Shown: piece by piece, positions 1 to 64,000 of the stretch | Layout: each line of letters opens with the position of its first letter | Numbering within the stretch: position 1 is the first letter of the stretch | Source of the DNA: Pegea sp. RAD2-039 | Taxonomy: Eukaryota; Chordata; Thaliacea; Salpida; Salpidae | Reading direction: 5' to 3' | Length of the DNA stretch: 64,000 bases | Assembly: GCA_034620365.1 (NCBI GenBank) | Contig: JAQGEQ010000007.1 | Location: forward strand, 186,001-250,000 | Translations under genes and position numbers: made by a program | The notes under the pieces: generated by a model | Told to the model about the DNA's origin: nothing | The model's database searches: none | What the model saw: the letters and a program-made list of their open reading frames with translations, nothing else

Positions 1-2989
1 TGAGAAAGATAATTTGGCGTTGGCATCCGAATGCAAGCATCTACGCGAGAAGCAAGAAGCATGTGACGTCACATCACAAGAAGAGCTGAACGAGTTGAGG
101 AGCTCCCAGATCAGTATGCAGGAGATGATAGAGAAGCTGCGGAACGAGAAAGAGAAGGTCTCGGTGGCGGATCGGATGCTGCGCACTGAACTGGAACGAT
201 CTCATAACGAGAATGAGAAGTTGGCGAAGTTAGAAAGAAGACAGAGAGATGAATTAGATGGAGTTCGTAAAGAAAGATCAAAATGGGAGCAAATGATCTC
301 TACTCTAAGGGATCAGCTTGCGGATTCATGTGGAGAGAGAGATCTGTTTGCGAGGAAAGAACAAGAGATGCAGGAGCAAGTTGGAAGATATCGAAAGGAA
401 GTTGATTGTGTTCAAAGAAGCAAGAAGTCACTAGAGGGCAGGGTTGAGCTACTTGTAGATGAGATAGAGGTTTTGAGACGCGAAAAAGAGGTCTTAGAGG
501 AAGATGTTCGTCTTGATGAAGAAGAAAAGATGAAGAAAGTTGAAGATTTATCTGATAGGGTCTTTGAGATGAATGAGAAGAATAAATTGTTGATGAAAGG
601 TCTAGATGAAGAGAAGAAGAAGAAGATAAAAGATGAAGAGACGGTGATGCAGTTGCTGGTTGACCACTCTCAAAGCGACCAGTGGTCCGCATCTGTTTTA
701 GGTGGGCCACATATTTCATCCAATGCTGGTTTGTAAAACTTTCAATTTACAGAAAATAATTCTGGAATGATTCCTGTACTCAAGAATTTTCTGGAAGCTA
801 ACGAGGTAAGATCAAATCCTCTTCTTAAATAGATCTTTTATGGCGGATTTCGAAAAATTCTTCACAAATAGCTAATTTGGCGTTTTTAGATTTGGTTTTT
901 ATTGTGATTGTTGCATCACAAGAGTTGATTGTTTCTGTTGATGACGTATATGTCTATTTGTAATTTACATTCGGTGATAAGAGTTGAATTTGTGCGTTTG
1001 TAACATGGCGATGAAATATGTTGAAATTTTCACCAAAAAACAATTTGTAGGAAAAAATATCAAGTTTATGTGTAGTTACTGTCTTTCCAAGTTTTTAGTT
1101 ATCTCAAAAGTTTTTACTTGCACTCAAAATGCCTTTTAGCCTTTTTAAAAAAACTCCATCCAATCAGACTTTAAAAAAGATAAAAAAGTCCGAAGTTGAA
1201 GTATCTGAGGATGGAAGAAAAGCTGCTCTTGATGAAGCAGAACTTCTTCGGGTAAGTTTTATTTGATCTTCTTTAATTGATATCAGTTCTCAACCTTTTT
1301 CTTCCCCAAGACAAAGATTATTGAGCAGGAGAAAGAAATCAATTTACTTAGCTCAGAATTACAAAAACAAGAAGATAAAAGTGATGTTCTCAATTCGGAA
1401 AAAAATAATTTAAGCAGCGCTTTAGAAAAAGCAAAAGTAAATAAATATCTAAAAATCATTTTTATTTCTAACTTCTTTCTTACAGTCTGATGTTCAAAGA
1501 TTGGAATCTTTTAATAAAGATCAGAATTTCAGAGCTACAAGATCTGAAGAAGAATTGAACAGACTGCAGAAAAAAGCTGATAGCTCTAAACTAAGTTATG
1601 AGTAAGATCTTTTTTAAGCTTTAGATTATCTTTAAGACAAATTTAATTAATTTAAATTGGAATCTGTTTAACATAAGATAATTTAATTGAAGAAAATTAC
1701 AAATTGATTTGGAAAAAGCTAAAAAATTACAAGAAGAATTACAACAAGAGTTATCTACAAATAAGGAAGAAAACAACAAAATAATAGCAAAGTTAGAAGA
1801 AGAAGTAAAAGATGCTAAATCAAAATGGTCTGCTTTCCAAAAAACAGCTACTGATCATGAGAAAGTAAGTTGAAAAAATCTCATTTAAAATTTAAAAAAA
1901 AGTGTTTTTGTTGAAGGCTGTTAGTGAATTACGTGTCGATAGAAATCAACGAATTGCTAAAATGGACTTAATGGAAAAATCCCTAGCAAAATCTGAAACT
2001 AAACGAAAAGAAAGTGAAGTTGAAAGTAATCGTATTAGACAACAACTGACAGAAGCCAGACAGAGGAACGTTCAATTAACAGATGAGGTGAAAAGCATGA
2101 TATCAATTGCTATTTCACTCAAACAATTTCTCACTGGATATTCTTCATCATAATAAAATTAAAAACAATTCTAATCCTATTTTGGTTTCAATTTTGGCTG
2201 TTTTATATAAATTTGGTTATTTAATGGGAAAAAGTTCTAAATAATTATTTGGTAAAATTTTAATAAATCATTTAAAAATTAAACAAATATATTTATTAAA
2301 TTGGATTTTACTCAATTTTTTAAATCATTTAAACAATTAAATAAAATATTTCAATAAATATCAAAATTATTCGATAAAAAAGATTATAAATTTTCTCTCA
2401 AATCAAAAATTGAAATTTTTCTTTTTGTAGCTTTCTGTAAGCAAACAAGAGATCACTCGCTTGATGGAGATGATGAAAGACCTTCATCTTCCTTCAGTTG
2501 ATACATTACAACAAAAATTAGACATTCTCTCAAAATCTATTCAAGTAATTTACTTTTCCAACAAACTTGTTGTTTTAGTTACATTTTTATTCGCTTTTGA
2601 AGAAATAGAACCAAGTATTAATTTAAATAAAAGTTAAAGAAAATTATCTATTTTAAATTCAAATTTCTTAATTTCAATAAATTTTTATATTTGAACAAAT
2701 ATATTTATAAAAAGTTAAAATACAACTTTTTTTTTAAACTCTAGGAGAAAGAATCAAACTACCGAAAGACTGTTTCGGTTTATAGACGCCATTTAATGAA
2801 AGCTCATCAGGTAACTGATTTCTAAAATTTATAATTTCAATAAATTTCTAAATTTTCACTTTTATGTCAACCATAAATTTCACAATTCAGGGTGTATTAG
2901 ACCCAGAGGTTGTTGCTGTTCTAGAAGAAATCAAATCGTTACAAGATGATAACAGTAGCATAAAAACGCCTCAAGAAATATTCGACTAA
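1..2989 (+). CDS. Coiled-coil protein, RAI14/UACA-like C-terminus (5' end outside window)
   Basis: The reading frame is already open at base 2, so the gene starts upstream. Exons read as 1-701, 753-805, 1099-1251, 1311-1436, 1486-1601, 1693-1864, 1917-2087, 2431-2544, 2745-2810 and 2891-2989 (TAA), all with matching phases. Almost the whole product is charged Glu/Lys/Gln-rich coiled coil. The C-terminus is globular: PSVDTLQQKLDILSKSIQ, then a VSVYRRHLMKAHQG segment and DPEVVAVLEEIKSLQ. That VYRxHLxxAxQGxxD pattern is what I know from the C-termini of RAI14/ankycorbin, UACA and ANKRD24, whose ankyrin repeats would lie upstream of base 1. A second donor at 729 (24-nt intron, same phase) is possible instead of 702. 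The ATG at 1130 could also start a separate, shorter gene, because exon 1099-1251 runs through it in frame after a pyrimidine-rich acceptor. Cytoskeletal scaffold role is inference from family. Confidence 0.72.
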
Positions 2990-3165
2990 TTTTTTATTCT
3001 TCTTCTTTCGTCCAATTATCTAGCCATCTTTGTAATCAGTAACTTTGATCTTTTTTTAACAATCAAGTTCTTTATGTCAGTATATAAGATTGCTAATTTT
3101 GCTTATTTAATCGCCATGTAATACAGTAATTTCTGTTTGTTGTTTCTACAATCTCTGTTTTATGC

Positions 3166-3171
3166 AATAAA
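3166..3171 (+). terminator. Poly(A) signal of the RAI14/UACA-like gene
   Basis: AATAAA lies 177 nt after the stop codon, followed by a T-rich stretch. Confidence 0.6.
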
Positions 3172-5314
3172 CAAATAATTACTATTATTAACTTGTGTTT
3201 GTCCACTAAAAATTAACAAACTTTCAACTAACAAATGTATTTTGAAATAATAACATCACTAAACCAACTTTTGTGCGCTTTATGTAAGATACTTTAAAGT
3301 TTTCAATAAACCAATTTATCCATTAAATTTATTCGATCGTTTTTAACTTTTTCTCTAATTTATAAAAATTTCGTTAAAAATGAAAATTATTTAAAGTTAT
3401 AAATTTAATTAATAAATTAAAGTAATTATATGTTTAAGGTATCTTTATAACTTCAAGAAGCTTGAACTGAAAGATACTATAGGGGTCCTTTTGTGCAAAA
3501 TGTCCAGTTTTATTAGATAGAAGCTAAGCAGTTATTTCCATTGATACGAAATCTCAATCAGAAAAAAGCTGCTTGAGGAATAGTCTTCTGCTGACTTTTA
3601 AATTATTGTTTTATTTTATTATAAACGTGAAGAAGGGTGCCTTTCACAAATATTCTCACAAATAATATTATCAATAATTAAGATATGTTAAATATAGAAA
3701 GAAAAAGATGTAATTCATGGCATTTCAGTAGTCCCCATACAAAATAATAGCGAATAATTACATAGATTGTTACTAAATAACTTTATAAAAAACAGAAAAA
3801 AAATCACAGTTTAGAAAAGACAATTTTGGCAATATTATAACGGTTCAACTTCTGCTTGAACAATGCGAGTGACTTCGACATGACATTGTCTGATGGCAGC
3901 TGGTTCCAACTACTAATTGTGCGGTATGAGAAAAAATTTGCTCTGATTTTGCACTAGGCGATATATGCTAATTAAGATGTAATGTGTGTCGTCTGAGTTG
4001 ATATAACTTGAGGGAAGGACTAATGGAAAAGAAATAATCTTTCAAATAATTTGAAGAATAAAAATTATTCTTAGAAAAAAAAAAACAAAGTTTAAAAAAG
4101 TAGAGTTGGAACTTTCTATTTTTATCATATTTTAAATTTTTCTTCACCTAGTTTCGTGGGCTAAAGTGATTTAAAAGTAAAATGAACAAAAGAATTTCTG
4201 ATTAAAAACATAGTTATAGAAACAACCAGTGCTAAAAAGATCAAATGTTACCAAACCTTATTAAAAAGTGTCTTTTATTTGACAGTAGTATGTAGTCTCT
4301 ACAATATATCTTATTTTTTGCTAACATTTTTTCAAAATTGTTATAAAAATTTTAAGTTAATTCTTCTAAATTAACATTATTATTATTATTAAAGTTTTAA
4401 GAATAAAAATAGAATGTAAACACAGAAATAAAAAATAATGAAATAAGTTTTCTCATTCAAATTATTTACCATCTAACTTTGTAATTAACCGTAAAAACAT
4501 ATTTTTTAAGAAAAATAAAGATGTGAATTATTAATACCATATTTAATCTAAAGATTTATAAACAAAATATTAAAAAAAGAATAAAATTAATTGACAAAAG
4601 CATTTTGCATACAGTTAAGTGAAACTTAAGGTTATATGAGAACTCTTTTGTAAGTCAACATTACAAATTAGATTTCCAATAAATTATGTTAAATTACCTT
4701 TTTTTCGAAAAAATCTTACTGGCTTAGTAATCTAATCCTTTTATATAAATAAAAAAATATCTAATTAAAAAAATTATCTTATAAAATCAACGATAACAGA
4801 TTTATGTTTATGTTAGAGAAGTTTTTTAATGAAAGATTTTATTATTATATTTTGTTGATATTTTTTTGATTTTAAATTGAGTCAGTAATCTTAAACCAGT
4901 TTATTTAAAAAAAACATCAGAAATTTGTTTAAGCTTACGAGTTGCAGAATTATTTGAAATTATAAGAAGAATATTTTTATATGGAATTCATAAAAAACTA
5001 GGATAATAAATTTTAATGTTAATTATTTATCTTTATTACTTCGACTTTTTAAATTAAATTATTTTATGTATTTGTTAAATAAAAAAGATTAACATTTTTT
5101 AAAATTGTAAAAATATGAGTCTATTTATCTTTCTAGTAAATTTTTCAATTAACTTTTTAACTTGAATCAATTTAACAATTACAAAACTTTTTATAAGTTA
5201 CTTAACATCCTAACATTTGGAAAAATTAACTACATCAACACATTCATAGGCAATTTACTTTAGTATAAGCTAATTAGAAATATTATTTGTTTTATAGATA
5301 CAAAATCATACAAA
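3172..5314. other. Intergenic AT-rich DNA with one LINE fragment
   Basis: No plausible exon is visible between the poly(A) signal and the LCCL gene. The only recognisable content is the LINE 3' fragment at 3627-4040. The remainder is A/T-rich, with a short ATT microsatellite near 4376-4390. Confidence 0.6.
3627..4040 (-). mobile_element. 3' fragment of the window's non-LTR (LINE) family, reversed
   Basis: Read on the minus strand, this stretch matches the 3' end of the LINE at 20.5-22.4 kb. Shared pieces include the equivalents of TCAGCTCAGACGACACACAT, ATTGTTCAAGCAGAAGTTGA and the terminal GAGAGGTGCTCTTTTCA region, in the same order. It is a typical 5'-truncated copy of about 0.4 kb holding only the last part of the RT ORF and the 3' UTR. 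It is diverged, so not a recent insertion. Confidence 0.8.
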
Positions 5315-7620
5315 ATGAAATTAATTTTTAAACCCACCTCATCAGCAAAGTCTTTTTTTGTTCTGCTGATTTTATTTTCCGTTTTTTCTTATGTAACCTC
5401 GAAAAATATTGTTTACAGTAAGTAAAGTATTTTAAAGTATATTACATAAAACACAAATTATTAATATCAGTTGCAAAGCTATAATATAATAAATAATACA
5501 TAGTTCAAATAATTAAATATATATATAAATAATATTCAATTGATATAAAATCATAATAAAATTTATTAATAAAGTATTTTTATTAAAATTAGATGCTCTG
5601 TGCCATCAAAATGCGAAATCCTTATCAGCAAATCTTTCGTTGATTAGATGTCCTAGTTGTAAGATTAGAGACTGCACTGTAGTCGGGGGAATAAATTTTA
5701 GGAAAATGCAACTCTATAATGTATCTGTGATAAATTACGATAAGTCAACTTTAATATGCTGTTCAGGAATTCATGCTGGTGTTATTGTAAGTTTACTTTA
5801 TAAAGTGAATAATAGTTTAATTTTACAAAGTTGATATTTTGTTAATAAGAATGAATCAGGAGGATTATTTAAAATTAAAAGAATTCGAGTACCACATCGA
5901 TATCTCGAATCAGTAAAGAAGAATGGAATCATTTCGCATTCATCCGCTTCAGAAGATTATATTTACAAAGTGATTGAAGGTATTATCAGGTTATTTTAAA
6001 GATTATTCGTAAATAAGCTTTTTATTTTGTACTTTTTTGTAAGTGTTTTCAGAGATTCATTTTGATTCATAAGAATCTTTAGTTTAAATTCAACATAAAA
6101 AATAAATTAAATAATTCAGTTTAACTAACTTAGCAACTTTAATTGTCAAAACTACACGAATGTCAAGAAATTAAAACAAATTCATTTTATATAGTAAATC
6201 AAGAAACCACTACTAATAATGAGTCAACAACTAAATATGTTACTGAAGAAACTATTCAACCAAAATTAACAAACATTCAAGCAACAACAACTACAAGTCA
6301 ATTAAAAACAACCAGTAGTCAACCAGTAACCTCAAAAAGCCAATTAGAATCAACTACGAGTCAAACAGAATCAACTACAAGTCAATTAGAATCAACTACG
6401 AGTCAATTAGAATCAAATACGAGTCAATTAGAATCAAATACGAATCCATTAGCATCAACTACGAGTCAAGCAAGAGTAGCTACTAGTGAAACTACAAAAA
6501 CAACCAGTCAACATCAAAAAGCAACCATTCAACCAGAGTCAACTAACATTTTGCAAAAAATAACTATCAATTATCCTGATAAGACTATCAACCAAACGAG
6601 AAATACTATCGAGGAATTAAATGAAATTACCAGTAAACCAACGACAAAGTTATCTAAAGAAGAAGATTTGAATACAACAGGAAGTGAAGATATTAGTTCA
6701 TCAAGTAAATAGTTTTAGTTCAAAAAATATTTTCTTTTTTTATAGCTTTATTAAAATATTTCCTAATTATTCTCTTATAACTCTAAAAAACATTTTGTCC
6801 TTAAAAAAAAGAAAAGTAATATATTTAAGTATATATAAAAAGAACAAACTATCACTGTTTCTATATTTAAAAAAATCTTTAAAAATTTAATATCTAAATG
6901 ACTAAAAATTAATCGTTGCAATTAAATAAGCTTAAAGAAACGTTTATAACATTTTCAATACTTTTAATATATAGACAACTTTTAATGTTTCTAATTCTAT
7001 ACTTATGCAGTCTATCGAATTTCAAGTATATTTATCAGTTTTGATTCTCACTGACTTTTCGCTTAATAATTATCAATAATTCACGATAATTACCTTCTTA
7101 CAGTTTCAGCAGTTTTGAATCATTTCTTACTTTTAGATATGTTTTCTAATCAGTTTAATATCTAATATAGATACTATATTATAAAATATTATATATATAT
7201 ATCAATTATAAAAGTTGTAATTTACAAATCTAATTTTACTTACTTTAAAGTTTAACAAATCTTTTAAGGATTTCCTTTCGAAGTACTTGCTGTCGTCGCA
7301 GCTGCAATTATTTTAATAATTGGAATTTATCTTTTTGTATTTCAGTAAGTTTTTCTATATAAGTATATATAAATATATACAGATAAAGCTTTTATTTAAA
7401 TATATCTTTTAGAAGTAACAGGAAGGATTAAAAAAATGCTAAAATGAAATAATTGTTTCATTTCATAGTTACCTTTAATTTTTGTTTATTTTTTTATGAA
7501 CTGATAATGAAGAAATGTAATTTATTCAGTTTCAGACAGAAGTCAACTGTAAATCAAGAAAGTATGAAAAATGGAGAAGTTCTTATGTCGAAACATTGCG
7601 ATGGATTTGTAAAAGAATAA
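5315..7620 (+). CDS. LCCL-domain type I membrane protein with Ser/Thr-rich repeat stalk
   Basis: Six exons: 5315-5417, 5593-5786, 5850-5979, 6168-6704, 7269-7344, 7530-7620, giving 376 aa; lengths sum to a multiple of three. Residues 1-30 form a hydrophobic signal peptide (FFVLLILFSVFSYVTS). Residues about 36-140 match an LCCL domain: conserved CP-x-C, then STLICCSGIHAGVI (LCCL consensus SxICxAAIHAGVI), then GGLFKIKRI, with aromatic strands after. Residues about 145-320 are Thr/Ser/Gln-rich with a degenerate unit TTSQLES repeated several times, likely an O-glycosylated stalk. Residues about 325-345 (VLAVVAAAIILIIGIYLFVF) are one transmembrane helix, followed by a roughly 30-aa polar tail. LCCL domains occur in cochlin, vitrin and CRISPLD proteins and are thought to bind ligands such as lipopolysaccharide. 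The role of this protein is not known to me. The last exon has two acceptors 6 nt apart (7530 or 7536). Confidence 0.82.
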
Positions 7621-7689
7621 AATAGAAGAAAATAGCTTAAACTTTCTATTGTTCTGACTCTTCGACAAAATTTAAATATTTCTTTTTAT

Positions 7690-7695
7690 AATAAA
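7690..7695 (+). terminator. Poly(A) signal of the LCCL gene
   Basis: AATAAA 70 nt after the stop codon. Confidence 0.6.
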
Positions 7696-7756
7696 TATTA
7701 AAATGTGTTCTAGACTTTTGTACTACGATTACCAAAAAGCATTTATGTTATTTCTA

Positions 7757-8053
7757 ATTTTATCTACTTTATTTAGAATGGGATAATAATGAGAGTATTT
7801 TTTTGAGAAGGTACTCAACTAAATAACAATGAAGAGTTAAAGACATGTAATACAGTTTGTAGCATAAAATATAGAGAATGTTTAGTAAAAAAGCACAACC
7901 ATACTAAGTATACTCCAGAAAAGATTTAAACTTTCTGTATTTTCTTTAAAGTTAGTTTGTCTTCTCTATCCTGTTGTTTGCGGAGTAGAGCTCATACTCG
8001 AGATAAACAGGCCATAACTAAAATAGGAAGACATTTGTTCAGGTGTAAGAGTT
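7757..8053. repeat. Interspersed repeat R1, copy 1
   Basis: About 297 bases are nearly identical to 23299-23597 in the same orientation, for example TGGGATAATAATGAGAGTAT and GAAGGTACTCAACTAAATAA. Similarity stops abruptly on both sides. I see no terminal inverted repeat, coding capacity or tail. It could be a short non-autonomous element or part of a segmental duplication. Confidence 0.8.
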
Positions 8054-9590
8054 AGTTTCGTTTTAATAGTTTGGATAATAATGAAAATATGAAGATCAGT
8101 GATTACAAAGTCATCCAAAAGATTTGAATTTTTGCCTCTAAGAATGATATTTTTAAATCGATTTCTTTGTTTAAGAACCTTTGAAAGTTGAGGTTGGAAA
8201 ATTTAACTATCGTACTGTGAATGACTTAGAGTTTGGATTAAATTTAATAAATTTGTACAAATCACGTGATAAACCGCTGTACTCTATTTTCTCTGTAATC
8301 GTGTCACTTCTTAACTTCAATTTGATATTTCTTACAATTCATCTTTCATTTTGCTTTATATAGATTTTCAACTTTATTTAGAGAGTTACTTTTTGATCAA
8401 CACGCGTTTAGTGTGAGGCAGAATTTTAAAACGATTATGATTAGGAAGAGGCTTCAGTAGAATAAATCTTTAAATAGTATTGATAAGGATTTACATAAAA
8501 TTGATAGACAAAAACCGTATAGATCACTAAACTGTTCGAAAACTTTCAAAATACTGATTAATTCTGGTGATATGTAAATAAAAGTCCTAAGTCAACATTT
8601 TCTGAAGTTATTCATCAAAGATATATTTCAATTAAATAATAGAAGATAATCTTACAGCATACGTAATTATCAACTTATTTGTTTATATGTTTTTCTGTGT
8701 GATCTGATTTAAAGATGTTGTGTGTTATTTACCTATTTCATGGTGTGCACCTTAGAATAAATCAAAATCTGTTAAAAACTTATTAACATTTATATTAATG
8801 TGACTTGTTTATAGGGTCTGTACGCAGTACGACCTTGTCTTCGTTTGGAGTCATTTATTTGGCATTTGAGTGTATGTGACTTTAAAGATATACTTGTAGC
8901 TTTAAAAACTTATTCAGAAAAAATAAAATGAAGTAATATTCCTGCAGTTCATCCAATTGGTACAAAATGGCACACTGGTCAACTCACAAACTCTTTTTTA
9001 CTATAAAACAAGTTTTAACATTTCTAATCAGTTAAAAGATGTTATAATTCCAATTATTACCTGTAACAACTTCTCTTACTAAAAAGTTCACTTCCTATTG
9101 ATTTCTGTTAATTGTTCATCTTATAGATTAAAACTTTTAATTAGAAAAAATTATAATCTTTTAAAAAACTTTTCTTTAATTGATAATTATAAGTAAGTAA
9201 CAACAGTAATTTATTAAAGTAACTTGTTCGAGTGAAAAATTTTACTTTTGATAATAAAATTGTTTAAAACAGGAAAAAAGTTTTATTTAATTGTAAACTT
9301 TAAAACGTTTTTGATGTTTCTGATATTGACTATGGTTGCCTGACAATATTCGCAAAATTCCGATGGTTAAGCTAGGCGATTAAAAAAATACATTTTATGA
9401 TTTTTTAAGATATGAATTATTTGTCGGGGAAGCAAAAATGTCTGTTGATGACAAAGAGCGACTTGCTGAGTTGGAAGTTGCTAATGTCGCGAGAATAACT
9501 CTTTATTTTATTATAAATTCTGCATCACAACAACGGTAAGTAACACGGAACAATTATTATTTGTAATGAATAGTATTTGAAGATGTGATA
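8054..9590. other. Gap without recognised gene
   Basis: AT-rich DNA between repeat R1 and the DNA transposon. A 60-codon open frame at 8181-8363 has no support. The stretch near 9430-9540 (TCGGGGAAGCAAAAATGTCT onward) reads as a short charged peptide followed by a GTAAGT-like donor. It could be an orphan exon, but I cannot link it to anything. Confidence 0.4.
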
Positions 9591-10634
9591 CAGTGCATCC
9601 TCGCTAATCCGGCCATGCTGGGCAAGCTTTTTTCATAATTATGGCCGGATTAGTCTATGGCCGGATAAGAACAAAAATCGTTTTTTAAACAGTCTACCTT
9701 TTTTATATTATGCAATGCATATAATAATAGATCTCTCAGAATCGATTTTCTATAAATTCTTTTGATCGATTGGTTGTATCAGTGCAGTAACATTTAGAGG
9801 CAGAAACTTGGTAGTGATCTTGCCATCAGCTGATATAAGTTCGTCCTCACTTGGATGGGAAGAGTAATTGTCGAGGAACAAAATGCCCCTTTCTTCTTGT
9901 CCAAGTTCTCTCAGCTTTTGTTTCGTTTCGGGAACGAAACAGTTAAAAAAAACAATCTGTAAAATATCACGGTTGACCAAAGTATTTGCTTGATTTTGGC
10001 AGATAACCGGCAGCGCCTCCTTGTTGAGATTACAAAAATGCGTATTTTTAGCCTTACCAATTAACAATAAAGACAACTTTCTTGTTCCACTGGCATTTGC
10101 ACGGGTATTTATTGTCACCCTGTTTTTTGCCTTTTTATTCCATCCGACCGATTGTGTACTGATGCTAAGGTATGTCCAGGCAAAATGATGTTTGGAGTAA
10201 CCCTTGGTTATACTAGAAAATTTATTAACGAATTGCTCAGCAGATGAACTATCTGAACTTATTTTCTCACCGCATGTTTTGAGATTCCTCAAGCCGAATC
10301 TCCTTCAAAACCTCCATTGAAACCTCGAACTTGCTAAAAAAGCTTAGAGTGCTCACCGTAAATTAAACGGTGGAACTCAGTGGCCTTTTCTAAGAGTATT
10401 GGACCAGTTACTGGACAGCCCTTCTCACGGTCCTGATGAAACCAGATGTAAAGAAAACTCGAGCAAACAAACTTGTGACATAAAAGTAAAAATATATATT
10501 ATGTCAGCTTTCCAGTGATCTCCAGTCAGAAAAACATTGATTTTAGCTGAATTAATTAAATTTACTTCTTGACTGAAACCAGCCGGATTAGCAAGAACCG
10601 AATTAGCAAGGGCCGTTATAGCGAGGATGCACTG
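9591..10634 (-). mobile_element. Tigger/pogo-like DNA transposon, internally deleted
   Basis: The element is 1044 bp. Its ends are inverted repeats beginning CAGTGCATCCTCGCTA; 21 of the first 24 bases match. It is flanked by a TA dinucleotide on both sides (9589-9590 and 10635-10636), the target duplication of Tc1/mariner-pogo elements. The related sequence at 19035-19070 reads straight through the same point with a single TA, an empty site that fixes the boundaries. Subterminal motifs related to CCGGATTAG recur inside both ends. It carries only the C-terminal half of a transposase (separate entry), so it could move only with enzyme supplied elsewhere. Family: TIRs and protein resemble Tigger/jerky-type elements. 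Confidence 0.88.
9750..10292 (-). pseudogene. Truncated Tigger/jerky-type DDE transposase
   Basis: An open frame of up to 180 codons encodes the DDE domain of a pogo/Tigger transposase. Recognisable blocks are NRVTINTRANASGTRKLSL and LLIGKAKN, then LPVICQNQ, then GILFLDNYSSHP (second catalytic Asp) and FLPLNVTALIQPIDQ (third Asp). Family members usually have around 450-600 residues, with N-terminal CENP-B-type DNA-binding domains and a first catalytic Asp in a D-E-T/S motif. Those parts are missing, matching an internal deletion of the element. The frame ends just after QPIDQ, so the C-terminal tail is also short. It is not a functional enzyme alone. Confidence 0.85.
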
Positions 10635-12131
10635 TACTATAATAAAATTAGTTTTGAATTTTTAAATCATATATTTAATGGTGTTTTAGTCGATCTTTTT
10701 TAGTTTTCATTTTTTAAATCTTGACTCAAAGATGAAATTTTTTCTAACATCATATAAAATTAAAAAAATGTCTCTAGAGAGGAGCTTGAATTTGAGTATG
10801 ATAATCAGATGTAATTCCAGTTGTAGATTTGACTTTTGGTGTATTTTAACAATTTTCACTGTGAATCTTTAATTTAATAATTTCAAAATGGTTTCTCACT
10901 TTACAAAATCCATATTTTTACTTTATTACCAAGACACAAATAATTTTAACTCAATTTTAGTTTACAAAAGTGGAATTTTATCAATGTACTAAACTCAACA
11001 CCAAGTAAAAATATGCTTGAAATTACTTTTGATATAAATCATACAATCTTTAACTTCAGAAGAAATATAAAAGGTTTAAAATTTTTATGGCATGATTCAA
11101 ACCAAATGAAAGTGATTAAAACTTTGTTATAACACGTAGGTATAAAAAAATTTATCATCAAAACATTTATCATAAAGCTATTCATTAATTTCACTAAACT
11201 ACTAAATAAGTTTTAGCAGTGAGATGATATTTGTTTATTGAAATTTAAAAAGGAAATAACATTTTTGAAAGCAGCTTTATAATCCAATAATAAATATAAA
11301 TTTAAGAATAAAATCTGTTATGACTTAATTTAGATAAGATGAAACTTTAGCTGGTAAATAAAGTATTAGTGCTTATTATATATTTTATTTTTATCAAATG
11401 AATGTTTGAAAAGATCAAATTAATTTGATTTTCTAACTTGAAGTTATTAAGCACTGATTAAACTTCCGCTACTTTCTTATCCTATTATAATGTGTCACAA
11501 GAATACTCAACTCACAGAAACACTTCATTAATAGTGAAAAGTAAAACTTTTAAAATTTATTCTGAATAATTTGTGCTTCTGTATTTCTATATCTAATACA
11601 TTTCTGCATCCAGCTGAAGCTTTGTTTCATTTGTGTAATTAGTTTTCAGATTACCGAAATATTATCGAAATTAAAAAGATTCTCAAACACAAAACAATGT
11701 TGTAACTCTCTTTGTATATTTGTTGAATTTAACTACTATACAAATTTTGTACAATTATAAAATTGATTATTGTCAATAATGGTTGCATAGAATTTTATTT
11801 ACATTTTGATTCTAATTATTAGAAACTTTACGATAAACATATTACACACATACAAATAATAAACTTACCTCAAAGTTAAAAATAATCATTTCATTCAGAC
11901 TTTTTATTAATTGAAAAGATTAGTTTATTGAAAGGTTTTTAAGGGTTTCTCAGTTCAATAAATTTCACTTTAAGAACACAAATCAATTTTTTGAGCAACA
12001 AAGAAAAATTTTATGTTTGAAAGATAAGCAAATGAACAATAATCAAAACGTAAAACAAATTCTGATTACAAATGTTAAATACAATTTAAAACATACATTT
12101 GAGATATGATGACACTTTTTTCAAATCTTGT
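10635..12131. repeat. Duplicated flank R2, copy 1 (receptor 3' side)
   Basis: From 10637 to about 11750 this DNA is closely similar to 19063-20240 (for example TTTAGCAGTGAGATGAT and AACTTCAGAAGAAATATAAA are shared). The similarity resumes within the receptor's last exon (12205-12290 versus 22430-22500). The duplicated block therefore covers the 3' end of the receptor gene and the DNA beyond it. No coding sequence is seen here outside the receptor; part is probably its 3' UTR. Confidence 0.75.
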
Positions 12132-15100
12132 TCAAGCCGATTTAATGGTTTCAAGTTCAATATTTTCATTTTTTTGGACTGATTCTTGCTTGATTCTACA
12201 ACATTTTATTTTAATGAAGTTTGTAATGGTTTTATCGATACCTGAATAAATGATTGGATTTATTGCACTATTGATTGGTAGGATAATGATAGCAGAATAA
12301 GGAAGTAGTTCACCATCAAATTTGTATCCACTATAGCTTATAATAGACATGATTATAACTGGTAACCAACAAGACATATCTGTTATAATGATAAGGAAAA
12401 CTCGTAATTTCATTTTTCCCATTTGATTTGTATTTTTTGATTGTTTAACAGATTTTGAGCTTTTCTTAGTGGTGTAGAAAATGTAGCTATAAGCTGCACA
12501 AATATATAAAAGTGAGCAAGTATTGAAAGTTATAATGATCAAAGAAAGAATAAAATGAGATGATGAAATACTTGTATAAAGATCTGGAAAGCAAACAGGG
12601 GAGGTACTGAAGTATCCGAACACATTTTTTATTTTAACGTTTCTGGACTGAAATAGAGATTCTCCTTTTCCACTTTCGAAATAAGTTTTAATGAATTGAT
12701 AGCTTAAGTTTGTACCACGGCTGTTGTTGAACATTGATGATGTATTAGGAAGGTTACTGAGAATTATTTTAGTTTTTTTGTAAAACTTTTCAATTGTGCT
12801 GTGATTTACCGATTGGTCAAGGAAAAAAGGATTTGATTCAATATAAAGTTGATCAGCAAAGTTATATTTGAACCACACTGGAATCATTGCAAACAGGAAA
12901 CAAAGCACCAAAGAAAAGAATGAAACAAGTCTGATGAGCTTGTGGTTTAATCGATTAGTTTTATATGGGCAAATAGTAAGATACAATCTCAAAGTTGTGA
13001 TTAGTACTAAAGTAGACATTGATGTTTGAGATGAAAACACAGCAAGCACACCAACAACGTTACAAGTAGTACTTGCTCTCCATTCAAGATCATGAATGCA
13101 ATATTGACCTGAATATTGAAATGACTTCACACCAAGTATCGACAACGAGACTCCCATTACTAAATCAGAAACTGCTAGCTGACACAAAAGAAATGTATTC
13201 ACATATTTCACAGAACTTTTACTTTCAGCTTCTTTTAATTTCAACCAATGCTTTCGAATGACATAAATGTTAACAATTATAGTAAGAACTGTGACAAACC
13301 AAATAAAGTAACGAAGAAAGTGGCTTTTAATCATCTCATATACAGATGAAAAGTAGTTTAAGCATTCATCTGAACCGTCAGAACAGTCTTTTCGACCATC
13401 TAAATACTTGCTTTTTTCAATAAACTTGGAATTGTTATTCCAACAGTAGAAATGAGTTTCTTTTGAACAATTCATTTCATCTGAACTATCTAGACAATCA
13501 ACATTGTAATCACAAACTTTAATCAAGTCGATGCTTTCAATCTCTTCTGACTTACAATAAAACCTCCATGAACATAAATACCTTTGGATGTTACAAAAAT
13601 CTAACATTGATTTGATTGTGATATTTTTGTAACCATCAATTTTCATCGTAATAAGTGACTTATTATTGTAAAGTTTTTGGTTTTCTATCAAAATTTTGTT
13701 TGAGTTAAGTAGTAATTCATTTTCTAGAAATAAACTTGGTGGTAAGTTTTTGTAATCTATCACTAAATGCAGAGATCTTGTAGAAGTTAAATTGCTTGTT
13801 AGTCGTAAAAATGGAAAGCATTCAGTTAAACTAAATTTATCAAAATTTTGATTAAAAGTTTTTGCAAATCCATTTTCTGACCATTTTAAGCTGCTGTTGA
13901 TACATACTTCTGAACATTCATCGTCTTTTAAGTGACAGTCAACCTTATGATCACATGATCTAACTGAAATGACTCTATTAGTTTCGTTTTTCCTCAAATT
14001 GTGTGATGAGCAAGTATGAAGTGTTTCATTTTTTTGGTTTGAGTCAAATAACAAAGACAAAACTTGTTTGTTGCAAACTTTCTCGTCTGTTCCATTTTCT
14101 AAATCATCAATATTATTACAAAGTATTTCAAAATGATGTTTTTTGAGATTTTCTGAATTACTTGATGTCACTATTGGATAAAACTTCTGACAAAGCGATT
14201 CAATTGAAGATTTCTCGCATGTACATTCATCTGATGCGTCGGGACAGTCGATTATGTTGTCACAAACTTGTGAGTTGAATATTATAGTTTTATTATCTAA
14301 ACATTTTGAACAAATATACTGGTTTTGTTCATTCAAACATTTTTCCTGTATATTTGAACACATGTTGCTATCAGGAGTTGTATGATTTTGGAATTTATTT
14401 GGTAATCCAATAAAGCTATTAGTTTTTAGTTGACAATTATTACCGAAAATAAGATTAGAATAATATTTTAACCCTTCAACGTATAAGTTTTTCAAACCAC
14501 TTAAAATTGACTTTGAAGTAACGAAAACAATTTCACCTCTAAAACTTCTCACATAATTATTCAAATCGCACATTTCAATTTCATCACTTCCGTCTTTACA
14601 GTTCAAGATTCCATCACAAATTAGTATTTGTGGAAGACATCTGCTTTTATCTAAACATTCAACTTCATTTTGTATACATTGATCGAAAGTATGACTTTCA
14701 TCTTCTCCTGATTCACAATCTCTAATTGAGTTACCCAACCAGGATCTAGGTATACAACGGGTTTTGTTCCGTTTATCTAAATTACATTTAAATTCATGGA
14801 AAAAACAATTTTTCTGAGTATTACTTTCATCTGAGCTATCTTTACAATCACTGAAACCGTCATTGACACGATATCGAGGAATACATCGATGACTACCCTT
14901 ACAAGTAAACTCAGTCTGATTAAAACATTTTAAACTATCAACTTCATCAGCACCATTCGAACAATCATGTATTCCATCCTTCACCCATTCTCGTGGAATA
15001 CATCTGTTGTCTTTATCAGGACATTGATATTTTGTAGCATTATAACATGAACCAAAAGGCTCGTATATTCGCTTTCCAAATTTATCATACTGAAACATAA

Positions 15101-16821
15101 TATAAGAGATAAGTGATATTTCAAGTTATTTGAAACGCATTCCTGATGAATTCTATCATATTTTCAGAAAATGTTACTGTTTTGATAACTACTTTTATTA
15201 TTTAGTTTTATTCTATTTATTCTTGAACTAACCTTGTTTTTCTATTAGATTAAAATTTATTTTGGTTTGCATTTATTTCAAAAAAGTTAAGATTGTGAAA
15301 TTCTTAACCAAAAAATATTATAGTGAATAAAATCTTACTAAAATAGTTGTACCAATTATAGATTAATTAAAACAATTTATGTAATTATCATGTTATTATA
15401 TATTTAGTTTTTCTTATTAGTTTAGTTTCAGAAGCAATTATGTTGTTTAATTTTTGTTGCTTAGCCGAGTAAATGAAAAATTTTTAAGTTAAAACTGCTT
15501 TTAATTAAATTACAAACCTTTTTTATCTGACAAGCATCAGATATATCAGACATATAACTGATTGAAAATACATTTTCATAATATAAAATACTATAATTTG
15601 AAAAACTTATCCATTTTTGTGGAAAGCATTGGTTAGTTTTCTGACACAGAAATTCATCAGGATGACATCGAAGTTGTAAAAAAGTGGAAGTTACTTTATC
15701 ACAACCCCAAATGATGTCTCCTCGTTTCTCACATCTGCTTAAATAATTCATTAAGAATATTTTTATTCAATTGTTGTAATTATTTGCTTCACTGAAGTAA
15801 AATTTCATATTTTCTAAAAATCTTAAATAATCAAATAAATATCAGTTTGTCTGGTTTCAATTTTAATTCAGTTTCTTAGGAAAGTTTCTAAAACTTTTAA
15901 TTTTGTATCAGAAGTTAAATTTGGTTAAAAAATCATTTGAAGCAAACTTATAAACTTTTAAAGAAAATTAATCGATGAATAGTTTCAACAAAATTAACCA
16001 AAAATCATTAAATTTTAAACTGAAAAATTTGTAAATTTTATTTTGTTTTTGATATTCTTTTATACTTGGCTTTTGCGGAAATAGAGACAACTGAACTTTA
16101 TTTAAAAAAAATTCATTTTATCTTTTTACAATTTTCACAGAAATTTTAAAAGGTTTATTAAAATCATTAAAACAAAAAAATTAAATTATAAATAATTAAA
16201 ACTTAAAAAGTATTGAAAACTAAATAATTATAAAAATTGCAATTATTAATAAATACATTAATAATTACATTACTTTTAAAAATATTTTAAGTTCGTTTAA
16301 AGTAAAATAAATTGGAATTACAGATGAACAAAGTTTACTTCTCACATTTCTCGACACCGAACTTCATCATCGGTACATTTTAAAGTAACTCCACAAAACT
16401 TATAAGCGAGTTTTCTATGAACACAAAGTTCATCACCAATTTTGACATCGAAACCCTTTTCTAAAAAACTTAATACAGATCGGCATTTTTGAAATCCGTC
16501 TTCAGACCTACAAGGTTTACTGCTGTCATGTTTCCTTGCTGCATTATCTGTTTAAGTTGAAGCATTTTGAAATTATTTTTAGAAACGAAACCTTCAATAA
16601 TTTATATTTAAATTAAAAACTGGTTTTTATAATTTATATTCCTTAAAGTATTAATTTTGAGAATAAATGAACGACATCTAAAAGTTATTTTCAATTCTAA
16701 TGTTTTTAGAAAGTAAATTAATTGTTTTGTAATGATTTGTTAGTTACTTACATTTCCAACTCAAAGTGAAAGTGAAAGAAAACAAAACCACAAAACAAAT
16801 CCATTGAAAAAGTTGCAGCAT
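12132..16821 (-). CDS. LDLa-repeat 7TM receptor (class A GPCR, RXFP/GRL101-like ectodomain)
   Basis: The large last exon (15089-12132, 985 aa) and the preceding exon (15734-15518, 72 codons) join in phase. Up to nine LDL-receptor class A modules precede the membrane region. The clearest carry DGILNCKDGSDE, NDGFSDCKDSSDE, CDNIIDCPDASDEC, CDYNVDCLDSSDEMNC and DGRKDCSDGSDEC; others are degenerate. The 7TM part starts about residue 590 of the last exon: QLAVSDLVMG (TM2), TLRLYLTICP (DRY region), DMSCWLP (TM6) and INPIIYS (NPxxY, TM7). The combination resembles relaxin-family receptors and snail GRL101, but I see no leucine-rich repeats. The ligand is unknown. Exons at 16821-16752 and 16547-16358 can be joined in matching phase (donor at 16357) and would supply the signal peptide, giving about 1144 aa. 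That 5' join is inference; the 15734-12132 part is firm. Confidence 0.85.
16342..16821 (-). CDS. Signal peptide plus Cys-rich module: receptor 5' exons or a separate 91-aa secreted peptide
   Basis: Exon 16821-16752 starts with ATG and encodes a signal peptide (LFQWICFVVLFSFTFTLSW). It joins in phase 1 to exon 16547-16342, which ends at TGA. The result is a 91-aa secreted protein with six cysteines (KPCRSEDGFQKCRS, GDELCVH, YKFCGV, LKCTDDEVRCREM); I do not recognise the fold. Alternatively, a donor inside the second exon (GTGTCG at 16357) has the phase-2 ending needed by the receptor exon at 15734. That would make these the first two exons of the receptor, which otherwise has no signal peptide. 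Both could occur by alternative splicing, giving a receptor and a secreted short form. Confidence 0.6.
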
Positions 16822-16829
16822 TTTCAAAT

Positions 16830-19030
16830 ACAACTTATATTTTGTTTTCAATTAAAGCACTTCAAAACAAAACTGAAATTGAAATCAGATTAGTTAAGTT
16901 TAAACTGTTAACCCTAGATCAAACGATTTAGTCAAAGATCAGAAAACTACAGGAAATTAAATAATTGGAAAATATCTTCAAATAAGTTCTAAAAACTAAT
17001 TTACTCTAAAAATTAATGTGCTTTGAACCAAGCAACTTTTTTTTTAACTTTAAATAATCAAGAATTAAATCTAGAAATAAAGAAATTAATTTCAAACATG
17101 ATGATGAGGTTACCAAAACCTTTTCATGCTTTTGTTAAAGTTTTCAATTCACTTTTCACATTTTATTTAATAACAATTTATATTGTAATTTTCAATTAAA
17201 TAATGCAGGTAGATAACTACTCTTTAATTAAATAAGAAATGAAATTGTCAGAACAAAACTAAAAGAGAATTAATAAAGTAAATATAAAAATTTTAATTAA
17301 AGTTTTTTTGATCGAAATAAATCAGTTTTTTGGACTTATAATAGACTAATAACAAACTGAAACAATTTTTACTCAATTATTCAACTCTTATTTAGTTTAC
17401 CATTTATTAGTTTCCTGCTCTTAAATTTCAAATGAAACGCTTATTTTATACAAACAAAAGTAGAATGGTATTTACAACATTATTTTCGATTAAGTAATAA
17501 ATTTCAAACTAAAATTTCCTAAAACTTAGAAAGGAAACTTAAGAAAAAGCTCTCAATTTAAACAAATAGTTAATTTTAAAAGCAAATATTTTTGCTAAGA
17601 AACTATTTTATTCACAAAGATAGGAAGTTGAATCAATCCAATAACTATTTAGATAAAAACGTGAAGAAAATAAGTTGATGATGTATTGAATAGTTTCGTG
17701 AAATTAGAAATACTTTTATAAATCTCTTTAAATGAATAATGATTTGAAAACAAACTTTTAAATTCTTTATGTTAATTAAATTGAAAATATAATTGTATCA
17801 AAAGTAAATTAAAAGTAACTCATTTTTAGGTTTTGTATTTTATAATTTTGGAATCATTCTGAACTAATTAAAAAATGATTTGCTAACAAACATCAGGCAT
17901 AATATTTAAGTCAACTTAAAATTCAATTTGACAAACTTTTATATCTTTAAATCCATAAATCTTATTTTTATGTAAAACTAAAAATTAATATTTTATATTT
18001 CTATTATTTAAAGTTCAAATTTTAATTTTAATATTCCTATTGTGCTTGTAAGCTTACATTTACAGAAATCGTTTAGATTTTAAATTAATTAAAAAATTTT
18101 GAATGACATTTAGATCTAGTACAATTTTTATTTAAAGCATAAGTTTATCTTTATTTTCAAATTTTACAATTCTCAAAATTTTTTCTGTCAATTTCTTGGG
18201 TAATGTAGCTAGCTATTATTTTTGTTGAATGAAAAATGTTTTCAGCAAAAATACTGAAAATATATTTAAGGTTACTACTTAAAAGCATATATTTCTGTAT
18301 GATAAAAGAAATATTAAAGAATGTATAAATATAATAGGATTTATGATTAATAGCAAAATTGTTAAGAAATTTTTAAAATCAAAATTAAATGTATCATTTT
18401 ATTATTATGGGAAGGTTTTGTAAAACATTCTTAACTGTTAGAAGAACATTTATCTGTTAGTTTTAAAAGTAAACAGATAAAGTTGTATCCTATTTTTAAA
18501 ATACTACTTATCAATATCAATAAAGAATTAAAAGTAAAAAGTATTTTATTATTATTATTTTATTATTATATCTTTGAAAGCTTTAAGACTTTTGTTTTTA
18601 ATTTGCTATTTAAATTAACTTTTGTGGAAAAGTAATTTATTCCGATGTTTTCTTTTAAGAGTTTCAAAAGTCTTAAATTGCTTTAGTAAGTAATTTCGAT
18701 CATTATTAGTTTATAAATATAAATTTTATAACTTATCATTCGAATGGCATCTTAATTATTTATCTATAATTTGCAATTTAGTTAAACTGATTTTCATGAA
18801 ATTATACTTAAAGACCTTTTAAAGTCGAAAGTTGATGACTGCAAATATCCGAGACTACAACCAACAACGATCATCAAATCACAACTAGATCCTGAATCAC
18901 TTTGGTATTTAGTAAATTGTTATTATGAAATGAGTTAATTAAGGAAAATATTTACTTGTTATAGGATTTGTTAATAATTTAATTAATTTAAAACTGATGT
19001 TAGGATTAAGATCATTGTGAGAGATTGCGA
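16830..19030. other. AT-rich intergenic region
   Basis: About 2.2 kb upstream of the receptor/Cys-rich exons. No open frame or exon with credible splice sites was seen. There are long A/T runs and an ATT microsatellite near 18548-18570. The receptor promoter probably lies near the right edge of its first exon, but no element stands out. Confidence 0.5.
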
Positions 19031-20244
19031 TGATAATAAATAGTATTTGAAGATGTGATATTATAATAAGATTAGTTTTGAGTTTCTAAATCATTTATTT
19101 ACTGAGGTTGAATTTGATCTTTTTTATATCCTGATCTTTTAATATTGATTCAAAGCTGGGTTCTTTTCTGACATCATTTAAAACTCATAAACAAAAAGAG
19201 TAGTTTTAGTGAGGAGCTTGAATTCTAGGATGATAATGAGAAGTAATTCTAGTTGTAGATTTGACATTTCGTGTATTCAATCAATTTTAGCTGTAAATCT
19301 CTTATTTAATGATGTTACTTTAAGAAAGTTGATATTTGTAACTTTGTACTAAGACACAAATAATTTTAGTTGAGGTTTAAGATAAAAGTTTATATATTTA
19401 TACTAAACTCAACACCAAATGAAAATATAGTTTAAAAGTTACTTTCAATATAAATCATACAATCTTTAACTTCAGAAGAAATATAAAAGGTTCCATATTT
19501 TCATGACATGATTCAAACCAAATGAAAGTGAATAAAACTTTGTTATAACACGTAGGTATAAAAAAAATTTCTCATCAAAACATTTATCATAAGGCTATCC
19601 ATTAATTTCACTAAACTACTAAATAAGTTTTAGCAGTGAGATGATAATTGTTTATTGAAATTTAAAAAGGAAATAACATTTTTGAAAGCATCTTTATAAT
19701 CCAATAATAAATATAAATTGAAGAATAAAATCTGTTATGGATTAATTTAGAAAAGATGAAACTTTAGCTGGTAAATAAAGTAAATTGTGTCTGGTATATA
19801 TTTAATTTTTACCAAATGCTTTCTTAAATATTCATTAAACCAAAAAGGAAATAAATCATTTTAAGGATCAAAACGATTTGATTTTCTAACTTGAAACTAT
19901 CAAGCGGTGGTTAAACTTCCGCTACTTCCTGTCTTATCATGATAAAATGTGTCATAAAAATACTCAACTCACAAAATAATTTCATGATTATTGGTAAGTG
20001 AAATTTTTCTTTTTGAACTACTTTTGGGTCATTATTTTTAAATCTATTACAATTCTGCATCCAGCTGATGCTTTGTTTCTCTTGTAAAGTTAGTTTGCAG
20101 GTTTCTGGAAACACTATCAAATTAAAAAATAAGTTCTAAAACGCAAATCAATCTTTTCAAGACTTTTATTATAAATAGTATATTTCACTGCTATACAAAT
20201 TTTGAACAGTTAGAAAATTGAAACCTTAATTAGTATTTCATAGA
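19031..20244. repeat. Duplicated flank R2, copy 2 (empty transposon site)
   Basis: Matches the flank at 9568-9590 plus 10635-11760, reading through the transposon insertion point (AGATGTGATATTATAATAAG versus AGATGTGATA-element-TACTATAATAAA). Scattered substitutions and small indels show the duplication is old relative to the recent-looking transposon ends. Open frames such as 19911-20120 are chance. Confidence 0.78.
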
Positions 20245-20551
20245 TTTTTAAAATTCGAGCGCATTAGAGTAGCACATGATATGTGTGAATGCCTTCTAAA
20301 AGAAGCGTATAACCGAAATCAGAAGAAACAACCAACTGATTTCAAATACAAAGTATGAGGTCCACCATGGGCTTTGAGAATTGTCAAGGTTTTTTCAAAA
20401 AACGGAAGGGGAAAATAATCACTGGGCCCACATCTTCTTTTTTCAAACTCTCTCCGCACACAATTGTGAATACCCAAGATATCAAATTACAGAGGCCAAT
20501 CATCAAATCTCACAAGCATCAAAAAGACAATTCTTCTATCACATTAGGTAT
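20245..20551. other. Unplaced sequence fused to the 5' end of a truncated LINE
   Basis: About 300 bases lie between the R2 copy and the point where similarity to the other LINE copy starts (20552). It is less AT-rich than its surroundings and has two overlapping open frames of 66 and 109 codons, neither with a recognised domain. In one frame an upstream peptide reads FERIRVAHDMCECLLKEAYN before a stop. It may be a diverged LINE 5' piece, another element, or host transcript sequence captured during LINE reverse transcription. Confidence 0.45.
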
Positions 20552-22372
20552 GTAAACTTCCTATACAAACAAATTAAAACAGACCCTTCCATCAAATCTC
20601 TGTACAAAGATCTTTGTATAGTTTACAAAAAATCTGTTTCTAATTTCTATTTGGGAGCGAAAGTGCAGTTTTATCTTCACCTTGCAAGAAAACTTTCTTT
20701 GGTTTCATAAATTGCAAGCTTAAGGCGAGATCTCTAATTGATAACAGCGACCAGCTTGTGATGGAACCAGAAAATAAATCTGAGTTGCTAAACAATCAAT
20801 TTAATAGCGTTTTCATAACCGATGATGGCAATACTCCTTCTCTCTCCTACTCAGACATTCTTACAAATGTCTCTGAGATGGTGGATCTTGACATAACGGT
20901 CAATATGGTATCTATTTCTGTTTAAAATCATCAGTTTCTAACACCCCAGATCAGAACCCAGCATTTTATTTAAGAAAAACTAATTCCTTTTTATCACTAC
21001 CTTTATCGCTTTTCTTTAACATAACTCTGAGGCGAGGAAGAGTTCCACAAATTTGGAAGAAAGCTATTATTAGAACATTTCAAAAAAAGGATCCTAGAAA
21101 CACTGCACTTAACTACAGACCAGTTTCGCTGACTTCAGCTATCTGCAGAACTCAAGAGCATATCATTCACAATCATATGACCAGTCATTTGATGGAGCAC
21201 CATCTAACATCTGATGTCCAACATGGCTTTGTGAAACGGAGATCTTCCCTGACTCAATATCACACTTTTCTTAATGAACTTACAGCTCATTAAGAAAAGT
21301 AACACTCGCTGTGACATCATATATCTCGATTTTGCTAAGACGTTTGATTCTGTCACACACTGGGCTCGTTACTGTATTGAAAAACTTAAAAATCAACAGC
21401 TTTATCTTACAGTGGATTGAAGATTACCTATCTGGTAGAAAGTCTGAACTTATAACTTTTTCTCGTAAACCAGTTGTAAATTGCTTGAGCCGATACTCCA
21501 TTAATAGATTTATTATTTAACGAGTATCTTCGGTCCTAGGCCTTGGCATTACTCCATCATCTGACTTTAAATAGCACAATTATGTTTCCGAAATCTTTGG
21601 AAAATCAGTCAACTTTCTCTTCAATATTATAAAAACCATTAATTCTAATAATCAATGTTTTTTTATCAGTCTTTTCAAATTGTACTTACGTCCAATTCTT
21701 GAATACAATGTCAGTGCATGAATGCCATATCAAGTAAGTGATATCAAAAAAATCGAATCTGTTCAGGCCACATTTAGGAGATTAGTGTGTAGGTAACTTA
21801 ATATTAAATACGATAGTTATAAACATCGTCTCAGTCTCTTCAATTTAGATACTTTTGAAATCCGGCGGATTAAATACGACTTAATTCTTATTTTTAAAAT
21901 TATCCACAATTTAATTGACATTCAGTTTCATGATTTCTTTTCTATTAGTCCTTCCTTCAAGTTATATCAGCTCAGACGACACACATTACACGTTAATAAG
22001 CCTATATCACCTAGTACATTGGTCAGGGCAAATTGTTTCTCATACCGCACAATTAATACATGGAATTAGCTGCCATCAGACATTGCCATGTCGAAGTCAC
22101 TCGCATTGTTCAAGCAGAAGTTGAACCGTTATAATATTGCCAACATTGTCATTTATAACTGTGATTTTTTTCTCTTTCTTATATTATTAACATTCCATGT
22201 AATTGTTAACTGTTATATGCTTTGAGTGATATCGAAATACCATGTGTTACATCTTTTACTTTCTATATTTTTGGCTAAATAGATGTTATTTGTGAGAATG
22301 TGTGTTAGCGAGAGGTGCTCTTTTCAGATACCCCCCTTCGCATTTATTGAAATGAATAAATAAATAATTGTT
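20552..22372 (+). mobile_element. Non-LTR retrotransposon (CR1/Jockey-like LINE), truncated copy A
   Basis: Matches the copy at 26.6-29.2 kb from KTDPSIKSLYKDLCIVYKKS onward. RT blocks seen in broken frames include LRRGRVPQIWKKAI, then YRPVSLTSAICRTQE, then SILLRRLILSHTGL-type sequence. The core RT section with the YADD box is missing: about 270 bases present in copy B (from 28617 to 28888) are absent at 21436. The copy retains about 550 bases of 3' ORF/UTR that copy B lacks. It ends in a short (AATA)n tail at 22358-22372, typical of these elements. It sits inside the duplicated receptor flank, so it inserted after that duplication. Inactive. Confidence 0.85.
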
Positions 22373-22399
22373 TAATAACTTTTAAGTTCAACATTTATG

Positions 22400-22500
22400 C
22401 TTTCTATCATTCTACAAACTTTTTGATTTATAAAACTTGTAATGGTTTCATTGATACCTGAATAAATGATTGATTTATTGCACTATTGATTGGTAGGATG
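22400..22500 (-). pseudogene. Fragment of a second copy of the LDLa-GPCR last exon
   Basis: On the minus strand this reads ILPINSAIN followed by a one-base deletion relative to the intact receptor at 12290-12205 (LPINSAINPIIYSGIDKTIT). The TM7 NPxxY region is therefore out of frame. Homology stops at 22500 on the upstream side of the gene. It is a partial gene copy carried by the R2 duplication and split from its flank by the LINE at 20.5-22.4 kb. Confidence 0.8.
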
Positions 22501-24615
22501 ACTTTACAAAAAGTTTTTATTTACTATGATCCATATATAATTTACATATATATAAAAACATAATTCTTTTCCAATTTTTCCATTTAGTTGATATGTGATG
22601 TACATATCATCAATTATAAAAGTTGTGAGTTGTAAATCCACTTTTACTAATCATACTCTCATCAAATCTCATAACAAGCTCATCTTCATGTACTAGTTTT
22701 TCTTGCTACTGGTACTGGTTTAGTTATCAGACTCTATCTTGGTATATATGTTTGTAGTATTCTAAAGATTAAGAACAACTTATCACTCAAAATAAACGGA
22801 ATCACTTAAAAGGTCACATTTTTCATCTTTTATAACATTCAGGGCATATAAGCTTTTTATTTAAAATTTTAATTCTTCAATCTTGCAATTAAATAGAAAA
22901 TATAGATTATAATTTTACAAGACTCAAGGTTCACTTCGTGACACCTTTAAAGACTTAATTTTATTATTATGCAATCTTAATAAAAGTTTACATTTCAAAT
23001 ATTTCTTAAAACTAAAATTGATTTTAAAAAATAGCTCTTTAAGTCTAATGAAATTGTTTTTTAATCCAAATTACAAAAGTAAATTTAGTAAAAGTAATAA
23101 ATAGGTGAAATTATGTTTTATTTCTTTACTTAGTGAGAACTTGTCTGAGTTGAAGTATTACAGACGCTGAATACCAAAAAGTTTCCGAAGAAATAATTCA
23201 AATTGATATTAAGAAAATATGTTGTTCAGTAAATAAGTTGAAATTTAAATGGAATTTTCTATTTGAATATATCAGCAAACATGAAATTTTCATGGCTTAT
23301 TTTTATCTACTTTATTTAGAATGGGATAATAATGAGAGTATTTTTTTGAGAAGGTACTCAACTAAATAACAATGAAGAATTAAAGACATGTAATACAGTT
23401 TGTAACGTAGAATATAGAGAAGGTTTAGTAAAAAAGCACAACCATACTAAGTATACTCCAGAAAAGATTTAAATTTTCTCTATCTTCTTTAAAGTTAGTT
23501 TGTCTTCTCTATCCTGTTGTTTGCGGAGTAGAGGTCATACTTAGGATAAACAGGCCATAACCAAAATAGGAAGACATTTGTGCAGGTGTAAGAGTTGTTT
23601 ATCATTCTATCACCTATTCCATCTTTTAAAGCTTTTTTGAAAAGACAATATATAAGTAGTTTTATTAACATGTGAATTGTAACACTGCCAGTTTCTTCAC
23701 TTTCTTTTTATAAATTGTATTAACAATTTTTTGATAGTTAATTTACGTTTTACCTATACATCTTTAGTTTTTTTAAGTTTTGTATACTTTTTGTATTAAT
23801 CTTTCAGCTGTTTGTAGAGTATAAAGCCCTATTTAGAACGATATCCTTAATGTATTTTAATGCTTATAACACAACTAGTAAAGTTTTAATCTGAACTTAA
23901 CATAACATTTTTATGTTTGTATGATAAACTAGCTAACACCTTTCGGATTAACTTTTTATCACTTTAATTTTAAACTACATCGTTTTATATTAAGAAACTA
24001 AAGCCTTTTCGTGTTAAAATTAGTTCAAACTTTCACATACAAGTTTATATTTAAATATTACTTAGAAAAAATTCAACATATATTATATGGTTTACATATA
24101 GTAGATTGCTGATTCAAACTGCGAATCTAATAATATTGTACAACTTCTGGATTAAACACACTCAACTGTAAATCAAACAGTTACAATATAAAAACATAGA
24201 GTACCTTACAAAGCTTTTAATAGTACGATCACAAGTTATGAACGCAAAAGGCTAAATGATAGTTACTAATATTTGTGAATTATTCGTCTCCACCAAGCAA
24301 ATTATAATATATAAAAATCCCAAATTCGTGCAATGTTCCTTCAACTTTACTGATCACATAAAGTCGAACAACACAATACTGTAATCAAAGCTAAGACAAT
24401 ACAGTAAAGTTGGTTGCCTGATCCATATACATGCAAATTGCATAGTACCATTTAGGCCGAGGTAAGGCTACTAAGGAACGCAACAAAATCAATTTGTAAT
24501 TTCTAAGCTTAGGTTTAGATAAGAATGGTTAGTATAAAATAACAAAGCTAAGCGCTAAGGAGCTTAAGATAAGTTTTAGTTAGGCTAATTAATATGCTTT
24601 TTAAAGTTTCACTTG
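22501..24615. other. AT-rich region with repeat R1 copy 2
   Basis: Mostly featureless. A 40-base stretch near 22605-22650 (CATCAATTATAAAAGTTGTG) resembles 7195-7250 in the intron of the LCCL gene. Together with R1 this suggests that pieces of the 7-8 kb area were also copied here. No gene seen. Confidence 0.45.
23299..23597. repeat. Interspersed repeat R1, copy 2
   Basis: Near-identical to 7757-8053, with a few substitutions (for example GAAGAATTAAAG versus GAAGAGTTAAAG). Same orientation and similar sharp boundaries. Confidence 0.8.
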
Positions 24616-26404
24616 TTACCCTAAGACTGGCACAGCTGGTTGTTGTTGTTGAGATAATATCATTGCAAGAACCAACATATCATTTGAACTATTATCGTCT
24701 TTATTAATGAGTATTAATGGAAGTAGGAAGTTTATTTCTGTAATAAATAATAAAGTTTAGTAAACAAAAAGTATCTAGACTCATTTGATTTTATTTAGTA
24801 ATAAAGTAAGTGATTGAGAACAAACAGTTTCAAATTCTTTGTCGTCATGATCGAATTATTATTCATCTTACAACTATTTATATTCAGTAGAATATTTATA
24901 AATAGTTTGTAAATATAAAGCATTACTTAACACTACCCACTCCAACGTGTAGTCCGGTTGTAGGATCTACAGTAACAGTTCCAGGCTGAGCTTGAGACAT
25001 CATCAAAACAATCAAGAGAGTTGTTTTATCCAGTTTTGATTTGTCATCACCCATCAATAGAAATAAAGGAAGCAATGAATTCATATTATTAGATCATTCA
25101 ACTAAACCTCCTTGACTACCAAGACCACTAAGGAGCGCCATCAATAGAAGAGCATTGTTATCAGTCTTTTTATTTTCTTTTAATAGCAGAAAAGGTATTA
25201 TTTGTTGTAGACCTTGATTTTGATTATTGAAACTTCCGCCATCTAAACCTCCTCCAAGTAAAAGTATTTTAAGCAAGTTATCATCCAAAAGGAATGAAAT
25301 ACCAGAAGAACCAGAGGAACCTTCATCTATAGTAATAGTATCTCCATCAAGAAAATATTCGAATTCACCATCTCCTATATTGATAAGCCATGTATAACTC
25401 ATTTAGAAATCTATTCTTTCAATCACTTGTGCATTAATTTCAACAGCGTCACCTCTATTTTCTAAATTTTTTACGTTTGCTAGTGGTTTTATCTCATTGT
25501 TATACTTCTCCCACTTCTTATTTTACTGATATAATCATTTAACGCAACTTGATCTGGTTCTGGTTGTGCTTCTAGCTCAGTAATTGTTTGCTTTATTACT
25601 TATTAAAGTATTACGCTAATACTTTATCAATAAGAGCCTTTGCATCAAACGTTTGATTTTCTGCAATGTCATAAGGGTCAGAACTTGGATTTGTGTTTGT
25701 ACCTCCTGTAGTCTCATCTTTGTCTGCAAAATCGTTTAACAATAATAATGGTAAAATGTTTGGTATTGCTTGACTTCCATCAGGATTTTGGGAAAAGAGA
25801 CTAAATAACAAAAGATCGTCAGTGTCTAAGTTGTCGTCACCCAGAAGAATCGATGGCAGTAAAGATGCAAAATTTTGTCCACCTAATCCTTGATTAAAAC
25901 TGTTTACTTCACCCTGACGAACTGAACTTTCAGTTAAACCTAAGTTTGTTCCGGTATTTAAACCACCTAAACCTCCTGATATCTACTTGGGTAACGTCTA
26001 TGCTGTTTGTTGCTGCTCAACTACAAAATATATTAAATCAATTTAGAGAACTGAACATAACTAACTTGTGTTTTATCTAATTTTTCTGCTTAACGTAAGA
26101 CGAAATAGATTTTAGAGAATTTTAAAGTTCTCATTACAATCAAATTTACACTACAGACTGTAAATAATTTTTATCTGCCAGCTGCTGCCATCATCTTGGA
26201 GTTAGTTATCCTGAAGACATACACAGAATCTTGTATACGCAGATTTGTAGCTGTAGTTTTCAGATGATATCTTTCGAAATTATAGTTATAGGGTTGCTGG
26301 AGGTATGTTACCATTTTATGTTGCCATTCATACTTTTCACATGATATACTATCGAAAAAACAATAAATGATAAAAGAATAATTGAAAAAATACCTATTAA
26401 CCAT
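24616..26404 (-). pseudogene. Leu-rich repeat-unit protein gene, apparently decayed
   Basis: Minus-strand frames share a unit of roughly 30-45 residues: N-x-LLPLxLLxxDD, a short polar linker, then DxxLLLxxLMSQ. Instances: NFLLPLILINKDDNSSND with LVLAMILSQQQQP (about 24720-24616, after acceptor TTTATTACAG); NSLLPLFLLMGDDKSKLD with LLIVLMMSQAQPG (about 25070-24980); IIPFLLLKENKK with LLLMALLSGLG; ASLLPSILLGDDNLD with LLLFSLFSQNPDG; IPNILPLLLLNDFADKD. Between them, one frame carries acidic sequence such as ITELEAQPEPDQVALNDYIS and NVKNLENRGDAVEINAQVI. The frame is interrupted by stops near 25404 and 25098 and needs a shift near 25525, so I call it a pseudogene. Very small introns could explain some breaks. 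A possible signal-peptide exon lies at about 26404-26340. No known family recognised. Confidence 0.5.
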
Positions 26405-26584
26405 TTAGTAACGATTAATATTATCTAATTCCTAAAAGTATTAATCACATTTAATTAATAGAATAATATCTAACTATTTATTCTTAAAAACTTTCTCATA
26501 AATTTATATTTCATGGCTAAACTAAACATAATCAAATTTTTCTAAGCTAAACATACAAGCGTTCCAGTCTAGAAGCAGTAACTA

Positions 26585-29243
26585 ATGTTGTTTAGTTGCC
26601 AGTTGTATCAGCTTATATCAAGCTACAGTACAGTTCTTGGAGTCAATAACAAAGAAATTAATTTCAAACCACTGAAAATGATTAATCGAGTTTTAGATCA
26701 AAATGGTCGACGCGATATTAATGAGAGTATTTTTGTACCAGCATCAGATCGCTCTGTCTTCTCTCGATTTATCTTACAAATTGCTTTGTGGTCAGCACTA
26801 AAGTTGTTAAATTACTCAAATATCTTTTCAACTAGAAATGTTATTGAGGTTGACATCATCATTTTTAATTTCATTAAAAACTTAATAATGTTGAAAAATA
26901 TCTCAATTTTATCTTTCTTAAACAATATGTTTTTGACTAAATATCAACCATGAAGAATTTTATTCAAAAATATCTATCGAAAAACCTAAACTTACGTGTC
27001 TACTTAAGAAAACTGATTCAGATCGATGACATTAATTTTCCAGGTTTCGAGAGTATCGCTTTCGATTTTTATCACTTAAAGTCCAAATTTTCTCGTTTTA
27101 TATGAACCTGACGGGGATACTGTTAAAGCCTTATTTAAGATTTTGAAGAGTGTTGTGTGTCCTGAGTTATATATTTTTGGGGATTCAGATTTTAGTAATA
27201 TTGATTGAAATAACCCGAATTTAGCATTTATTGGAAATTCGTTTAACTTGGATAGCGATAATACTAATTCACCCTTTCTAAGTCATGCCTTTGTAAGCTT
27301 CCTCAATGCCAATAATCTATCTCAAATGGTTACTTTTCCGACCCAAGTTATTGGTAATGCTTTGGATCTTCTTATCACATTAAAACCTGAGAACATTATC
27401 TACGTTGACCAAAAAGAATCCTTTTGCTTTGACATGCAATCACAACATGATTGAATTCAAGCTCCACCAAACTTTTTCAATAAATGTTAAAACTTCAAGC
27501 AAAAGGAATTTCTATTGTGGAAATTATAATGGTATTAACAAGTTTCTATCAAAAGACTGAATTTATGTTTTCAACTCTTCCGAAGACATCAATACTATTT
27601 ACTCAAGGTTTACTAACATCGTTAAAAAGTCAATCGAAAAATTCATACCTTTTTATAGAATAAACAAAAAACCACATTTGCCCATATATTTGAGGAATTT
27701 ACAACATTTAAAAAACCTCCTATACAAACAAACTAAAACAGACCCTTACATCAAATCTCTGTACAAAGATCTTTGTATAGTTTACAAGAAATCTATTTCT
27801 AATTTCTATTTGGGAGAGAAAGTGCAGTTTTACCTTCACTTTACAAGAAAACATTTTTTGGTTTCATAAATCGCAAGCTTAAAGTGAGATCCCAAGTACC
27901 TCCTCTAATTAATAACAGCGACTAGCTTGTGATGGAACCAGAAAATAAAGCTGAGTCGCTAAACAATCAATTTAATAGTGTTTTTATAACCGATGATGGC
28001 AATACTCCTTCTCTCTCCTACTCAGACATTCTTACAAATGTCTCTGAGATGGTAGCTCTTGACATAACGGTCAATATGGTATCTATGGCTATTTCTCTTT
28101 AAAATCATCTGTTTCCAACACCCCAGATCAGATCCCAGCTTTGTATTTAAGAAAAACTACTTCATCTTGCCACTACCTTTATCGCTTTTCTTTAACATGA
28201 CTCTGAGGCGGGGAAGAGTTCCACAAATTTGGAAGAAAGCTATTATTACTCCAATTCATAAGAAGGGTCCCAGAAATACTGCACTTAACTACAGACCAGT
28301 TTCGCTGACTTCAGTTATCTGCAGAGCTCAAGAGCATATCATTCACAATCATATGACCAGTCATTTGATGGAGCACCATCTAATATTTGATGTCCAACAT
28401 GACTTTGTAAAATGGTGATCTTCCCTGACTCAACATCTCAATTTTCTTAGCGAGCTTACAGCCCATTATGAAAATAACACTCCCTGTGACATCATATACC
28501 TCGAGTTTGCTAAAGCGTTTGATTCTGTCCCGCACAATAAGCTCGTTACTGTATTGAAAAACTTAAAAATCAACGGCTTTATCTTACAGTGGATTGAAGA
28601 TTACCTATCAGGTATAACCCAAGAAACTCGTGTAGAAAGATCTTTATCTACTTCTAGTCAAATCACTAGTGGTGTTCCTCAGGGTTCTGTTCTGGGTCCC
28701 CTTCTCTTTGTAATTATCATCAAAGACCTCATCAGAAGATTAGTAGCAGTAGATGTTGTCAGAGTGTTTGTGTATGCAGATTGTATCAAGCTATTATCTT
28801 GTAATCTTTCAAAACTTCAAGCTGCACTACACACTGTAGAAAACTGTTCTACGAATTGGCAACTCAAAATCCAGCCCACAAAGTCTGAAGTTATAACTTT
28901 TTCTCATAAACGAGCTGTAAATTGCTTGAACCGATACTCCATCAATAGATTTATTATTCAACGAGTATCTTCGGTCCTAGATCTTGGCATTAATCTATCA
29001 TCCGACTTTAAATGGCGCAGTTATGTTTCCAAAATCTTTGGAAAATCAATCAATTTTTCTTCCTTATTATAAAGACCTTTATTTCTAAGGACCCTTGCTT
29101 TCTTATCAACTTTTTGCTTTTTCATCAGGACTACTGAAATACTATGTGTCACATCTCTTGCTTTCTATATTTTATATAATTTTATAGATATTTTGTTTGA
29201 GAATGTATTTGAGTGAGAGGTGCTCTCTTCATAAATACATAAA
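26585..29243 (+). mobile_element. Non-LTR retrotransposon (CR1/Jockey-like LINE), longer copy B
   Basis: Endonuclease remnants appear near 27170-27450: YIFGDSDFSNIDW (GDFN-x-IDW type), LSQMVTFPTQVIGNALDLLI and a degraded SDH region. RT follows: KAIITPIHKKGPRNTALNYR and PVSLTSVICRAQEHI at 28167-28418, then GVPQGSVLGPLLFVI and VYADCIKLL at 28554-29072. The catalytic YADD box reads YADC, so RT would be inactive. Several stops and shifts break the ORF, and about 550 bases of the 3' part present in copy A are missing near 29127. The end carries the family signature GAGAGGTGCTCTCTTCA and a short AATA-type tail. The 5' boundary is uncertain; the open frame at 26585-26953 may be the element's start or unrelated. 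Confidence 0.85.
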
Positions 29244-29751
29244 TAATGTTTTTCAAATGCTTTTGATTTTTTTATGTAATTTTGGTAGCTAAGGTTATTT
29301 TAACCCAATAAGTTATTAAGAAAAGGTTTTTGTTATCTGTAAGTTTTTCTCATCTACAAAACCAACAAACTTAAATGTTAACTTTTAAGTTTCAAAATAT
29401 TTTTGTGCACTAACGTAAACTGCCATAATCGTCTTTAGAATAGTTTACACAATACAGTAAATGTAATTATTCCATTCACTTAAGGTTTAGATTAATTTCA
29501 ACAATTTATTTTATTTACTATAATTTATCTCTTTATGCGGTATTATTTTTAATATTTTTATTTTATACTGGATTGATTTTTTATTACTAAATCTAATAAT
29601 GATTTACTATAAATGAAATTATTTTGATTTAAGAGTTTTGCTGATTTAATATTTTCTGAATTTTCAAAATTCTTTAATTTATTTTGATAAAATCTAAATT
29701 AAAACTTTTATACTAATCAACTATTTTTTATTTTGTTTTTATGTTTTTAAG
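29244..29751. other. Gap before the first visible exon of the Mg2+ transporter
   Basis: AT-rich. The start codon of the downstream gene should lie here or in an untracked exon. One possibility is a tiny exon ending in phase 2 near 29373-29386 (ATG TTA ACT TTT AA before GTTTCA), but this is weak. Confidence 0.3.
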
Positions 29752-32700
29752 CTATGATTTGACAAGTTGTGAACTGAAACTTATTGTTCAAAAAGAACAA
29801 TTATTGGGTAAGTATGTGATTTTCTCTAATATAATCAGTTTATTTATATGATTAATTAGTTTATATAATTTAACTTTTTATATATTTTTTTGTATATTCT
29901 TATTATGACCAACAATTTTGTATTTTTTAGTTTATAGTTGATGGTTTTATATTGTTATATATTATTATTATTTAATAGTAATAACAATTTATATTATAAT
30001 TGTCTTTAATTATCATGTCCTGAATATTCCTTTTTAATGATTTAATAATAAAATACCTAATATCTTATTTAGTGTTTTTGGTTAAAAATTTTTTTATATC
30101 ATTTATAGATAGTTAATTTGTTTTGATGAATCTAATTAACTGTTTTTCAAATTTTGTTTTAATGTAAACTTCATTTTTATATTGTAAATACATTATGTAC
30201 AAAAATGAATTGTTTAATGTATTTTTGAGTTTTAGAATCGCACTTTGCTTCTAAAGCAATTTTAACTTAAAGATTTATTGCTTTGTTTCTATTTACTTGT
30301 CTTCATTAGATAAATATTATAAATGAATAAGTAATTTAGATTTATGAATATTATAAGTTTTGTTTTAGTTATCAGAAAAAATCTAATTAATAAAAGTAAT
30401 ATTTTTATAAACACAATAAAATAATTATCATTTTTAATATAAATACCTTGAAATTATAACTATAAAAGATATTCTTGAAATAGTTTAGGATATTTTTTCA
30501 ATCTTTAATGAGATTAGTATTTTATAAGCCTTTTTTTAACAATAAAACTGATTAATATAAAGTTCAACAATTTAAAAATAATATAATTAATTTAAAAGAC
30601 TATGTATTTAACTTATATTTCTTTTAATAGACATTTAATGCAAGTTTATTTATTTTTAAAAATGTTTGAAAGTATTAAACAACATTTTTATCTTAGATAT
30701 TCCTTTATTATCAGAATATACATTTATTTAAAAGTTTTTATAATTTTTAAAATATTTTAAATTGGATTTCAGCTACATTTTCAACAAGTTTTTCTTTTTG
30801 CATGAAAAATTTAACTAAAATGGCTAATGGTAAATGTTTTACTTTTATTCTATTTAATAATAAAAATTGTAATTTATTGTTATTAGTATCACTTCTTAAC
30901 AATTTTTGATTAAATAAAATATTTCTGATTTATTTGCATGCTAATTTTTTTCATTTTGTGTTTATTTTTATCATAATGCATGTCCGTTTAAACAATTTTA
31001 TAAAGCATGTAAAAAGTTCTTTAATAATATATTTAAAAGATTATGGGGTTTTTTTATTATGTTTTGCAATAAATAATAGTATTAGATTTATTTTTAATAT
31101 CATATTTTGTAAAATAAACATTTCATCATCAGTTTTTTAAAGTAAAAATTATAAACAACATTTTTTAAACATAAGATTCTCTTAATAAATTTAAAAGTTT
31201 TATATTATACCTATAAATATTACAAAATTATCAATTTAATATAAATTATATATCAATTAAATAATTTAATCAATGTATTATTTTCTGTGTAACTTGTGTT
31301 TTTTATTGATGACTAATTATTCTTTTTACTTACATAACATTTTATTAATTTTTAAACTAAGAAAATGTCTGCTAAGACAAAATGAGAATTTAATTCAATT
31401 ATATTAGTAAACATTTATCTTTCAATAAGATTTTTGTTTTATGCTTTTAAATAATTTTTGTAATTAATTATTTGTTTTTCTGATAATCACTTTGATCAAA
31501 ACAAATTTCTTTAATCATTTAAAATGTTTTTAATTCATCAAAAATGTTAAAAATTATTCTAACAAAATTTAATGATTTAAATTTATTCTTTTAATCAAAA
31601 TTTTGATTTTCTTTTATAATAAGAAATTATTTATTTAAATTGTTTATTAGAATGAATAGTTTAAAAAAAACTTGAAAATATTTTTATTTTTTTTCAATCT
31701 AATTTAACAGAAACAAACTTCACAACTTTAAAGGATACAACAACTTTTTCTTCTATTAGTAAAGTCTCAACTCTGATGACACAACTAAACAATGAAACGT
31801 CAAGGTAGTGAGAAATGATCTTTTTAAAACTTTTTTATAGACTTTGAAGTTGAAAAAACTGTTAAAAAAGTTGATTATTTACGTATTTATGAAGTTTATT
31901 CATATTTTAGTGATACTGACATCGCTTATAGAGGATTCTATATTGGACTTAGTTTAGCTGTTAGTTCTAGTATATTTATTGGAGCAAGCTTTATTCTGAA
32001 GAAGAAAGGTTTGCTTCGTTTAGCGGCCAAAGGAACCACAAGAGCAGGTAAAAATATCTTTCAAGTTCTTTGTTAAGATGTATTTGTATAAAAATTTTTA
32101 GTTCCGTTTCTTTTCATTGTTTAAAACTTTTGAAACTCAAACTTTTTTTGGCGTTAATTTTTTTCTCAACAATTTTAATTCTTTTTCTAATTTGCATAAT
32201 CAAAGATGTATCTAAGAACTTGTTTTGTAGGAAGTGGTGGACACGCATATTTGAAGGAGTGGTTATGGTGGGCCGGACTTATATCTAGTAAGTTTGTTTC
32301 AGATTCAAAATTCTCTTTAAAAGTTCTTTAAAAAAAATCCAAATTTCAATTTGTAATTTGAAGTTATCAAATTTAAAAACTTCTTTTTCATTCTCATAAT
32401 CCATAAAATCTTTTCGTTGTCGCCATCATCTGTTTGTGAAATTCAATTGAGTTGAATATTTAGTCTCAACTTTCAAGCTTCAATGCTGATATTTTTATAT
32501 TTCTAGTGGGTGTTGGTGAAGGAGCAAACTTCCTAGCTTACGCATTTGCTCCAGCATCTCTAGTCACCCCTCTGGGAGCCTTAAGTGTCCTTGTTAGGTA
32601 TTTTAAACATCTGATAAAATCCTTGATTGTGATTGGTTGAAATTTCATTTAGTTCTGTTTTATCTTCTTATTTCCTTGATGAACATCTTAATCTTCATGG

Positions 32701-33743
32701 AAAAGTCGGATGTATCCTCTGCATCTTAGGATCAACTGTGATTGTCATCCATGCTCCTCATAAAGAAGAAGTAGCTAATTTAGCTGAGATGGGAGTCAAA
32801 CTCCGGGACCCCGGTAAACTTTCTCTTCTACTTCCTTCAAATCTTCATCTTCTCATCTTCAGTCTTCATCGTTTACGGAGTCCTAGTTCTTCTCGCTTCT
32901 CTTTATCTCATCTTTCGGGTGGCTCCTCATTACGGGACCTCTAACGTCATGATCTACATCAGTATCTGTTCCTTACTTGGCTCCTTCTCTGTGTCTTGTG
33001 TTAAAGGAGTAGGTCTCGCAGTGAAAGAGTGGTTAGACGGGAATATGATTTGGAATAATATCCTTACCTACATCCTCTTCTTTGGATTAGTAGCTTCCGT
33101 TTCAACGCAGGTCAGAAACGATTTTCTTCATCAAATTTTCATCTTTTTATTTTCAGATTAATTATTTGAACAAAGCTTTGGATATATTTAACACTTCGAT
33201 GGTCACTCCTGTTTACTATGTCCTCTTCACCACTACCGTGCTCACCTGCTCTGCAATCCTCTTCAAAGAGTGGAGTGAAATGACTGTGGAATCTGTGATA
33301 GGGATGATTGCAGGTTTAACTTTTGGTTAAAGTGGTGCTTAAACTTGCTTCCTGTTAAAGATTAATTTTGAAATTTGTAAAAAAGCTGGAAATTTCTAAA
33401 TCTTCAAAATATTTATTTTATCGAATTAAGCTGCTTACCACAAGATTTAAAAGACACAAATTGAAAAAGATTTTATTCAGGATTTGGGACAATTGTAACT
33501 GGGATCTTCCTTCTTCATGCTTTTAAAGACATCAATTTCACACTTTCTGATCTTCCCAAATTTGCCAAAACCTCAGGATCTGAAGGATTGATTGAAAGAT
33601 CAAATCCTTCAACAAATGATAACAGCACAATCAATTATTCCTCATTGCTAGAAAATGGAAGAGTTAATGGGACCTACTCAGATGATGAAGATACTGAAGA
33701 GGTAGCCTTTAGCAAGCAAACAAACGGTGTCCTCTCAGGGTGA
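29752..33743 (+). CDS. NIPA/NIPAL-family magnesium transporter
   Basis: Exons 29752-29807, 30773-30829, 31711-31804, 31911-32047, 32231-32287, 32507-32597, 32653-32813, 32863-33110, 33157-33313 and 33481-33743 join in phase, giving at least 439 aa; the start exon was not found. The core closely follows the NIPA family: [127 protein letters not shown] and ILFKEW. Nine hydrophobic segments are expected for this DMT-superfamily fold (EamA-like). The N-terminal 80 residues before TM1 are polar with N-glycosylation sites (KNLT, ANETNFT, NNETS), as in the NIPAL subgroup rather than short NIPA1/2. Family members transport Mg2+ at the plasma membrane or endosomes. The first two introns are about 0.9 kb; the rest are 49-220 nt. 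Confidence 0.93.
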
Positions 33744-35123
33744 ACTCATCAACAACCAATTCTTTTCATTACTTTTAACAACTTACTTCCATCTAACAAC
33801 TACATCTCGTTTTTTTTTGCATGTTTTCTATATCAAGCTTTTTGCATGTTTTGAAAATCAATTGAAATTTGAGGATCGTTATTCACTGTAATCTATTTCT
33901 TCAATTTTTAAGCATGTTTCAAACATTTCTTTAATTTTATTGGAGTTTTTCCTCTGTAGTACTTATTTTGGAGAACAAAGCTCACCTTTCGACGTTTCTT
34001 TCAATTTAGATGACGTATTACCGTCGGCGTTGATGACGTAATTGCAGCTGGAGATTTACTCTGATGACTTTCTTTTCCATCTTGAATCACTAATTTTCAA
34101 CAAGACACAAATCTCAATCTTCTTGATCCTTTGTAAAAATATTTTTTTGTTAAATTTAATTCTCATTAATTTTTCTTTTAATTTTTTTATTGTTTTTTTT
34201 TTGTATTTTGTTTCAAAAAATCAAAGTTTTCCGTCATTTAATTCATATATCAAATAATTATTTTTTGCAGTTGCTTCCATCTAATTAAACAAATATTTAT
34301 TTATTTCGTAATTTTCGAAAAATAATTTATTTTTTAAAAGTGTGAAAAAAGTTTTTTTTTCTTATTTATAAAATACAGATCAAAAAATTTTCTAATTTCA
34401 AAGTTTTAATAAAAAGTAAATTTAGATTTAATAGAAAGAGATTTTTGAAAATTTAATTATTAAAAAATTTGAAAGAAATATTTTTAAGTTGCAGAAAAAT
34501 TACAAAAAAAAATCTGAAAGTTTATTTATAATATCAAAATATTTATTTTTACAAAATTAAAATTTTATTAGCTTAGAATAAAATTAAAAATAACAAACTT
34601 TGTAAATCTAAATAATCTTCTAATATATTTATTTACAAATTATTAAAAGAAGCTTTTTACAAATATCTCAGAATTAAATCTAAAATAAACAATTAAACTT
34701 CATCAAAAATATTCTTCAGAATAAAAACTTTAAAAATGTTGATCTCTTAAATTCGTACTACAACTTCTATAAATAATTACCAACGTAAAACATTCTATTT
34801 TCAAATGTGCTTGAGGCAACAACAAAATTTGTCTAAACCTTTTCCATTTTTAGTTTTGATAAATTGAATTTACATTCATATTTAAGAAGTTAAAAATTAT
34901 TTCATCAATAAATTATTTTAATGATATCAGTTAGTTTTAGTTGGTCTCAAAGATAAACTTTATTTGTTTAGTAAGAATCAGTTGAAATAAAAAACAAACT
35001 TTTCCAGTTGTTGAGATATGTTTGAAATTAATCAATTTTATTTTGTTTTTTTTTTACATTCGCAGAAGCATTTCTAAATAATTTAAAATAAAGTTTTTGA
35101 TAAACAACTTTTTAAAATTTGAT
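33744..35123. other. AT-rich intergenic region
   Basis: Contains the 3' UTR of the transporter and the upstream region of the modular protease homolog. Two CRE-like half motifs sit close together at 34009-34041 (GATGACGTATTACCGTCGGC then GATGACGTAATT), in a less AT-rich patch. No further gene seen. Confidence 0.45.
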
Positions 35124-38100
35124 ATGATTATAAGGTAAGTTTTCTTTTATTGCAAATAATAAACTGTTGAAAAATTTGAATAAAAATTGTCCAACCTCAA
35201 ATGTTAATTGCTCAAAATATTTAACACTGACATGAGAATTTAAAATTCTCAAATTTGCATCTTAAATTTTGACATTAGAAAATATGTTATCTAAAAACAA
35301 AAAGTTGTTAGGAGATAAATTTTCGAAATTGAAGAAACTGAGATGAATTTTTTTTAGGTTTTTCATCATTGGAGTAATTTTCTTGGTCACATTATCGAAA
35401 GGTTGAAAAAAATCAACTGAAAAAGTTTTTTAAATATTTTTTTCCTTGTTTTTAGGCCAATCACCAAATCAAAATCGACAGAATTGTAAAGAGCAAAAAT
35501 ATTGTAACAAAGCTTATTGTCAGATTGAATTTTACAAAAAATTCTGTCCAAAGACCTGTGGAGCTTGTACAAGTTCCTGGGTAGATCCAAGTAAGCATCA
35601 TCAAAATTGTTTTTTAAACGAAAGACCTCATCATCACTAAATTATTTCAGTTTTAAGAAAAAATTTCTTAAATTTTTTTTAAGTTACTTATCATAGATTT
35701 AAAAAAGAATTAATAATCAAAGTTAATTTTGTTTAATATCTGATAATGTTTTAATTCAAATAAATAAATAAACAACGTTATCTCAAAAATTTGAAATTTC
35801 TAATATAAAGTATCTTAAAGATAAATAAATCAAAAGTTTTCCAGCTTTTTATAAAAATTGGCAATATTCAACTTTAGATTAATTTTATTTTGATTTTAGA
35901 AAACCATCTATATATAAATTAGAACATTTATTTCGTCAAATTTATTGTTTTAAATTTTTCTGCTTCTGGGAGAAAATCTACGAACGTCTTAAAACAACAA
36001 TTCTCTCAAGTAGACTACTTTTAAAAACTCTTTTAAAAACCAACAAAATAATTTTTGTGGTTGATTAAATGAATGTAATTTCTTCAGCACTTTGTGATGA
36101 CTTGAACTGTGAACATGGTTGTGAGGTTCTATCAGATGATGAAATTGTTTGTACCTGTCGTTCATCATATAAACTACATCAAAATGGTTACTCATGTGAA
36201 GGTAAATTACATTTGAAAGAAGAATCTCTTCTCAAAAGATCTGTGTAGATATTGATGAATGTTTATCATCTCCTTGTGAAAACGGACTTGTTTGTAGCAA
36301 TACAATTGGATCTTATATTTGTTCCAATAATCGACAGTGCTTGACTGGAAAAACAAACTATTATAAAAGAGAAAACTGCTGTGAAATAAGCGAAAGTCGG
36401 TGAGGAAGTCGAAATGGGAGTTTTTACAGCAAATTTGCTCAGATACTTGCGGGCAGAATAGAAAGACCGGTCTCCCAGGGTCTTTACCAACTCCTGATAT
36501 TGATCCTGCCAGAGGAGATTGGCCCTGGATTGTAAGTTGGTATCTGCTCAATAAATTGATGATAAAAGAAGTTACTTGTAGGCGACAGTTGTGATTAATG
36601 AGAGGAGGTATTTGGGAGTTTTAATCTCTAAAGATTGGGTCTTGCTCCCAGCTCACAGTTTCAGGTAGAAAATTATAAAAAGTTATTTTTATCAGAAAAT
36701 TATTTAAATAAAGAGATGGAGATGAAGACATAATAGTGGAAGTTGGAGATAATGGAAGTGAACAGAGATCAGCTGGTGGATTTCAATCTATAGATGTAGA
36801 TGAAGTAAGTGTTTTGAGGAGAAAAAATATGTTTTGAAGATTTTCATCAAATTCTTTATCAGGTTTTTATCCATCCGGAGTACGATTTTCCAAACAACGA
36901 TATAGCACTGATCCGGTTGTACTCAAGAGCGACAACTAGCGGATGGGTTTATCCGATTTGTTTACCAAATGGTGAAGCTCCTTCAGATAAAACAACTTGT
37001 TGGTTGAATGGACTTGAAATGAAAAGTTAGTTGCTGATTAGATTGATATTTTAGATTAATATATTTGTTACTAGTAACCGAAAAAGATCTGAAGTTTTCG
37101 ATTGCTTACAAGAATGTTACAATTACTTCACCTGATCCTTGTAAAAAGATCTTACAAAAATTTGGAGTTGATGAAGATCAACTCCACGGCACAATTTGTG
37201 GCTCTTTTGGTTTCAAGGACTCAATTGAGTGCCCAGGTCAGTTGAAAGATATTTAAAAAGTTTTGAAACATAAAAAATTTTGTCGAATTTTCAACATTTT
37301 CACAAAAATATTTTTTTCTTCAAAATCTTTCCAGGAGAAATTGGAGGAGCTTTGGTGTGTCAGAGATGTAGCTCTTGTGATTGGTACATCTTCGGACTTG
37401 CCTTTTTCGGAGATATTTGCACAAATCCTGAAAATTTGAGTCATATTTTATTCACATCAATCAATCGCTTCGAAAGCTGGATTGAAAAGACGACGGAGAC
37501 TCCCATCAACATCAACAGCAGATGCTCAGATGATTCAGGTTGAAGATTCAACCGAATCGAGATCAAAATACAAAAATCTTATTTTGCAGATGAAGTTGAA
37601 GGATCATTTGAAGCTTGGGGAGCTTGGAGTTCTTGTAGTTCATCTTGTGATGGAGGAAGTCAAACAAGACATCGATCTTGCGATGGAGAGAGGTGTGTTG
37701 GTCGAAGGAAGCAAGCGAGAAGATGTAACACGAAGAAGTGCTCCAGTGAGGATTCAAAGTCTTCTTGATCCGTTTCTTACATCTGAATTTCAGATTGGAG
37801 TGAGTGGGGACCTTGGGGAGTTTGTTCAGTCACTTGTGGAGACGGGATCATAAAAAGAGTGAGAAGTTGTCCTGGAGGTTCTGAAAGATGTCCTGGAAGA
37901 CTTTCTGAAGTGAAGAAATGTCAACAAAGATGTTCGAGTTAGTTTCAGTTGCCTAGCAACCTTGGAGGTTTCGATGTTGTTGCTAACAGAGTGGTCTGAA
38001 TTTGCTCCCTGGACATCGTGTACGAAGACATGTGGAGGAGGAAGAAAAGAGAAGAGAAGAAGATGCCTGGATGGTGAGATTGGGGATCCAGGATGCCCGG

Positions 38101-39176
38101 CTGGACGTGAAGTTGTTTCCATGGTAACAAGAGACTTTGATGAATTAATTTGCATAAAAATTGATTTAAAAACAGATTTGTGGTATCGAGGATTGTGAAT
38201 CTTGGAGCTCTTGGTCGAGTTGGAGTTTGTGTGGTGAAAGATGCGACTCCAAAAAACAGAAGACTCGAGATTGTTTGAGAGGAAGAATCGGAGATCCTGG
38301 ATGCAGAGGGAGCTGGAAGTTAGATGAGTTTTGTTATCCAGGTAAGATCTGAAGATGAATTTCCAAACAATCTTTCATCTTTTCAAATTAGATGTTTGTG
38401 AGTCTTTGTACCCCTGGAGTGAATGGGGATCTTGCTCTGTGTCTTGTGGATCAGGACAACAGAAATCAGTTCAAAGATGTTCTTCGATGTCTTCTTGTAT
38501 AGTTGCTACGAAGATTCGGAGTTGTAGCATCAACTCTTGTTCTTGTAATCTTATATTTGTTCACTTAATCTTCAACTTTAGCTTTCATCATCTTTTCTAG
38601 CTTCTGATTGGCTAACATGGAGCACGTGGTCAGATTGTGATGAAATTTGTGGAAAAGGTTTTCGGAAACGAAACAGGTTTGATCTGGAATTTGATTTTCG
38701 TTTAATTTGACAAATTTGTGTCTTGCAGAAGATGTAGATCCGGAAGATTTTGTGTTGGAAATGATTTAGAGGAAGAATCGTGTCAAGGAGCTGTTTGTGA
38801 TGATGATTCTTGTTTTCATTTAAATAATTTGAATCCGATAAATTTTTGCATTAATCAAATATCAAAATGTTCTTCTAGTACTACAATAAGATCTTTGTGT
38901 TCAAGAACATGTTGCCAATACGATAAAAGTAAAATATATTTCTATTTTTTAGATAAAAACAAAATAATAATGATTTGTAAAAAATGAAATTAAAGTTTTA
39001 GTTTAAATATTCAATTTTTAATAATTAAAATAATTTGTTTTAATTTAACAGCTTTAGAAGAAGGTGTTTGTATGGACCATCCTGGTTGGGCGAGTTTGTG
39101 TACAAGCTTTCCTTTTTTATGTTCAAAATTTGATATTGTGAAAACAGTTTGTAAAAAAACTTGCAAAATTTGTTAA
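35124..39176 (+). CDS. Secreted modular protein: ShKT, EGF, cbEGF, inactive trypsin-like, six TSP1, two ShKT
   Basis: Nineteen exons from ATG 35124 to TAA 39174-39176; lengths sum to 2397 nt (798 aa). Order: signal peptide (FFIIGVIFLVTLSKG); ShKT about 25-55 (YCQIEFYKKFCPKTCGAC); EGF about 66-100; Ca-binding EGF from DIDECLSSPCENG; trypsin-like domain about 165-405; six TSP1 modules about 415-715 (WSEWGPWGVCSVTCGDG, WSEWGSCSVSCGSG); two C-terminal ShKT modules ending KTVCKKTCKIC. In the S1 domain His is kept (LLPAHSF, about 205) and Asp is kept (NNDIALI, about 251), but the Ser motif GDSGGP reads GEIGGA, so catalytic Ser is Ile (about 349). Both Cys flanking the His site are also lost. It should be an extracellular non-catalytic protease homolog. 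One join is uncertain: reading from the second EGF into the protease needs a 47-nt intron 36396-36442 with a weak donor, otherwise a frameshift near 36400. Confidence 0.85.
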
Positions 39177-39209
39177 AAGATTTTAAAAAAAACTTTTAAA
39201 GTAATCTGA

Positions 39210-39215
39210 AATAAA
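39210..39215 (+). terminator. Poly(A) signal of the modular protease-homolog gene
   Basis: AATAAA 34 nt after the stop codon. Confidence 0.65.
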
Positions 39216-39927
39216 TTTTATTTGTTAAATGAAAAAGTAAAAAAATAAAATTATTCTCAAAAAAGATTTGGAAACATTGATTTTTTGAATTGTAAATTCA
39301 TATTATTTATTAGAAGTTTATTCCAGTTTCAAGTAATTTAGTGAAAATATCTTTCATAAGATCTAATATTAAGTTTTCCTAAATTTAGATATTCTGAGTT
39401 TTAGTATCAAAAAGCTTTTTAAGTAAAAAGCTGTAATCAAATTACAATTTTTGAAAAATTATTAAAAAAATTAATTTATATAAATTTTTGTAAATTTAAA
39501 AATTGTAAAACTGATTAAACCAAATTGTTTGAAAATTGAAACAACATTTTATTAATTCTTTTCGATTGTAAAAAGACACAAAGTTTCTAATTATCAATAT
39601 AAATACAAATTTGCAGTTCATGAATTTTTTCTAAAAGTAAAAGTCAAGTTTTTAAACATTCTTTTAAAAAAAACTCTAAAAAAAATTTAAAAGAAATTTG
39701 AAGTTTAAATCCAATTTATAAAGAATTTAATTAAAATACTAAAAAGTTTTTAAACAAAAACTTTAATGAATTGTCGGAGACAATAAAAAAACGACACAAA
39801 CTCGACAAACGCTTTTATGCTGATGTTACAAGAAAGACTACCGAAGAATCTGGAAGACGTGACGTCATTGAAACGCGCTTTCCATCAAACAAGTCTACTA
39901 AAAAAGATCAGATTGATCTTCAGATAA
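39216..39927. other. Convergent 3' intergenic region
   Basis: Separates the convergent 3' ends of the modular protein (+) and SBSPON (minus). AT-rich; holds one perfect TGACGTCA at 39860-39867 and no gene. Confidence 0.5.
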
Positions 39928-42900
39928 TTAAACGAAGATAAAGTTCTCTCCGTGTTTTCCTTCACAAGTACAATTCTGCGAAACTCTTCCGCCTCCATTC
40001 CATTTTCCATAACAAGGTCTTCCTTCTAAAGATCTCCAATTACTATCAATGTCTTCATATGCTCCTAAAATGATGACGTCATAAGACATTCTTAAGATAG
40101 CGAGGTACTAACCAGTACAAAATCCTTTTTCATTCATTGCTACATCATGACATTCAAGACACACAAGAGAGCCAACATCAAGTACATGAAAAGGAGAGGC
40201 ATATTTACAGCTCCAAGAAAGATCAGTGATTTTATAGTGGATGCAATAGCTAAAAGATTATTTCATGAAATTGATTAAAAGATTTATAAAAAAAATTTTC
40301 ATAAAATAATTAATTTAAAAATTATAAAATAGAAATATCAGAAATTAAGATGTTTTGTAAATTTGTATTTTGTGTTTTAGAATGAAAATATAAAATTATT
40401 GCATTTTTCTTTCAAATTAATTTAATATTGAACAAATTTCATTTTTAGAAATTAATTGAAAAAAGTTCATTTTTTAGCTACTTAATTTTGTAGAACAAAA
40501 ATTGAAGAAAATTATTTAATTTTAAAACTGAAAGAAGAAAGATTTTGATTTATTTATTATTGCTTACAGAAAAATTGATAATAATCATTATTATCTGATA
40601 ATTATCATCTGATTTTATAAATATTATTTTCTTTATTATTACAAATCAAGGCCAATTTTCTAAATATTTTAAATCTAGTTTTTTTATCTTGAATCTAGTT
40701 AATGGTTTATTTGGAAAACAACAAAAATTAGATAAATATTTTAAATGATAATTATCAAATAATAATTTAATTAAAAACAACTTTCTGAACGTTTTAATAA
40801 AAATAAAATTTTTTTTTGATAAAATATAAGTTTCTAGAAAAAATATTTTGATATTTAAATTCTACCTTGGTCTGATAAAACGATCTACAACAACTTGCCG
40901 TTGGTAATAGTCTTCAATATTTCTTTTACTGTTGTAATAAGCTGGTAAAATCTGTGCAGTTTCTATAAATAAAATTCAAAGGTATAAAAATTATAATTCT
41001 TAATAAAATTATCAATTTAAAATTTAATTATAATATTCAAATTTTTGTAATTAAAAATTAATGTTTTTGATTATTACGTCATAATTAATGAATATACTTT
41101 GAAACAATTTTAAATTAAACTTTTAAAAAGTTAATTTAAAAAAATGGAAAGAAAAAAACCCAGAAAGAAAAATACTGAAAGAAAAAATATAAAAAAAGAT
41201 ATAAAGATAAAGAAGATTGAAAGCAGAGATGCTGAAGATTTTGCAAATGGATGTCCATCAGTGATGATTATGTTAGAAAATGAGAAGAAATATATTTTTA
41301 AAGATGTTTTTCATCGTAAAGATTTAATTGAATTCCAAAAGAGAAAATTTCAAATTGAAGAAGAAAGAAAATTAATTCGTGAAAAATTCCAAAGAAATTT
41401 TGATCAGTTTTTAGAAGCTGAAACAAAGAAAAAAAAGAAAGAAAAGAAAAATCAGATTTCTTGAAACAAATTTGAATATTTGTAAAAAATCATCAAATTT
41501 TTCAAATAATTGAAATAAAGAAATTTTTGAGTTATTTCATTGGTTTTATCAATTAATATTTTTTAACTTGTCTAAAATAGTTACTTTTTTGAGGTTTGTA
41601 AACATTTTCTAATTTAATGATATTGACAAAATATAAAAACTATTAAATATCCAATTTTTCGGTAAGTTAATAATTAACTTAACAAATTTTTAAATAAAAA
41701 TTCTTTTTAACTTTTCTTATTTTGACATTGATTCAAGTCGTCACACATGACTGACTTCTGTAAGCAAAAACTCAAGCGCCAAAAATGAGTTATAAACATC
41801 CGGGAAAGTGTTTCCAAATATTTATAATATAGATCCTAAAGTTATTTAAACAATTCAGAGTTAAATTTGTAATTACCGAAGTTCCTACATCTTGGATCAT
41901 TGTGATAACATCCTCTGGTTTGCCTTCGAGGTCCACAAGGAGTTCCTCCGTTTTCCGAATAAGACTCGATCCGTCTACGTCTTTCAGAACTCCCGCTACC
42001 ACACCTCGCGTTACAATCGCTCCAAGACTCCCAGTTTGACATCACACAATCTTTAGCTGTTAAAAAGTTGAAAATACTTTGTTTTTGTAGAAAATTTATC
42101 TTCGAATTTTTTGGAAGTAATTATTATAATGACTCAGACTCAAAAAACAAAGTTTCTATTGTTCGTTTCAGACAAAGATTTTCAAAACTGTTCAAAGCCT
42201 GCATTGATTAGTTGAAGCAAAAGAAAGTTTCGCGTTTAAATGGATTTATCAAATCTTCGACTTTTGTATTTTATTTTTATCTGTTTTATAGTCTTACAGG
42301 ATTAAAAAACAGAATTTTGAACTTCAAGTTTAAATAACAGATTCTAAAGGAACTGCTTTAAGAAATATTTAAACTTGAGATAGTATTTATCTCTTTTATC
42401 GCTTGTTACTCCTAGCTGACTATCGCCAGACAATAATTTGATTCGAAGTCAAGCGAGAAGAAAACATTTTTGTTTAGACTTTATCATTTAGATCAAAACT
42501 TGTAAATTTCAGATTTAAAAATTATATAAATTATTATATAGATTTAAACTGTTTAAAGAAAATTATGATTTTTAAGATAAATAATTTTTGAAATAAGACT
42601 TTTTTTTTAAGTTTTTAAAATAAACTTTTATAAAAGAATAAAAATGATTTTTCACTTACTGAGTTTTACTAATTTGAAGTTTAAACAATTGTAAAAATTT
42701 CACGACAGATTTAATTTTGTATTTATATAATCATTTTTTTTAATTTTAAGTTTAAACTAAAAACTTTTTAAATCATTAATTTGTAAAAAATTTAATTTTT
42801 GTATAAAATTTGAAAGTGTTGACAAACGAGATTTTTAATATTTTTTCCTGAACTCAAATTCACGAAATAATTTGGTTTTTATCAAAATATTCTAACTTTT

Positions 42901-45900
42901 AATTTGCAACAAATGAAAATTCAAGTCTGTTCTCTTTGGAAAAATACTTTTTTAAAGTTATTAAAAGGAATCTTTTTTATTTATCAAATATTCACTTTCT
43001 TCAAACCAATTTTAATTTTTAGCTTTGAAACCCTGAATATTAAAAATTTCTTCACAAATTTCTTTCAACAAATTTTATTTTTGAAGTTATTAGTTTAAAA
43101 AATGTTGTTGCTAAGAAATATTTTGAATTTAGAACTGAAATAATTTGAAATTGCTCTGACAAGATCAAAGCAAAAATTGCAACCCAAAAATTGAATTGAA
43201 TTACTTGTATGCTTGATGTTATATTAACAAAATAATTCTGTTTCTTACAACAAAAATCCATTAAATTTTATATTTTTTATCTGATGATTTTCCAGTAAAT
43301 TTTAATATAAAACAAAAACCAGAAAAATACTTTTTTATTCAAATTATCAGTCGACTTTTTTCTTGGTAATTTTTAATTTCTAAACTGATTTTTAACTATT
43401 TGAATAAAAACAAACAAAACTTTCGATCAATCAAGATATATAGATGGTAAACAGAAAATAACTAAAAAATTTCATGATTTAGATTGATTGATCCTTTGAT
43501 CTTATGATGTCAGTTCATTTCAAGAATATTTTTTCATAAAACTTAAGAAATATAAATAACTCAAATATTTTTACAAATAAAAATCATCAAATTTTTATCA
43601 AATTTGCTTTTTGAACATTTTTTATTAGATTTTATTATTTTGGATTTTTTGTTTCATAATTTTTTGATTGCAAAAAAATAAAGTAGAGAAATTGAAATAA
43701 AATAATTTCTCATATAATCTTTCATGTAAATATTTGATAAAAGTTAGTTTTTGAAATCTACAAATAGTTTTGACATTTTTTATTAGATAAAAAATCTATG
43801 GATTTTGAGAAGATCAAATAACTATTTTATTGTGAAAACTTCTTATAAACACTTATCAAAATAAATTTAAATTTTTTTGAAATGATTCAAGATTTGATGA
43901 AAATATTTAAGTTGTAACTTCCTTAACTTCTAAAAGTCACAAAAAATTGCTGTGGTCTTTTTAACATTTCATAAATTTGTCATAAAACCTTTTTCTTTGA
44001 AAGAATTTGAAGAATTTATTTCCTCTTTAACCACCTACAACTACCACAAAAGCCAAAATCTTCAGATTAAAGAATTTGAACAAATTGTTATTAGGAAAGT
44101 AAATTTGTGGTTAATCGGAGTAAGTCATGAAAATATGTTGATATATTTAAGGATACAAAACAAACAAATAAAAATAATTGTGGGTTTTAACACCAGAGTT
44201 GTTTTTAAACTGGAAAAAATTAAATATTTTTACATAAAAAACCAACTTTTTAGTAATATTTAAAAAATTAATTTTGTTTTATTAAATACTTTAAATTATT
44301 GCTTTGTCTGATAGTTTGACATTTTAAATGATTTTTAATCTGTTTGTTTACATGTGGCACTAATTTAAAACCCAATTATTTCATACTTTTGTAAAAAAGA
44401 AACTAAAATAAAAAGAATTCTTTCAAAATTTCAAAATATTTTCGTTCAACTTGTACATTTCAAACTTAAAAAGTAACAAGTATACTATATTGTGAAGATA
44501 CCAACAAGAAACATTTTATAAAAAGGTTTTAGAATCAATTTGTAAACTTGTTTTAAACTCTGACAGTTGTGAACAAGATTTAACTTTCAAATATTTACTT
44601 ATTTGAGATAGAACATTCAAAAGTTGATAAGAACCAACAATTTGTAAAATGATTTCAACAAAAAAATAAAAAAATATTTCAATTAATTCTTTAAAATCTG
44701 AAAGAAAGTGAAATTTTATCACTAAATTCATAATTTTTTTCGTAAAAATTATATTTTTCAATTTATACTGTTTTCGTAACAAATCATAAAATTATGAAGA
44801 TAGATATTTGTTGTTAAATAATTCAAACATTAATTCAAATCTTTTCGCTTTCTCTCAATTTTATTCAAGTATTTTTATTGAAAGTAATTTTCAGCTACAA
44901 CTTTGCGTCGTGAACTGAACAAAGACTTCTGTTTATCAAAGTTTAAAAGTTTTTGAAATCAAGTTTAAAGTAAAGAAGTGGTTTAACTCTAAAAGTTAAT
45001 TTATTTCAATAAGAAACAAAGATAAACCTTTTTATGAACATCGTATTTTTTAGATATAAAATTTATCATTAAAATATTTTGGATTTAAAAATAAATTTTC
45101 AGTTAAAACTTTGAACATTAAATAATTTTCATAAATTAAATAATTTTATTGTAAATTGTTCAATAAAAATTTTTTGGTTTCAAATTTGAATGTTAAGTGA
45201 AATAAGATTGAATCATTTTAAATAAATGAATGGTTTTTGAATTTCAATAAATTGTAATTCTATAAGTCATTATAAAGTAATATAAATTAATTGAAATTTT
45301 CAAAAATTGCCAAATAATTTTATGAGTTAGTTGAAAAAGTTGTTTAAAGTAAGAAAAAAAAATATATCTTTTAAAAAATTGTGTTTTTAGAATTGAGTAT
45401 AATTTTTTACAACTAAAACTAGAACTGATTTTAAGAAAAAACAATTTTTAGAAAATTAAAAAACTTTTTCGTAACATTTATAAAACCTACATTTTTTTTT
45501 ATAAAAATATATTTTTAAAGCACTTGAAAAAATTTCTTTAAACCAAATAGCAGTATTTTGTATCAAATAAATATTTCTTCTTTAAGCTGAGAAAACATAT
45601 AATCTTTAAACAAATTTATCTTTCAGCAAAAGTTTGAGTTAAAAAAGAACTTTTCTGTTCAAAAAAGCAAAAAAAAAAGTTTTTAAAAACTCAATTGAGA
45701 AACTTTCTCAACTCAATATGATGTCTTCTTCTAACTTTAAATATTTTCATATCTGTTTATGGCAATAAAAATTCAATTTAAATTTTAATAATATTCGTGA
45801 TTCGTTATCATTTTGTAAATTCTTTCAGCAAATCTATTTAGAATCTAACGAAAATTTTCAGCTTATAAGTTGCAACTTGAAAAATATTTTTTTTTATTTT

Positions 45901-47176
45901 GATCAATTTTGAAAATGTATTTTTCAACAAATCATAGATTTTCAGAATTTCTTTTTTAGGCAAGCATATTGGAAACTCATCTCTCTAATAATCGCAAAAA
46001 CCTAATTTGAAAATATGAAGAAAACATTTTGAACAACGATTATTGAAAAATATTTTGGACAAACTTTACAAGTGTCAACTTGAAGTACATTTAAGATGCT
46101 TTCATTATATTTCAATTTCAAAAAAAAAGTAATTCATCAAAATGACATCAAAACAAAATCTTTTAAGAAAAACTTGTTTTAATCAAACTTCAATAAAATT
46201 TTTTTTCATTTATAAATAAAGTTATCATAAAATAAACAATTTTTTCAATAACTAATCAGAGATTTTCATCAAATTTATTTAATTTTTATCTTCTGCTTTA
46301 ATTCCCTGGTTTAAACAAAAGATAAAATGTTAGGGAGCAGATAAGGACTCATTACGGAAACAGTATTTGCAGACTTGCCATCTAAATGACGTAATTGGGA
46401 CACTTATGAAAAGATAAGCTCTTACACAAATAATCTCTCTTTTTACCTTTGTGTCAGGATCAGTTTGATGAATACAATGAGACTTATTATATTGTCTAAA
46501 TCATTGATATTTTGATAAATGATAGTTTGGAAGATACAGGGAATTACGTTTTGACGTTTTTAAGTGAGTCTGTTAGTTATCAACAAAAATCTATAATCTG
46601 ATAAACATCATTTGAAAATTTTTTTCAGATTTTTATCTGATAATTTGGATTTAATTTAGCTAATGAAGATTTTTAAGGATTTAAAAAATCAACTTTTTGA
46701 TCTAAAATATTTCATTTTCTGTCTACAACTTCAAAGACTGAATTTTACAAGAAAAAAATTTCAAACATAAAAATAAGCCATTAAAGGATTTTCATCAGAT
46801 TAAGAAAGATCCTAAATTTGTAGATCTGTTTAAGTGAGGTTACGCTTTAACGAGTTTTTTGTTGATACGAATCAAAGCAGACTTGAGTGAGAAGGTTCTA
46901 GATGAACAAGTTCATCTTTCTAACAATTTTTTACAACAATAACTGACCTTTAGATCCACAAAACGCCTCATAGTCTGAACAACAATCATATGATACCAAG
47001 CAGAATTCATCACAGTAACACGCTCTTGTGTAGCGTATTCTGTTGAATCCAAATTCATATTTACAAGCATCAGAGCGCTTCCCTGGACAGCATCTTCCGA
47101 GTTTCTCACAAGATGCATCAATTGAGGAAGGGAAGAAGATCAAGAAGATCACAACAATCAATTGATGAAGATTCAT
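39928..47176 (-). CDS. SBSPON: Somatomedin B and thrombospondin type-1 domain protein (SBSPON/RPE-spondin homolog)
   Basis: Exons 47176-46948, 42056-41877, 40962-40866, 40249-40113 and 40064-39928 join in phase to 259 aa, close to the length I recall for human SBSPON (about 264). Signal peptide: LIVVIFLIFFPSSIDA. Somatomedin B module about 22-72: GRCCPGKR, CYCDEFC, SYDCCSDYEAFC. TSP1 about 79-130: NWESWSDCNARCGSGSSERR, ENGGTPCGPR. The C-terminal part has the family's own Cys pattern: YCIHYKITDL (SBSPON YCMEFKTESL), LVCLECHDVAMN (TVCVDCQPPAMNS), NWRSLEGRPCYGKW (HWQAIGNPRCQGTW) and a Cys-x-Cys before FIFV at the very end (FIFI in human). That end is diagnostic. SBSPON is a secreted extracellular-matrix protein of unclear molecular role. 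Intron 1 is 4.9 kb in a gene whose other introns are 48 to 914 nt; intron 2 contains the gene at 41144-41464. Confidence 0.93.
41144..41464 (+). CDS. Small Lys/Glu-rich protein nested in an SBSPON intron
   Basis: A 106-codon single-exon ORF starts at ATG 41144 (AAAAAAATGG context) and is followed by AATAAA at 41514-41519. It lies in intron 2 of SBSPON on the opposite strand. Composition is not random for this AT-rich DNA: a basic N-terminus (MERKKPRKKNTERKN), a central segment with NGCPSVMIMLENEKKYIFKD, then a likely helix DLIEFQKRKFQIEEERKLIR, and a Lys-rich tail. No signal peptide or membrane segment. I do not recognise the family; nuclear or cytoplasmic location is a guess from charge. Absence of introns in a region of split genes could mean a retrocopy or a compact testis-type gene. 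Confidence 0.6.
   Translation: MERKKPRKKNTERKNIKKDIKIKKIESRDAEDFANGCPSVMIMLENEKKYIFKDVFHRKDLIEFQKRKFQIEEERKLIREKFQRNFDQFLEAETKKKKKEKKNQIS
42057..46947 (-). other. Long first intron of SBSPON
   Basis: 4.9 kb of AT-rich DNA. Several open frames of 60-100 codons (for example 43952-44263) have low-complexity Phe/Lys/Asn composition without splice or domain support, and I treat them as chance. A patch at about 46330-46500 is clearly less AT-rich, with paired GATA-type sites (AGATAAG and CTTATCTT) and ATGACGTAATT. It may be an intronic enhancer. Confidence 0.5.
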
Positions 47177-49796
47177 TTTAGAAAAACAAAATTTTACTTT
47201 AAAAGATGAAAAATGATTTAGTTAAATTTTATTGGTTTAATTATTGAACAAATTTCAATTTTGTCGTAAATTGTTCCTTGATTATTTACTTTATTTGTTT
47301 GTTTAATTATTTCAACTAACGTTGTTGGCATTTATTGACAGTTTATTCAAGTTAATTTTTAATTAAACAATTTATGATACTTAAAAAAACGAAATCATTG
47401 ATTTAATTGATCTTTAAAAGAATTTAAATCTTCTTAATAGACAAAACTGAAATAAAACTAATGAATTTCAATCAATTTATCTAAAAATTTGTTTTCTAAA
47501 ACACAGAAAAATATTCAAACTAAAGTTATATCATCTTTTAGTTCAAATATAAATAATCAAATTAATTTCTAATCTTTGCTAAATTTATTCATCTCTAACT
47601 GATTTAATGTAGAATCTAAATATAACTACCCGGTCTCTAAACGGTACTTACAACCTCGAACTGATAAAGTTGAAAAAAACGCTCTCTATCAATCGCACAT
47701 ACACTCATGCACGCTTTGACTTAAGCTCGTTTGACATGGTGTGTGTGCGTGCACGCGTGTAATGTTTTGTGAAAGAGGTAAAAAAATTAATTTTTAACTT
47801 CAATAGTAAATAAGTCTGTGTGGAATTGACTGTTTTAATGTGTTATAAATTTCAATTGCTTACAATGTTTGAATTTGTTTTCAAAAATCGACAATTGTGT
47901 TAAATCAGCTTAAATTTGTTTTTAAAAGTTAAGAATAAAATAGAAATTTTGACCCCTATTGAAAAAATTATTTTTATTCATCTCATATTCAACGTAAATT
48001 AAAAAGAATTGTTAATAAATTATCTCAATTTTAATCTGAAAATTAAGCAATTATTAAAATATCAGCTTTAATAAAATCTAAATAACTTTTTGTTATTTTC
48101 ACATATAACTTGAAATAAGAAAATTTTTACTCAAATTTATTCAGTAGTAAAAAATTAGTTAAAGACTTAAAAGTGATAAAAAATAAATAAAAAAACATCA
48201 AAGCCTGATTACAGAATAAATCTTTACTGGTATTTAAAGTTTAAATTTTTCCGAATGTTTTTCAGCAATATTTCTACTTTATTTAAATATTTTTTAGGAA
48301 AGTTAAATGCATTTAGATGAATTATCTTCAAATTGTAATTATTTTGAGAACAGCTTCAATTTTTCTATAGAAGATTCAAATATTTTTGTGGATTTAAAAA
48401 TTAAATCTTGAATCTTTTTATATCAATAAAGTTCTGAAAATTCGCGAAAAATTCATTGAAAAAGTCTTAATTCGAATTTCTAACTTTTGTTAACATTTTT
48501 TAGAATTTATTTTTATCTAAATCTAAAATTTAATTCAACAATTATTTTTTATAAATTTTTTTTTATAAAAATCACAAAAAAAAAATAAATTTTTAACAAT
48601 CTGTTATTTAGAGTAACTTTTTTGTATTAAAAAATTTGTTGCAAATCTAAACTCTCAAGAAATTAAATAAAGAATTTTAAAACTGGAAACTTGTCTAGAC
48701 AACTCAGCTAATTTTTTTGATAAAAACTTTTAAATCTAAAAATTTATCTCGAAAACTTTAGATAAAAAACGAATTTGCTCTTAAATTAGCTATTTGTCAA
48801 ATCTAGATTTGACAGAAAATTTTTCTTACAAAATAGTTTTTTTGAATATCTTAGATATTTTTTTTTATGATAAAGTTATAAATTTTTTCATATTTTTATT
48901 TAGAAAAATGTTAATTCACTAATTTCAGTAAAATTGTTTATTTTTTGTCAAATTTTTTTGAAATGACTTTTTGTTAAACTATTTTATGAATCAATTAAAT
49001 CAGAATATTTGTTATTTTCTTTATAATTTCAAAATTAACAGCCTCATTAGCATAACTTGTTGAAATATTTATTAAATTTTCTTTAAAATCATTTTAATAG
49101 AAGCAAATGTCCTTTAATTACTAACAACACAATTTTGAAGTTGTCCAAAAAAAAATGTTTATCAAAAGTTGTTTTTAATTATTTCATAATAATAATTTTC
49201 GATTAACAAATATATAGAACAAATATTTTATATCTTTTAATTCTTTATATTGAATTTAATCAAAATATTATTTATTCAGTTATTCTTAAAGAAATAAACT
49301 GAAAAAATTAGAAAATGTTTTTAAAATTAACGATTGAAATTTTTTAAAATTTGATTAAATTGAAATTATATTTAATTGATGTTTAAAATTCGAAATTATA
49401 TTATTTATTTGAGTTAATTACCATTTCTTAAAACTTGTAAATATCTTACAAACAGATAAGTAATAAATTTGTAATTGTTGAGAACAAATTTTAGCAAAAT
49501 AATTAATTTTATTTTAATTTTTAAATTCAACATTTTTTGAAATTTGAGAATATCAAATCTTCAAATGTTCAGAAAAAAGTTATTAAAAGTAAAAAGTAAA
49601 TTTTAGATTCGTTTTTATTTCAGGTTTTTCACAAATAGCAAAAAAAGTTTCTTTTTTTTTAAGATAAGAAGCAGAGAAGACACAAAACAAAAGACACAAA
49701 ACAGATTTCTCAACAGTTTAAAAAAAAAACTTTCATTTTCATCAAGATTTTAAAACTCTAAAAATTATTCGAAATGATCCGAAGAATTCGAGAAAT
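47177..49796. other. Intergenic region with an alternating purine-pyrimidine tract
   Basis: Upstream of SBSPON and downstream of the STAP-like gene. Most is AT-rich. A GC-richer island at about 47630-47770 holds 22 strictly alternating purine/pyrimidine bases at 47739-47760 (GTGTGTGTGCGTGCACGCGT plus GT). This is the best promoter candidate for SBSPON. Confidence 0.5.
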
Positions 49797-51509
49797 TTAT
49801 CTATCAGTTGAAGATAAAGACTCTAATGTGGTTTCTGTAAAAAATAAAAAAAAATTTTACAAATTTTAGGATCATAAAATTGTTTTTCAGCAATTAATAA
49901 AAATTTCAAATTTTTGTTAACTTACCGTACTGATGAAAATCAAAATTCAAAATATTTTCTCGCTGAAAGTTGATTGGACGATAACGACCTTTTCCACGAT
50001 TTACAAAGAGCTTGATGACGTCATTCCACGATCGCAGAAGAGGCTGGGCTTCATCTAGGTACAAATAGAAGCGGTCGTCTGAACTATGACGTAATTTGAA
50101 ATGACGAAAGTTTCTGTGTTGAAAGAATTGATTTTTAAATTTTCAAAAAACTGAAATATTTGTGTGAATATCTTCAACACTTTTCTAACCCTGTTACTTC
50201 TCGCACTGAAACAGCGTAATTGTAATAATCTGAAGATAATCTTCTTCTGATCATCATATTTCCGCGATCAGCAAAATCCAACAAGACCTTTTCACCCTCT
50301 TCTCTGGATCGAATTTTGTTGTTGAAACATCTAGTAATTCAAAAAACTTCTATAAAAGTGTTTACAAATTAATTTTCTTTAAATTTAGATTTTCAGTTAA
50401 TGTTTCCATACAATAAAAGATAAAAAAAATACAAAAAACAATCGGAGTGTTTCTATTCATTAAAAGCTGATTTGAACTTTTACACCTTTGAAACAAACCT
50501 TGGTAAGTTAGATGAAAATGAAGACTCATTAAAAGATCCTAACCGATTTAAAGAAGTCGTAAAAGATCCCTGTTTCTTAAAACAAAAATTGATTTACGAT
50601 TTGTTCATCAAATTTTTCATTAAAAATTTGGAAGTATTTTCAAGAAGCGAACTTAACTGACAGTTTTTCTAAACGATTGCGAAGATGTCATTTCTGTAGA
50701 TAATTGAGATTTACTGAAAACTTTTTGTGATAATAATGATGGTGAACTTCTCATTTGTATATAAGTCTGTCACGAAGTTTAAATAAGAATTGTCTTTTGA
50801 TATTTCTTTCTTACTCTTCCACTATTTAGTGGTGGTTCACTAGAAGTATTCGAAAGCTTCACAATTAGAGATTTTAAGTGATTGATGTATTCTGGTGAAG
50901 ATATATTCCAAGGAAGCTTCAACTAAAAAATCAAATATTTTCAACAAATTTCTGACCTTTCAAATTACTTACCAAACATGCTACATATAAATATCTAAAC
51001 CAGATCTCTTGATCACGAGCTTCTAGAGCTTGCAAACCAAAATTCAATGCTTTTGACTGACTGCAACAAACATATGTTTCAATTCAAAGCTCAAAGGTCA
51101 ATTAAGTTTTTACTTTAAAGCTTCAACAATTTTGTGAAAATAATTTTTAGAATTTTTAACCTGCTTCGAAACCAAATGATGTAAGTTTTGTTGCTGAAGT
51201 TATGATTCCAAACTTTTTTTAAGTCATCTACTTTGTCTAAAGCAACACCAAATTTTACCTAAAATATTTTTTTATATTTTCAGTCAAAATCAAATTCTGT
51301 TAGAAAATTACCAAATTAATTAACATTTCGTCCTTTGAAGAGTAATACAAAAGAGTTCTTTCCTTAATCACCGCAAAAAGTCTTTCAGGCTTCATCTGTG
51401 GAATATTTAAATGAGTTAAGGAACAATTAATATCTCAGCTTACTTGTAAATCTTCATAGAAATTGATGTATCCTTTGTATATTACATCAGGTTCTTGTTT
51501 TTTAAACAT
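49797..51509 (-). CDS. PH-SH2 adaptor protein, STAP1/STAP2-like
   Basis: Nine exons: 51509-51444, 51395-51312, 51258-51161, 51060-50973, 50922-50815, 50766-50675, 50330-50190, 50113-49926, 49834-49797; sum 903 nt, 300 aa (human STAP1 is about 295). The N-terminal PH domain spans about residues 10-120: VIYKGYINFYEDLQ, RLFAVIKERTLLYYSS, VKFGVALDKV, FGLQALEARDQEIWFRYLYV (C-terminal PH helix with its Trp). SH2 spans about 179-270: CFNNKIRSREEGEKVLL, GNMMIRRR with the phosphotyrosine-binding Arg (STAP1 GNMILRPG), YYNYAVSVREV, RHFKLRH, FYLYLDEAQP. STAP proteins dock to activated receptors and kinases in the cytoplasm. The sixth exon's donor (GTTTAG at 50674) is weak, so that join is less sure; the others are firm. 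Confidence 0.88.
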
Positions 51510-53030
51510 TTTAATAATCTCAACTAATATTTAAGAAAATTATTATTACCTTATACACTAATGAAAGTATAATTTGAATTTGTTGTATAAATAATTTTTA
51601 CTTTAATTTTTATTATTTGAAAATGAAAAAATCTTAATTTTGTAACAAATAATTTGACCAGATTAAAAATTATGAATTTTATTTGAAATTTATCAAAACT
51701 ATTTAGTAAATATTTCTAATATTTAGATAAGTAAAACTTCACAAACTTACAACTTAATAAACTCAAAAAAGCTTAAAAGATTATTTTCTTATAAAACATT
51801 TTTGATAAATTCAGATTATATCAAACTAAATAAACATTTGAAACTGGTTTAAAGTTGAAACTTTTTGGTTTTTATTTTAGTTGCTTTTAGTTTTCATAAA
51901 AGAATTTGAGTTTGTTTTAAATATTTCAAAAGCTTTAAACATAAAACTAAAGTGTGAAAGTCTTATAAATCATTAAATTAAAGTTTTTACAAACATTGAA
52001 AATAAAACTTTTGAATTCATTTTCAGTTTCTTAAAAATTCAATAAAAATTGCTTTTAACTGTAGTATTTCTCTTAAAGTTTTCAAACTATAAACAACAAA
52101 ATTAAAAAAAAACTTTTTTAACTTTTCTAAATCCTGAAATTTGAATATATAAGTTTAAAAAATATTCTGTAAGATATTAAGAAAAACTCAACAAATAGAA
52201 ATTAATTTTGAAAATAAAATTTCTTAAAAACCAGTTAATCTAAACTGAAGTCTTTTTTTATTCAATTAATTTCTAATCTTTTTTTATTTTCAGGTATTTT
52301 AATAATAAAAATGAAATTATTTTATCAGATTCAAACTCTAAAGAGATTTTTTAGTCTGAAAATGATCCATAAAAAGATTTGTGAATTTTTTTTTATTTTA
52401 AACCTTGAAAATAATTTCGAACATTTTAATAACAACTCAAATAAACCAACAATTTACTAAAACTTAAAGATTCTTTTTTCTTGTCAAGTAATTCTCAACA
52501 AAATTGTTGATTAATAAAATATCTGAAAACAAACTTTAGATTTCTCTAAAAGAAAACTATTTTTGCAAAAAATATTAATTACTTACTTTCAAATTTTAAA
52601 TAAGTTAACTAGAAACTGAATATTTTGTTTATGAAGCTTTTCAATCAACTGATATTTTCAACACTTTCCAGTATTTCTAGCGACGTCATTTGAATACTTA
52701 TGACTGTTATGACCTGTATACAAAAGAAAGCAGATATATTGTGTTTCTCTACTGCAATGATATTGCAAAGAAAGATAGGTTTAGAGGTTTTCGATACTAA
52801 CTAATTTGATCAAACCTTAAACAGTGAAATATGAAGAATTGATTCGAATAATTTAGATTCAAAATCTTTAAAACTTTAGATTTTTATCAACAGATTTCTT
52901 CAAAACTTGTCTAAAATTGTCATATCAAAATTTTATTCATCATTTACGTTTTACTTCTACAGTGTTTGTATTCTTTCGCAATAGGAGCTGTTGAATTTGT
53001 CACTCAAAGTCACGCGTTGAATAAATAAAT
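51510..53030. other. AT-rich upstream region of the STAP-like gene
   Basis: No exon seen. A CGACGTCATTTG motif lies near 52680 in a short less AT-rich patch. Confidence 0.45.
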
Positions 53031-53500
53031 AAAAATCGTAAAAAGTATCATCAACGGTTATTTGAGGTTCCTCCATTTGCTCTTCCAAGACAGCCAACAG
53101 GATCTGGATCTTTTGAAATTGAAGAAACAGAAGAGGTTCTACAGATCTCTGAATGCAATAAAAGATGTCAGGAGCGCTGAAGAGATCTTCTTTCTTTTAG
53201 ATAGAAAATTGCGCGCTGAAGAAACATGATCAAACTCTGAGAACAACAGAAGTTTGGCGAGAAGTTCTCATAGCATCCTTTCATCTGGAAAGACACCAAA
53301 ATCTTGCCTTTTTGATGTTAACTTTACTCTTTTACTCAGAACACGCCAAGAGGAAGAAACTCTTAGAATAGTATTGTTATTAAAAAGGGATATAGTTTTA
53401 AAGAGTTTGAGGAAGTAATAGAATTTGTGGAACAATTTGTTGACAAGTATCATCGAGAACTAATTTTTGTTATCTTCAACAAGATCAACAAATAAATAAA
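53031..53500 (+). pseudogene. GC-richer coding-like fragment of unknown family
   Basis: This stretch has markedly higher G+C than its surroundings, and coherent amphipathic sequence appears in more than one plus frame. One frame reads INGYLRFLHLLFQDSQQDLD then KRFYRSLNAIKDVRSAEEIF and FLLDRKLRAEET before a stop at about 53227. An adjacent frame continues with LRTTEVWREVLIASFHLE and RHQNLAFLMLTLLFYSEHAK to a stop near 53368. Another reads FEVPPFALPRQPTGSGSFEI. An intron from GTTCTACAG (after 53136) to acceptor TTCTTTCTTTTAG (53198) would join that last frame in phase to the LRTTEVW frame, so an intact two-exon 3' end is possible. AATAAATAAA at 53491-53500 could be its poly(A) signal. No family recognised. 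Confidence 0.4.
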
Positions 53501-56500
53501 AAGTTGAATAACTTACTTGTAATTGTTGTGATTTTAATATCTGCAAGACTTACACCGGTGCAGGGTATTTACAGAACAAATTTAGGTGTGACAGATTTTC
53601 TATTTTGAATTGTTCTATTTTCAACTGCTATTTGGATATCATCAAAATATTTGCACAACTTCATTCAAGATCAAAATAACGATCTTGCCAAAATCTTTTT
53701 CACAAAAATGTTACTAACATCTCAGTCAGTAAACAGGGACACAAAATTTCCATCTACACAACTAACAGCAAGTTTTTACCTTCTTGTTGCTGTTTGTAAA
53801 CCTTTGAAATTGATTAAATGTTGAAGTTTTTGTGTGTATTAGTTTAAGTTTGTTCTCAGAATTTCCTAATGATCTCAAATACGAAATCTTACTTCATTTA
53901 TAGCTTTCGGTGGTGAAAACGAACTTCTGATTTTGTTTTTAAGCTTATTGTTTTCTTCTTTGTCTATTATAGTTACTAAATATTTTGACATTTATAAAAA
54001 TCAAACAACATAAAAAAAAATTAAAATTTTTAATGCAAATAAAAGAATAATAGTTGAAACAAATGCTACAAAAATTTAAATAATAATGACAGCTGCATTT
54101 ACATGTTCTTCAATTTCTATTTTAGATATTGTAGCATATTCATTAAGTATATTCAATAGATAAAGAAAACTTTGATATGAAAACTAGAAGATTTATCATT
54201 AATGCTTTTCTTACAATTTATTACTATTGTATAAGAGTTTTTACAATTTGTTTGTTGAAGAGTTGAATTAGTATCAATATAATAAGATGCTAGATATAAC
54301 TCAGCTGATTATTAGCATATAAACATTATGATAATATTTGTGATAATTTAGTTGTAAATTATAAAGGAGAAATTAAAAACTTCTAAAATAAACAATTTGA
54401 TATTAAAGTAAATTGTTAACAGTTTTAAACAAGAAGTAAACAAACAAGATAGTTATCTTGTTATAGTATGATTGTTACTTTCACCACAGCTAAATGATAA
54501 TTGAAGTTTTATTAAACTAACTTTGATGATTTTAACTTTCGCTGTTTATTATTTACTACTTAAAGAAAATATCTAAATTTAAAATAATTTGGCTTGCTAG
54601 CGCTCTCTAACGGAAAAAACATATAATAGTAAACTTTGAAATTCTCATTAAACTTTCCATAAAGAATTTAAGATATTTTTATTTCTAGATTGAATCACTG
54701 ACACAATTAAGTATTTAGCAGAAAGCTTGTTTTGTAGATACTTGTTCCAAATCTTCTTCTCGTGATTCGTTACATGATCTGTTGCTTATTATCATAAAAC
54801 TGTTTTTCGCTTCTTTTCGCTTTTTGCAAAATTAAAAAAAATTCTAATTTTTGATTTCAAATTAATTATTAGAAGAATTATAAACTTTCTGAAGAACTAA
54901 CAAACTGAAAAAATTATATGGAAATGTTCAAAAGTTTTGCTTCAAGCTAATAGTTGAGAATTTCTCCAAATATTCACTAAAAGAAAATAAACTTTCGAAA
55001 TTTTTGTAAAAAGTTTTATAAGACAAACTGAAAACACTTTAACAATAACTGCAACTATTTTCTTAAAGTAAGTTTTTTAAAAAAGGTTTTTACATTTATA
55101 TTTGATTAATTTTAATTTGTCAATTATTTGAATTAATATGTAGAAATAATTTAATTTTAATTTAATCAGTTTAAAGCAGTATTTCTCTTTCTATTTAACA
55201 TTTGCAAAACTTTGAAAATATTTGATTTAATCTTTTTCACAAAACTTTTATAACTTCACTTTCAATTTGAAACAAAAGTATGACTATAGATTAAAGAGGT
55301 TCAAACAAAGTCTTCAAACTTTCAAAAAGTTTTTATCAGAAGGTTAATACAAAGAGTTTTTTTATTTATTTTAATCAAACTTCTTTAAATCAGAACTACT
55401 TTTTTGATTCAAATCATTTATTAAATTTATTATTTATTTATGGGTTTATTTTTTTTACTTTTTTTAATCAGATCTTTTTATCTGCCGGTTTGTTTTATTT
55501 CTTTTTATTTTGCAATTGTTGTTTCAATAAAATACTTTTTGAAATTTATTTCCATGAAAATTTTGTGGTAAAAGTGAAGTTTTATTTAACGTAAATACTT
55601 TAATTAAATTTGTCATTTGTGAAATGGTGCCAAAACCAACTTTTAAAACTATCAAATCACAAAAGTCGAAATATTTGTAAACTTTAAATTCAAATGATTT
55701 TTTATCTGGTTGACACAAACCACATTTATCACGTTTGATACTTAATCAAAATTTGATATTTTTTCAGTTTTAACAGTTTAATCAAATTTGATTTAAATTC
55801 TAGTAAAAATATAAACTTGAAGAAAATGTAAAAGCGCTGAAACATCTATTTAATCAATATTAATTTTCAAACAATATTTCCTGCAAACTAATAAAAAATA
55901 AGATTATTAAAAAGTTGATAAAAATTCTGCAGATAAATAAAACACAAAGTCGTCTTTTGTAGTTTGTCTTTGAAAAGATTGAAAGATTCTTCTGTAAATG
56001 TCTTTATTCAAAGTTTCTTTTGTTCTTTTTACTTTTAGTCTTAGCAACATAAACTTTAGACAAAGCTTAAACCAAGATGAAATCTTTTATGAAAGAAGCA
56101 AGATTAGATATTTATTTTCGAACAGAAATCTCCTAAAATTTGTAAAATCTTTTAAAAAGCTTTTTCGATTATATGTAACTAAAAAAAACTTACAAAAACT
56201 GACATAAGTCGTTTATTTTGAGTTTTAAGATAACTTCAATAAGTAATCTAGAAGCTGTTTGTAGTGAAAAGTCTTCGAAATCTTCTTCAAGAAGATGATC
56301 TTGAAGATTATTAATCGAAAAGTTTTTGTGAAAATTTTTATTTTAATAAATAAAAGAAAATTGCGAATTCAACATTTGAAATTGCACAAACATGTGCAGA
56401 TATCAACAAGAAAAGCAGTTCTCGACAAATAAGAGGCAGAAAAAATGAAATTCTTACACATGTCATCATTTGAAAAATTTGAGGAAAACGAGATGAAAAT

Positions 56501-56546
56501 TATGAGGTTCTAAAAAGATTTTCTAAATTTTCAGCAAAAAATTAAT
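53501..56546. other. AT-rich region without supported gene
   Basis: Short open frames (55524-55718, 55998-56207) lack splice or domain support. The second begins with a hydrophobic, signal-like stretch (SLFKVSFVLFTFSLSNINF), but composition is typical of A/T-rich noise. Confidence 0.5.
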
Positions 56547-57242
56547 TCATGCTCTTTCGTGAACTCTCAGAATATCACAAGTATCAAAAATGGATCTTTG
56601 TTGTTTCAAGAAAGATCTCTGTTTCAATGAATCATCATCAAGATCCTGATGAGTAATTGTGATGTTTCTACTGCCTCCAAAACTAACTGCTGATAATTCT
56701 GTCGGATTTCGTTTTTTTATAGATAAAGATCGAAACCTTGCAGCAGTTTCACCGAACTCTGCCGTGTTTGTGATTGTTGCCTCATCAAATCGAACCTAAA
56801 GAACAGTCTTAAATCTCTATCAACTTGATGAAGAAGTCTCATTTACCGTTCTGCGAGGTTTTGGAGTGCTTGAAGTTGATGTAGGAGCAGAAATTGAAGA
56901 TGAAAATGAAGATTTGCATAAAATTCCGCGATAATTTGTCACAAATTCGTCGTCGCTACAATAACTTTCTTCAAAATTATCTGGACAGGTGGTAGCGCCA
57001 AAGCGAAGTTTGATAAGAGCATTAGAGAAATCATCAGATGGAGGAGGCATCTTTGGTGATCCTGAATCACCTAAGGAGCTTGCCGGACTTATATCATCTT
57101 GCAGACTGTTCTTCTTAGTTAAGGTCGCCTAAAAAATACAAAATTGTTTAAAATTTGAAAAATGAAACAAAACACTGAACTTGAAAAATGAACTGACTTT
57201 TTTTGAAGGAATTTTCATACTAAGACTTCGGCTTTTAGACAT
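56547..57242 (-). CDS. 191-aa Ser-rich protein with an RVxF-type PP1-docking motif
   Basis: Three exons (57242-57198, 57128-56847, 56795-56547) join in phase 0. The N-terminus is basic and Ser-rich (MSKSRSLSMKIPSKK). A middle part reads DDFSNALIKLRFGATTCPD and SYCSDDEFVTNYRGILC, then a Ser/Thr/Pro linker. The strongest motif is KPRRTVRFDE (residues about 105-114), which fits the RVxF consensus (R-T-V-R-F) by which regulatory subunits bind protein phosphatase 1. The intron lies between the T and V codons. The C-terminal third is charged, with RSLSIKKRNPTELSAVSFGG and a tail DTCDILRVHERA. No signal peptide or membrane segment. I do not recognise the family; a cytoplasmic PP1 regulator is inference from one short motif. 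A perfect TGACGTCA lies about 110 nt upstream of the start. Confidence 0.78.
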
Positions 57243-57350
57243 ATAAGTAATCATAATAAACTAACAAATTGAAATTTGAACGTCAAATCAACTCAATTCT
57301 AATTGTATGAAGTCATTTGCTTTCACCACTGATTTATAGTGAAGTGGTGG

Positions 57351-57358
57351 TGACGTCA
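57351..57358. promoter_or_regulatory. CRE-type palindrome TGACGTCA upstream of the RVxF protein gene
   Basis: Perfect 8-bp CREB/ATF consensus 109 bases upstream of the ATG, followed directly by ATATGACG, a second half site. Position suits a proximal promoter; function is inferred. Confidence 0.45.
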
Positions 57359-60300
57359 TATGACGAGAGAGCGAAAAGAAGAAGAGTTTTCGGAAAGTAA
57401 ACTCATGATAGTAAACAGAGAAGGGAGTGTATTTAGCAGTTTTGTGATTGGTTGAAAAACCAGTAAGAACTGTCTGTAGTAAAGACGAGATGATGACGTG
57501 AAGTGCTCCACAATAACAGACATAAGTTTCTTGGAAATTTCTAACTCAATCAAAAGCTTGATGACGTTTATATTAGTGACTTTAAGATGCTTTGTATCTC
57601 ATTTAATCACTACAATTTTGTTTCTTTAATTTTCAAACGTCTCTGCGTACAAACTATCATAGACACGTTTTAACTTTGAGAATAAACAAATTTCAAATGT
57701 CAAGTTTTTACAGAAGATTTTAAATTGTAAAAACAAATTTTAGAATCCAGTATCTTTTCATGTTCTACACGTTTTTTTCTCGTTTACATTTCAATTGACG
57801 TCATTTCTGCTTTTTAAGCTAATTTAACCTACATTGGAATTATCGAATTGAACCCAAAAAATGTCCTTTGATAAGAAAAGAGAATTGCTGATCTTTTCAA
57901 ATAGTAAACCGCTCTTTATAACACTTAATTTATCTTTGATTCAATCATGACAGATAGAAGATTGTTTTTATTTTGGAGTAATATTTTGGAGTTTCGCCGG
58001 TATGTTGTAATAACTAACTTAAGTAGCTTTTTATGGATTAGTAAGAGTTGCTTTTGTATCTGGAAAATATTTGTTTACAAAATAAATAAATCTTAAAATA
58101 TAGTTTTATGATTTTCAAGAAAACGTTTTCATGAAAATAATTTCTTTTTTATCAAAGTTATTTCTTAAAACATTTTGAAGTTAATTTCTCTTTTTTATAT
58201 TCTAGTTTTTATAAAACTTTAAAGAAATAATTCAAACTAAAAGTTTCATTAAAGTAAATCTTTTAAGTTGAAATTTTACTGAGTAAATCCATTTTTCGAT
58301 AAATTGAAAAAACTTTTAATCAAAATTCTGTTTTTATTGAAGTTATTATTGATTTAATATTCACTTTGCTTGTTCAATTTGATATCTTTGTTAAAAAGTC
58401 TTTTTTTTTAAAGTGATAATCTCATAAGACATTTCTCCTAAGAGCCGTTTGAAAATAAAGATTTGAACTTAAAGTTTGAAGATAAATTTCTTGTAAATGA
58501 AGAAAAGTGTTTTTATTAAATCATTGCAATTCTGGAAATCGAGGTTTTTAGTTTCTCCTGATTTAAAAAAATCAAAAAAAAATGAATTAACTTGACCGGA
58601 AATTTGAGTTCTAAAAATACTTTTAACATTTGTATGAAAAAAGAAAAACAATTATTTGTTGATTTTCACAAATTAGTTCTAATAATAATCTTTAAATAAA
58701 TTGATCTTTAATTAAAAATTTAATTTCTGTTTGTTTCAAATTCAATTATTTACCAATTTAGAAATTTATTTATTTTCCTCTTTTACAATTTCAAATCTAC
58801 ATTTGATTAATTAGTATTTCAAATAAATTTGAAAATCTACAAACACAAATTAAAATCTGTTTAAAACTATAAGCAACATTAAAGAAATGAAAATTTTGCT
58901 CAAGTTAAAATTTGTTCGAAGTTTATAAAATCCAACAAACCTTTTAAAGAATTTATTTTACAAATTTCTGTAAACATTCTCCAATTAATTCGTTTACGAG
59001 CTGAATATAAAATTTGGTTCACGATGTTATAATTAATTTTTAACAAAATCTTATTTTCATTTTGAAACTTTTTCTGGTTTAGATGAAATCTTTTCAATCA
59101 AATTTTGTTCTATATTTTCTCTGTTTTACAAATATAATTCAAATGATTTTATTGTACAAAATACTCTTCAGGATTTGTTTGTTATATTTTGTACCAACCC
59201 TAACACTAAAGACCTTTAATAATTTTATGAATTAACAAATAAAAACTTGATTTAAATTTTGTTTAAATCTTTTGTTGAAAGATAAAAACTTTTTATTTTA
59301 CAATTTTCTTTTAATTTTATCACATGGGGTTTAACTTTAATTGTAAAGTTTGTTTATTTGTTTGTGAGATCTATATGTGGTATTAATTCTGATCTTTAAA
59401 TGGAACTTTTTATCATTTGATTATAAATAAGTTTATTGTGTCTTTAAAGATCAGCAATTTATTTGTGTCTTGTATCTTTCAATAAAAATCTCCAAGAGCT
59501 TTTTTGGATTAAACCATTTTGTAAGCACACAAGTTATAATGAAATATAAAAAGTTTGTAAATAAACATCAATTAAAACCACAAAAGCCAAACAATTATTC
59601 TACTCTATCAGGTAATCACAATTTTTCACAAATAAAACGTTTGTTGTAAAATTTAAAGCTCAACAATTGTAGTATTGAAAACTTTTTATCCACAACCTCG
59701 TGATACAGAAACTCAATGTGAATAAAAAGAAACCAAAATGACAAACATAATAAACAAACTAAATTCAGAATTCATTCTTTGTTAGATGATTGATTTATGT
59801 TTTATTTTTTGGTGAGATTTTCTGCTGACCTCAAAGAAAATTTTAATTTAGTTTTATTTTAACTTCACAAAACTACAAATATCTATGGAACCAATTTTGC
59901 AAAATGCCAAATTTTTCCAAACCTTATATTCAATCAGATATAAGGGCGTTTTATTAGTAAAACAATAAATTTTATTTTATTCTATTTGCAAAAGACTTAT
60001 CTTTAAATATTGTAATCTTGTAATAAAAGAAACCACAAATAAAACCAAATTAAAAACTTTGATGACAATTATTCAAAATTTATTTTATTTACTTGAAGAT
60101 TAGCAATTAAAGAATGGAGTTGAACGTGCTATGTGTTAAGATTATGTTTAGTACATACTAACCTTTCAGATTTGTTGAAATCATTTGATTCGAGTTACAA
60201 AGTGAAAATGTTGAAAATTATCCACAAAAACAAGAAAATACTTAAATAAGATTTTAGAAACAATATATCTGCATCAAGACATGTATACTTTAAGGTAAAG

Positions 60301-63285
60301 TACTAAAAGCTGTTTTCTAAATGAATAAACTTTTTATTTGTTCGGATATTTAGAGAAGGAGGAGTGACTTAAAGCAATAAAAATTTTGTAAGTTTTTCAA
60401 AACTTTTGAATAAAATCAAAGTTTATTTGTAACATTACATATTTGTAAAGTTTCTTTTTCAAAACCTCTAAATAAAATATTTGCTAAGAACTTTTTTACA
60501 TAATGACTAAAATTGATAATTTAATTGCAATTCAAACACTTTTTTAAAACCTTATCTCACAACTTTTAGTATACTTAAAATCTTAGTAAGAATTTTATTA
60601 AGAGAAAACTTATTTTGTAGATATTTTAGAATAAAGATTCTTTTAAATTTTAAGTAATTCCTTTGCTTTGACTTAAATGAATAAAATAAGTCGAACAAAT
60701 TATTGATTTTTATAAGTCTTTATAATAATTTGTAAAAAATTAGTCCCAAATAATTTCTTATATAAAATATTTGTACAATAAAACGTTTATATGTTTATAA
60801 TCGTCTATTAAACTTTGCATTTAACATAATTTTTATTACTTTGAGATAACAAACCAAATATTTGATGTCTTTCAAAAGATTTTTTTGTTAATTTTATGTC
60901 AATGGAATGAAGTTGAAAAAGTTAAACTTCTTTTGATTGAAAACTTTTTGAAAATGTTTTTGTTTGATTTAATGGTACTGAAACCATTTTTTTTATTAAA
61001 TTTTTTTCCATTGAATCGTTACAAATTAATTTCTAATTTCTTTTATTATATAAAACCTATTTGATTGTTGGAAAAATATTTTAATTTTGGTGTTTATTCG
61101 TAGAAAGAGTTGATCTGTTGGTTTCTTCATGATTTTAAACACAAATTGTTGTTTTTGAATTTGCAGAAACTGAATTTTCAAGTTTACGAAATTCTTTGAA
61201 ATAAAAAACTTCTTATAGAAAGTTCTCAGTTGAAAAAACATCATCTTCAGTTTAATTCTGAAGATCCCAAAAGACCACAAAAATCAATAATCTTTAAGAT
61301 CAATCTTAAGATTTATCACCAAACTTTTGATTTTAAAAATGCTTTATTACAGTTTCTATATCTTTGTATATTTGATATCACAATAAGCATAAAAAGTTTA
61401 TTTTTATAGAATACATTCCATCTAGTTTTTAATATTTGATAACTTTTTTCGACAAGCAGATTTTGAGAGAGTTTTTATTTCTCTTTAATTTCAATTCAAG
61501 TTTTTGTTGAAATTTTTCTTTTGTTGATCCATGATTTTGTATGTAGTAAGTTGTCGAAGCTAAGTTCATTGCTTCTTAAACAAGATTTAATCTTCAACTT
61601 TTCTTGAAACCTTTTTTGTAATTAGTTTCTTTTCACATAACTTCTACGAACTTAAATTTTTATTTTTTAATCATTTTTTTTTGTTTAATTAGATGATTTC
61701 AAATTAAATATTTTGGATGATTTATAAAATCATCTGATGTTGTTATCAGTTGACTGTTTAATTTACAAACAAAATATTGACTTTTTGTAAACAATTTACA
61801 GTTTTTCTTAACTTTCCAGCATATGTCATATATTATTTGAAGTTTTACTAAATATTTTTGGATGTCTGAACCATTAAAATCAAAAAGTTTGTTTAATGTC
61901 TGTGGAAATAATCTTTCTTACAACAACTTATTGATAAGTTATTTCAATAAAGAAATTTAATCAAATATAAAGTTTTAAAACTTGTCAAAACACAATAAAG
62001 TTGAAGATATTCGAAATTTTCGATTAATCGATTTTATTTGCAGATTGTTGTAGAATATTTTCTTATCTTAAAATGTCAATCCAAACCAGATAAGTAAATT
62101 TATTTAATTTGTTGGTTTTGAAAAACAAACTGACTAAAAAGCTTTTTAAAGTGCTGAAAGTTGTTGTGAAAGTCATATAATTACTTCACTTTTTATCACT
62201 AACAAGTCAAACGTTGAGTTTGTGAAAAAAACAAAAGAGTAAAGTACCGGTCAGCCACTCTGGGCAAAACTTTTCTAGATTATTTTCAAACTAAACAAGT
62301 TTTTGAAGAATGAAGAACCCTGTGAAACGTTTTAACTATTATTTGTCAAACTAATTTGATTTAACAACAAACTAAAGATATTTGAATAATCTTTTCATTA
62401 TTAGTTCAGTAGTCAAAATATCGAATCAAACAAAGCTACATTTGGAAACCTTCACTCAAATGTTACTTACTAGTAGAAATTTCTGTTTTGATTTAAATGT
62501 TTATCAAAATATCTGTTCAAATGAAAAAGTAAAGCCATGAGTAGAATAAAATAAATTAATAACAATAAAAAGAATAAACTGAATTAATATTATTAACCTT
62601 TTTCTTATAACTACAAATGTTGTTTGTTAAAATAGTCTAAAAAGTTGTTTTTAAAGAATAAATTCTATTTGTTGAAACACCAAAAATCTTATATTAGTCA
62701 AAGTAATAAACTTTTGTAAATTATTTATAAATAAATGTCATTAACAGATGAAATGTTTTAATAAATATAAAATTACTGAAATTATTTTGAAGTAACTCAG
62801 ATAATTTTAGTTTAATTGTTTGAACAGTTAAAAATAAATGTTAAAACAAAAAATAAATAATAAATAATTACAATTTGTTTGTCTCCAATTCGAAAGTAAA
62901 TTTCTACTATTTGAAATTTCTCAGAACAAAGTTCAAATAAATAATTAAAAGTTACGACGAAACAGCAAATAGAGAAAAGTTGAAAAAACTTCGCTTCTAG
63001 AAAATCATTCTTCAAAATCATTTTGTTTTTATTAAATTTTTGATGAAATATTTAGAAATTGAACAAATTTCAGATTCAACTTTCAAATTAAAAATGAAAA
63101 TTGTTACTTATAAACTTCAAAAGCTTTCTTGTTCTTTTTTAATTTAAATAATTTCTTTTTTAATGTAAAGTTTAAAAATCTTTACAATTTTTCTTTTGGA
63201 GTTTTATAGATTAAAATATTTTCTGATCTTATTTCAAGGAATTATCAGAAAACTTTTTTCTTAAAAAGATTTGTTTATAAAAAAA
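57359..63285. other. Gene-poor AT-rich region
   Basis: No supported exon. A second TGACGTCA occurs at 57796-57803. The stretch 57359-57620 is less AT-rich and may be promoter DNA of the gene to its left. Open frames such as 57356-57553, 58900-59097, 61026-61280 and 62812-63021 are low-complexity and unsupported. Confidence 0.5.
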
Positions 63286-63519
63286 TCAAAAGAATTTTGA
63301 TCTTTCTATAATTATCTCAAAGATTCGGAGTAAAAAGGATCGAAGAGTCTTGTGATAAATCGAAGAAGCTTTAAAAGTCTTATGATAGGAGATGAGATTT
63401 ACTGACGTAAATGCCTTCTTCAAAACCAAGTGCTTATCGTCTACAAACCAACCACAAAGTAGGAAGCTAGTAGTAACCATGGCAAGCGAGCAACTCACTT
63501 TCATACTTGACGCATCCAC
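63286..63519 (-). CDS. Possible small secreted protein or first exon
   Basis: A 77-codon ORF begins MDASSMKVSCSLAMVTTSFL and continues LLCGWFVDDKHL, which resembles a signal peptide if translation starts at the inner ATG (MKVSCSLAM). The DNA is less AT-rich than its surroundings from about 63340 to 63530, which argues for function. A donor-like GTCAGT at about 63402 could end a first exon, with the rest beyond what I can resolve. There is no recognisable domain; the C-terminal half in the unspliced reading is unremarkable. Confidence 0.3.
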   Translation of the reverse strand: MDASSMKVSCSLAMVTTSFLLCGWFVDDKHLVLKKAFTSVNLISYHKTFKASSIYHKTLRSFLLRIFEIIIERSKFF

Positions 63520-64000
63520 TCAGTTTAATTAGTTACTTTCACGTCAAAACGTTGTTTGATACAAATTTGATTGGTTTAAATATTTAAGACAATTTAAAAA
63601 TTCGAGAAATTAAAGTCACATGGTTAGATGAAACTTAATCAAGTAAAGCTGAAAGCAAATATTTTGTGAAAAATAAATTAATTAAAAATTTTCAAAGTTA
63701 TCAACTATTCCAAAGCAGTTTTATTAGATATTGTAGATAAAAGTTTATTACAAAATTAATTAAAAAATTATTAAATAAAGAACTTGTTTATATTTCAATG
63801 CATTTGTCTCAACAATTAGTTTTGATTCTACAATATGTGCATCTTGAAAATATTCAAATCCTAAATATATTTATTAAGATTCAAATTCTGCTCAGTCAAA
63901 AAAACGTTTATTTTAATATAAATTAGTTTAAAAAAGAGATATTTTTTGTATTTTAATTGAAGAAACATTTTGAAATAGAATTGGATTTGGTTTATTATTT
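63520..64000. other. AT-rich end of window
   Basis: Nothing recognised. Confidence 0.5.

Follow-up and report, generated by a model that had tools for sequence, protein, structure and literature searches.

A modular ShKT/TSP1 serine protease homolog with a predicted non-catalytic S1 domain, and its apparently active paralogs, in Pegea sp.

Results

A single gene joins an S1 domain to ShKT, EGF and TSP1 modules

In the 64-kb window (the whole stretch of DNA analyzed here), we identified one gene on the + strand at 35124–39176, with an ATG at 35124 and a TAA ending at 39176, exactly the extent given in the original prediction. Its 19 exons join into a single frame of 798 amino acids (2397 bases of coding sequence without internal stops), with GT-AG boundaries in 18/18 introns, 14 of which are 47–58 bases long. 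GC content is 39/50/29% at codon positions 1/2/3 and 24% in the introns. The modules of the product run signal peptide-ShKT-EGF-cbEGF-S1-TSP1x6-ShKTx2, as had been predicted, and this order was confirmed by the splice model, Pfam and a ShKT spacing pattern (the signal peptide by reading). Searches of the 64-kb window for Rfam families and tRNAs returned none of either. A Sushi search returned numerous CCP modules.

Exons 1 and 2 (35124–35134 and 35358–35401) supply the start codon and a signal-peptide-like segment, MIIRFFIIGVIFLVTLSKG, assigned by reading only; the first coding exon has just 11 bases, and the gene start is the least certain part of the model. Exon 3 (35456–35590) encodes the N-terminal ShKT, whose six cysteines lie at 35485–35568. 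It is followed by an EGF module in exon 4 (36088–36201; splice model and Pfam) and, in exon 5 (36249–36395; paralog introns and Pfam), by a calcium-binding EGF (DIDEC..) and a CC pair ahead of S1. Three joins are possible at the junction of exons 5 and 6, where the exon 5 donor used (AAA/gtcggt) is weak. The phase-2 join was set aside because the paralogs C57, C258 and C293 have phase-1 introns there. The later of the two phase-1 joins was chosen since it keeps the CC pair seen in these three paralogs; the earlier donor was rejected, as one cysteine of the pair would go. The S1 domain occupies exons 6–11, whose coordinates are given with their residues below. Exons 12–17 (37590–38676) encode TSP1 modules 1–5 and the start of module 6 (Pfam and motifs), and exon 18 (38729–38928) the end of module 6 and a ShKT of the ...TCC type (38811–38915), which was recognized by the spacing pattern without a Pfam match of its own; C57 and C258 have a module of this type as well. 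Exon 19 (39052–39176) carries the last ShKT (39069–39173) and the stop codon.

By sequence comparison, the S1 homology of the gene is certain: Pfam Trypsin (PF00089) matches residues 173–396 over profile positions 8–220 with an E value of 2.1e-25, which places it among the S1A (chymotrypsin-fold) homologs, and at E ≤ 1e-6 the domain matches 383 distinct sequences with solved structures. TSP_1 matches in five stretches (2.1e-22); module 4 of the six is degenerate and, taken alone, matches only TSP1_CFP_C (4.4e-4, under the cut-off). EGF is barely above its cut-off (2.1e-4) and EGF_CA below its own (6.3e-5). For ShK, the N-terminal (0.014) and last (0.0013) modules fall under the gathering score and the middle one has no match, and the counterpart of the middle module in C57 is likewise sub-gathering (0.0016). 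Run over the 64-kb window in all six frames, a six-cysteine ShKT spacing pattern that we built gave three matches, exactly the three modules. Residues 405–798 contain eight WxxW and four Cxx[S/T]C[G/D] motifs, so that, by motif, the TSP1 array is possibly C-mannosylated and partly O-fucosylated. No clip domain is among the six Pfam matches at E ≤ 1, and neither the Gla domain of protein Z and other vitamin K-dependent proteins (a ShKT stands in that place) nor the metalloprotease domain of the ADAMTS and ADAMTS-like group matches at this threshold; PLAC reaches just 0.51, below its cut-off.

Considering the three ShKT-type modules, channel modulation had been proposed as one possible role. In ShKT peptides, the channel-blocking dyad sits between the third and fourth cysteines, and at this position we read Lys-Tyr in 0/3 modules. 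Published excerpts describe a Lys/Tyr dyad in ShKT toxin and its absence from some other ShKT proteins, and ShKT modules are common in large secreted proteins (PMC6409789, excerpt). Furthermore, C57 and C258, which keep the catalytic triad, have ShKT modules equally. This part of the original prediction therefore found no support, and we consider a channel-modulating function extremely unlikely.

The S1 domain has lost most catalytic features

We compared the S1 domain residue by residue with its six paralogs and with two ordinary trypsins, all from the same genome; chymotrypsin numbers were set by alignment. The GEIGGA, LLPAHSF and NNDIALI motifs were all present as claimed in the original prediction, both cysteines of the His loop are missing as it stated, and further losses lie beyond these. 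In exon 6 (36443–36531), where S1 starts, GSLPTPDIDPARGDWPWI replaces R/K-I-V-G-G...WPW, so the activation site is lost. Exon 7 (36582–36664) retains His57 in PAHSF and lacks Cys42 and Cys58, which are both partners of one disulfide (42–58). Asp102 is retained in the NNDIALI of exons 8 and 9 (36714–36804 and 36863–37025). Exon 10 (37075–37236) contains KDSIECP, with Ile for Asp189. Exon 11 (37335–37538) contains GEIGGA (Asp194 to Glu, Ser195 to Ile, Pro198 to Ala), the family motif as CQRCSSCDW, Ser214 to Phe and Gly226 to Ile. Of the His57-Asp102-Ser195 triad, only the first two residues are thus present. Retained beside them are Gly193, Gly196, Gly197 and Gly216, the cysteines C122, C136, C168, C182, C191, C201 and C220, and the cysteines of the CQRCxxCxW motif.

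Taken together, these losses leave the domain with neither zymogen activation (no R/K-I-V-G-G, and Glu at 194) nor a trypsin-type pocket nor a nucleophile. Judged by its residues, the S1 domain is catalytically dead, in agreement with the predicted modular serine protease homolog; with an S1 fold, a missing triad residue and a gene intact by sequence, it belongs to the serine protease homologs in the broad sense. A single-base sequencing error behind the Ile would be insufficient to account for this, as seven further positions and the activation site are altered too.

Six paralogs, five of them with a full triad

The motif CQRCxxCxW, searched as a degenerate DNA pattern in the 105.7-Mb genome, gave eight matches, and its backward control gave none. 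Seven lie in S1 exons, including that of the gene itself. The eighth, on C50, was taken as spurious because of its low score (69.5 for a forced S1 model vs 286–474 for the six other paralogs). The six paralogs are C57, C258, C293, C84, C19 and C245; their models come from our splice-aware aligner, with the gene among the queries, and are doubtful in some stretches. The catalytic triad is retained in 5/7 family members (C57, C258, C293, C84 and C19), as is Asp189. All five also have R/K15 followed by a hydrophobic residue 16, together with C42, C58, D194, P198, S214 and G226; none of these features, nor D189 or S195, is kept by the gene. The other exception is C245, which has H57K, D102N and S195A and no recognizable activation site.

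C57 and C258 (loci L033 and L034) are the closest in layout. Each carries, on one strand and in order, ShKT-EGF-cbEGF-S1-TSP1 array-CC-type ShKT-final ShKT, like the gene, and shares with it the CQRCxxCxW motif and the intron phases at five S1 positions. They differ in that the catalytic triad and Asp189 are present and the activation site reads K/R-I-V-(S/G)-G, and by pattern C57 has ten and C258 nine TSP1 modules vs six in the gene. C293 has a similar layout with two N-terminal ShKT and, by pattern, one TSP1. Upstream of S1 and on its strand, C84 and C19 show TSP1-like units (8 and 17 hits of the pattern, respectively) that may belong to the same genes. The layout, which the original prediction did not match to a described family, is not unique: it belongs to a family of seven within this genome, two of whose other members have the identical order. 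As the order recurs in C57 and C258, the domains belong to a single gene; we reject both a split into two genes, the possibility named in the original prediction as its undoing, and a misjoined gene model.

The TSP1/ShKT arrays of C57 and C258 also bear on a structural reading, in which the array would do the work in a matrix, mucus or adhesive and the S1 domain would be only a folded spacer. The protein is dominated by its six TSP1 and three ShKT modules, and in a flatworm and a limpet, a TSP1 protein and a ShKT protein are reported among those related to adhesion (PMC6745481 and PMC7333891, excerpts). However, an array of this kind is also present in active C57 and C258 and hence cannot account for the loss of catalysis. 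The S1 domain, moreover, still has the family motif and all the other cysteines compared, beyond what a spacer needs. We consider this reading unlikely.

Intron positions mark two subfamilies, each with a dead member

The gene, C57, C258 and C293 have five intron positions and phases in common: between CC.. and ..CG (phase 1), after WPW (phase 0), after AHCx (phase 2), after GxGx (phase 1), and between CQ and GDSGG (phase 1). C84, C19 and C245 share the WPW, AHCx and GxGx introns, so it is the phase of the CQ intron that marks the first group, subfamily I. In those three genes, the intron before the Ser195 motif is in phase 0 instead of phase 1, and a further phase-0 intron follows the Asp102 motif. 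The gene has the marks of subfamily I throughout (CQRCxxCxW, the ShKT-EGF-cbEGF-S1-TSP1n-ShKT order and the intron phases), and the second dead member, C245, is in the other subfamily. As the dead members lie in different subfamilies, both of which also include active genes, two losses are the most parsimonious explanation, and by intron phase and residues catalysis was probably lost twice in the family.

A tree of the S1 domains, which includes the L002 trypsin (present in neither the alignment nor the residue table), agrees with the intron subfamilies in outline, with weak support for the split (54/88). In the alignment and tree, the C258 row is without the His57-Asp102 stretch, where its modelled exons are doubtful. 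The dead members have branch lengths of 4.76 and 4.84 vs 0.69–1.72 in the five active relatives. Such long branches make their place in the tree alone unsure; they are expected if catalytic constraint was lifted.

For 56 loci, made up of 46 sequence pieces, 3 single-exon trypsins and the 7 family members, we also read residue 195 in the last S1 exon. Ser was present in 51 and lost in 4, and one (C83:121560) was not resolved. The four are the gene (Ile), C245 (Ala), C39:1073076 (Ile, in GDIGGP) and C97:69748 (read as GAGGP), the last two known from short pieces only. Further S1 matches, among them C206, C379, C380, C183, C20, C60, C40:6884, C39:1085887 and C39:1101079, lie outside this census, so the genome has more S1 matches than the 56 counted, and several loci are near-copies. 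With near-copies in a census of this scope, 4/56 should not be taken as the frequency at which Ser195 was lost independently.

Neutral decay is difficult to reconcile with the open frame

A decaying, non-functional paralog whose frame is open by chance would fit the many missing catalytic residues and the long branch. We ran a simple simulation of neutral decay on the S1 part: 37, 3, 1 and 0 of 400 runs were free of stops at 90, 80, 70 and 50% identity, respectively, and 88, 76, 66 and 44% of the cysteines were kept. The gene is 31% identical to its nearest active paralogs, at which distance it retains 2397 bases of coding sequence without an internal stop and 18/18 GT-AG introns, and the two cysteines lost from one disulfide went as a pair. 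The intron positions and phases in common with paralogous S1 genes, together with the simulation, make chance or decay an unlikely origin. We therefore regard decay as very improbable. Considering the open frame, the simulation and the 31% identity, the gene most likely encodes a protein that selection maintains for something other than catalysis. As related genes, two of them with the same module order, still look able to cut, we take it for a binding partner that was probably retooled, not for a gene that broke down. The second and separate loss, that of C245, points to some use for dead versions within the family.

Discussion

The best-studied serine pseudoproteases come from vertebrates and arthropods. 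Protein Z, like the gene product, carries EGF-EGF ahead of its S1 domain. The roles described for serine pseudoproteases include those of ligand, cofactor, decoy and scaffold, as in HGF/MSP, protein Z and haptoglobin (PMC13194640), and they regulate clotting and insect melanization among other processes (PMC13194640, PMC10540698, PMC6901238). On balance, we favor the view that the gene encodes a secreted, disulfide-rich S1 pseudoprotease that is tethered by its TSP1 and ShKT modules and binds without cutting beside active sisters. The S1 fold would be retained as a binding surface, and the TSP1 array and ShKT modules would anchor the protein to matrix, mucus or a target surface. There it could act as a cofactor, decoy or scaffold for active sister proteases or for their substrates and inhibitors, a role that we place first because active sisters of the same layout are found in the genome. 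The binding or scaffold role of the original prediction thus stands as the likeliest.

This mode of working would resemble that of protein Z or of the clip-domain serine protease homologs (cSPHs). Like the gene product, arthropod cSPHs have an S1 fold in which Ser195 is lost while His and Asp are kept, and they are cofactors or essential non-catalytic members of insect protease cascades (PMC10540698, PMC6901238), which is the likeness that we propose. However, cSPHs are activated by cleavage (PMC6901238), and the gene has neither an activation site nor a clip domain; the predicted clip-type likeness therefore holds by mechanism and not by domains. Three clip SPHs of Tenebrio have Gly where the gene has Ile (PMC11172050). 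Protein Z of vertebrate plasma combines a dead S1 domain with a role as a surface-bound cofactor (PMC13194640), and differs in its Gla domain, which the gene lacks; the gene has TSP1 and ShKT modules instead.

An alternative is suggested by HGF and MSP, in which a dead S1 domain is the receptor epitope (PMC13194640). Here, the dead fold would be a message to a cell receptor whose spread is set by the TSP1 and ShKT modules, and the rapid divergence of the S1 domain is what a new binding surface might show. However, HGF and MSP are activated by cleavage of zymogen-like precursors (PMC13194640), a site that is gone in this protein, and nothing seen within the window points to a receptor. A receptor ligand is, in our judgment, quite unlikely.

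Several published proteins share parts of the layout. Tenebrio SerP11 TSP joins TSP1 to S1 like the gene, but is listed with H, D and S and two TSP, and with neither ShKT nor EGF (PMC11172050). Accessory EGF, TSR or trypsin-like domains are known, as a general statement, to accompany ShKT in some proteins, and the excerpt describes neither this layout nor a dead S1 (PMC6409789). In a paper on the Oikopleura house, ShKT and trypsin-like domains appear in one figure legend that does not give their arrangement (PMC3390340). Our literature search for the ShKT-EGF-cbEGF-S1-TSP1-ShKT layout found no description among the search results and excerpts covered. We regard the gene as a serine protease homolog within a modular family that we did not find described.

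More tentatively, the preferred reading of a tethered, non-cutting partner might extend to the whole family. A lineage-built extracellular network of ShKT/TSP1-S1 proteases is possible but doubtful, in which pseudoproteases have arisen at least twice and would now be non-catalytic regulators of their sisters; if true, it would parallel the clip SPHs of arthropods and protein Z of vertebrates. With active and dead members in one modular family and two intron-marked subfamilies, the seven genes offer a comparison set for the conversion of a protease into a binding protein, in which the activation site, the pocket and the nucleophile are gone but a family motif and the remaining cysteines of the comparison persist.

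Neighboring genes and mobile-element remnants

The neighbor downstream of the S1 pseudoprotease gene is on the opposite strand (window 39928–42120, minus strand). One of its exons matches the spondin-type TSP1 domain (PF19028, 1.4e-13), and it also has a C-terminal SBSPON-like match, which is weak and under its cut-off (0.0061). Because of this exon and the weak match, a second TSP1 gene seems to adjoin the pseudoprotease gene. Upstream of the latter lies an exon of a NIPA-type magnesium transporter (window 32784–33161, plus strand; 1.6e-19). Elsewhere in the window, a single open reading frame of 997 amino acids (12132–15125, minus strand) contains five stretches of the LDL-receptor class A type and, after them, a match to rhodopsin-type seven-transmembrane receptors.

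Mobile-element remnants included a DDE_1 transposase fragment (9750–10304, minus strand; 4.5e-15) and, by reading, two mutually related LINE-like reverse transcriptase fragments (20892–21293 and 28068–29072, both plus strand), with frame 28419–29072 of the second matching RVT_1 (2.5e-22).

Other S1 genes in the genome

L047 (contig C19, 120000–129900), an active member of the CQRCxxCxW family, carries 17 TSP1-like pattern matches on its strand. The majority precede the S1 domain, and several are almost identical (WGDWVEGTCSVTCG...), a pattern that, judged from sequence, looks as it might after recent tandem amplification. The Ser-to-Ile replacement of the pseudoprotease recurs in another S1 gene piece, L076 (contig C39, 1073055–1073265), which reads GDIGGP; similar pieces (L075, L096 and L101) have GDSGSP or GNSGSP. 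L002 (contig C1, 1818705–1822418) is an S1 protease within a single open frame, where C-type lectin-like modules and a chitin-binding-like stretch, both identified by reading only, are located upstream of the protease part.
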